Part shown: positions 1-36,849 of the stretch, piece after piece
How positions within the stretch are numbered: the stretch's first letter is position 1
Layout: every line of letters starts with the position of its first letter
NCBI GenBank assembly: GCA_013298185.1
Contig: JAAFJQ010000010.1
Coordinates: forward strand, 1 to 36,849
Origin: Deinococcales bacterium
GTDB lineage: Bacteria; Deinococcota; Deinococci; Deinococcales; JAAFIG01
Reading direction: 5' to 3'
Length of the DNA: 36,849 bases
Position numbers and translations under genes: made by a program
Notes under the pieces: generated by a model
What the model saw: the letters and a program-made list of their open reading frames with translations, nothing else
Database searches by the model: none
What the model was told of the DNA's origin: nothing

Positions 1-19
1 TTGTTCGGCTCGAGGATAA

Positions 20-895
20 GTGAGTAAGTCCGAACGCCTTGGTTTGGCTGGGGCTTTGGCTGCCGTGACCTCATGGGGCGCAAATTCAGTCATTCTAAAA
101 TTCTTAACTGGGCAAATGAGCGTTGAATTGCTGAATGCCTCGAGAATTTTGGTTGCCAGTGTGTTTTTCTTGGGGATTCTGGCTTTTTTACGCCGTGGTA
201 AGGGCTTACCTCAACTCGAGGCTCGAGATTGGTTGGCGATTGCCTCGGTGGGTGTGATAGGCACAAGTGTCTATCAGTTGCTTTTTGCCAATGGGATTAA
301 ACTCAGCAATGCCAGCATCACCGCGCTGATCTCGAGTACCAATCCGATTTGGGTGGGGATTCTTGGGGCGTTTTTGGGTTTGGGTTTCACCCGTTGGCAG
401 TTTATTGGTGTGCCTGTGACCATGATTGGGGTCGGCTTGCTTTCGTACTCGAGTATTGTCGGGGCGAATGTACAACCGCTTGGGGTGGCGCTCTTGATTG
501 CTTCTAACATGTGTTGGTCGGTGTATACGGTCATGTCTCGAGGGTTGATGCAGAAGATCAATCCGCTCGAGTTTACGGCACTGAGTTTTGTGCTTGGCGG
601 TTTGCCTTTTGTGTTGTTTTCGCTGCCAGCTTGGTCTGGGGCAGCAGCCATCTCGAGTACCACTTGGCTTTGGGTGGTTTTATCAGCCCTCATTGCCCAA
701 GTGATTGGTTTTATGGGCTGGTTTTTAGGGACTCAAGCCCTTGGCGCGGCTCGAGTCAGCGTATTTCTCAACATCACACCGCTTGTGGGTGTGGCATTGG
801 CAGCTGGTTTTCTTAGCGAACGAATTACGGTCATCAAGGTTATTGCGGGCATCATTATTTTGTTTGGTGTGTGGTTAGCCAATAAAAAAGGGTAG
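20..895 (+). CDS. EamA/DMT-family membrane transporter
   Basis: This 291-residue protein is hydrophobic throughout and has the two-fold layout of the drug/metabolite transporter superfamily: two EamA repeats, about residues 8-140 and 150-287, with about ten membrane helices in all. The N-terminal MSKSERLGLAGALAAVTSWG and the second-repeat stretch around SNMCWSVYTVMSRGLM are typical EamA helix starts. Such proteins export or import small metabolites; the substrate cannot be told from the sequence. The start is a GTG, with GAGG at 12-15 just upstream as a short Shine-Dalgarno. The gene converges on the GGDEF gene, leaving 16 bp between the stop codons. Family assignment is firm; substrate unknown. 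Confidence 0.85.
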   Translation: MSKSERLGLAGALAAVTSWGANSVILKFLTGQMSVELLNASRILVASVFFLGILAFLRRGKGLPQLEARDWLAIASVGVIGTSVYQLLFANGIKLSNASITALISSTNPIWVGILGAFLGLGFTRWQFIGVPVTMIGVGLLSYSSIVGANVQPLGVALLIASNMCWSVYTVMSRGLMQKINPLEFTALSFVLGGLPFVLFSLPAWSGAAAISSTTWLWVVLSALIAQVIGFMGWFLGTQALGAARVSVFLNITPLVGVALAAGFLSERITVIKVIAGIIILFGVWLANKKG

Positions 896-911
896 TGTTC
901 ATCAAACACAA

Positions 912-2585
912 TCATTCCTCGAGAATCAAACCAGATAAAGTGAAATGGGTTTTTTCAGTCACTACCCTATTTTTTCCATTGCGTTTAGCACGGTACATTT
1001 GCTCATCGGCTAGTTGCAAAAGTTTTTCATGATTCTGAACTTCGGAATTGACCGCGATTCCAATCGAAGCCGTGACTTTGAGCCTTGGATGTATTTCATC
1101 CCACGGATATTCTTCAATGCTTTTGCGTAGGCGCTCGCAAATCACCTGGGCTTGCTCGAGTGAGGCTTTTGGTAAGGCTAAAACAAATTCTTCGCCTCCA
1201 TACCGAGCAGCTACATCTTTGGCACGCACACAATTTCGCATCAGTTGCCCAACTGTACAAAGCACTTGATCGCCAACGTGATGCGAGAATTGATCGTTGA
1301 TTGACTTAAAGTTATCCAAATCGAGCAAAGCTAAACTTAGCAGATCATCGTTAAGTTGGGCTTTTTGAAATTCCAATTCCAAAACCTGCTCGAGAAAACG
1401 GCGGTTGTGGACACCTGTTAGAGAATCCTGCTTTACCATCACTTCGAGTTGCTGGGTTTTGACCCCTAGCTCCTCGAGCAGTTGGGCTTTGGCTCGGTCA
1501 GATTCTTGAACTCGCTCAAGCAGTTGAGCCAGTTCAACTGTTTTCAGGCGGCTGATTTCAGCTTCTGCCACGGTTTTTTCAAAGTCCCGCTCAAGGGTAA
1601 AAAGCCGAAGTTCTTGTTCAGCGTTATGCTGACGTTGCTGTTCATGAACTTTGTGATAACGCTCAAAGGCTTCGAGTGCAGCTTCTGAATTTTTTTGCAT
1701 TTTGTGAATTTCATATTCGGCATGAGCAATTTGGGCTTGCACTGGAATAAATTTAAGTTCAATTGCAATTTCTTTGGCTTCGAGTAGCGAATCCAAAGCA
1801 TCTTTGTAATCTTTCATTTTTTGTTGCACTTTTGCAATGTTTAATAAGCAAAATATTTTGCCTTCTGGTGTAAGACCATCTTCGAGCATTTGCAATGCCT
1901 GATAGAGTATTCGCAACGCTTGATGGTTTTTTCCTTGTTTTGCAATGGCTTCACCAAGGTTGACCAGGTTGCGAATCTGATGTTGTTTTAAGTCGTGGTG
2001 CTTGGCTACTTCAATGACTTTCTCAAGCAGAGCTACAGCTTCTTTATATTTACCCAAAGCAGTATAGCTTACTGCCAAATTGCCTTGTGCCTCGAGTTGG
2101 CGAATAGGGTTTGGATATTCCTTCAGTGTTTGTAATGCACCATAAAAATAAGAGATCGCTTCATCGTGCCGACCCAAATCTTGCAACAAAAAACCAATAT
2201 TGAGTTTTAATGGCGTGAGTGATTCAATTTGATGCAAACTTTCATAAATTTTTTGAGCGTTTTCAAGGTGGTTAAGCGCATTATTGGTATTGCCCATATT
2301 TCGATACACCCCAGCTAAACAATTGCTGGATTCGGCAATGAGTTCGGGCATTTGGTAGCGCCTTCCGGTCTCGAGAGCGGCATTGAGCCGATCCCAAGCA
2401 GATTCCAGATCACCTCCGATCAAATCCATGTAACCAAGGTTGCGGTATGCTAAACCAATAGCAATAGAATCAGCTTCGAGTTTCGCCTGTTTTAATACAG
2501 CTTTACTACCCGAAATCAATTTCTTGGGTTGTTGATGACGCTCAGCCCAAAGCAATTCTAGGTTTTTTTGAAGTTGGTTTGGCAT
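912..2585 (-). CDS. TPR-repeat diguanylate cyclase (GGDEF)
   Basis: A 557-residue soluble protein without signal peptide. Residues about 1-310 are a run of tetratricopeptide repeats, 310-385 form a probable coiled coil rich in Glu, Leu and Gln, and 385-545 are a GGDEF domain. The active-site loop is GGEEF, competent in the family, and an RAKD (RxxD) inhibitory site lies five residues before it, so product inhibition by c-di-GMP is expected. It probably makes c-di-GMP in response to a signal or partner bound by the TPR region. A TAAACT box only five bases before the ATG suggests a leaderless message. It lies 38 bp downstream of the subtilisin-like gene but has its own promoter. An HD-GYP protein encoded at 27785-28840 could be an opposing enzyme. 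Confidence 0.9.
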   Translation of the reverse strand: MPNQLQKNLELLWAERHQQPKKLISGSKAVLKQAKLEADSIAIGLAYRNLGYMDLIGGDLESAWDRLNAALETGRRYQMPELIAESSNCLAGVYRNMGNTNNALNHLENAQKIYESLHQIESLTPLKLNIGFLLQDLGRHDEAISYFYGALQTLKEYPNPIRQLEAQGNLAVSYTALGKYKEAVALLEKVIEVAKHHDLKQHQIRNLVNLGEAIAKQGKNHQALRILYQALQMLEDGLTPEGKIFCLLNIAKVQQKMKDYKDALDSLLEAKEIAIELKFIPVQAQIAHAEYEIHKMQKNSEAALEAFERYHKVHEQQRQHNAEQELRLFTLERDFEKTVAEAEISRLKTVELAQLLERVQESDRAKAQLLEELGVKTQQLEVMVKQDSLTGVHNRRFLEQVLELEFQKAQLNDDLLSLALLDLDNFKSINDQFSHHVGDQVLCTVGQLMRNCVRAKDVAARYGGEEFVLALPKASLEQAQVICERLRKSIEEYPWDEIHPRLKVTASIGIAVNSEVQNHEKLLQLADEQMYRAKRNGKNRVVTEKTHFTLSGLILEE

Positions 2586-2590
2586 AGGTT

Positions 2591-2596
2591 AGTTTA
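2591..2596 (-). promoter_or_regulatory. -10 box of a leaderless promoter (GGDEF gene)
   Basis: TAAACT on the minus strand, preceded by GGT, ends five bases before the ATG at 2585. It follows the TAnnnT-then-start pattern seen at many genes here. No clear -35 element. Confidence 0.5.
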
Positions 2597-2623
2597 ACCT
2601 TAAAACAACAAATTGATGTGCCA

Positions 2624-3895
2624 CTACTTTAATTTCTTGACCTCTTGGGCAAAGTTTCTTAAGTCTAGCCTACCGCGACCAATTTCTTTTTTGCGATTCG
2701 GATTGAATTTTTCGATGTTAAACGATTTTTCTCTGACTGCCTTACCAAGATCTCGTAAATCTTGATATGGTCTTTCTGCCAGTGCCAATGCCAAACTCGC
2801 TGCAACCATTGGGGCTGCCATCGAAGTACCACTCCAGGCTGCCACACGGTTATCAGGAGCAGGAGCATAAATCAATTCTCCTGGAGCCGACATACCGACA
2901 TCGTCTTTGCCGTAACTCGAGAAACGCGAAAGTTCATCAAATTTATTAACGCTGGTGACACTGATTGCCATGTCTCCCCACCGCCCATTTTTGCCGTTGC
3001 TGCCACAGGCTCGGGCTGGGAAATTCACATCATTATCACCATTGTTGCCACTTGCGGTCACAACAAAAACACCTTTTCGGGTGGCATTATCGAGTGCCAA
3101 GGCTAAAGCGGCTGAGTCGTATGTCCCCAACGAGAGGTTAATGACCTTTGCGCCTTTTTGAACTGCCCAATTGATTGCTGATACGACATCGTCAGAGTCG
3201 CCTGTTCCATTGCCATCCAAAACCCTGAGAGGCATGATTTGAGCTTTTTCTGCAATTTGGGCAATAATCCCAGCAATATTTGTTCCATGTCCGTATGCCT
3301 CGCCCTTGGTTTCTTGAGGCACAGTATCATTGTCCACGAAATCATACCGTTCGGATGGTGCAACCAAACGATTCGCAAAAGCAGGGTGGGTTAAGTCTAT
3401 ACCTGTGTCTATCACAGCAATTTTGACTCCCATACCTCGTTTTGAAAAGCTGGCTTGTGCTTCTGACAAGCCAATTTGTCGCCAAATGTCTTGATTTTGA
3501 CCAGTTTTGAAGACACTGTCTTGACCTGTAGACCACGTAGACCAACCCGTAGACCACGTAGACCAACCCGTAGACCACGTAGACCAGCCTGTTGAGCGCA
3601 CAGGCATACCAAGATCTGTAGCAGCCTTTCTGGTCTCGAGAATTTGCATCACTCGTAAGTTGTTTGACCTGACTGCACCCTGCAAACTCAAACGCTGGTT
3701 GGATTCTTCTCCAACAATGGCTTGTCCAAGTTCTGGATACCAAGCCACCAAGCGGTTGCCGTACATTTCTGGTGTGTCGCCTGATTGAATCGGAACGATC
3801 AGCAGATTCTCAATCTGACTGGTGGTTGGTGTTTGACTGCAAGCAAGGAGACCAAGCGTTAAAGTAAGACCTAAGATTTTTCGGTGGGGTTTCAT
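2624..3895 (-). CDS. Subtilisin-like serine protease (S8), predicted lipoprotein
   Basis: The chosen start at 3895 gives 423 residues beginning MKPHRKILGLTLTLGLLAC, a lipoprotein signal with an LLAC lipobox; AGGAG lies about ten bases upstream. An upstream in-frame start at 3952 would bury this signal. The S8 catalytic motifs are present in order: VIDTGIDLTHP (Asp), HGTNIAG (His) and GTSMAAP (Ser). The mature N-terminus (about residues 25-95) looks like a short propeptide. Between it and the catalytic domain lies a tandem stretch of GWSTWST units encoded by a 21-bp DNA repeat, probably a linker. It is likely an extracytoplasmic protease held on the membrane. Substrate unknown. Very few CTCGAG sites occur in it. 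Confidence 0.9.
   Translation of the reverse strand: MKPHRKILGLTLTLGLLACSQTPTTSQIENLLIVPIQSGDTPEMYGNRLVAWYPELGQAIVGEESNQRLSLQGAVRSNNLRVMQILETRKAATDLGMPVRSTGWSTWSTGWSTWSTGWSTWSTGQDSVFKTGQNQDIWRQIGLSEAQASFSKRGMGVKIAVIDTGIDLTHPAFANRLVAPSERYDFVDNDTVPQETKGEAYGHGTNIAGIIAQIAEKAQIMPLRVLDGNGTGDSDDVVSAINWAVQKGAKVINLSLGTYDSAALALALDNATRKGVFVVTASGNNGDNDVNFPARACGSNGKNGRWGDMAISVTSVNKFDELSRFSSYGKDDVGMSAPGELIYAPAPDNRVAAWSGTSMAAPMVAASLALALAERPYQDLRDLGKAVREKSFNIEKFNPNRKKEIGRGRLDLRNFAQEVKKLK
3528..3590 (-). repeat. Three tandem 21-bp units inside the protease gene
   Basis: Units at 3528-3548, 3549-3569 and 3570-3590. The first two are identical and the third differs at its end. On the minus strand they encode repeated GWSTWST. 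Slippage within the frame would change the linker length by seven residues without breaking the gene. Confidence 0.9.
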
Positions 3896-3940
3896 GTTTA
3901 TTTTCTCCTGTTGGATGACGCAAAGACTAAAGCTGCGTGT

Positions 3941-3946
3941 ATCATA
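3941..3946 (-). promoter_or_regulatory. Probable -10 box for the S8 protease gene
   Basis: TATGAT on the minus strand, about 45 bp before the ATG at 3895, leaving a short leader that contains an AGGAG ribosome site. The -35 is poor. Confidence 0.45.
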
Positions 3947-4000
3947 GTTCATATTTCACTTTTTTGCAGGCAGTTTGGTCACAGTTCAAAAATTTCAAGT

Positions 4001-4084
4001 AACTGTAAGATTACATCGCCTTGGACAACTGCTTTTTGACTAACCTTAGGTGAGAGTTAAAGAAATCGGGCAAATCTTACAGTT
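4001..4084. promoter_or_regulatory. Perfect 12-bp inverted repeat in the protease/lysZ divergent spacer
   Basis: AACTGTAAGATT at 4001-4012 and its exact reverse complement AATCTTACAGTT at 4073-4084, separated by 60 bp. The 250-bp spacer holds the divergent promoters of the protease gene and lysZ. The half-sites could be a pair of operator sites for a DNA-looping regulator. A stem with a 60-nt loop is less likely. No regulator gene can be assigned. Confidence 0.5.
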
Positions 4085-4134
4085 TTCTTACACTCCTTTA
4101 CAAATTCTTCAAGACAACAATGCTCAAAAATTGT

Positions 4135-4140
4135 TAGACT
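4135..4140 (+). promoter_or_regulatory. -10 box of a leaderless promoter (lysZ)
   Basis: TAGACT, preceded by GTT, ends five bases before the GTG start of lysZ. The same TTAGACT string stands directly before several other genes of the window. Confidence 0.6.
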
Positions 4141-4145
4141 GAGTT

Positions 4146-4949
4146 GTGATTGTGGTTAAAGTTGGCGGTAGTTTAGGCATAGACTATGATGCGGTTTGCA
4201 ATGACATTGCTGACCTGTGGCTCGAGGGCAAAAAACTGGTTTTGGTACATGGCGGCAGCGCTGAAACCAATCGGATTGCCGAACTCTTAGGGCATCCGCC
4301 CAAATTTGTCACCAGCCCAAGTGGGTACACCAGTCGCTTTACAGACCGTGAAACCTTAGAAATTTTTGAAATGGTGTACTGCGGCAAGCAAAATAAAGGC
4401 ATCGTCGAACGCTTGCAGCGCCGTGGGGTCAATGCCGTGGGCTTATCTGGTTTGGATGGCAGGATTTTTGAAGGCAAGCACAAGGATTCTGTCCGAGCTG
4501 TCGAAAATGGCAAAGTCAAAGTGCTGCGCGGCGACCATACAGGCACAGTCGAAAAAGTCAACGGTGCGCTGCTGCATTTGTTACTCGAGAACGGCTATTT
4601 GCCTGTGCTGACCCCGCCCGCCTCGAGTTTTGAGGGCGTGGCAATCAATGTGGATGGCGACAGAGCAGCGGCAGCCCTTGCGACTGAACTGAAAGCCGAG
4701 GCATTGTTGTTACTGAGCAACGTTCCTGGACTCTTAAAGAACTTCCCCGACGAATCCAGTTTGATTAAGCATATTCCCGCCAACGATGTGGAAAGCTACC
4801 TCGAGTTTGCCCAAGACCGCATGAAGAAAAAAGTGCTAGGTGCAGCCGAAGCCGTCCAAGGCGGGTGTCAGCGCGTGATTTTTGGCGATGCGAGGCTCGA
4901 GAAGCCAGTTTCCAAGGCTCTGGCTGGCATGGGAACTGTGGTTTCATGA
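4146..4949 (+). CDS. lysZ: [LysW]-aminoadipate kinase
   Basis: A 267-residue amino-acid kinase that phosphorylates the side-chain carboxylate of LysW-bound 2-aminoadipate in the lysine pathway used by Thermus, Deinococcus and many archaea. The glycine-rich KVGGS at residues 5-9, HGGSAETN near 36, NVDGDRAA near 169 and the terminal GMGTVVS fit the ArgB/LysZ fold. The stretch SPSGYTSRFTDRETLEIFEM matches LysZ better than ArgB acetylglutamate kinase. Length is normal. The start is GTG directly behind a TAGACT box, giving a leaderless transcript. The gene stands alone, convergent with the nucleoside hydrolase gene; other lys genes are outside the window. A bifunctional role in arginine synthesis is possible in this family. 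Confidence 0.88.
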   Translation: MIVVKVGGSLGIDYDAVCNDIADLWLEGKKLVLVHGGSAETNRIAELLGHPPKFVTSPSGYTSRFTDRETLEIFEMVYCGKQNKGIVERLQRRGVNAVGLSGLDGRIFEGKHKDSVRAVENGKVKVLRGDHTGTVEKVNGALLHLLLENGYLPVLTPPASSFEGVAINVDGDRAAAALATELKAEALLLLSNVPGLLKNFPDESSLIKHIPANDVESYLEFAQDRMKKKVLGAAEAVQGGCQRVIFGDARLEKPVSKALAGMGTVVS

Positions 4950-4950
4950 T

Positions 4951-5874
4951 TTACGGCAACTGAGCCAAACGCTCAGCAATCAAAGCAAAGTAGGCATCCG
5001 CATCCACCTCGAGCGCCACATGGGTGTTGGCTTGGTGCTTGGTGACTTGGTAAACATCCACCACAGTACGCCCAAACGATGGGGTCAAGGCACAATCCAC
5101 ATCCACATGCAGGTACTCGAGCTTAAACAAATCTGGGCGCAGCAAGTAAGCAATCACGCACGGGTCATGCAGGGCGGGACCCGCGTAGCCGTAGCGTTTT
5201 TGATATGCCAGCTTGAAGAACTCGAGCAGTTCAGCCGCCACCAGACTGGTTTTGTTGCCATTTTGGCAAATCGCTTGGATGTGCTGTGGCAGTGCTAACG
5301 CCTGATGCGTCACATTTAAGCCAAACATGGTGGTAGGTACGGGGCTGTCGAACACGATTTTTGCAGCGTGAGGGTCGCAGAGGATGTTGAATTCAGCCGC
5401 AGGTGACCAGTTGCCTAAGCCTGTGCTGCCACCCATCAGCACAATTTGTTGAATCAGTGGCACAATTTTTGGCTCGAGTCGCATGGCGAGTGCGAGGTTT
5501 GTCATTGGTCCAACGGGGCAAATCGTAACCTCATTGGGGTGTTGCATCACGGTTTCAATGATGAAATCCACGGCTCGAGTCGTTTCAGCGCCGCGTGTCG
5601 GTTCGGGCAGCACTGGACCATCCAAGCCACTGCGTCCGTGAACAAATTCAGCTGAGATTCGCTCTGCAATCATGGGCAGTGGCACACCCGCGTAAATTGG
5701 TACGCTTGATCCGCAGAGTTCTCGGATTTTCAGGGCATTGTTCAGGGTATTCTCGAGTCCAACATTGCCGTAGGTCACGGTGATACCCAGCACCTCGAGT
5801 TCGGGGCTGGCAAGTGCCAACATGATCGCCAGTGCGTCGTCGTGTCCGGGGTCGCAATCCAAAATGATTTTCAT
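4951..5874 (-). CDS. Inosine/uridine-preferring nucleoside hydrolase family protein
   Basis: A 307-residue cytosolic hydrolase that cleaves the N-glycosidic bond of ribonucleosides to give base and ribose. The calcium-binding signature DCDPGHDDA is at residues 6-14, with the later family motifs VGPMTNLALA, LMGGS and HDPC. Length is usual for the IUNH/RihA type. Whether it prefers pyrimidine or purine nucleosides cannot be read from the sequence. A TAGACT box seven bases before the ATG suggests leaderless transcription. It is divergent from rph across a 63-bp spacer and ends one base from the lysZ stop codon. Confidence 0.9.
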   Translation of the reverse strand: MKIILDCDPGHDDALAIMLALASPELEVLGITVTYGNVGLENTLNNALKIRELCGSSVPIYAGVPLPMIAERISAEFVHGRSGLDGPVLPEPTRGAETTRAVDFIIETVMQHPNEVTICPVGPMTNLALAMRLEPKIVPLIQQIVLMGGSTGLGNWSPAAEFNILCDPHAAKIVFDSPVPTTMFGLNVTHQALALPQHIQAICQNGNKTSLVAAELLEFFKLAYQKRYGYAGPALHDPCVIAYLLRPDLFKLEYLHVDVDCALTPSFGRTVVDVYQVTKHQANTHVALEVDADAYFALIAERLAQLP

Positions 5875-5881
5875 TCATCAC

Positions 5882-5887
5882 AGTCTA
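5882..5887 (-). promoter_or_regulatory. -10 box of a leaderless promoter (nucleoside hydrolase)
   Basis: TAGACT on the minus strand ends seven bases before the ATG at 5874. Confidence 0.6.
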
Positions 5888-5919
5888 CAAGTTTTTTCTG
5901 GATCGAGTGATTTTGGTGT

Positions 5920-5925
5920 TAGACT
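5920..5925 (+). promoter_or_regulatory. -10 box upstream of rph
   Basis: TAGACT in the context GTGTTAGACT ends 12 bases before the rph ATG, so the message would have a leader of only about five bases. Confidence 0.5.
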
Positions 5926-5937
5926 CCCGCTTAGTTT

Positions 5938-6675
5938 ATGCCTAAACGAACCAACCGCGACCTCCTCGAGCTTCGATCACTTGAGGTGCAAACCAAAGTC
6001 AATGCCTATGCCGAAGGCTCGAGTCTGGTGAAACTCGGTCATACCCATGTGCTGTGTACAGTAACTTTAGAGCATCAAGTGCCGCGTCATATCATGGACA
6101 GGCGCGATGCCAATGGTAAGAAGCTGCCGCCAACAGGTTGGTTGATGGCTGAGTACAACCTCCTGCCTCGAGCCACCCATGAACGCACCCAACGTGAACG
6201 CCAAAAACTCGGTGGGCGCACCCAAGAGATTCAGCGTTTGCTTGGGCGGGTTTTTCGTTCGGTGGTGGATTTGGATTTGTTCAAAGGCAAAACTTTGGTC
6301 ATAGACTGCGATGTCCTCCAAGCCGATGGTGGCACTCGAGTAACAAGTGTCCTCGCAGGTTACGCTGCTCTGCACGACCTTTGCAACCGCATGACTCGAG
6401 CCGGCACTCTGGATGACTGGGCGCTCCGAGCCGAAGTTGGTGCAGTCAGTGTAGGCTTGGTGGACGGTGAAATCCGCCTTGATTTGGATTATCTCGAGGA
6501 CTCAAGCGCCCAAGCCGACATCAACATCATTGCCACCAGCACAGGGCGTATCATCGAAGTCCAAGGCGGCTCTGAAGGCGAGAGTATCTCTCAAGATCAT
6601 TTCCTCGAGATGCTCTCCGTTGGCATTGATGGAGTGAAAACCTTGGTCGAACGCCTCAAACCCCAATTAAAGTAA
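5938..6675 (+). CDS. rph: Ribonuclease PH
   Basis: A 245-residue phosphorolytic 3'-5' exoribonuclease that trims tRNA 3' ends using phosphate. The family signature DCDVLQADGGTRVTSVLAGY lies near residue 122, with RATHERTQRER near 77 and the N-terminal RDLLELRSLEVQTKVNAYAEGSS typical of RNase PH. Length is standard and no fused RdgB domain is present. The start is ATG with almost no leader behind a TAGACT box. Its stop is followed within two bases by the -35 of the pyrG promoter and then by a hairpin that can serve as its terminator. Confidence 0.93.
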   Translation: MPKRTNRDLLELRSLEVQTKVNAYAEGSSLVKLGHTHVLCTVTLEHQVPRHIMDRRDANGKKLPPTGWLMAEYNLLPRATHERTQRERQKLGGRTQEIQRLLGRVFRSVVDLDLFKGKTLVIDCDVLQADGGTRVTSVLAGYAALHDLCNRMTRAGTLDDWALRAEVGAVSVGLVDGEIRLDLDYLEDSSAQADINIIATSTGRIIEVQGGSEGESISQDHFLEMLSVGIDGVKTLVERLKPQLK

Positions 6676-6676
6676 C

Positions 6677-6705
6677 TTGCCAATCCAGATCAAAAAGCGT
6701 AGACT
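6677..6705 (+). promoter_or_regulatory. Promoter TTGCCA-17-TAGACT before pyrG
   Basis: TTGCCA (6677-6682), a 17-bp spacer and TAGACT (6700-6705). The predicted start is at the C run 6711-6713, the first bases of the hairpin at 6711-6734. The leader to pyrG would be about 238 nt. Confidence 0.6.
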
Positions 6706-6710
6706 CAAAT

Positions 6711-6741
6711 CCCGTGAGGTGAAAACCCCTCGGGTTTTTTT
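6711..6741 (+). terminator. Hairpin plus T run: rph terminator or pyrG leader attenuator
   Basis: CCCGTGAGG (6711-6719) pairs with CCCCTCGGG (6726-6734) with two mismatches, followed by seven T. It can end rph transcripts. Because the pyrG promoter places its start at the first C bases of the 5' arm, the hairpin could also control pyrG. Confidence 0.6.
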
Positions 6742-6878
6742 ATGTCATTTTTTAACTCGAGCCGAATGCGTGGTATCAAAAATTCTCGAGAATTGTGTGC
6801 TGTGCAAGCCCAGAACCAACGGATAAATCAAGTTACACATCACCCGAATTAACATTCAAGAAGTATGTCCAGTACAAA

Positions 6879-6913
6879 TTTTCTCTTTCCTCTTTTTTCT
6901 TTTCTCTTTCCTC
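6879..6913 (+). repeat. Five pyrimidine heptads (TTTYYTC) in the pyrG leader
   Basis: TTTTCTC, TTTCCTC, TTTTTTC, TTTTCTC and TTTCCTC follow one another in exact seven-base phase. The tract lies just before a GNRA-type hairpin and the pyrG ribosome site. Similar heptads occur at 17377-17453, 19801-19983 and 22399-22426. Confidence 0.75.
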
Positions 6914-6914
6914 T

Positions 6915-6928
6915 GGGTCGCAAGACCC
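6915..6928 (+). promoter_or_regulatory. GNRA tetraloop hairpin upstream of pyrG
   Basis: GGGTC-GCAA-GACCC is a perfect five-pair stem closed by a GCAA tetraloop, about ten bases before the AGGAG site of pyrG. It could shape ribosome access. No T run follows, so it is not an intrinsic terminator. Confidence 0.55.
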
Positions 6929-6949
6929 GCCCGCAGCTAGGAGCTAATC

Positions 6950-8575
6950 ATGAAATATATTTTTGTCACAGGTGGCGTTGTTTCAAGTCTTGGTAAAGGC
7001 ATCACCGCCAGCAGTCTAGGGGCAATTCTTCGCGCTCGAGGTCATAAAGTTACAGCCGTAAAAATAGACCCGTACATCAACTTAGATGCTGGCACAATGC
7101 GCCCTTATGAACACGGCGAAGTCTTTGTGACGGGCGACGGCGCAGAAACCGACCTTGACCTTGGCAATTACGAGCGTTTCTTGGATATTGATACAACTCG
7201 CAGCAGTAACATCACCACGGGGCAAGTCTATAAAACTGTGATTGAACGTGAACGCAAAGGCGAGTATTTAAGCCAAACGGTGCAAGTCATTCCGCATATC
7301 ACCGATGAAATCAAAAATCGCATTCGAGCCGTGGCAGTGGCAGCCAACGCCGACATCTGCGTGGTCGAGGTCGGCGGCACAGTCGGCGATATTGAATCCC
7401 TGCCGTTTCTCGAGGCGATTCGCACCATGCGCTTTGATGAGGCTTACGAAAATACGGCGTATTTGCATGTCACACTTGCACCCGAAGTCAGCACTGGCGA
7501 AATCAAGACCAAACCCACGCAGCACAGCGTGGCGCAACTTCGCAGCACAGGCATTTCACCAGATTTTATTGTGGTGCGCTCAAGTACCGAAATGGGCGAA
7601 GAAATGCGTCGCAAAATTGCGCTCTTTACCAGCGTTGAGCCAGAGCGGGTGTACTCGAGTTACAACGTCGAATTTTTGTACGAAGTGCCTTTAGCATTTG
7701 AAGAACAAGGCTTGGGGCGCGAAATCGAGAAGCGCCTAAAACTCGAGACCATCCCGCCAAGCCTTGGCTTTTGGCACGATGCGGTCAAAAAACAACGCCA
7801 GCCAGCTTTTGAAGTGAACATTGGATTCGTGGGCAAGTATGTAGCCATGGGCGATAGTTACTTATCTATCTTAGAGGGTTTACGCCACGCAGGGATTCAC
7901 AACGATTGCAAAGTCAACATTCACTGGGTCAACGCCGAAGACCTGAAATCCGAAGAGGATGCCAAAAACGCCCTCGAGAACTTGGATGGCATTCTGGTTG
8001 GACCCGGCTTTGGAATGCGCGGTATCGAAGGCAAAATTCTGGCAGCCAAATATGCTCGCATTCAGCAAAAACCATATTTTGGCATTTGCTTGGGTCTGCA
8101 AATCGCGGTGATTGAATTTGCTCGCCACAAAGCCATGCTGGACGGTGCAAACAGCACCGAATTTGACCAGTACGCCCGTCATCCTGTGATTGGCTTAATG
8201 CCCGAACAACTCGAGACTGAAGATTTAGGCGGCACAATGCGCCTTGGAGACTGGGAAATGACCATTCAAGCTGGCACACGGCTCGAGAAAGTCTACGGCA
8301 CAGCTGGCACGGTTCTCGAGCGGCACCGGCATCGGTACGAAGTCAACCCCGATTATGTGCAGCGTCTGGTTGAAGCTGGATTGGTGGTCAGTGCAGTCAC
8401 ACCGGGCAAGGCACAGCGCGGCGCGGGATTGGTCGAAGCCATTGAATTAAATGACCACCCATTTTTTGTGGCACTGCAATCACATCCAGAGTTTAAGTCT
8501 CGTCCCATGCGGGTTTCACCGCCGTTCAAAGCATTTATAACTGCTGCCCTCGAGGCTCGTCAAAAAAGCACTTGA
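6950..8575 (+). CDS. pyrG: CTP synthase
   Basis: A 541-residue enzyme that aminates UTP to CTP using ATP and glutamine. The N-terminal synthetase domain starts MKYIFVTGGVVSSLGKGI with its P-loop and includes the UTP/CTP-binding segments around ESLPFLEAIR and STGEIKTKPTQHSV. The C-terminal class I glutamine amidotransferase domain has the nucleophile in FGICLGLQ (Cys near residue 379) and the HPEFKSRP His-Glu pair near residue 508. Full length. The ATG has AGGAG six bases upstream, unlike the many leaderless genes here. The 274-bp upstream region carries a promoter, a terminator-like hairpin, a heptad tract and a tetraloop hairpin, so expression is probably controlled in the leader. Confidence 0.96.
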   Translation: MKYIFVTGGVVSSLGKGITASSLGAILRARGHKVTAVKIDPYINLDAGTMRPYEHGEVFVTGDGAETDLDLGNYERFLDIDTTRSSNITTGQVYKTVIERERKGEYLSQTVQVIPHITDEIKNRIRAVAVAANADICVVEVGGTVGDIESLPFLEAIRTMRFDEAYENTAYLHVTLAPEVSTGEIKTKPTQHSVAQLRSTGISPDFIVVRSSTEMGEEMRRKIALFTSVEPERVYSSYNVEFLYEVPLAFEEQGLGREIEKRLKLETIPPSLGFWHDAVKKQRQPAFEVNIGFVGKYVAMGDSYLSILEGLRHAGIHNDCKVNIHWVNAEDLKSEEDAKNALENLDGILVGPGFGMRGIEGKILAAKYARIQQKPYFGICLGLQIAVIEFARHKAMLDGANSTEFDQYARHPVIGLMPEQLETEDLGGTMRLGDWEMTIQAGTRLEKVYGTAGTVLERHRHRYEVNPDYVQRLVEAGLVVSAVTPGKAQRGAGLVEAIELNDHPFFVALQSHPEFKSRPMRVSPPFKAFITAALEARQKST

Positions 8576-8600
8576 AAGATGAAGCGTTGTTTGATAACAT
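8572..8600 (+). promoter_or_regulatory. Promoter TTGAAA-17-TAACAT for tRNA-Trp
   Basis: TTGAAA at 8572-8577 overlaps the pyrG stop; TAACAT at 8595-8600 follows after 17 bases. The tRNA begins 38 bases further on. Spacing matches the promoters of the two other tRNAs here. Confidence 0.6.
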
Positions 8601-8638
8601 CTCGAGCCGATGGAAGGGTGTCAGCCCCAAATCAGCTT

Positions 8639-8714
8639 GGGTTGTTAGTTCAGTCGGTAGAGCGACGGTCTCCAAAACCGTAGGTCGGGAGTTCGAGCCT
8701 CTCACAACCCGCCA
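8639..8714 (+). tRNA. tRNA-Trp (anticodon CCA)
   Basis: Acceptor arms GGGTTGT (8639-8645) and ACAACCC (8704-8710) pair fully. The anticodon stem ACGGT/ACCGT encloses loop CTCCAAA, giving CCA. The T loop is TTCGAGC, the discriminator is G and CCA is encoded at 8712-8714. An integrase remnant lies about 100 bp downstream on the other strand. Confidence 0.95.
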
Positions 8715-8720
8715 AAGAGA

Positions 8721-8750
8721 AGCCCCGTGAATCACGGGGCTTTTTGTTTT
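8721..8750 (+). terminator. Intrinsic terminator after tRNA-Trp
   Basis: AGCCCCGTG and CACGGGGCT form a nine-pair stem with a three-base loop, followed by T5GT4. The next 60 bp to 8811 show no feature. Confidence 0.9.
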
Positions 8751-8811
8751 GCCACTTTAGTTTTGTACAGTGGATTTTGATGACTCTGTGCAACGCCGTG
8801 ACCAACGCGCC

Positions 8812-9024
8812 TCAATTCAGGGGTGAAACTCCGACGGCTCGAGGCTGCACAGGGTCGGGAAACAAATCAATCACAAATTGACGCTTCTCGGACTCGAGGA
8901 CGTGCCTGTACACATCGTAAGTGATGCTAATACTGGCGTGACCAAGGGTTTTGGATACCACTTCAACAGGCACGCCTTTGCGAAGCATCAAAGTACCCGC
9001 CGTGTGTCTTAGGTCGTGTTCTGC
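8812..9024 (-). pseudogene. C-terminal remnant of a tyrosine recombinase (integrase)
   Basis: Reading the minus strand from 9024 to the TGA at 8812-8814 gives about 70 residues that match the end of phage-type integrases: HDLRHTAGTLMLRKGVPVEV, then LGHASISITYDVYRHV with the Arg of the first box, the His of the second box and the Tyr nucleophile. All upstream domains are missing and there is no start codon. The fragment follows in frame directly after the stop codon of the XRE gene, which looks like a deletion junction. Its place beside tRNA-Trp suggests a former element integrated at that tRNA. Confidence 0.8.
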
Positions 9025-9414
9025 TCATGGTTTGTTCGTATGTACCAAAATGACGTTGCCTTTGGTCGTGACTGGTCTACCAAGGGTTGAGGGGTCAATA
9101 TCACCCCAATCATAAGGCTCGAGAGGTGGGGCTAAGTCGGCTTGTAACCATGCTTTGGCTTCTGCATCCATTTCTTCAACAGGTTCTTCTATGACCTCGA
9201 GCAAGTCGTTTGGTGTGACTGGCTGACCTGTAAGGCGGGTCAAGGCTTGCATCACTTGGCTTAGTGTCTCGAGGTCAACCCGTTTGACTTTTTCACCTCG
9301 AGCTAGAGCATAGACACTGCCTTGGGCTGCTTTTCCTGCTACTTCTTTTGATAATCGGTATGCGGTCAATTTGTTTTGTAGCAAATAACGATCTAAAGAG
9401 ACTCGAACATTCAT
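9025..9414 (-). CDS. XRE-family helix-turn-helix regulator (possible antitoxin)
   Basis: A 129-residue protein with a Cro/C1-type helix-turn-helix at about residues 8-70 (YLLQNKLTAYRLSKEVAGKA followed by a recognition-helix region with SVYALARG). An acidic linker and a short tail containing LGRPVTTKGNVI follow. Such proteins act as phage-type repressors or antitoxins. The C-terminus may be altered, because its stop codon is followed in the same frame by the integrase tail. Two copies of TACAAGATWM lie upstream and may be its operators. It is downstream of the peroxiredoxin gene on the same strand, 119 bp away. No toxin gene is adjacent. Confidence 0.65.
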   Translation of the reverse strand: MNVRVSLDRYLLQNKLTAYRLSKEVAGKAAQGSVYALARGEKVKRVDLETLSQVMQALTRLTGQPVTPNDLLEVIEEPVEEMDAEAKAWLQADLAPPLEPYDWGDIDPSTLGRPVTTKGNVILVHTNKP

Positions 9415-9435
9415 TGGGCTACCTCGCTACATCAA

Positions 9436-9476
9436 TACAAGATTACTACAGCTACTTGGTAAGTATTACAAGATAC
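9436..9476. promoter_or_regulatory. Direct repeats TACAAGAT upstream of the XRE gene
   Basis: TACAAGATTA at 9436-9445 and TACAAGATAC at 9467-9476, 31 bp apart (about three helical turns). On the minus strand a TTGTAA-17-TAGTAA promoter-like pair overlaps them. They are candidate autoregulatory operators. Confidence 0.35.
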
Positions 9477-9498
9477 GGTAAAGTGTTTGTATTGAGCA

Positions 9499-9516
9499 GT
9501 CAAGCCATACCTTGAC
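9499..9516. promoter_or_regulatory. Inverted repeat between peroxiredoxin and XRE genes
   Basis: GTCAAG (9499-9504) and CTTGAC (9511-9516) form a perfect 6-bp inverted repeat with a 6-base spacer, just past the peroxiredoxin stop. No T run follows on either strand, so an operator or weak hairpin is more likely than a terminator. Confidence 0.35.
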
Positions 9517-9533
9517 AAACAACTTTGTAGATA

Positions 9534-10013
9534 TCATTTGGTATTGGTCAGCAAAGTTGTTTGTTTCTCGAGTGCTTGTTTGACTTCTAACGCATGGGTC
9601 ATTGGATTGACCATTTTCCAGTGCTGAGCCAAGTTACCACTTGGGTCAATTAAAAAACTTTCTCGAGCCGCGATACCAAACATGCCCATCAGTCCGCCCA
9701 ACACACCATATGCCTTAGCGATGCGTTTATCGGTATCTGCCAAAAGCGGGAAACTGAGGTTGCATTTCTCGCGGAAATTGGCATGAGAAGCGCTCGAGTC
9801 GGTGGAAACACCAATCACTTCTGCTCCTAGAGCAGTAAATTCAGGTAGCAACTGTTCAAATTTCGCAGCTTCGATGCTGCAACCAGGGGTGTTGTCCTTT
9901 GGGTAAAAATACAAAATCACCCATTTACCACTTAAACCAGTCAATGAAATGTTTTTGCCTGTGTCATCCACACCCATAAATTCGGGGGCGGGTTTGCCAA
10001 TCTCGAGACTCAT
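9534..10013 (-). CDS. bcp: Thioredoxin-dependent peroxiredoxin, PrxQ/Bcp type
   Basis: A 159-residue cytosolic peroxidase that reduces hydrogen peroxide and organic peroxides. The peroxidatic cysteine is Cys45 in YPKDNTPGCS. The usual Escherichia coli-type resolving cysteine five residues later is replaced by Ala50, but Cys84 in REKCNLSFPLL sits where PrxQ enzymes of the helix-alpha3 type carry theirs. It should therefore be an atypical 2-Cys enzyme using Cys45-Cys84. Start ATG with a TATGGT box six bases upstream, hence probably leaderless. It is divergent from the M20 peptidase gene. Confidence 0.92.
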   Translation of the reverse strand: MSLEIGKPAPEFMGVDDTGKNISLTGLSGKWVILYFYPKDNTPGCSIEAAKFEQLLPEFTALGAEVIGVSTDSSASHANFREKCNLSFPLLADTDKRIAKAYGVLGGLMGMFGIAARESFLIDPSGNLAQHWKMVNPMTHALEVKQALEKQTTLLTNTK

Positions 10014-10019
10014 ACAAAA

Positions 10020-10025
10020 ACCATA
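10020..10025 (-). promoter_or_regulatory. -10 box of a leaderless promoter (peroxiredoxin)
   Basis: TATGGT on the minus strand ends six bases before the ATG at 10013. Confidence 0.45.
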
Positions 10026-10107
10026 TCAATTCCAAGGCACAACATTTGCACTGCAACACCAATTCTTCGTAGCAAAAAATTGTCTTTTGCGAATCAACCA
10101 ATTGCGG

Positions 10108-10113
10108 TAGACT
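10108..10113 (+). promoter_or_regulatory. -10 box that sets the M20 peptidase start
   Basis: TAGACT ends eight bases before the ATG at 10122, within a longer open frame that begins at 10080. Transcription from here would exclude the upstream start. Confidence 0.6.
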
Positions 10114-10121
10114 CTCTTCAG

Positions 10122-11468
10122 ATGAGTCAAAATTTTTTACAACAAGCCTACCAAGACCTTGCCGCCCTCGTTGCCATTGAAACCGTCAGCGCTCAAGGGC
10201 GTAACCTCGAGGCTGGGGCTGATTTTGTGACCCAATTGCTCGAGCAGGAAGGCTTTGTGGTCAAACAATACAAAGGTAAAGTTGCACCTGTGCTGGTTGC
10301 CGAAGCTGGCGTAGGCGAGCGAACCTTGCTGATTTACAACCATTACGATGTTCAACCTGAATCGCCGCTCGAGGAATGGAACACACCACCGTTTGTGGTC
10401 ACTGAGAAAACCGATGCCGACGGGATTGTGCGCCTTCATGCACGGGGTGTCTCGGATGACAAAGGTGAGTTTATTGTTCGACTTGCAGCTTTGCGTGCCT
10501 TGAAAGCCCAACATGGCGGGCAGTTGCCGCTCAAGATCAAATGGTTGCTCGAGGGTGAAGAAGAAATTGGCAGCCCAAGCATAGAATCTTTTGTGCATGA
10601 CCACGCAACCGAACTCCAAGCTGATGGCTGCTGGTGGGAATTTGGAGCAATTGACCCAAGCGGCAAACCTGTTTTGGTTGGTGGCTTAAAAGGCATCATC
10701 TGCCTCGAGTTACGCTGCAAGGTAGCTGAATCCGATTTACACTCGAGTTACGGCGCGGTGGTGGACAATCCACTCTGGAAACTTGCCCAAGCTGTCTCGA
10801 GTTTGCGTGATACCAACGGCAAAATTCTCATTGATGGTTTTTATGATTCGGTTCGCGCTCCAAGTGCAGCTGACTTAGAAGCGGTTGCAAAAATCCCAGA
10901 TGAGTCTACAGAATTTTCCAAAGCATACGGCATCAAAGGTTTTCTCGAGAATGCCTCGGGTGCAAGGTTTTATGAGCGCCTGTGCCTCGAGCCTGTACTG
11001 AATGTCAATGGTTTTCACGGTGGTTACGGCGATGCTGGCAGCAAAACTGTACTGCCAAAAGAAGGCTTTGTGAAGCTGGATTTTCGGCTTGTCCCAGACC
11101 AAGACCCAGCCCAAGTTCTCGAGCAGTTAAAAGCCCATCTGATCAAAATTGGCTTGCCCGATATTGAAGTGGTTGAACTCGAGACTTCAGGAATGGCAGC
11201 TCGGTCTGATTTGAACCATCCATTTATGCAAACCGCAATTGCCACAGCTCGAGATGTCTACGGGGTTGAACCTGTGGTGCATCCCAGTGCAGGCGGAAGT
11301 GGACCGATGCACCCGTTCATAGAGTACGTTGGCGTTCCGGTCATTTGTGCTGGGATTTCCAACCACAAGAGTTTTATTCATGCGCCAAACGAGAATATTG
11401 TTAAAGCGCATTTTGAAAAAGGCTTTGAATTTGCTTTGGAGTTTTTCTCGAGAATCGCCAAGATGTAG
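10122..11468 (+). CDS. M20-family metallopeptidase / dipeptidase
   Basis: A 448-residue zinc-dependent exopeptidase of the CNDP/carnosinase-like M20 group. Metal and catalytic motifs are in order: YNHYDVQP (His74, catalytic Asp76), ARGVSDDKGE (metal Asp near 112), LEGEEEIGS (catalytic Glu pair near 146) and the C-terminal HAPNENI His. A dimerisation lid domain lies between about residues 190 and 340. The frame opens at 10080, but the ATG at 10122 is preferred because a TAGACT box stands eight bases before it and MSQNFLQQAYQDL resembles the usual family N-terminus. Dipeptide substrate unknown. It ends one base before the stop of the convergent PIN gene. Confidence 0.9.
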   Translation: MSQNFLQQAYQDLAALVAIETVSAQGRNLEAGADFVTQLLEQEGFVVKQYKGKVAPVLVAEAGVGERTLLIYNHYDVQPESPLEEWNTPPFVVTEKTDADGIVRLHARGVSDDKGEFIVRLAALRALKAQHGGQLPLKIKWLLEGEEEIGSPSIESFVHDHATELQADGCWWEFGAIDPSGKPVLVGGLKGIICLELRCKVAESDLHSSYGAVVDNPLWKLAQAVSSLRDTNGKILIDGFYDSVRAPSAADLEAVAKIPDESTEFSKAYGIKGFLENASGARFYERLCLEPVLNVNGFHGGYGDAGSKTVLPKEGFVKLDFRLVPDQDPAQVLEQLKAHLIKIGLPDIEVVELETSGMAARSDLNHPFMQTAIATARDVYGVEPVVHPSAGGSGPMHPFIEYVGVPVICAGISNHKSFIHAPNENIVKAHFEKGFEFALEFFSRIAKM

Positions 11469-11469
11469 G

Positions 11470-11967
11470 TCAGGTTGTTGCTGTCAACTCGCAAACACAA
11501 TTTACCCGAAAACCATGTTGCTCGAGTCGGGTTTGCCAGATTTTCCAATCGCTGTCAGTAGCATTAACAATTGTTGGCTCGAGTTTGCTGGCTTTTGCCA
11601 CAGCCAACCAAATATGGTCATCCAAATCAAAAACCTTGTTTTCTTCATCTGGAAATCGCAACTCGTGGGGAACTTCTGCATAGCTAGGCTCGAGAGGCGT
11701 GACTTTGACCCGTTCACAGAAATTAGGGATATGTTGAACACTCAGCAACCAGACTAAAAATTCAGGTGTTTTTCGAGTTGGTGTTTCTCTAAAATGGCTT
11801 CGGTACTTTCGGTAAATGATGTTGGTATCATCCAAAACAACAACACCTTTTCTAACATCCATCAGTGTTTGCATACAGTTTCGGATACAGGTGTCGGTTG
11901 TGTTTTCGTCTGGAGCTTCTTTCATTGAATTGACCAAAACGTTTTCATCAATCACAAAAGCACTCAT
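11470..11967 (-). CDS. PIN-like ribonuclease, partner of the AAA ATPase
   Basis: A 165-residue protein with PIN-domain character: an N-terminal strand VIDENVLVNSM with an acidic residue at position 6, DDTNIIYRKYR in the middle, FDLDDHIWLAVAKAS near 112 and NATDSDWK near 136. These give the spaced acidic residues of a PIN nuclease site. Its ATG overlaps the ATPase stop codon (ATGA), so the two are translationally coupled. ATPase-plus-nuclease pairs of this layout are typical of phage defence, for example Septu and PARIS by analogy. The PIN effector suggests RNA cleavage when the ATPase senses infection. The specific system is not one I can name. Confidence 0.65.
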   Translation of the reverse strand: MSAFVIDENVLVNSMKEAPDENTTDTCIRNCMQTLMDVRKGVVVLDDTNIIYRKYRSHFRETPTRKTPEFLVWLLSVQHIPNFCERVKVTPLEPSYAEVPHELRFPDEENKVFDLDDHIWLAVAKASKLEPTIVNATDSDWKIWQTRLEQHGFRVNCVCELTATT

Positions 11968-13325
11968 GTCTTTTCAAGTGCCTTCTTTTCGCGCCGTGAA
12001 ATTCCCGCTTCTGTGATGGCAACCACTTCAGCAAAACGGTCTCCAAAAAACTCATCTGGATAATTGTGGATATTGCCAAATTCGTCAAGCTCCAACGACT
12101 CAAGTTTAGATTCACCTTGCTCGAGACGGCAAAAGTACAAGTTGACATCTGCATTTCCAATCTTTTCCTCGGTAATTCGCCGTTGCAAACGCTGAAGTAG
12201 ATGTTCAGAATGACTTTCAAGAATGATTTGCACACCGCGTTTTTGGTAAGCATCAATAAAAATATCCGCCAGACCAGATTGAACGTTTGGGTGCAAGTGC
12301 AATTCGGGTTGCTCGAGAAGAATGGTTGAGCCTTCTGGAGCGTAATAGCACAGCACCAGCACAGGCAGAACTTGGGACACCCCAAAACCAACATCGGTTA
12401 AAGAAACCTCTGGGGATTCAGGAGTTCGACGCACCAAAACACGGAAAATATTTGTGCCTTCGCGCAGTTCCTCGAGACGGAATGAGTCTATCAAACCAAG
12501 GTCTTTGAGTTTTTCTGCCAAGTAATTCTCGAGTGGGATTTCGCCAACTTTATTGCCACCAACTCGAGCCGCAAGGAGTGCAGCAATTGTAATTTCACCA
12601 GACTTGCCAACATTTGAAGGTGCAGCACCAGACCATGAATAAAAACGTTTGGGGAAATCCCGTAATGGTCCAAGGTAGTTCACTTTTGCTAAAGCCTTCT
12701 CTAAAGCTGTCTCGAGTAATGCAAAATGATAGCGCCGAATATGAAACGGCGGCTCTTGGCTAAATCCATAAAATCTCCATGGGTAGATAGGGTCAGTTTC
12801 ACTAGTGAAAATTTCGAGATGATCAGCATTATTTAGCACTTTTGATCGTAAAAATAAATTATTAAATCCATCCGTTATATATTTTTTACCATCATAAATT
12901 AATTTAATCTTTTGAGAAAATAATTCATATTCTATTTTTTCAACAAACAAATTTCTCTTTTCATTTTGACCTATCTTAGAAAAAAAAGAAATAGTTTGAT
13001 ATTTTTCCACATCCATCAGTAAATCATCATTAAATTTACCGAAATTAGTGTCGTTAAAACTAAAGCCAATATGAATTTTGATTTGCTCATTCCCAGAAAA
13101 TATCAAACTTTGAAAACCATCAAACTGAACAAAAGAATTGTCACCACCAAAATCAAAAACTTGTTGTTGATCTGAGTTTTCTGCGCTTTGTTTCATCAGC
13201 AAAAGCGCTTGCAGGAGGCTGCTTTTTCCACTGCTGTTTGTTCCGAAAAAACCTGTTATGGGTGCAAGTGGCACATTGACTTCGCGCCATGACTTAAAAT
13301 TCCCAAGTTGTAACGCCGTGAGCAT
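11964..13325 (-). CDS. AAA-family ATPase (AAA_21/DUF3696 type), probable defence sensor
   Basis: A 453-residue ABC/SMC-like ATPase. Walker A is GTNSSGKSS at residues 28-36. The C-terminal half has a signature-like DVGFGVSQVLPVL, Walker B ILLEQPELHLHP, and LESHSEHLLQRL. The last 50 residues resemble DUF3696. Residues about 60-180 (12790-13150) are notably AT-rich and rich in Asn, Lys, Phe and Ile, and 12717-13340 has no CTCGAG, whereas 11964-12716 has six. The central part therefore looks like a foreign or fast-evolving specificity region. A TACAAT box six bases before the ATG indicates a leaderless message for the operon. It probably gates the PIN nuclease encoded by the overlapping gene. Confidence 0.8.
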   Translation of the reverse strand: MLTALQLGNFKSWREVNVPLAPITGFFGTNSSGKSSLLQALLLMKQSAENSDQQQVFDFGGDNSFVQFDGFQSLIFSGNEQIKIHIGFSFNDTNFGKFNDDLLMDVEKYQTISFFSKIGQNEKRNLFVEKIEYELFSQKIKLIYDGKKYITDGFNNLFLRSKVLNNADHLEIFTSETDPIYPWRFYGFSQEPPFHIRRYHFALLETALEKALAKVNYLGPLRDFPKRFYSWSGAAPSNVGKSGEITIAALLAARVGGNKVGEIPLENYLAEKLKDLGLIDSFRLEELREGTNIFRVLVRRTPESPEVSLTDVGFGVSQVLPVLVLCYYAPEGSTILLEQPELHLHPNVQSGLADIFIDAYQKRGVQIILESHSEHLLQRLQRRITEEKIGNADVNLYFCRLEQGESKLESLELDEFGNIHNYPDEFFGDRFAEVVAITEAGISRREKKALEKT

Positions 13326-13331
13326 GGGCGC

Positions 13332-13337
13332 ATTGTA
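13332..13337 (-). promoter_or_regulatory. -10 box of a leaderless promoter (ATPase-PIN operon)
   Basis: TACAAT on the minus strand ends six bases before the ATG at 13325. A CTCGAG lies just upstream. Confidence 0.6.
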
Positions 13338-13385
13338 CAGCCTCGAGAGGCTATCTGCACTCTAAATCATTCTCATACTTGCCGA

Positions 13386-13391
13386 TATGCT
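13386..13391 (+). promoter_or_regulatory. -10 box of a leaderless promoter (MliC-like gene)
   Basis: TATGCT ends seven bases before the ATG at 13399. A weaker CATACT at 13374-13379 stands seven bases before the alternative ATG at 13387. Confidence 0.4.
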
Positions 13392-13398
13392 ACAGACG

Positions 13399-13731
13399 AT
13401 GAAAACAATATTTTTGGGTTTGGTTTTGGGCTTGTTTGGTTTTGCACTTGCTGGAGCTGGCGATGCTGACTCGAGCGCTCCTGTCAAAGTCTCGTACAAA
13501 TGCGAAAAAGGGAATCGAGTTCAAGTGATTTACGTCAACAACACCAAAGGCTCGTTTGCTACAGTCATCGTCAATGGCGTGAAGCTATCCATGCAAACAC
13601 AGGTTTCCGCTTCTGGGGCGCGGTACGTTGGCAGCGGCTACACTTGGTGGAACAAGGGTATGGAAGGGACTTTGTTCAAAGGCATAAACCTTGACACCAT
13701 GACCAACTTAGACATCTGTCTCGAGAAATAG
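13399..13731 (+). CDS. Secreted MliC-like protein (c-type lysozyme inhibitor fold)
   Basis: A 110-residue protein with a signal peptide (MKTIFLGLVLGLFGFALAGA) and a mature domain that carries the MliC/PliC pattern: YKCEKGNRVQVIYVNN, a short beta hairpin, then SASGARYVGSGYTWWNKG and a final Cys (DICLEK). The two cysteines could form the family disulfide. SASGARY is the loop that enters the lysozyme active site in MliC proteins. No lipobox is seen, so it is likely periplasmic or secreted. An in-frame ATG at 13387 would add four residues; 13399 is chosen for the cleaner signal peptide and the TATGCT box. Family by motif; inhibitory activity is inference. Confidence 0.7.
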   Translation: MKTIFLGLVLGLFGFALAGAGDADSSAPVKVSYKCEKGNRVQVIYVNNTKGSFATVIVNGVKLSMQTQVSASGARYVGSGYTWWNKGMEGTLFKGINLDTMTNLDICLEK

Positions 13732-13739
13732 TTCTGGGT

Positions 13740-13745
13740 TAGACT
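13740..13745 (+). promoter_or_regulatory. -10 box of a leaderless promoter (TrmA/RumA-type gene)
   Basis: TAGACT in the context GGGTTAGACT ends seven bases before the ATG at 13753. Confidence 0.6.
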
Positions 13746-13752
13746 GCGCCCA

Positions 13753-14988
13753 ATGAGTCTGGCTCGAGTCCGCATTGAAAAACTGGTTTCTGGTGGTCTT
13801 GGCTTGGCTCGCACCGAGAGCGGCGTGGTGCTGGTGGCTGGGTCATTACCAACCGAACTGGTCGAAGTCGAACTGAAGAAAAAACGCGGGGCGCTCGAGG
13901 GGAGCTTGGTGCGGGTAATTCAACCGTCCGAGACTCGAGAAAAACCACCGCGTGGCACACCGCCAACCGCTGATTTGGCTCATGCCACGTATGCGGCTCA
14001 ACTCGAATTCAAACGCGGTTTTGTGACCGAAGCGCTGGAACGTATTGCAAAGCTCGAGACAGAGGTGCTGCCAACAGTGCCGTCAAGTCTCGAGTGGCGT
14101 TATCGGAGCGGGGCGCAGTATGCCCTCTCCCCTGTTGGCTTGGGCTACCGAATCCCAATGTCGCACCGAATTTGGTTGCTGCGCGATGATCCATTGGTAC
14201 ACGAAAACATCGCGGGTGGCTTGGAGAGCATTCGGGCAGATCGTCTCGAGCCGAGTTTAGAAATTGCTTTTCGCAGTAGTTTTTTAACGGGCGAAGTGTT
14301 GGTTTGTTTGATTGGCAAAGAAGAACCGCACCGCTATAAAAAAGCCGTGCATCACCTCAAAGACCTTGGTGTGACGGGTGTCAGTTATGCCTTTGCCTCG
14401 CTCGAGGGGCGCTTTCGGGCTGGTACAGAAACCCTTTGGGGAGCAGAAAGCATTCTCGAGCAGTACGGTGATTTTTCGGTGTCTGTGACCGCCTCGAGTT
14501 TTGCCCAAGTCAATCCATTGGCTGCTTCGCAATTGTACCTCGAGGCGGCGCGGTTGGCGGGTTCTGGGAATCTGGCAATTGATTTGTACGGCGGCAGTGG
14601 CACATTGGGCTTGCATTTAACGAAAAATTTCAAGCAAGTGCAAGTCATTGAAATCAACCCCGAAGCCGTGGCTCGAGGAATTTCGGATGCCTCGAGACTT
14701 GGAGTGAAAAACTTGACTTTTAAGCGCGGTGATGCTTCACGGCTCGAGGGGATTTTTGCCGATTGCATTGCGCTTGACCCGCCACGGGCGGGTTTATCCA
14801 AGGATGTGCTGGATGCGCTGCTCTTGGCTCGAGCGCCACGTTTGGTCTATGTGTCTTGCGACCCTGCCACCTGGGCGCGGGATGTCGGTAAGCTCAGCAA
14901 AGGCGGTTACAAGCTCAGCCATGTTCAACCACATGATTTTTACCCACAAACCAGCCATGTCGAGGTGCTGAGTCGGCTCGAGTTGTAA
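13753..14988 (+). CDS. TrmA/RumA-family RNA (uracil-5-)-methyltransferase without Fe-S cysteines
   Basis: A 411-residue SAM-dependent methyltransferase for uracil in tRNA or rRNA. An N-terminal TRAM-like beta domain spans about residues 1-60. The catalytic half has SFAQVNP, a SAM loop IDLYGGSGTLGL, ALDPPRAGL, and YVSCDPATWARD with the nucleophilic cysteine. The segment between TRAM and the central domain, where RumA-type enzymes carry a four-cysteine 4Fe-4S motif ahead of the Y..QL..K helix, reads ADLAHATYAAQLEFKR and has no cysteine. It is thus a cluster-free variant. Whether it targets rRNA U747/U1939 or tRNA U54 positions cannot be told. Confidence 0.88.
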   Translation: MSLARVRIEKLVSGGLGLARTESGVVLVAGSLPTELVEVELKKKRGALEGSLVRVIQPSETREKPPRGTPPTADLAHATYAAQLEFKRGFVTEALERIAKLETEVLPTVPSSLEWRYRSGAQYALSPVGLGYRIPMSHRIWLLRDDPLVHENIAGGLESIRADRLEPSLEIAFRSSFLTGEVLVCLIGKEEPHRYKKAVHHLKDLGVTGVSYAFASLEGRFRAGTETLWGAESILEQYGDFSVSVTASSFAQVNPLAASQLYLEAARLAGSGNLAIDLYGGSGTLGLHLTKNFKQVQVIEINPEAVARGISDASRLGVKNLTFKRGDASRLEGIFADCIALDPPRAGLSKDVLDALLLARAPRLVYVSCDPATWARDVGKLSKGGYKLSHVQPHDFYPQTSHVEVLSRLEL

Positions 14989-15020
14989 TCTGCACTGAAA
15001 CTTTTTAAGGCAAAACCGCG

Positions 15021-15026
15021 TAGAGT
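15021..15026 (+). promoter_or_regulatory. -10 box of a leaderless promoter (NfeD gene)
   Basis: TAGAGT in the context GCGTAGAGT ends six bases before the ATG at 15033. Confidence 0.55.
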
Positions 15027-15032
15027 AAGGTT

Positions 15033-16343
15033 ATGAAACGTCTTTTATCCGCGATTTTAATGCTTTTAGGAACGATTGGTCTTGCTCAGCCTGCCAAACC
15101 AGCAGGGGACGGTGTGATTCTGCGGGTCGAAGGCGAAATCCAACCTGCCAGTGCCGCGCTTCTTAAAAAGCAAATCGAACAAGCCAACCTCGAGAATCGC
15201 CCACTGATTGTGATCGAAGTGCAAACCCCCGGTGGTCGGGTGGATGCCGCCATTGAAATGTCTGATGCGATCATCTCGAGTAAAGTGCCTACGCTGGCTG
15301 TGGTCAGAAATGCCTTTAGTGCTGGTGCTTTGATTGCCATGAGCGCTGAGCAACTGGCGATGCTGCCAGCTTCGGAAATCGGGGCTGCACTGCCAATTAC
15401 TGGGGCTGGTCAAGCCATCGAAGGCGATGTCGGTGAAAAAATCAACAGCGCGGTGCGAGGCAAGTTTCGTAGTGTTGCCGAAACTCGAGGGCGCAATAAA
15501 GACGCTGCCGAGGGCATGGTCAATCCAAATAAAGTCATTCCGGGCTTAAAAGAAAAAGGTGAGATTCTGACCCTGACCGCGCCTGAAGCAGTCAAGAACA
15601 ACATCGCTGATTTCACCGCACAAAGTATAGAAGATGCTGTGCGCCAAGCTGGTTTTGCCAATCTTAAACTCGAGAAGTATGTCTTGTCGCCTTCTGAACA
15701 GATTGGCGCGGTGCTGACCAATCCGATCATTGCTGGGATTTTATTGGCAGTGGGCATTATCGGGATTTTGATTGAACTCTTTCACCCGGGTCTGGCTGCC
15801 CCGGGCATCATTGGTGGTGTGGCGCTGGTGGCGTACTTCATGGGTGGCTTGCTGACGGGTAGCGGTAACACCGTGGCGTTTATTCTCTTTATCGCTGGGA
15901 TTTTGCTGATTATGGCAGAATTACTGATTGTTCCTGGTGCAACGGTGATTGGTTTACTTGGAGCTGGGAGTATCCTTGCCAGCATTTACTTGCAGTTCGG
16001 TCAGAGTTTTCCTGTGGTGGCTGGCACGGCTGCAATAATTGGTGGGCTTGGCATTGGTCTGGCTTTGTGGAAATTACCAAAAAGCACATTGCTCAGCCGG
16101 TCAATTTTTTTGAACACCACCATGTCGGGGACTGGCACAGCCGTGTCCTTACCTGTGGGCGCTCCATCAAAACTCGAGGGGCGTTTTGGCACGGCGATTT
16201 CGGATTTGCGTCCTAGTGGCGTGGCGAGTATCGAAGGCGAACGCATGGATGTGGTGGCTGATGGTGAATTTATCAAAGCTGGCACGATGCTCGAGGTGAC
16301 TCGGGTTGAAGGGCGGCGGATTGTGGTCAAAACTAAAGCCTGA
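15033..16343 (+). CDS. NfeD-family membrane serine protease
   Basis: A 436-residue protein with a signal peptide (cleavage probably after GLAQ), a ClpP-like serine protease domain at about residues 25-220 with the nucleophile in NAFSAGALIAMSA (Ser96), four to five membrane helices at about 225-350 rich in Gly and Ile, and a C-terminal OB-fold NfeD domain ending RIVVKTKA. Family members cleave stomatin/flotillin-type proteins, and here the next gene is the flotillin-like floA, 58 bp downstream. The pair probably organises or surveys membrane microdomains. The start is behind a TAGAGT box, leaderless. The full-length form with the protease domain is present. Confidence 0.92.
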   Translation: MKRLLSAILMLLGTIGLAQPAKPAGDGVILRVEGEIQPASAALLKKQIEQANLENRPLIVIEVQTPGGRVDAAIEMSDAIISSKVPTLAVVRNAFSAGALIAMSAEQLAMLPASEIGAALPITGAGQAIEGDVGEKINSAVRGKFRSVAETRGRNKDAAEGMVNPNKVIPGLKEKGEILTLTAPEAVKNNIADFTAQSIEDAVRQAGFANLKLEKYVLSPSEQIGAVLTNPIIAGILLAVGIIGILIELFHPGLAAPGIIGGVALVAYFMGGLLTGSGNTVAFILFIAGILLIMAELLIVPGATVIGLLGAGSILASIYLQFGQSFPVVAGTAAIIGGLGIGLALWKLPKSTLLSRSIFLNTTMSGTGTAVSLPVGAPSKLEGRFGTAISDLRPSGVASIEGERMDVVADGEFIKAGTMLEVTRVEGRRIVVKTKA

Positions 16344-16358
16344 CCGTCCAAAAAAGCG

Positions 16359-16364
16359 TAGTAT
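16359..16364 (+). promoter_or_regulatory. -10-like box between the NfeD gene and floA
   Basis: TAGTAT in the context GCGTAGTAT, matching GCGTAGAGT before the NfeD gene. It would give floA a separate start with a leader of about 30 nt that includes GAGGAGG (16388-16394). Confidence 0.45.
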
Positions 16365-16401
16365 CACTTGAAGTAGTCAATGTCCTTGAGGAGGATTTAA
16401 C

Positions 16402-17376
16402 ATGGAAGCATTTATTTTTATTGGTGTGTTGGTAATCGTTGGTTTTTGGATTTTGTTTAGTGTGATTCCAACAGGTTTGTGGATTTCAGCACTGGCAAGC
16501 GGTGTGATGGTTGGTTTGCCAAGTCTGATTGGTATGCGTTTGCGGCGGGTTGCTCCTGCTCGAATCATTTATCCACTGATTAAAGCCCGCAAAGCTGGTC
16601 TGCCAGATGTGTTGCAGAACAACCTCGAGGCGCACTTTTTGGCTGGCGGTAACGTGGACAAAGTTGTGGATGCCCTGATTGCAGCTGGCAAAGCCGGTAT
16701 CCCCCTGACTTTCGAGCAAGCCACCGCGATTGACCTTGCTGGGCGCGATGTGCTGGATGCGGTGCGTGTCTCGGTCAACCCAAAAGTGATTCAAACGCCA
16801 ATGGTTACGGGTATGGCACAAGATGGTATTCAGTTGCTTGCCACGGCTCGTATCACGGTGCGTGTGAAAATTGACCGACTTGTCGGTGGTGCTGGTGAAG
16901 AAACGATCATCGCTCGAGTCGGCGAAGGTATCGTGGCTGCAATCGGTGCTGCCCAAGACCACAAAGCGGTTCTCGAGCAACCCGATATTATCTCCAAGAC
17001 CACGCTTGCCAAAGGCTTAGACGCTGGTACTGCTTTCGAGATTCTTTCGATTGACATTGCCGAAGTGGATGTTGGTAAGAACATCGGCGCACAGCTCAAG
17101 ACCGACCAAGCCGAAGCCGAAAAGCGTGTAGCTCAAGCCAAAGCCGAAGAACGCCGCGCCATGGCGGTTGCGGTTGAACAAGAAATGCAGGCTCGAGTCC
17201 AAGAAATGCGTGCCAAAGTGGTTGAAGCCGAATCCCAAGTGCCACTGGCACTGGCGGAAGCCTTTAAGAGCGGCAAACTTGGCGTCATGGATTACTACAA
17301 CATGCAGAACCTCCAAGCCGACACCAGTATGCGTGGTGCGATTTCCGAATCAGCCAAACGCGATGCGAGTAAGTAA
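16402..17376 (+). CDS. floA: Flotillin-like protein FloA
   Basis: A 324-residue membrane scaffold protein of the FloA/YqfA type. A hydrophobic N-terminal hairpin (about residues 3-45) anchors it to the inner face of the membrane. An SPFH-like core follows, with [20 protein letters not shown] and [21 protein letters not shown] Glu-Ala-Lys-rich coiled coil covers about 220-290 ([15 protein letters not shown]). The strong GAGGAGG site seven bases before the ATG contrasts with the leaderless genes around it. Partners in the family are the NfeD proteases, and one is encoded directly upstream. The following gene encodes an anchored protein of unknown function that may belong to the same unit. Confidence 0.93.
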
Positions 17377-17453
17377 GAGAGGAAAGGTAAAAGAGAAAAG
17401 AGAAAAGTAGGAAATTACTTTGACCTTTCATCTTTTCTCTTTCTTCTTCCGCC
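17377..17453. repeat. Heptad repeat tract: purine heptads then pyrimidine heptads
   Basis: From the base after the floA stop, GAGAGGA, AAGGTAA, AAGAGAA, AAGAGAA and AAGTAGG, then AAATTAC, then TTTGACC, TTTCATC, TTTTCTC, TTTCTTC and TTCCGCC follow in seven-base phase. The two halves are partly complementary (GAGAAAAG with CTTTTCTC) and could fold as a long hairpin before the next gene. Confidence 0.7.
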
Positions 17454-17465
17454 CTAAGGAATCCC

Positions 17466-18344
17466 ATGAACCAGAATAACCCTGTTCAATTCCTCATCAA
17501 CCTCCTGCTCAAGAATCCCGAGTTGCTGATTATTGCGTTTGTGATTCTCTCGAGTGTTTTTAATTTTATCAATCAGTCAGGTAAACGCCTTCGAGATGCA
17601 CAACGCGAAGCTCAGGAAGCCGAGGAGCGCCGTCGGCGTGGTTTTATGGATCAAGAAACTGACCCTGCCACGCAAAGCTATGATGGGTACTTAAAACGCA
17701 CTGAGCAACCAGATGCCACACTTGCACCGCCACCGCGCCCAACGGTTTCACCAAAAAGCGAGCAGGAACTCAAAGACCTACAAGCCGATATTCTCGAGGC
17801 GCTTGGCATGGGGACACAAAAAACCACTCAAGCCAACACCAACCCTCAAGAGGATTTGCGGCGTAAACTGGCAGAGAAAATGGGGCGCACCACCATGCAA
17901 TCAGCTCCTCAAGCCCCGCTTGGGCGCGGTAAACCACCCCCGCCAGCTCCGGCTGGGATGATGCGCCCACCACCTCGAGCAGAAAATAAACCGATCGAAA
18001 CGACCATCAAGCCCAACATCGAGGTCTACCTCGAGCAATCTAAGCCAGAACGACTCGAGGGTGATTCCAGACCCGACAGCCTTGGTCACAGCAAACGCCA
18101 ACCTCATTTTGATATGCCTGCTCGGCGTGACCCGAGTTTAGAAGGCTCACTTGCCTTTAAGAACGAAGGTGGCTCGACAGTTGTGGCGCTTAAAGGCATT
18201 CAAGAAGTGCGCGGCAAGGAAATTGTGCCAACAGCTCGCACCTCGAATGTACCGCAAACTCGTTTTATTGACACCCGCGAAGCTGTCTCTGGCTTTGTCT
18301 GGAACGAGATTCTGGATCGTCCGCGTTCGATGCGTCGTCGCTAA
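17466..18344 (+). CDS. Membrane-anchored low-complexity protein of unknown function, next to floA
   Basis: I do not recognise a family in this 292-residue protein. One hydrophobic helix (about residues 16-36, LLIIAFVILSSVFNFI) is followed by a charged Arg/Glu coiled-coil-like stretch (about 40-60), then a Pro/Gln-rich disordered region (70-200) and a conserved-looking C-terminus (about 225-292) with FKNEGGSTVVALKGIQEVRG and FVWNEILDRPRSMRRR. The AAGGAA site lies before the ATG. Position directly after the NfeD gene and floA suggests a role with the flotillin scaffold. A similar layout, one helix and a disordered cytosolic tail, is common in membrane adaptor proteins. Confidence 0.6.
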   Translation: MNQNNPVQFLINLLLKNPELLIIAFVILSSVFNFINQSGKRLRDAQREAQEAEERRRRGFMDQETDPATQSYDGYLKRTEQPDATLAPPPRPTVSPKSEQELKDLQADILEALGMGTQKTTQANTNPQEDLRRKLAEKMGRTTMQSAPQAPLGRGKPPPPAPAGMMRPPPRAENKPIETTIKPNIEVYLEQSKPERLEGDSRPDSLGHSKRQPHFDMPARRDPSLEGSLAFKNEGGSTVVALKGIQEVRGKEIVPTARTSNVPQTRFIDTREAVSGFVWNEILDRPRSMRRR

Positions 18345-18348
18345 CCCC

Positions 18349-18377
18349 TTGACGGAATGCGATTCTATTGTTACACT
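18349..18377 (+). promoter_or_regulatory. Promoter TTGACG-17-TACACT for tRNA-Ala
   Basis: TTGACG (18349-18354) and TACACT (18372-18377) with a 17-bp spacer, 12 bp before the tRNA. The tRNA-Ile promoter has the same -35 hexamer and spacing. Confidence 0.75.
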
Positions 18378-18389
18378 CCTCCAGCGCTC

Positions 18390-18464
18390 GGGGGTGTAGC
18401 TCAGTGGGAGAGCGCTCGCTTTGCAAGCGAGATGTCGTGAGTTCGAATCTCTCCACCTCCACCA
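18390..18464 (+). tRNA. tRNA-Ala (anticodon TGC)
   Basis: Acceptor arms GGGGGTG (18390-18396) and CACCTCC (18454-18460) pair with one G-U. The anticodon stem CTCGC/GCGAG encloses TTTGCAA, giving TGC. T loop TTCGAAT, discriminator A, encoded CCA at 18462-18464. It is not part of an rRNA operon in this window. Confidence 0.95.
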
Positions 18465-18470
18465 AAGAAA

Positions 18471-18496
18471 AACCTCTGCCTAAGCAGAGGTTTTTT
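18471..18496. terminator. Terminator of tRNA-Ala, overlapping the end of the BTAD-like gene
   Basis: AACCTCTGC (18471-18479) and GCAGAGGTT (18484-18492) form a nine-pair stem with loop CTAA, followed by six T on the plus strand. The 3' arm and T run are also the last codons of the minus-strand gene, whose TAG stop falls in the loop. Confidence 0.85.
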
Positions 18497-19772
18497 GCTT
18501 CAACACTTCAAGCAGATGTTGGGCTTGTTGCTCGAGCCGAGGAACTTGTTGACTTCTTGCCAGCTCAAGCGCTTCCTGGGCAAGTTCAGCATCTTGGTCT
18601 TTTTCGGCAACCAGTAATAAAGTGCGTAACAACAAAGGCTGATGGGTCACAGTTCGAGCCTCCGCCAAGGCATTACGGGCAAAACTGCCGATGTTGGTGA
18701 TCGCAAATAGGGACATCAAAGCTCGAATTGTAGCGGTTGAATCTTTGGCACTGCGGGCGCTTTTGAAGGCGCGTTCTGCCATCTCGAGGGCTTTTTGTTT
18801 AGCGCCCCATATGGCATGAGCATGGGCTAAAACAGCAAAAGTTAAAGCGTTGGCATCTTCGCCCAGCACTTCGGCAATGCCAATGGCTTGACCAAGAGCA
18901 ATCACAGCCCCTTTGGGTTCTTTGTTTTCCAAAATAGCTTGTTGCAGCAGCGCTTCGCCAATGATTGTTTTGGCGCTCATGGCAAGAAAACCATCTTCAT
19001 GTTCTCGAGCGCTGACAAAGGCTTGTTCGGCTGCCTGAATGGCTTCTGTAAACCGCTCGAGGTAACACAAGGCATTGGCACGGTGCAGCAGCGCCCAGCC
19101 CTCAGACATACCACTTGGTAAGGTTTCTAAGGCGTTCAGGGAATCCTGCAAACGCCCAAGGCGCACAAGGGCGGCAGCGTAATTGACCGAAGCCTCGTGT
19201 TGGGCTTCTGGCTCGAGCAAAGGCAGTGCAGCTTCAAAGGTTTGTGCCGCTTCTACAATTCGTTTGCGCCGCCAACGAAACTGACCCAGCTCTAAGCCCA
19301 GCAAACCCGCGAACCGAGGCTCGAGTTTTTGCTGCTCGTTTTCTACAAACAAAACATTTTTTTGGGCTTCTTCTGTTTTGCCAGATTCCTCGAGCAGCAC
19401 TGCATTTTCGAGCAAGGCTCTTAAGAAAATCCGCCGCAAATCAAAGCGTTCAGCCTCGAGCCAAGTTTCAAAATCTGGGTTTCCTTTAGGTAGATTAGGT
19501 GCAAAATCAGCTTTTAATTGATGCAAGGCTTTTAAGTTGTCGCTGTTGGCGCGGTAAGCCAACACATCCGAAGCACACTCCAGCCGCCACTTTCCAGCCA
19601 CCTGCTCGAGGTACGGGGCAAATTCGCTAAATTCACTGGGCAGATTCTCGAGTTGGATTGGTTTATCGCTCGCTGCCAGTCGCACCAACACTGGCAACAA
19701 ATCTAGTGCTGGTTCAACCACCCGATCATCTATTCTAAATTCAATCTTTCCAAGCAAGCTCACCGATAACAT
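18480..19772 (-). CDS. BTAD-like TPR protein (SARP-related, degenerate N-terminus)
   Basis: A 430-residue helical protein. The N-terminus MLSVSLLGKIEFRIDDRVVE has the strand pattern that opens SARP/BTAD regulators, but the winged-helix DNA-binding part is short and degenerate. The motif FETWLEAERFDLRR near residue 118 is typical of the bacterial transcriptional activator domain, and the rest (about 130-425) is a chain of TPR-like helices. It may be a regulator that has lost or reduced DNA binding, or a pure TPR scaffold. The frame extends to 19850 into a repeat tract. The ATG at 19772 is chosen because a TACCAT box stands six bases before it. The last codons run through the tRNA-Ala terminator. 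Confidence 0.65.
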   Translation of the reverse strand: MLSVSLLGKIEFRIDDRVVEPALDLLPVLVRLAASDKPIQLENLPSEFSEFAPYLEQVAGKWRLECASDVLAYRANSDNLKALHQLKADFAPNLPKGNPDFETWLEAERFDLRRIFLRALLENAVLLEESGKTEEAQKNVLFVENEQQKLEPRFAGLLGLELGQFRWRRKRIVEAAQTFEAALPLLEPEAQHEASVNYAAALVRLGRLQDSLNALETLPSGMSEGWALLHRANALCYLERFTEAIQAAEQAFVSAREHEDGFLAMSAKTIIGEALLQQAILENKEPKGAVIALGQAIGIAEVLGEDANALTFAVLAHAHAIWGAKQKALEMAERAFKSARSAKDSTATIRALMSLFAITNIGSFARNALAEARTVTHQPLLLRTLLLVAEKDQDAELAQEALELARSQQVPRLEQQAQHLLEVLKQKTSA

Positions 19773-19778
19773 GCTGTG

Positions 19779-19784
19779 ATGGTA
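19779..19784 (-). promoter_or_regulatory. -10 box of a leaderless promoter (BTAD-like gene)
   Basis: TACCAT on the minus strand ends six bases before the ATG at 19772. Confidence 0.4.
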
Positions 19785-19800
19785 CAACGGTAGAAGGGTC

Positions 19801-19898
19801 AAAGATGAAGGACGAAAGACAAAGGACGAAAGACGAAGGACGAAAAACAAAGGACGAAAGACGAAGGACGAAAGACGAAGGACGAAGGACGAAAGACG
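19801..19898 (+). repeat. Fourteen tandem heptanucleotides AARRACG
   Basis: Fourteen heptads in unbroken phase, mostly alternating AAAGACG and AAGGACG, so that a 14-bp dimer period is visible. Variants are AAAGATG, AAAGACA and AAAAACA. The tract lies between the divergent BTAD-like and zinc-ribbon genes. It encodes nothing likely; an open frame running through it on the minus strand is an artefact of the repeat. Confidence 0.95.
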
Positions 19899-19909
19899 AA
19901 GGCAACCAA

Positions 19910-19933
19910 CTTTTTACCTTTTGACCTTTTTAC
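19910..19933 (+). repeat. Three tandem octanucleotides CTTTTKAC
   Basis: CTTTTTAC, CTTTTGAC and CTTTTTAC abut one another between the two heptad blocks. Confidence 0.8.
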
Positions 19934-19934
19934 C

Positions 19935-19983
19935 CTCATAGCTCATAGCTCATAGCTCACAGCTCGTAGCTCATAGCCCATCG
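19935..19983 (+). repeat. Seven tandem heptanucleotides CTCATAG
   Basis: Seven heptads in phase: CTCATAG three times, CTCACAG, CTCGTAG, CTCATAG and CCCATCG. This second heptad family has a different sequence from the first, 37 bp away. Confidence 0.9.
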
Positions 19984-20045
19984 CCCAAACCTATTTGAAC
20001 CACAGTACTTTTAGCAGTCACTGGCAATTTAGGTCTAAAAATGTG

Positions 20046-20051
20046 TACGAT
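20046..20051 (+). promoter_or_regulatory. -10 box that sets the zinc-ribbon gene start
   Basis: TACGAT ends six bases before the GTG at 20058, downstream of a longer in-frame start at 19995. Confidence 0.5.
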
Positions 20052-20057
20052 AGGGAT

Positions 20058-20759
20058 GTGAACGCGCTCGAACTCCTCGGCACGATTCAAGCGATGGACT
20101 TGGATTTAGACAAGCTACGACTTGACGAAGATAGTATTCCCGGAGAACTAAAAGCCGCTCGGGACGATAAAATCAGGCTTAATCAGCAACTCGAGAAGCT
20201 GCGCTTAGAACACTTGGCGGTGCGACGTAAACTCGGTGAAGCTGAACTCGAGTTGGCTTCCTTGGGTGAGCAACTGAAACGCGCTGAACACGATCAGCAG
20301 CATTCGAGCAGCGCCAAGGAACAGGGACAGTATGCCAGTCGGGTGGTTTCGTTGCGTGGCGAAATCAATGATTTAACCGATGACACCTTGCCGCTGACCG
20401 AAAAGTTAGACGACTTAAACACTCAAATCGAAGAAATCGGCATTGCGTTGGATGAATTAGAACCAAAACTCGAGCATTTGGAAAGTTTGGACGATGACCG
20501 CATCAAAGAACTGCAAAAACAATTCTTAGAACAACAAGCCAAGCGCAATGCCGTATCCGCCAACCTCGATGAAAAAGTCTTAAAAGAATACGACCAAGTG
20601 CGAAAATCCAAAAAAGGCATTGGTTTTGTCAAGGTTGTGGCTGGCAAATGTGGTGGTTGCAAAGTGCAACTCACACCTAATCTGGTGCAGCGCATTCGGG
20701 CGGGGCAATTTCCAGTCAAATGCCAATCTTGTGGGCGGATTCTAGCGCCTTCGGTTTAA
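20058..20759 (+). CDS. Coiled-coil protein with C4-type zinc ribbon
   Basis: A 233-residue protein. Residues about 5-180 are a long antiparallel coiled coil (heptads of Leu, Glu, Lys and Arg). The C-terminus carries a four-cysteine zinc ribbon, CGGCKVQLTP and CQSCGRIL. This is a conserved bacterial family often annotated as a C4-type zinc ribbon protein, of uncertain nucleic-acid-related function. The frame opens at 19995, but the GTG at 20058 is chosen because TACGAT stands six bases before it and the resulting N-terminus NALELLGTIQAMDLDLDKL fits the family length. It heads an operon with the GNAT gene (4 bp gap) and a small membrane-protein gene. Confidence 0.8.
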   Translation: MNALELLGTIQAMDLDLDKLRLDEDSIPGELKAARDDKIRLNQQLEKLRLEHLAVRRKLGEAELELASLGEQLKRAEHDQQHSSSAKEQGQYASRVVSLRGEINDLTDDTLPLTEKLDDLNTQIEEIGIALDELEPKLEHLESLDDDRIKELQKQFLEQQAKRNAVSANLDEKVLKEYDQVRKSKKGIGFVKVVAGKCGGCKVQLTPNLVQRIRAGQFPVKCQSCGRILAPSV

Positions 20760-20763
20760 GACG

Positions 20764-21228
20764 ATGCAACACGATTCACCTCTCGAGACTCGCCGAGCCT
20801 TAAAGCGCGACCTTGAGCCTTTGATGCAGCTTTGCTTGGCTTGGGAAGGCGCTCCAGCGGCGCGTGACCCTGTGCGTTTGCGTGAACTGCTCGAGCAGGC
20901 ATTAACCGATGATGACAGCACGGTGTACTTGGCTTTTGTTGGGGTGCAATTGCTTGGTTTTTCGCACATCACTTTTCAAGCCCGTCCAATGCGTTTGGGT
21001 TGGCGTTGTACCATCGAAGAACTTCATGCGCTGCCAGCTTATACTGGGCAAGTCGAAACGGCTTTGCTCAGCGCCATTGTCCATGAATGCCGCGAACGCG
21101 GCGATGTGATTGCACTGTATTTGCTGACCCAACCCGACCTCGAGCCTCGGCAATTTGAGTTTTACCTTGATTTGGGCTTTAAGGAACGTGGGCGCGAAGT
21201 GCTGATTTGGAACGGGGGCTTGTTGTGA
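20764..21228 (+). CDS. GNAT-family acetyltransferase
   Basis: A 154-residue protein with the outline of a Gcn5-related N-acetyltransferase: an N-terminal helix pair (RDLEPLMQLCLAWEG), a central strand pair STVYLAFVGVQLLGFSHITF, a strand-turn region RCTIEELHALPAYTGQVETALL where the acetyl-CoA loop should lie (the usual Q/RxxGxG/A is degenerate) and a C-terminal FYLDLGFKERGREVLIW. The substrate is unknown. The start is four bases behind the zinc-ribbon stop with no strong ribosome site, and the next gene overlaps its stop (GTGA), so all three are co-translated. Confidence 0.7.
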   Translation: MQHDSPLETRRALKRDLEPLMQLCLAWEGAPAARDPVRLRELLEQALTDDDSTVYLAFVGVQLLGFSHITFQARPMRLGWRCTIEELHALPAYTGQVETALLSAIVHECRERGDVIALYLLTQPDLEPRQFEFYLDLGFKERGREVLIWNGGLL

Positions 21229-21641
21229 ATTACGCCGCGTTGCTGGCGGTGCTGGTGGTGCTGGGCTTGGCTTTTCCAGTGCTGGTGCGCCTTGCCAATG
21301 CCAATGGGATACCGCAAGCCATCAGTGTGGTGGCAGGTGCGCTTGGTGGGGTTTTGGTTCTGGCATGGTTTTTGATCAGAGAACGGGTCAATCGCTATCG
21401 CCAGATTTCAGCGCGGGTCGAACAAGTCAAAGCCCGTGTTCTCGAGCAACCCGAATCCAGCCAAGTCTATTTTGACCAAAACGAACACCTTGGCGATTTA
21501 CTCGTCAGTATCAACCGCCGCCGCGAAGCACTGGCGGTCTTTGAGCAGTACCTTGCACTCGAGAAAAGCGCAGGGCGAGAATTGCCGAAGCTCGAAACCA
21601 AAATGGCAAAACTCAAAGCCCATTTGGACGAGTTACAATAA
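21225..21641 (+). CDS. Small membrane protein of unknown function
   Basis: A 138-residue protein with two hydrophobic helices in the first 50 residues (AALLAVLVVLGLAFPVLVRL and a second around ISVVAGALGGVLVLAWFLIR), then a soluble helical tail with a TPR-like pair (about 70-115, LGDLLVSINRRREALAVFEQ). The GTG start overlaps the TGA of the GNAT gene by three bases, with GGGG upstream. I do not recognise the family. It is the last gene of the three-gene operon. An upstream in-frame start at 21207 would lie inside the GNAT gene. Confidence 0.65.
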   Translation: MNYAALLAVLVVLGLAFPVLVRLANANGIPQAISVVAGALGGVLVLAWFLIRERVNRYRQISARVEQVKARVLEQPESSQVYFDQNEHLGDLLVSINRRREALAVFEQYLALEKSAGRELPKLETKMAKLKAHLDELQ

Positions 21642-21684
21642 ATTCCAATTTGGACAAGTTGCAATGAACTGACATTGGGTGCGG

Positions 21685-21690
21685 TACACT
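21685..21690 (+). promoter_or_regulatory. -10 box of a leaderless promoter (TPR gene)
   Basis: TACACT ends six bases before the ATG at 21697. Confidence 0.5.
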
Positions 21691-21696
21691 AGCGCC

Positions 21697-22392
21697 ATGA
21701 GATTATTCTTATTGCTTATGTTCTCAAGCCTTGTTTTAGCCGCCGATTTAGACGATGCCAAAGAGCTGTACACCAAAGGTGAATTTTTACGTGCCTCAAA
21801 AGTTGCAGCTGATTTGGACACCTCCGAAGGTTATGCTTTGGCGGCTCGTTCCTTAGCTGAATACGCCTCTGGTCGCCCTCGAGATGAACGCGATGATTTT
21901 TACACCATTTGCGAAAAATATGCCCGCAAAGCCGTGCAGCTCAATCCAAAAAACGCCGATGGTTACTTTGAAATTGCTGTTGCAGTTGGGCAACTGGCTA
22001 ACTTGCGCGACGCTGGTTATGCCCTCTCGACAGGAGTGCCGAGTCAAATCCGAGACAACCTCGGGCAAGCCCTTGAACTCAACCCACGCCATTGGTTTGC
22101 GATGGTTGTCCTTGGGCGCTGGCACGCCGAGATGACCTCCCGAGGCATTGGTTGGTTATACGGCGCAAATGGCGACAGGGCGCTAGAACTGCTCGAGTTA
22201 GCCATCAAAACTGCCCCAAAGCGCCTCTTGGTGCGGGTTGAATCAGCGCTGGCGTTCTTGGTCTTGGACAAACAAAAATACCGTGACCGAGCCAAGCGCG
22301 AACTCGAGACAGCCGTTAAGCTCGAACCAACCGATGCGGCAGAACGCCGTCAATTAGAACGAGCCAAACGAGAACTCGAGAATTGGAAATAA
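21697..22392 (+). CDS. Exported TPR-repeat protein
   Basis: A 231-residue protein with a signal peptide (MRLFLLLMFSSLVLAADLDD, cleavage after LAA) and TPR-like helices across the mature part, for example AKELYTKGEFLRASKVAADL and YARKAVQLNPKNADGYFEIA, with clear NPK/NPR turns. There is no lipobox. It likely acts as a periplasmic or surface protein-interaction module. The start at 21697 is preferred to a GTG at 21679 because it begins the signal peptide and follows TACACT by six bases. It converges on the channel gene across a short heptad tract. Confidence 0.75.
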   Translation: MRLFLLLMFSSLVLAADLDDAKELYTKGEFLRASKVAADLDTSEGYALAARSLAEYASGRPRDERDDFYTICEKYARKAVQLNPKNADGYFEIAVAVGQLANLRDAGYALSTGVPSQIRDNLGQALELNPRHWFAMVVLGRWHAEMTSRGIGWLYGANGDRALELLELAIKTAPKRLLVRVESALAFLVLDKQKYRDRAKRELETAVKLEPTDAAERRQLERAKRELENWK

Positions 22393-22398
22393 GGCAAG

Positions 22399-22426
22399 TT
22401 TCTCTTTTACCTTTTTCCTTTCCTCT
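22399..22426 (+). repeat. Four pyrimidine heptads between convergent genes
   Basis: TTTCTCT, TTTACCT, TTTTCCT and TTCCTCT in seven-base phase, in the 40-bp spacer between the TPR gene and the channel gene. The tract continues as imperfect pyrimidine sequence to about 22441. Confidence 0.6.
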
Positions 22427-22432
22427 GCCCTT

Positions 22433-24310
22433 TTACTCTTCTGCTAAAACAATAATCCTGTCTTCCGGCGCGAACATCATCTTTTCGGCTTTATTGGGAT
22501 TGACTTTGACACCATAGGACTGACTCGAGTCATGGGCGTGTTTGGCGATTCGGTAGCCGATGGCGGTTTCATTGCGGCGTTTGGCTGCCTCGAGAACCGT
22601 GTAGTAATCTACGGTTTTGCCTTGTTGGATGTACAGGTCGGCTGGGCGAAGGTAAATTTCGCAACCGTCGTTGGAAAATAAATACCGAAAGACTTCGGAG
22701 AGTTGTTTGTTCTCTGAAATCTGAGAGAGCATCAAGCTGATTAATTTGTCAGACACAATAAAATCATCGGCTTTGGTGACTTCGGCAAGTTCGCGGTTTC
22801 TGGCATCAAGCATTTCGGAAACAATGTTCAGGTCTTGACCGCGTTTTTCGGCAATATCTCGCAAATGCAGGAGTGTAATCAGGGTTTTGGCATCGGCGGC
22901 TTGGGCTGGAATCAAATCGCTTGCAAGGGCGATGATGTGGTCATAATCGTAAGGCTGTAGCCCCTCGAGTACAGCGCGGTTGGCAGGGTCGCCTTTGCGA
23001 AACATCAGATTTTGATTTTTTGGGCTATGCAAATCGGGGGTTGGAATATCGGCAATAATCAGGGTTTGTGAACCCGCCGCCACGTATTCATCGAGTTCAT
23101 CTATGATTGTTTCCAGACTGGTGTTGTAACCTAAAATCAGGGTTTTCTCGGGTTTTGGTGGGCTTTCTTGGGCGGTTGCCAGTGCATCGGTAGCAATTTG
23201 ACTTGGGGCGGGCGAACGGGCAATCAGGCTGTCGTCTTCGGCAATCACAATCAGTTCATCGGTAGCCTCGAGCATCGCACTTGGCAATGGATTGAGGTGA
23301 ATTTGACCTGCTCGAGAAAAACCCATGATTGTGCATTTGGCAAATGCCATTTGTGCTTCAAAATAGGTTTTACCTGCCAAGTCAGCCACGGGCGAAAAAT
23401 AAATTTCATCACCACCAAAATCCAGCAGTTCGGTGTAAACCACGCTCAGCCCACTTTGGCGGCAGGTTTGCACTGTGATTCTCGAGATCAGTTCTTTGGC
23501 AAGCACAAAATGGGCTTCGTCTTTGCCAACCAGTTTGGCTGCCTCAAGGTTGTCGGAGTGCTGAATTTCAGCCACAATATGAAATGGTTTGTTGTGGCGC
23601 TTTGGGTGGTTGGTCAATGCCAACGTGGTTTTGATGATGTTCGAGTCTGGGTCGGTGGTATCGGTTGGCGCTAAGATGATGATGCTACGAGCCGCGTTAA
23701 AATTACCCAACTCGAGGTCGTTTAAGTCCATTGGGTTGCCATTGCGACAAATAATGCGGGTTTTACCGTTCTGAACCCGTTCTCGGATGGTTTCTTCCAT
23801 CTCAGATTTATCGGTTTCAGACATCACCACAATCGCAGGGCGGGTTCTGGATTCATTGGCTAAACAAATTTCGCCTAAAATGCCAAACACCTGTTCGTTC
23901 CAACCTAAAATCAGGGTGTGGTCAGACTCGAGAACCCGAGAACGTCCTTTTTTCAGTTCTTCGATTTTTGAATCAAAGGCACTGGAAATAATACCAATCA
24001 AGCTGGCGACCAAAAATACGCCTCCAAGCGTGACAATCAACATAAAAAAGCGAAATCCCCAACCTGTGTCGCCACCCATTGTGCCGGAATCTAGGGTTCG
24101 CATCAGGTTGCCCCAAATCACATCGGCTAAACCTTGGGGTTTGTCGTCTTCACCGATTGGTGCAAAACCAAAAGCTGTAACCAACACACCAATGATGCTG
24201 ATAAAACCAACGCTGGCAAGAAACAACAACGTAATCGTGGCAAGCGGACCTTTTGCCATAATATTATCAAACCAATACCCAAATTTCTCGCGCCAAGTAA
24301 TATTTTCCAT
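22433..24310 (-). CDS. CASTOR/POLLUX-type ion channel with RCK/TrkA-N domains
   Basis: A 625-residue membrane protein. Two hydrophobic segments, about residues 20-50 and 90-120, flank a pore region DSGTMGGDTGWGFRFF. A helix-rich linker and two nucleotide-binding RCK-like Rossmann units follow (SDHTLILGWNEQVFGILGEI near 135 and KTLILGYNTSLETIIDEL near 375). This is the layout of bacterial homologues of the plant CASTOR/POLLUX/DMI1 channels. It probably conducts cations under ligand control. The ATG at 24310 is chosen, with GAGG upstream; a TTG start at 24346 would add 12 residues of poor quality. The ion is not certain. Confidence 0.82.
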   Translation of the reverse strand: MENITWREKFGYWFDNIMAKGPLATITLLFLASVGFISIIGVLVTAFGFAPIGEDDKPQGLADVIWGNLMRTLDSGTMGGDTGWGFRFFMLIVTLGGVFLVASLIGIISSAFDSKIEELKKGRSRVLESDHTLILGWNEQVFGILGEICLANESRTRPAIVVMSETDKSEMEETIRERVQNGKTRIICRNGNPMDLNDLELGNFNAARSIIILAPTDTTDPDSNIIKTTLALTNHPKRHNKPFHIVAEIQHSDNLEAAKLVGKDEAHFVLAKELISRITVQTCRQSGLSVVYTELLDFGGDEIYFSPVADLAGKTYFEAQMAFAKCTIMGFSRAGQIHLNPLPSAMLEATDELIVIAEDDSLIARSPAPSQIATDALATAQESPPKPEKTLILGYNTSLETIIDELDEYVAAGSQTLIIADIPTPDLHSPKNQNLMFRKGDPANRAVLEGLQPYDYDHIIALASDLIPAQAADAKTLITLLHLRDIAEKRGQDLNIVSEMLDARNRELAEVTKADDFIVSDKLISLMLSQISENKQLSEVFRYLFSNDGCEIYLRPADLYIQQGKTVDYYTVLEAAKRRNETAIGYRIAKHAHDSSQSYGVKVNPNKAEKMMFAPEDRIIVLAEE

Positions 24311-24428
24311 GTCTGACCTCGGGGGGTATTGTAACTTAAAATTCAATTGTACCGAAGGTCAGATTCCACTATGATTGCAAGACTTTGGAATAGGCAAACA
24401 ACCATCCAAATGTCTGATGAAAAGTGAC

Positions 24429-24445
24429 TCGTAAACGCTTACGAT
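24429..24445. promoter_or_regulatory. Operator-like inverted repeat over a -10 box
   Basis: TCGTAA-ACGC-TTACGA (24429-24444) is a perfect palindrome with a four-base centre. It overlaps TACGAT (24440-24445), a -10-like hexamer about 110 bp before the 70-aa gene. The 246-bp spacer from 24311 to 24556 otherwise shows no gene. Confidence 0.4.
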
Positions 24446-24556
24446 ATGGTTACTGAAGGCACTCGAGGTCTTAGGCAATCTCGAACAACCACCAACAGTG
24501 CAGATGAAGCACAGCCGTCTGCAAAACCCCTAACAGCCTCATTATTGGAGACTTTT

Positions 24557-24769
24557 ATGAGTCGAATCCAGATCGAAAATGGTTACACCCTTTGCATCAT
24601 GCACCGCAAACCCTTTACCCACCTGCTGCTTGAGCAGCAACTTGCTGATGGAAGCACCATACTGCACGGTGAAAAGAAACTCGAGAGTCACGAGCTTGAA
24701 ACCTTCTTAATTGGCGTGTCCACCAGCCCTCAAGAATTCAAAGCTGCCTTTTTGAACCTCGAAGCCTAA
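24557..24769 (+). CDS. Hypothetical 70-residue protein
   Basis: The ATG at 24557 has GGAG six bases upstream and gives a 70-residue protein beginning MSRIQIENGYTLCIMHRKPF. The frame extends upstream to 24446, but that part (Thr/Ser/Gln-rich) looks like non-coding sequence. No family is recognised. The composition is that of a small soluble alpha/beta protein with a helical tail (SPQEFKAAFLNLEA). It stands alone, 73 bp before tRNA-Ile, and contains one CTCGAG like its neighbours. An inverted repeat over a -10-like box upstream suggests regulated expression. Confidence 0.6.
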   Translation: MSRIQIENGYTLCIMHRKPFTHLLLEQQLADGSTILHGEKKLESHELETFLIGVSTSPQEFKAAFLNLEA

Positions 24770-24788
24770 GCCAATTCCAAACAGACGC

Positions 24789-24817
24789 TTGACGAGTTGG
24801 CTTAGGGATGTTAAAGT
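24789..24817 (+). promoter_or_regulatory. Promoter TTGACG-17-TAAAGT for tRNA-Ile
   Basis: TTGACG (24789-24794), 17-bp spacer, TAAAGT (24812-24817), 25 bp before the tRNA. Same -35 and spacing as the tRNA-Ala promoter. Confidence 0.7.
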
Positions 24818-24842
24818 CTGCCCTCGCGTGGCAGGGCAGCAT

Positions 24843-24919
24843 GGGCGGTTAGCTCAGCTGGTTAGAGCACCCCGCTGATAACGGGGAGGTCCGCGGTTCG
24901 AGTCCGCGATCGCCCACCA
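24843..24919 (+). tRNA. tRNA-Ile (anticodon GAT)
   Basis: Acceptor arms GGGCGGT (24843-24849) and ATCGCCC (24909-24915). Anticodon stem CCCCG/CGGGG with loop CTGATAA gives GAT. T loop TTCGAGT, discriminator A, encoded CCA at 24917-24919. Not linked to rRNA genes here. Confidence 0.95.
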
Positions 24920-24924
24920 CCAAA

Positions 24925-24953
24925 AAACCCCTCGAGTTGCCTCGAGGGGTTTT
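24925..24953. terminator. Bidirectional terminator with a CTCGAG in each arm
   Basis: AAACCCCTCGAG and CTCGAGGGGTTT form a strong stem with loop TTGC. It serves tRNA-Ile on the plus strand and the DapA-family gene, whose stop is at 24968, on the minus strand. Each arm is CCCCTCGAG or its complement. Confidence 0.9.
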
Positions 24954-24967
24954 ACTTTTCAAATTTT

Positions 24968-25849
24968 TTAGACAATCCCTTGAACACCAGCCAGTAATTT
25001 TTCCAAAGCGATGTTGGTATCGGCATCCACATCCAAAAGTGGCGCTCGAGGATAACCAGCACTGACCTCGAGCAGGCGTAAAACCGCTTTTAAGCCTGAT
25101 ACGCCGTAATCCCGCGTCACGGCATACGACAAAGGGTTAGAGAGGCGTTGTAGCTCGAGAGCGCGGGTCATATCGCCAGCTGTGTAGGCTGCCATGATGG
25201 CTTGAAAAACTTTTGGAATCACATTGCCCGCCGCAAGAATCGCCCCATGAGCGCCAACTGCTAAAGCAGGCAGCAAAGTTGGGGCATTGCCTGTCAGTAA
25301 ATTAAAACCATTTGGGGTGACTCGAGCGATTTCAGTGAAATTCATGATGTCACCACTTGAATCCTTGACCCCAGCCACATTCGGGTGCATACCAATACGA
25401 CTAAACCACGACGGCGCATGGGCAATACCAGAGACTTGCGGGATGTTGTAGACATACACAGGAATTGGACTTGAATTGGCAACGGTCATGAAATGCGTCT
25501 CTAAGACATTGGGGGTCATACTGGCGCGGTTATAGTACGGCGCAATCACCAGTGCCGCGTCAGCTCCAGCTTCGGAGGCATCACGGCAGCGTTCAATCAC
25601 ATGGGCTGTGGCTTCACCACCTGCGCCAGCAATCATGATTTTAGATTCTGGTATGGCTTCTCGAGCGGCTGCCAAGACCTTTTGCCGTTCGGTTTCATCA
25701 AGGTATGCCACTTCGCCATTTGAACCAAGAATCAAAAAACCATCTACATTTGGCTCGAGCCAAGCGATCAGGTTTTGCAGTGCAGGTAAATCAAGTGAGC
25801 CATCTTTTTTGAATGGTGTTGGAACAGGCGGAAATAAACCTTTGAACAT
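24968..25849 (-). CDS. DapA/N-acetylneuraminate lyase-family aldolase
   Basis: A 293-residue class I aldolase. Family motifs: FPPVPTPFKKDGSLD at the N-terminus, GSNGEVAYLDETER near 42, the catalytic Tyr in YVYNIPQVSG near 133 and the Schiff-base Lys in AGVKDSSGD near 160. KDSSGD and SNGE occur in 4-hydroxy-2-oxoglutarate aldolase-like and other non-DapA members, so this may not be the lysine enzyme. That fits the lysZ pathway here, in which diaminopimelate-type lysine synthesis is not required. A TAGACT box seven bases before the ATG suggests a leaderless message. Confidence 0.85.
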   Translation of the reverse strand: MFKGLFPPVPTPFKKDGSLDLPALQNLIAWLEPNVDGFLILGSNGEVAYLDETERQKVLAAAREAIPESKIMIAGAGGEATAHVIERCRDASEAGADAALVIAPYYNRASMTPNVLETHFMTVANSSPIPVYVYNIPQVSGIAHAPSWFSRIGMHPNVAGVKDSSGDIMNFTEIARVTPNGFNLLTGNAPTLLPALAVGAHGAILAAGNVIPKVFQAIMAAYTAGDMTRALELQRLSNPLSYAVTRDYGVSGLKAVLRLLEVSAGYPRAPLLDVDADTNIALEKLLAGVQGIV

Positions 25850-25856
25850 AAGGTGT

Positions 25857-25862
25857 AGTCTA
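25857..25862 (-). promoter_or_regulatory. -10 box of a leaderless promoter (DapA-family gene)
   Basis: TAGACT on the minus strand ends seven bases before the ATG at 25849. Confidence 0.6.
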
Positions 25863-25893
25863 GCAGGTCAAGCCACAAAAAAACCAAAAAACC

Positions 25894-27057
25894 TCACTCT
25901 GCCCTTAAAATCAAGGTTTTTAAATACAAAGACTCTGGGATTTGCAGCACCCACGGATGATCGGCTGGTTGATAAGTCACATCCAGCACCTCGAGTTTAC
26001 GCCCAGCATCCGAACCTGCCATCCGACACGCCTCGAGCAGGTCATCGGTTTTGATGTGATAAGCGCAAGTGCTGACCAGCACAATTCCGCTAGACTCGAG
26101 CATCCGCAAAGTGTTTTTCAGCGCGATTGTAAAAATGCGTTTTGCCGCCATCACTTCTTCTTTTCGCTTGGCTAGTGTTGGTGGGTCAATCACGGCATGG
26201 GTGAACTTTTTTTTCTCATTCACAAGCTGGTCCAACACTTCTAAGGCATCACCAAGTCGTACCGAGATTTGTTTATCCAAACCATTTTTGGCTGCACTTC
26301 GCTCGAGGGCTTGGAGGGCAATCGCGTCCTTATCCACAGCCAAACACTGCGCTCCAGCCTTAGCGGCATACAAGCTAAATCCACCCGTATAAGAGTAACA
26401 ATCCAACACCCGAGAACTCGAGTTTACCAATGCTGCTAAACGCCGACGGTTATCGCGTTGATCGAGGTAAAAACCAGTTTTTTGAGCTTCAAACGGCTTA
26501 AATTCAAATTGAATCTCGTCTTCGATAAAGCGCACAGTCTCTGGAACATCGCCCCACAAAATACCAACCTGAGGCTGCAAACCTTCTTTGTTGCGTTCAG
26601 AAGTGTCGGAGCGCTCATAGGCACAACCTGCAAGGGTTTCTTTTTTCAGTGCCTCGAGAATGATCTCGCGGTGTAGTTCCAAACCAGCGTTGCGAATCTG
26701 CACACACAGCACTTGGTCAAACACATCCACAATCAAACCGGGTATCCCATCGGCTTCGCCATTTAAAATTCGCATTGCGTTTGAGTGCTGCAAATGACGG
26801 CGTTTTTCAAAAGCAGCACGAATCAATTTGCGATAAAAATCCACACCAATTTTGCCACGTTCTAAACTGATCACCCGAGCGGGAATACTGGCTTTGGCAT
26901 TATAAAAAGCCTGCCCTACAAACGCACCATTGGCATCGCGCACCTCGAGCAGCGAACCCGCAGGAAAATCGCCCAAAACATGAGCAATGTCGTCCTTAAA
27001 AATCCATGGGTGAAAATTTCTGATACGGCGGTCACGGTTGGGCTTTAACTCAATCAC
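25894..27057 (-). CDS. RlmI-family 23S rRNA (cytosine-C5) methyltransferase
   Basis: A 387-residue SAM-dependent methyltransferase. An N-terminal PUA domain (about residues 1-75, RNFHPWIFKDDIAHVLGDFP and GAFVGQAFYNAKASIPARVI) precedes the EEHEE-like central part and a Rossmann domain. The SAM loop is VLDCYSYTGGFSLYAAKAGA near 215, DPPTLAKRKEE is near 290 and VLVSTCAYHI is near 350. This matches RlmI, which methylates C1962 of E. coli 23S rRNA; related proteins have other targets. The start is GTG six bases behind a TAGACT box. A 24-bp tandem repeat lies between it and the yigZ-family gene. Confidence 0.87.
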   Translation of the reverse strand: MIELKPNRDRRIRNFHPWIFKDDIAHVLGDFPAGSLLEVRDANGAFVGQAFYNAKASIPARVISLERGKIGVDFYRKLIRAAFEKRRHLQHSNAMRILNGEADGIPGLIVDVFDQVLCVQIRNAGLELHREIILEALKKETLAGCAYERSDTSERNKEGLQPQVGILWGDVPETVRFIEDEIQFEFKPFEAQKTGFYLDQRDNRRRLAALVNSSSRVLDCYSYTGGFSLYAAKAGAQCLAVDKDAIALQALERSAAKNGLDKQISVRLGDALEVLDQLVNEKKKFTHAVIDPPTLAKRKEEVMAAKRIFTIALKNTLRMLESSGIVLVSTCAYHIKTDDLLEACRMAGSDAGRKLEVLDVTYQPADHPWVLQIPESLYLKTLILRAE

Positions 27058-27063
27058 TTGTGC

Positions 27064-27069
27064 AGTCTA
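27064..27069 (-). promoter_or_regulatory. -10 box of a leaderless promoter (RlmI-family gene)
   Basis: TAGACT on the minus strand ends six bases before the GTG at 27057. CTCGAG sites at 27070-27075 and 27087-27092 lie just upstream of it. Confidence 0.6.
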
Positions 27070-27095
27070 CTCGAGTTTCTGAACTTCTCGAGGGG

Positions 27096-27168
27096 CATGA
27101 GTTCCATTGTCCTCGATGACATGAGTTCCCGTATCCTCGATGACATGAGTTCCCGTATCCTCGAGGCG
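27096..27168. repeat. Three tandem 24-bp repeats between two genes
   Basis: Units at 27096-27119, 27120-27143 and 27144-27168, each starting CATGAGTTCC and ending in CCTCGA plus a few bases. The last two share CATGAGTTCCCGTATCCTCGA, shown in two parts as CATGAGTTCC and CGTATCCTCGA. A fourth unit starts with CATGAG at 27169 and breaks off. The third unit contains a full CTCGAG where the others have CTCGAT. Not a CRISPR array: there are no unique spacers. Confidence 0.9.
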
Positions 27169-27178
27169 CATGAGTAGG

Positions 27179-27781
27179 TCACTCCCCAAACATCACCAGC
27201 TCTCCCCTGCCTCGAGTGACATTTTGCAATTGGGTTTTAAGTGCTTCCAATTGACTCTCGAGCAGCAGCCCTTTGACTTCAAGACCATCTGAGGTAAATT
27301 CCTCGGTTTGCTGAGTCACATCAAAATCCTCGAGCAACCGATAAAGCAAACTGACTTGGTGAAAAGGCACAGCCATGTGAATTGGAATCCTTGGATGAAC
27401 CTCGAGTTTTTCGGCAATTCGCAGCACCTCGGCTGCCACTCCTCCGTATGCTCTTGCCAGACCACCAGCCCCAAGGTTTGTGCCGCCGTAGTAGCGCACC
27501 ACCGCCAGCACCACACAGTCCAAACCACTTAACTCGAGGGCGCGATACATCGGCGCTCCAGCTGTGCCACTGGGTTCACCATCGTCGGAAAAACGGTAAA
27601 GCTGCCCGATTTTATATGCCCAACAAACATGGCTGGAATCCGGGTAGCGCTGCCTGACCGCCTCGAGCCAAGTTTGTGCAGTTTCAAGGCTGGCAGCAGG
27701 GGCAGCAAAACCTAAGAATTCACTGTTTTTCATCACCGTACTGAACTGATGCTGGCTCGAGAGGGTGATGTACATAAGCAT
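27179..27781 (-). CDS. YigZ/IMPACT-family protein
   Basis: A 200-residue protein of the IMPACT family. The N-terminal UPF0029 domain has the family marks FLGFAAPAASLETAQTWLEA, SSHVCWAYKIG and SDDGEPSGTAGAPMYRALEL, then VVRYYGGTNLGAGGLARAYG. A C-terminal DUF1949 domain of about 60 residues follows. The biochemical role in bacteria is unsettled; eukaryotic IMPACT acts on GCN1. The start at 27781 (or the ATG two codons later) lies three bases after the HD-GYP stop, so the two are co-transcribed. Confidence 0.9.
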   Translation of the reverse strand: MLMYITLSSQHQFSTVMKNSEFLGFAAPAASLETAQTWLEAVRQRYPDSSHVCWAYKIGQLYRFSDDGEPSGTAGAPMYRALELSGLDCVVLAVVRYYGGTNLGAGGLARAYGGVAAEVLRIAEKLEVHPRIPIHMAVPFHQVSLLYRLLEDFDVTQQTEEFTSDGLEVKGLLLESQLEALKTQLQNVTRGRGELVMFGE

Positions 27782-27784
27782 GAG

Positions 27785-28840
27785 TTAAGCATTTTTGAGC
27801 TTGGATAAAAACAACCCATCGCCATGGTAACGGTCTTTGACTCGCTCGAGTGCCGCGACATCTTGAGTTGTCATGACTTCGCCACGCCGCAAAAGCCCCA
27901 TAAACGTTTCGAGAACCCGAGCATCAAATTGCCGCCCAGATTCTTTTTGCATCATCAAAAGGGCAGCTTCAGGTGTCATTGCCTGATGGTATGGACGCAC
28001 CGAAGTCAGGGCTTCAAACACATCTATCACACTGAGAATCCGAGATTCGATTAAAATCTGCTCAGCCCTCAGACCCTTAGGATAGCCCGTTCCATCCATG
28101 CGTTCATGATGACCAGCCACAACATCGGCAATCGGTGCAAATTCGCTGCTGGCTTGAAGGATGACTCGGTAACCAATGTCAACATGGCGCTGCATCTCGA
28201 GGCGTTCTTCTGGGGTCAGTGGACCTGGTTTATTGAGAATGGCTTCCGGAATACCGACTTTGCCAAGGTCGTGTAGCAAAGCTGACCAGTACAATACTTC
28301 GATACGTTCATCGGACAACGCAAGCGCTTCACCAAGGCACACTGCGTTATACGCCACTTGTTCGCAATGGTCAGCGGTTTCATCATCGCGTTCGCCAATT
28401 AAGACCACCAATGCCCGCAAGGTTCGTCCATATGTCATGGCAATTTCGGTTTTGACCTTCTCGAGCAGGCGAATTCGGTGGCGCAACAAACCAGAAACCG
28501 CTCCTGCACAAACACCATTTAAGCAAAAAAACAAAATCCGAAACAGCCATGCCTCAGTCGGTTGATAAATGTTCTCAGCCACCTCGAGTGGCATCAGTGG
28601 ACCCATCATCAGTCCTGCTAAAATCCCAAACCAAAATGCAACTCGAGCATTAAACAATAACCCACTGAGCAGCACAGGAAGATACATCAACTGCACATAG
28701 ACATATTTGGTGCCACCAGTTGCATAAACCAAAGCTGTAACAGATAATGCAAGCATTAGGTTAAGCACAAAAATACTGACCGAAAACCCAGAACTCTTAA
28801 AGAAATCCTCAATCAAATGCCGCCGCAGGCTTCGTAGCAC
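27785..28840 (-). CDS. HD-GYP domain c-di-GMP phosphodiesterase with membrane sensor
   Basis: A 351-residue protein. Residues about 15-115 hold four to five membrane helices resembling a MASE-like or 4TM sensor, and residues about 140-335 form an HD-GYP domain. Catalytic metal motifs are present: LLHDLGKVGIP, HHERMDGTGYPKGL (intact HHExxDGxGYP) and the later SVIDVFEALTSVRPYH. It should hydrolyse c-di-GMP and so oppose diguanylate cyclases such as the GGDEF protein of this window. The start is GTG, seven bases behind a TAAACT box, so leaderless. The YigZ-family gene follows after three bases. Confidence 0.92.
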   Translation of the reverse strand: MLRSLRRHLIEDFFKSSGFSVSIFVLNLMLALSVTALVYATGGTKYVYVQLMYLPVLLSGLLFNARVAFWFGILAGLMMGPLMPLEVAENIYQPTEAWLFRILFFCLNGVCAGAVSGLLRHRIRLLEKVKTEIAMTYGRTLRALVVLIGERDDETADHCEQVAYNAVCLGEALALSDERIEVLYWSALLHDLGKVGIPEAILNKPGPLTPEERLEMQRHVDIGYRVILQASSEFAPIADVVAGHHERMDGTGYPKGLRAEQILIESRILSVIDVFEALTSVRPYHQAMTPEAALLMMQKESGRQFDARVLETFMGLLRRGEVMTTQDVAALERVKDRYHGDGLFLSKLKNA

Positions 28841-28847
28841 ATCGTAC

Positions 28848-28853
28848 AGTTTA
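28848..28853 (-). promoter_or_regulatory. -10 box of a leaderless promoter (HD-GYP gene)
   Basis: TAAACT on the minus strand, in the context GGGTTAAACT, ends seven bases before the GTG at 28840. The GGDEF gene has the same GGTTAAACT. Confidence 0.55.
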
Positions 28854-28861
28854 ACCCAGAC

Positions 28862-29662
28862 TTAGCCTCGAGGATGGTAAAAACCCGTGCGGGTTTCCTC
28901 AAGGTACTCTTCGAGTTGTGGCATCTCGGAATACACTGCGGCGCGGCATTCGGTTTCTACGTCATATGCTACCCGTACAAAACTGACCTCGAGTTGACTG
29001 CTTGGGTGCAGCACAGCGTAACTGGCGAGGTTACAATCGAGCGGATTGCCAACTGAACCCACATTAAAGACCATGCGCCCACGAAGTTCAGGATTGATTT
29101 CAGGAAAGGAACGCAGGTGCCTAAGCAATGTGGTGTGAATATCGCCGTAGCCGACAGCCAAAGGTGTAGGCGCATCCAAACCAACTTCTGGGCTTTTGTC
29201 AAATAAACCATAAAAATTCTCGAGTGGGTCGTTTTCACGCACCCGCGTCCAAACCCCTTTGCTCGAGGCGTGAACCAGACGCACCAGTCCAGCCCGGCGC
29301 GGCACATCCAAGGCATAAGGCAGGCTTTGTAACCACTGCAAGCGCTCGGGTCCTAAATGCCCACGTTGCCACTCGAGAGCTTCGGTCATGCTCGGCATTT
29401 CAGGCGCGGCATTGGGTAGAAGCGAACGAATCAGCAGTTCATCCCAATTGCCAAACAAACAAGGAATCTCGAGTTCACGCAAACGATCAAGCACCTCGGC
29501 AGGGCGAGGACCTTTGCCAGCCACATCACCCAGCATCACAATCTGATTCAAGCCTTTACTCGAGATGTCTGACAGTACCGCCTCGAGCGCCGTTAAGTTG
29601 GCATGGGTATCTGAAATCATCGCCAAAGCAGCAGATTCTGGTATCTCGAGAAGGCTCGGCAC
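28862..29662 (-). CDS. Calcineurin-like metallophosphoesterase (YfcE/PrpE type)
   Basis: A 266-residue predicted phosphodiesterase or phosphatase. Metal motifs are AMISDTHANL (DxH), MLGDVAGKGPRP (GD), FGNWDE in the place of the usual GNHD/E, then GYGDIHTT (a variant of GHTH) and NVGSVGNP. Variation in two motifs leaves catalytic activity less certain. The substrate is unknown. The start is GTG behind a TAGAAT box that overlaps the stop codon of the PIN-TRAM gene, so it can be transcribed alone or by readthrough. The HD-GYP gene follows after 21 bp. Confidence 0.8.
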   Translation of the reverse strand: MPSLLEIPESAALAMISDTHANLTALEAVLSDISSKGLNQIVMLGDVAGKGPRPAEVLDRLRELEIPCLFGNWDELLIRSLLPNAAPEMPSMTEALEWQRGHLGPERLQWLQSLPYALDVPRRAGLVRLVHASSKGVWTRVRENDPLENFYGLFDKSPEVGLDAPTPLAVGYGDIHTTLLRHLRSFPEINPELRGRMVFNVGSVGNPLDCNLASYAVLHPSSQLEVSFVRVAYDVETECRAAVYSEMPQLEEYLEETRTGFYHPRG

Positions 29663-29668
29663 AGGGCA

Positions 29669-29674
29669 ATTCTA
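29669..29674 (-). promoter_or_regulatory. -10 box of a leaderless promoter (phosphoesterase gene)
   Basis: TAGAAT on the minus strand ends six bases before the GTG at 29662. Its first three bases, TAG, are the stop codon of the PIN-TRAM gene. Confidence 0.5.
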
Positions 29675-30712
29675 ACCAATAACTTTGGCAAACACCATTC
29701 GTCCAAGCGAAGTCTGGGTGATGGTCTGAATCGAAACTTGAGCTGTTCTGCCCTTAAAAGCCAGCCCATCCTCAATCACCACCATTGTTCCATCCTCGAG
29801 GTAGCCAATGCCTTGCCCGGGATGCGTGCCTTCTTTGATAATTTCAAGGCTGATTTCATCCCCTGCGCCTAATTTGGGTTTTAAGGCATCGGCAAGCACA
29901 TTTAAGGAAATCGTTTTGACATCTTGCAGACTTGCGACCCGCGCCAAGCCTGTGTCGTTGCTGACAATACTGGCGTTAATCTCGAGGGCGGCTCTGATCA
30001 GTCGTTCATCCACACCACCGCCTGTGTCCTCAAATTCCCTGACCACCACATCCAAATGACGCAGCGCCCTGAGTTTCTCGAGTAAATCCAAACCACGCCG
30101 TCCTTTGTTGCGCTTATCTCGGTCGGACGAATCGGCAAAATACTGCAATTCACGCAGGACAAAGCCCGGCACAATCAACGTCCCCTCGAGAAAACCCGCT
30201 CTCGAGACTTCTAAAATCCGTCCATCAATGATGATGTTGGTATCAATTAATTTTAGAACCCCAGAGATCCCTTTGATTGTCAGGGTTTGCGTTGGTCGTT
30301 CAGCAAATGGTGTAAAGAACTTTTGGTTAATTAAGGCAATACTGACCAAAAAAATAGCCAGAATGACCGTTGTTACAATCTGCCAAACCCAAGAGTAGCC
30401 CGGAATGTTTGAAATCACACCGTTCAAAAGCAAACTGACAATCAATGCAAAGGTCAGCGCCACGGTCGCAGCCAAAACCGCTTGCGGCGGCAAACCAACC
30501 CACGCTCCAGCCACTCGAGAAACCGAATTGCGAAGCCATAAACTTGGACGACCCGTAAACAAAGAAATCAGCAACGCACAAAGCAGTGTGATATACCCCT
30601 GACTAAGAGAATCTTGAACCAGCAATGGCGAGATACGCCAACCAGCCGCAGCACCAAGCAGCACCAGCACGGCTCGGATAATTGCTCTGATTGGATCATG
30701 CTCTGGTTTCAT
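29672..30712 (-). CDS. YacL-family PIN-TRAM membrane nuclease
   Basis: A 346-residue protein with four membrane helices in the first 130 residues, a PIN domain at about 150-270 (KLIDTNIIIDGRILEVSRAG, VLRELQYFADS, IVSNDTGLARVA) and a C-terminal TRAM domain (about 280-340, THPGQGIGYLEDGTMVVIED). Acidic residues of the PIN site are kept. This fusion is the YacL family, conserved beside radA/disA in many bacteria, and here it directly follows radA. GGCGGGAG overlaps the radA stop and serves as ribosome site. Role unknown; a membrane-bound RNase is the usual inference. Confidence 0.9.
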   Translation of the reverse strand: MKPEHDPIRAIIRAVLVLLGAAAGWRISPLLVQDSLSQGYITLLCALLISLFTGRPSLWLRNSVSRVAGAWVGLPPQAVLAATVALTFALIVSLLLNGVISNIPGYSWVWQIVTTVILAIFLVSIALINQKFFTPFAERPTQTLTIKGISGVLKLIDTNIIIDGRILEVSRAGFLEGTLIVPGFVLRELQYFADSSDRDKRNKGRRGLDLLEKLRALRHLDVVVREFEDTGGGVDERLIRAALEINASIVSNDTGLARVASLQDVKTISLNVLADALKPKLGAGDEISLEIIKEGTHPGQGIGYLEDGTMVVIEDGLAFKGRTAQVSIQTITQTSLGRMVFAKVIG

Positions 30713-30723
30713 GGTACTCCCGC

Positions 30724-32049
30724 CTATACCTTAGCGCTTGAACGCCACATCATTTGTACCGCCTCGCGCACCATGGTAATGCTGCTGCTTCCCTTCACCC
30801 CCGGCGGGGCAATCAAACGCTCAATGCCAACTCGAGTGGCTTCGGCAGCCCGACGAGCCGGTTGTGAAACACTTCTGACCTCGCCCGCTAAGCCAACTTC
30901 ACCGAACACGGCAATGCCTTCAGGGATGGGTTTCATCATCACAGCGCTGTAGACTGCCAACGCCACTGCCAAATCCAAGCCCGGGTCAGTCACACGCAAG
31001 CCGCCAGCCAAATTGACATAAATGTCTAAGCCTCCAAGCGACAGCTCGAGCCGACGCTCGAGAACCGCCAACACCACGTCCACCCGCCGCGCATCCAAAC
31101 CCACCGCCACGCGCTTGGGGGCAGGGTATGGGGTCTTGGCTGCCAAAGCCTGTACCTCGAGCAGGAGCGGGCGTTGACCGTCCAAGGTGGCAGCAATAAC
31201 GCTACCGGGAGCGCCAATCGGACGCTCCGCCAAAAATGCAGCCGATGGATTATCCACCGCCACCAAGCCCGATTCGCGCATGTCAAAAACACCGAGTTCA
31301 CCGACATTACCAAAACGATTTTTAACCGAGCGCAACATGCGGTAATTGCCAACCGACTCGAGCATTAAAACCGCATCCACAATATGCTCCATGACTTTGG
31401 GACCCGCCACCGAGCCATCCTTGGTGACATGCCCCACCAGCACCATGCTCGAGCCAGTTTCCTTGGCGGCTTTGGTCAGCCGTGCCGTGGCTTCACGCAC
31501 TTGCGCTAGACCACCGGGCGAGCCTGTTTCTCCAGCTTGAATGGTCTGAATTGAATCCACAATGCACAGCCGTGGGCGTTCCGCCTCGAGCAGCGCCGCA
31601 ATGCCATCAGCCGTGATGTCTCGGGTCATCAGCACATCGCCGCCAACCCCGAGGCGGTCAGCTCGTAAACGCACCTGCTCGAGTGATTCTTCGCCAGCCA
31701 CGTACAGCACCGATTCACCAGCGCTTGAAAGATGATGCGCTACTTGCAGCAGCAAAGTGCTTTTGCCGATGCCCGGTTCGCCACCAAGCAGCACCACACC
31801 ACCAGCCACCCAACCGCCGCCCAGCACACGGTCAAGTTCTGAAACTCCACTCGAGACTCGAGGTTCGGATTGAAGCGCCACATTGCCAAGGCGCACCAAA
31901 GCGGCTCGAGGCAGGGCGCTGACTTTAGCGCTTGATTGGCTGACTTCTTCAAAGCTATTCCAAGCACTGCAACTCGGGCAACGCCCAAGGCTTTTGGCGG
32001 CGGTGTAACCGCATGAACTGCACTTAAATTGGGTGGTGACTCGAGCCAT
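30724..32049 (-). CDS. radA: DNA repair protein RadA
   Basis: A 441-residue RecA-like branch-migration ATPase that helps process recombination intermediates. In order: zinc finger [18 protein letters not shown] (residues about 10-27), Walker [13 protein letters not shown], the Walker B region, the RadA-specific [13 protein letters not shown], and a C-terminal Lon-protease-like domain without active protease residues expected. The frame opens at 32067, but the ATG at 32049 ([10 protein letters not shown]) fits the family and has TACGAT seven bases upstream. The PIN-TRAM gene follows with 11 bp, forming an operon typical of bacteria. In Deinococcus RadA contributes to radiation resistance. Confidence 0.95.
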
Positions 32050-32056
32050 ATGGGTT

Positions 32057-32062
32057 ATCGTA
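32057..32062 (-). promoter_or_regulatory. -10 box of a leaderless promoter (radA)
   Basis: TACGAT on the minus strand ends seven bases before the ATG at 32049. The palindromic deinococcal RDR damage-response motif was not recognised in this spacer. Confidence 0.5.
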
Positions 32063-32103
32063 CACAAGCAAAGTGAGACGATACACCGATACTTGATGTT
32101 TGA

Positions 32104-32451
32104 TTAAATCAGGCTTTCGACGTGAGTTTTGATGGCTTCTAATCGCATTTTACAGTCAGCAACGTCTCGAGCATAGTCTTGGGACTGAAAGCACTCATAC
32201 CATGCCTGAAAAGCCAAATCGCTGAGCAATTTGTACCGCAGATACAGCACAGCTAAATCCTGATGTTGACGCAATTCCTCGGCTCGTTCAGCATGATTGC
32301 CCACACATCTACCATACCGAAGCAAGGCTGCATTTATAAAATGCACAGCAGAATAAAAGTAAGCAACGATTTTCCAATCGGGTGCAGGAATCAACTCCGC
32401 ATTTCTTTGATGTTCTAAAGCACGATCCAAATGGTCTTGTACTTGGTTCAC
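32104..32451 (-). CDS. HEPN-like protein, second gene of a possible toxin-antitoxin pair
   Basis: A 115-residue all-helical protein. It has the pattern of a HEPN-type family: a first helix HLDRALEHQRNAELI, then DWKIVAYFYSAVHFINAALL, RCVGNHAERAEELRQHQD with an Arg-x4-His spacing that may be the RNase motif, and YLRYKLLSDLAFQAWYEC. HEPN proteins of this size are often ribonuclease toxins. The start is GTG, overlapping the TGA of the upstream gene by three bases. The upstream partner has no nucleotidyltransferase motif, so it is not a classical MNT/HEPN pair. The family is moderately sure; the toxin role is inference. Confidence 0.6.
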   Translation of the reverse strand: MNQVQDHLDRALEHQRNAELIPAPDWKIVAYFYSAVHFINAALLRYGRCVGNHAERAEELRQHQDLAVLYLRYKLLSDLAFQAWYECFQSQDYARDVADCKMRLEAIKTHVESLI

Positions 32452-32774
32452 GCTTTAAGCCATCGGAGGGAAAATTGGACTTCGGGAAATTCTTGCTCTA
32501 CTTGGTCTTGTAGTTTTGACAATTCCAAAGCAACTTCTTCCGAATGCTTGGTCAAGCGCCAAGCGCCTTCAAGGATTTGTGGTTCAAGTTTCCAAATCTC
32601 GAGACTGGTCACAAGCTGTTGCTCTTGAGCAACCTCCAAAACCTCGAGCAAGCGTTTTTTCGCAAGCAAAACTTGATTCAGACTTGTAGAATCCAAATAA
32701 GCCTTGGCAAGCTGGTGGACTGCCGCTTCGCTTTCCAAATTCGCTTTTGATTTGACTTGAACAAAGTCGCTCAT
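32448..32774 (-). CDS. Unknown 108-residue protein coupled to the HEPN-like gene
   Basis: The ATG at 32774 follows a TACAAT box by six bases, so a leaderless start is likely; a longer frame opens at 32792. The 108-residue product is helical and acidic (MSDFVQVKSKANLESEAAVH, then two long amphipathic helices, then LQDQVEQEFPEVQFSLRWLK). I do not recognise the family. Small size, strict overlap with the following HEPN-like gene and its leading position fit an antitoxin, but this is inference. Alternatives are a regulatory partner or an adaptor protein. Confidence 0.5.
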   Translation of the reverse strand: MSDFVQVKSKANLESEAAVHQLAKAYLDSTSLNQVLLAKKRLLEVLEVAQEQQLVTSLEIWKLEPQILEGAWRLTKHSEEVALELSKLQDQVEQEFPEVQFSLRWLKA

Positions 32775-32780
32775 AAAAAA

Positions 32781-32786
32781 ATTGTA
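32781..32786 (-). promoter_or_regulatory. -10 box of a leaderless promoter (HEPN pair)
   Basis: TACAAT on the minus strand ends six bases before the ATG at 32774. Confidence 0.55.
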
Positions 32787-32831
32787 CACCAAAGTCAGCT
32801 ATGCGTATCTGCTTTTCTACTCGAGATTGCC

Positions 32832-33368
32832 TCAAACCAATTGAAGTACGGACTGCACCGCGCTTGGCTTGTTGCGGTTTGAGTTCAACCCAGCCTCGAG
32901 TTCGGCTTCTTGAGCCAATAAAATTTGAAACAGTGCATCTGAAACACTAAAATCTGCGCTCATCATTGAGCTGGAAATCTGCACTGAGTACACAGAAAAA
33001 CGAATCGGCTGATTTCCAGACAGAGACATGAGGGTGCTGATAATTTGGGTGCGTAGCACTTCAAGGATTTTGGATTGTTCTAAACCCAGAAGCGGCAATG
33101 CCTCGAGAAAACTTGGAGCAATTCGTTGTGCGTCTTGGACTTGGGATTTGGTCAGCATCCCTTCTTGGATAAGGACTTCGGACAACTGAATCCCACCACG
33201 CACGGCAATCAACTTTCTGCGATCTACCAGCAATTCAATACCGTTTGGTTCAAAGCGAATCACAGCCGTTAAATTAGGCATACAGACCGAGTCCAGCATT
33301 TCTGGGAGCGTCCAATCGTCACAAGTTCCAGTTAAAATTGGTTTTTGGGTTAAGGCAATTGAAGTCAT
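32832..33368 (-). CDS. DUF4388-like (PatA N-terminal type) protein
   Basis: A 178-residue protein. The N-terminal 90 residues read like DUF4388: LTGTCDDWTLPEMLDSVCMP, followed by VIRFEPNGIELLVDRRKLIA and a helical part (LSEVLIQEGMLTKSQVQDAQ) that resembles the GspE N-terminal fold. The C-terminal half continues with helices typical of this group (ILEVLRTQIISTLMSLSGNQ). DUF4388 proteins occur widely in Deinococcota, often in signalling or motility contexts. Start at 33368 (ATG) rather than the TTG at 33377, supported by TATTGT five bases upstream. It stands between the HEPN pair and the fusA terminator. Confidence 0.65.
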   Translation of the reverse strand: MTSIALTQKPILTGTCDDWTLPEMLDSVCMPNLTAVIRFEPNGIELLVDRRKLIAVRGGIQLSEVLIQEGMLTKSQVQDAQRIAPSFLEALPLLGLEQSKILEVLRTQIISTLMSLSGNQPIRFSVYSVQISSSMMSADFSVSDALFQILLAQEAELEAGLNSNRNKPSAVQSVLQLV

Positions 33369-33373
33369 AGCAA

Positions 33374-33379
33374 ACAATA
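33374..33379 (-). promoter_or_regulatory. -10-like box before the DUF4388-like gene
   Basis: TATTGT on the minus strand ends five bases before the ATG at 33368. The remaining spacer up to the fusA terminator (33380-33516) shows no gene I can support. Confidence 0.35.
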
Positions 33380-33516
33380 ATCAAAGGTTATACACGTTTT
33401 GCTATACCAAAGTACTGCAATGAATTACAGGCAAACTGCCTTTGTTGTTCAAAATCGTGTTTCGGACGAACAAAGCTCATCAAAAAGCATAATCTTTTGT
33501 GATTACATCGAGCCAA

Positions 33517-33549
33517 ACAAAAAAGCCCCTCGAGTTTTCTCGAGGGGCT
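33517..33549 (-). terminator. fusA terminator with a CTCGAG in each arm
   Basis: On the minus strand AGCCCCTCGAG (33549-33539), loop AAAA, CTCGAGGGGCT (33534-33524), then a run of six T. This perfect 11-pair stem follows the fusA stop by about 14 bp and ends the str operon here; no tuf gene follows. Confidence 0.95.
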
Positions 33550-33562
33550 GGGGTTTTACACC

Positions 33563-35662
33563 TTACTTATTCTTCATCAAGTTTTCCATGATGCTGCGTG
33601 GAACTTCGCTGTAATGATCAAAGAACATGCTGTAACTGGCACGACCTTGGGTCATTGAGCGCATGTCGGTGGCGTACCCAAACATTTCCGAAAGCGGCAC
33701 ATGGGCTTTAACGATCTTGGCATTGCCACGGTCATCCATACCTTGGATTTGTCCACGGCGACCATTCAAATCACCGATGATGCTGCCCATGTATTCTTCT
33801 GGCACAACCACTTCGACCCGCATGATTGGCTCGAGAATGGCTGGAGCGCCTTTCTGCACGGCTTCTTTGAGCGCCATGCTACCTGCGATCTTGAACGCCA
33901 TTTCCGACGAGTCAACGTCGTGGTAGCTGCCGCCGGTCATGGTGACTTTCAAATCCACAATTGGGAAACCAATCAACGGACCGCTTGACAGGCTTTCTTC
34001 CATGCCTTTTTGGGCTGGTCCAATGAATTCGCGTGGCACTTCGCCGCCGACCACGGCGTTTTCAAACACAAAGCCATTGCCGCGCTCGAGTGGTTCGGCT
34101 GTAATCTTGACGTGTCCGAATTGACCGCGACCACCCGATTGACGCACAAACTTGCCTTCGCAGTCAACGCGCTTGGTGATGGTTTCACGGTACGCCACTT
34201 GAGGAGCGCCAACGTTGGATTCAACTTTGAACTCGCGGCGCAAGCGGTCTACCAAAATTTCTAAGTGAAGCTCACCCATGCCGCTGATGATGGTTTGACC
34301 ACTTTCAGCATCGGTTTGCACACGGAAAGTTGGGTCTTCTTCGGCGAGTTTCGATAAGCCCAAGCCCATGCGGTCCTGGTCGGCTTTGGTCTTTGGTTCA
34401 ACCGAGAGGCTAATCACTGGGTCTGGAATTTCAATGCGCTCGAGCATCACCACGGGGTCAGAATCACCAATCAGGGTATCACCTGTAGAAGCGTCCTTGA
34501 CACCCACAACTGCACCGATGTCGCCAGCCCGAAGCTCGGAGATTTCCTCGCGGTGATTGGCGTGCATCTTCAGCAAACGACCCACGCGCTCTTTCTTGCC
34601 TTTGCTCGAGTTATAAATGTAGCTGCCACTGGCGAGCGTACCCGAGTAGACACGCACGAAGGTCAAACGACCAACGTATGGATCGGTCATGATCTTGAAT
34701 GCCAAACCAGCCAGCGGACCTTTGGGGTCAGATGGGTAATCGGATTCATTGCCTTCTTCGTCTGTACCCTTGATTGGCGGCACATCCAGAGGGCTTGGCA
34801 AGTAATCAATAACGGCATCGAGCATGAGTTGCACGCCTTTGTTCTTCAAAGCACTACCGCAAAGCACTGGGAACAAAATCATGCTGATTGTACCAACGCG
34901 CAGCGCGTGTTTCAGTTCTTCTTCGGAAACATCTTCGCCCTCGAGGTACTTCATCATCACGGTTTCATCGGCATCGGCAGCCACTTCGACCAATTCAGCT
35001 CGAGCTGCTTTGGCTCGCTCGAGCCAATCGGCTGGAATCTCGGTCTCGAGAATGTCCGTACCAAGGTCGTTTTGGAAAAAATGCGCCCGCATCCGCACCA
35101 AGTCAATGATGCCCTTGAAGCCATCTTCTTGACCCATTGGGAGTTGAATCGGGGCTGGTTTTGCACCAAGGCGTTCTTTGATGTCGGAAATCACCAAGTT
35201 AAAATCCGCACCGGTCTTGTCCATTTTATTGCTAAAGGCAATGCGTGGCACACGGTACTTGTCAGCTTGCCGCCAAACGGTTTCGGATTGCGGCTCGACA
35301 CCTTGGCTCGAGTCAAAGACAGCCACAGCGCCGTCGAGAACGCGCATACTGCGTTCGACTTCGATGGTGAAGTCTACGTGACCGGGCGTGTCAATGATGT
35401 TGACCACAAATGGAATGCCATATTGTTGATGTGTCCACTCGGCGGTTGTAGCGGCAGCAGTAATGGTGATACCACGTTCGCGTTCTTGTTCCATCCAGTC
35501 CATCGTGGCAGCGCCTTCGTGAACCTCACCGATTTTATGGACGCGACCGGTGTAGTACAAGATGCGCTCGGTGGTGGTGGTCTTACCAGCGTCAATGTGC
35601 GCCGCGATGCCGATGTTACGGGTGGTATTCAGATAATTTTTAAGATCAAGGTCTTTGAACAT
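33563..35662 (-). CDS. fusA: Elongation factor G
   Basis: A 699-residue translational GTPase that drives ribosomal translocation. G-domain motifs are [19 protein letters not shown] (G1, near residue 21), ITITAAATT (G2 region), DTPGHVDF (G3) and [10 protein letters not shown] (G4). All five EF-G domains are present, including the C-terminal [25 protein letters not shown] lies eight bases before the ATG. It follows rpsL and rpsG with an unusually long 339-bp spacer that carries a leader ORF and hairpins. A strong terminator ends the transcript directly after the gene. Confidence 0.97.
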
Positions 35663-35720
35663 ACAAATTGCTCCTGATGAGCGAGGTGGCTACACCGTGC
35701 AAACGGTGGGTGCAACCAGA

Positions 35721-35816
35721 CTAGTTTGCCGAAAATCGAATCAGAGGTTGCCGTAAGGCAAGGAGGCAACCACAAGCACCTTTGGGGCTTATCGTTGCTA
35801 ACTCAATTTGATTCAC
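35721..35816 (-). CDS. Candidate 31-codon leader ORF before fusA
   Basis: A GTG at 35816 is preceded, five bases away, by AGGAGGTGA (35830-35822), a nine-base perfect match to the 16S rRNA anti-Shine-Dalgarno and one of the strongest ribosome sites of the window. It opens a 31-codon frame (N-terminal MNQIELATISPKGACGCLLA if GTG is read as Met) ending with TAG at 35721, 58 bases before the fusA ATG. The frame runs through the nested hairpins at 35746-35771, so its translation would decide which stem forms. The peptide has no known relative that I recognise. It may be a regulatory leader peptide; a chance frame behind a standby ribosome site is the alternative. Confidence 0.45.
   Translation of the reverse strand: MNQIELATISPKGACGCLLALRQPLIRFSAN
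35746..35771 (-). promoter_or_regulatory. Mutually exclusive hairpins in the fusA leader
   Basis: GGTTGCC (35746-35752) pairs with GGCAACC (35765-35771). Alternatively TTGCC (35748-35752) pairs with GGCAA (35757-35761) around GTAA. The two stems share a strand. GAATCA (35738-35743) and TGATTC (35809-35814) can enclose both. Confidence 0.45.
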
Positions 35817-35952
35817 GGGACTCACCTCCTCATTGCTCGAGCCAAACTCGAGATACATCACTCGAGTCAAACCCTCGAGATTCTGCACTTATTCTTGTCG
35901 GCTGAATGTCAGCTACACAGCACTTACCACTGACCCAGCTCACACAAACGAA

Positions 35953-35979
35953 ACCGCCACAACATTTGTCGCTGGCGGT
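35953..35979 (-). terminator. Hairpin after rpsG, possible partial terminator
   Basis: On the minus strand ACCGCCA and TGGCGGT pair, extended inside by CGAC/GTTG with one bulge, followed by TTCGTTTG. The T run is interrupted, so it may only partly stop transcription between rpsG and fusA or act as an RNA-stabilising stem. Confidence 0.45.
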
Positions 35980-36001
35980 CTCGAGAATGCTCTAATCCAA
36001 A

Positions 36002-36472
36002 TTACCAGCGATAATGGGCATAAGCGCGGTTGGCTTCTGCCATACGCTCGACATCATCTTTCTTCTTGATAGCGCCACCCTTGCCTTGGGCAGCATCGAG
36101 GATTTCACCGGCGACACGCTCAATCGCGGTGCGCTCTGGGCGGCTATCAGCAGCCCCAACCAACCAACGCAGCGCCAGGCTTTGTTGACGGCGAGCCGAA
36201 ACTTCGACAGGCACTTGGTAGGTGCTACCACCGACGCGGCGGCTACGAACTTCGACGCGGGGCTTGATGTTATCAAAAGCGCTCTTGAAGACACGCATTG
36301 GTTCTTGACCGGACTTATCTTGGATCAAACGGCAAGCGCCATAAAAAATTTTGCTGGCAAGGTTCTTCTTGCCGCGCTCCATCAGGCGATTGATTAAACT
36401 AGAGACGATGACATCGTTATAAACGAGGTCTGGTTGAATAACCCGAACTTCTGCTTGGCGACGACGTGACAT
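36002..36472 (-). CDS. rpsG: 30S ribosomal protein S7
   Basis: A 156-residue primary 16S rRNA-binding protein that starts assembly of the 30S head. MSRRRQAEVRVIQPDLVYND opens the protein; SLINRLMERGKKNLASKIFY and PRVEVRSRRVGGSTYQVPVE are the conserved S7 core, and the family C-terminus EANRAYAHYRW is complete. AAGGGG stands before the ATG. It follows rpsL by ten bases in the usual str order. In E. coli S7 represses its own operon from the rpsL-rpsG spacer; here that spacer is too short, and the long spacer lies after rpsG. No CTCGAG site occurs in the gene. Confidence 0.97.
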   Translation of the reverse strand: MSRRRQAEVRVIQPDLVYNDVIVSSLINRLMERGKKNLASKIFYGACRLIQDKSGQEPMRVFKSAFDNIKPRVEVRSRRVGGSTYQVPVEVSARRQQSLALRWLVGAADSRPERTAIERVAGEILDAAQGKGGAIKKKDDVERMAEANRAYAHYRW

Positions 36473-36482
36473 GGTTTACCCC

Positions 36483-36849
36483 TTACTTCTTCTTGGCTGG
36501 GGCTGCGCCTTTAGCGCCCGCCTTGGCTTTCTTCGTACCGTACTTGCTCCGGCTCTTATTGCGATCCTTCACACCTTGGGTATCTAAGCTACCGCGAATG
36601 ATGTGATAACGCACACCTGGCAAGTCCTTCACACGTCCACCGCGAATCAGCACCACGCTGTGTTCTTGGAGGTTGTGACCTTCGCCCGGAATGTACGCAG
36701 TCACTTCAAAAGCACTGCTGAGGCGCACACGGGCAATTTTACGAAGCGCCGAGTTCGGCTTCTTCGGGGTGGTGGTCTTGACCACGGTGCAAACACCACG
36801 GCGAAATGGGCTGCCCTTGAGCGCTGGAACTTTGCTCTTTTTAACCAGC
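36483..36849 (-). CDS. rpsL: 30S ribosomal protein S12 (5' end outside the window)
   Basis: The frame runs off the right edge: 36849 lies inside the gene, and the readable part begins [20 protein letters not shown] and continues [17 protein letters not shown], so only about the first 15 residues are missing. An internal GTG at 36785 is not the real start. The decoding-centre loops [13 protein letters not shown] and [13 protein letters not shown] are intact, with wild-type lysines at the two streptomycin-resistance positions. The C-terminus has a basic Lys/Ala tail ([16 protein letters not shown]) longer than in E. coli. No CTCGAG in the visible part. Confidence 0.95.

Follow-up and report, generated by a model that had tools for sequence, protein, structure and literature searches.

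The tandem arrays at positions 19801-19983 of the window, by which we mean the whole analysed stretch of 36,849 nucleotides (an entire contig of a 4.41-Mb, 457-contig assembly), probably together make up a single copy of a non-coding element that is dispersed through the intergenic DNA, with copies related by common descent and with arms that vary in length by slippage. This species has many copies of the element, its congener few. It is a previously undescribed variant of the dispersed intergenic heptameric repeats of bacteria.

The heptad arrays in the window are genuine and in exact phase (Table 1). TRF describes the purine array (19801-19900) with a period of 7 (14.3 copies, score 123) or alternatively of 14 (7.1 copies, score 158), the octamers with a period of 8 (3.1 copies, 19910-19934), and the CTCATAG array with a period of 7 (6.7 copies, 19935-19981). 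The first-pass annotation had described fourteen AARRACG heptads with an alternating 14-bp dimer, three CTTTTKAC octamers and seven CTCATAG heptads, which together were said to fill the spacer between two divergent genes. Its unit numbers stand when the arrays are read in register, but the units are less uniform than it implied. Among the 14 purine heptads, 11 are exact, the exceptions being AAAGATG, AAAGACA and AAAAACA. The CTCATAG-type units (19935-19983) are exact in 4 of 7 cases, and the last one, CCCATCG, is two bases off. All three octamers (19910-19933) fit their consensus. The third base, by alternating between A and G, gives rise to the dimer; this pattern is kept over 12 units and is broken once thereafter, with AAGGACG twice running at 19878 and 19885. 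The arrays do lie in the divergent spacer, but take up 183 of the ~285 bp between the minus-strand gene start at 19772 and the plus-strand gene start at ~20058, for which the start codon was inferred from conservation.

Table 1. Coordinates of the arrays, the core and the flanking genes in the window
Feature	Position	Strand	Description	Basis
Left flanking gene	18480-19772	-	430 aa; sole domain match is a sub-threshold TPR; orthologues in G001, G002 and G003	
P arm	19801-19898	-	14 heptads; AAAGACG/AAGGACG alternating on +, CTTTCGT/CCTTCGT on -	TRF, in-register reading, lag spectrum
Core between arms	19899-19909	-	TTGGTTGCCTT on -	Alignment with C23, C68, C86, C95 and C301 copies
Octamer module	19910-19934	-	CTTTTKAC x3; GGTNAAAA on -	TRF; sister elements with 1-3 copies
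A arm	19935-19983	-	7 CTCATAG-type heptads, CTATGAG on -; outward end GCCCA	TRF
Right flanking gene	20058-20759	+	CT398-type coiled coil with C4 zinc ribbon (PF24481, PF02591)	

Over stretches of 90 bases, lag-7 identity peaks at 0.80 in the window, whereas none of 200 dinucleotide shuffles of the whole sequence exceeds 0.50, and the CTCATAG stretch reaches 0.86, compared with at most 0.48 in 500 shuffles of the same stretch. The octamer run alone (0.88) is matched by the best of 200 window-wide shuffles and is not clearly above chance; it gains credibility only from sister copies, in which these octamers are found again. The purine array contains 14- and 28-bp higher-order repeats, and its self-identity is 0.92 at lag 28, 0.90 at lag 14 and 0.80 at lag 7. 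The maxima at 28 and 14 argue that duplicated blocks of two and four units account for at least part of the growth of the array. The exact phase had originally been attributed to replication slippage or to a templated process with a seven-base step. The 14- and 28-bp blocks favour the former, or unequal exchange, over templating unit by unit. No RVT_1 reverse transcriptase domain was found in the genome, and telomerase-like as well as DGR or retron templating was rejected on this ground.

Further heptad arrays of the same purine/pyrimidine vocabulary (AAAGAGA, AAAGGTA, AAAGAGG) are present in the window at 6878-6915, 17373-17414 and 22399-22421, the first of them ~35 bp upstream of a CTP synthase-like gene at 6950. 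A 21-bp tandem repeat at 3524-3586 lies in frame in a subtilase gene and encodes GWSTWST heptapeptides, and a 24-bp tandem repeat (27096-27164, 2.9 copies, 93% matches) occupies a spacer between two minus-strand genes.

That the arrays belong together is suggested by their arrangement. We distinguish four classes, A5 (CTATGAG), P5 (purine), P3 (pyrimidine) and A3 (CTCATAG), the fine anatomy of which was studied in 0.90 Mb of the 4.41-Mb genome, a sample picked in part for CTCATAG matches. In the sampled clusters, all 28 pairs of unlike arrays, with one same-type pair excluded, have a fixed order (5'-type before 3'-type, or outer 5' arm before inner), and none is reversed. Genome-wide, CTATGAG is followed by CTCATAG within 30 bp at 10 loci, and the opposite polarity does not occur. 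The fixed order therefore indicates that the arrays belong, as modules, to an element with a nested and imperfectly palindromic structure. Its ideal plan, read on one strand, is (CTATGAG)n, a purine arm (GGTTAAAA octamers or AAAGNNN heptads), the core, a pyrimidine arm (NNNCTTT or CCTTCGT) and (CTCATAG)n. Most copies lack one or more of these arms, and most arrays are single-armed. The window copy, on the minus strand, has the structure A5-P5-core-P3 and is without the terminal CTCATAG (A3) arm. The outer end of the A arms is GGGC/GCCC; GCCC forms the outward end of 30 of 50 A arrays, compared with ~9% CCC-type among middle units. Arrays of the AAGGACG type repeatedly have AAGGCAA as their innermost unit.

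The core TAAAAGTGGT..CCTTC is found at exactly four loci (C23, C68, C86 and C95), with no match for the reversed control, and variants of it occur in the window and at C301. The window core is a variant of the TAAAAGTGGTTTG..GCCTTC core of the sister copies. When the six copies are aligned, CTATGAG heptads, GGTTAAAA octamers, the core and CCTTCGTC-type heptads (CTTTCCT at C301) follow each other in a common order, with unrelated outer flanks and differing repeat numbers. The copies at C23 and C86 have a common extra core insert of ~60 bp despite their different repeat numbers. The words of the P arm recur at C23, C131, C165 and C446, and also at C68 and C95. As judged from the alignment, the six core-bearing copies are related by common descent from one composite element and not by coincidence.

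Heptad arrays are a habit of the whole genome, so that the reading of the window arrays as a one-off event fails. The genome contains 256 CTCATAG doublets with at most one mismatch, compared with a single match for the reversed control. Perfect CTCATAG doublets occur at 53 distinct places by hand count, and AARRACG triplets at five. Exact tandem runs of periods 4-11, defined by a minimum of 14 bases that match at the given lag, were counted in 901 kb of the species' own DNA, the sample picked in part for CTCATAG matches; 36 have period 7, and each of the periods 4-6 and 8-11 has none. The commonest words in these runs are AGCTATG (of the CTCATAG class), AAAAGAG, AAAGCTC, AAAGAGG and AAGGACG. 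In stretches chosen irrespective of matches, TRF finds 5 period-7 arrays in 268 kb of own DNA (20 stretches) and 1 in 400 kb of the congener. The P units have the form AA(A/G)G+NNN, with positions 1, 2 and 4 fixed in at least 98%, A or G at position 3, and variable tails, a positional conservation that is partly by construction, as the phase was set on AAAG/AAGG. Separate from the heptads are a ~180-bp MITE-like dispersed repeat that is 93-100% identical between spacers (L065:4693-4985, L076:3946-4201, L078:15084-15449, L258:7224-7596, L203:4578-4833), and another repeat family of ~250 bp with 82-85% identity (L064, L194, L197, L253, L258).

Among the genomes compared, the element is abundant in one species. 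A search of 111 genomes of the phylum gave 256 CTCATAG doublets in the own genome but just 3 in the congener; two other family members have none, and no remaining genome has more than 10. Lag-7 arrays give the same picture, with 72 in 0.90 Mb of own DNA, 6 in 1.2 Mb of the congener and 0 in 0.36 Mb of the two other family members. The family genomes compared were G001, G002 and G003 (the congener and the two other family members), with about a quarter of G001 covered. In the congener, the few arrays are built to the same plan, with one pair of CTATGAG and CTCATAG arms as well as purine/pyrimidine pairs, and the element type is therefore probably older than the split between the two species, with a later expansion in this one. 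Seven array-bearing junctions are syntenic in the congener, and several of these are clearly free of the element there; element-free sites include C1:55.9 kb, C23:1958 (184 bp here, 39 in the congener) and C83. At the junction C4:2553 (L063:2527-2627), a CTATGAG/CTCATAG hairpin in this species corresponds to a purine/pyrimidine heptad hairpin in the congener (L284 near 15142), at the same position between the same pair of genes. This recalls the tRNA-Leu introns of Nostoc, in which repeats of class I and class II are swapped. Arrays are not significantly enriched at synteny breakpoints, and the tendency is the opposite (syntenic: 8 of 25 array junctions, compared with 21 of 120, p 0.11). For the window itself, the flanking genes are not adjacent in any of G001, G002 and G003, and the junction can therefore not be scored for an element-free site. 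Upstream of the congener's orthologue of the plus-strand gene there are no heptads.

The array comes to within ~30 bp of the start codon of the minus-strand gene. On the other side, a TACGAT located 10-15 bp ahead of the start of the plus-strand gene is conserved in the congener and is possibly the -10 element of that gene. Because of this proximity and the conserved TACGAT, the array may affect the expression of the flanking genes. A coding reading of the array, as part of an ORF at 18480-19850 starting from TTG, was ruled out by the ATG at 19772, which is the conserved start. A search of 19600-20200 for intrinsic terminators, with a GC stem and a subsequent T run, found none. An Rfam search of 19500-20300 gave nothing above the gathering score, with one snoRNA match far under threshold and no group I intron.

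The heptads had been placed in a cyanobacterial context by the first-pass annotation, which saw an iterated palindrome as a second trait of that phylum. The palindrome is indeed present. It is CTCGAG, which occurs 225 times in the window. Its density is practically the same in coding DNA (6.26 per kb) and between genes (6.27 per kb), and in coding DNA it is found in all three frames with frame 0 favoured. All four family genomes contain it at 5.7-6.5 per kb, ~20-29 times the expectation from base composition. The cyanobacterial framing itself is not supported. HIP1 (GCGATCGC) occurs once in the window, and CTCGAG is a HIP-like palindrome, not HIP1, outside cyanobacteria. The assembly contains no 16S rRNA, and the best plasmid relatives of the window subtilase are from Deinococcus; the host probably belongs to a Deinococcota lineage and not to the Cyanobacteria. 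Moreover, heptamer arrays have been reported outside cyanobacteria (PMC4692102, PMC4679880).

As a mechanism, we propose that the arms change length in whole units (7, 14 or 28 bp) by replication slippage or unequal recombination, and that copies reach new sites by some copying step, which may be mobilisation in trans, or recombination or template switching between arrays. The same words, order and core at unrelated loci are not explained by slippage site by site, and a dispersal step is therefore needed. Elements would be tolerated mainly where they do little harm, i.e. between codirectional genes, and two-armed copies could form hairpins in mRNA. The element is probably selfish or neutral. 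No mobilising enzyme could be tied to the family, and no target-site duplication was noticed by eye. A RAYT/REP origin was considered and rejected, since the single Y1_Tnp match of the genome is an IS200-like gene with no heptads within the flanks read. Phage spread was also rejected, with just 3 and 1 viral contigs containing the words.

The alternative that fares best dispenses with element and dispersal, and has each array born locally by slippage, the polymerase footprint giving preference to steps of 7 bp. In many bacteria, no long SSR unit is commoner than the heptamer, for which a speculative cause in the contact length of the polymerase has been proposed, as cited in PMC4692102 and PMC4679880. 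An exact search for three CTCATAG units returned at least 100 stretches in very different phyla, often beside sibling AGCT+NNN words, and with an inverted partner in 1 of 116 among the matches listed (L080-L184). Independent birth of the same word is therefore clearly possible. In 783 kb of foreign DNA away from the matches, from genomes selected for having a heptad array, there are 28 runs of period 7 compared with 0-4 at other periods. Even a viral contig (IMGVR_UViG_3300032007_000578, L313:12327-12389, near the contig end) has an AAGGACG-type array, with the similar variant units CTTTCGT and TTTTCGT also present. Many single-arm arrays of the genome could indeed be independent local events. 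As a general account, however, local slippage appears unlikely to us, as it leaves unexplained the 28-to-0 module order, the core that six copies share, the outer end that many A arrays have in common, and the concentration of few words in one species. The CTCATAG word and the period of 7 thus recur broadly, whereas the composite element seems peculiar to this lineage.

Paired heptad arms could also be kept as functional stem-loops of mRNAs, for termination, processing or stability. The folds of the two-armed A5-A3 copies are much more stable than those of shuffles (z -4.7 to -11.3), and the presence of one hairpin here and another in the congener at C4:2553 also speaks for such a role. The P copies fold variably (z +1.0 to -4.7), and mixed copies fold no better than shuffles. 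The window copy is no better than shuffles on either strand (z -0.01 and +0.81) and has no terminator-like site. Arms of the same copy pair no better than arms of different copies (p 0.68 and 0.96), and there is therefore no sign of selection on pairing. With the majority of arrays single-armed in addition, we consider selection for RNA hairpins quite improbable.

About as doubtful is a dedicated process with a seven-nucleotide step, by enzymatic extension or specific template switching, which would build arrays from preferred words such as AGCT+NNN and AAAG+NNN in many phyla and be hyperactive here. If true, it would explain both the exclusive period 7 in this genome and the same words in unrelated phyla.

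The setting of the arrays relative to genes bears on the last alternative. According to a simple gene caller, 59 of 85 clusters lie between codirectional, 10 between convergent and 7 between divergent genes, and 9 are intragenic. It is very improbable that a regulator which binds DNA or RNA recognises the heptads in 7-base steps near gene starts, as proposed for the TAACTGA heptamers of Beggiatoaceae (PMC4679880): the regular phase and the extension of the window array towards the minus-strand start codon would fit, but two unrelated words (CTCATAG and AAAGNNN) behave alike, single arms have no clear orientation bias relative to genes (A3 11, A5 9, P3 16, P5 9), and divergent spacers, the minority setting to which the window copy belongs, are under-used (7 of 76 compared with 109 of 530, p 0.019).

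Several known repeats resemble the dispersed element. The closest parallels are the dispersed heptameric intergenic repeats GGGAATC and GGGGA(C/T)T of Xanthomonas and Nostoc (PMC4692102), which likewise are degenerate heptamers with a fixed core, dispersed, mostly intergenic, with many inverted (convergent) pairs, and found mostly in codirectional spacers, with few between divergent genes, as reported for Xanthomonas. They differ in having one G-rich, G-quadruplex-capable word, whereas here several words form a composite nested element with a common core, and the purine and CTCATAG units have no GGG runs. The TAACTGA direct repeats of Beggiatoaceae, Cyanobacteria and Bacteroidetes, for which no transfer mechanism is known, similarly reach high numbers in a single species and turn up here and there in phyla that are not related (PMC4679880). 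However, they are usually located directly before start codons and have essentially no inverted sets, whereas inverted pairs are common here and single arms have no clear orientation bias. Cyanobacterial STRR are likewise degenerate heptad arrays at many loci, but the host here is probably not a cyanobacterium. Degenerate heptads are also found in P6b of Nostoc tRNA-Leu introns, where they occupy both sides of the stem, vary by whole units, and can be replaced in place by another class (PMC4476775); the window arrays, in contrast, lie between genes and outside any group I intron. Finally, REP, BIME and REPIN sequences are likewise dispersed, intergenic, palindromic, multi-copy and hairpin-capable. 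Unlike these, the element has arms that are tandem arrays of variable length, no GTAG/CGTC-tagged palindrome of 20-40 bp, and no RAYT found with it.

The joint occurrence of heptad arrays and a highly iterated palindrome is thus not confined to cyanobacteria. A genome in which all sampled exact arrays have period 7, with two unrelated word classes in one element and few copies in the congener, amounts to a clean natural experiment. It separates growth in units by slippage from spread between sites, and offers for comparison both occupied and element-free sites as well as one junction at which the word class has been swapped. The element family is therefore a good test case for the frequent sevens in bacterial repeats.
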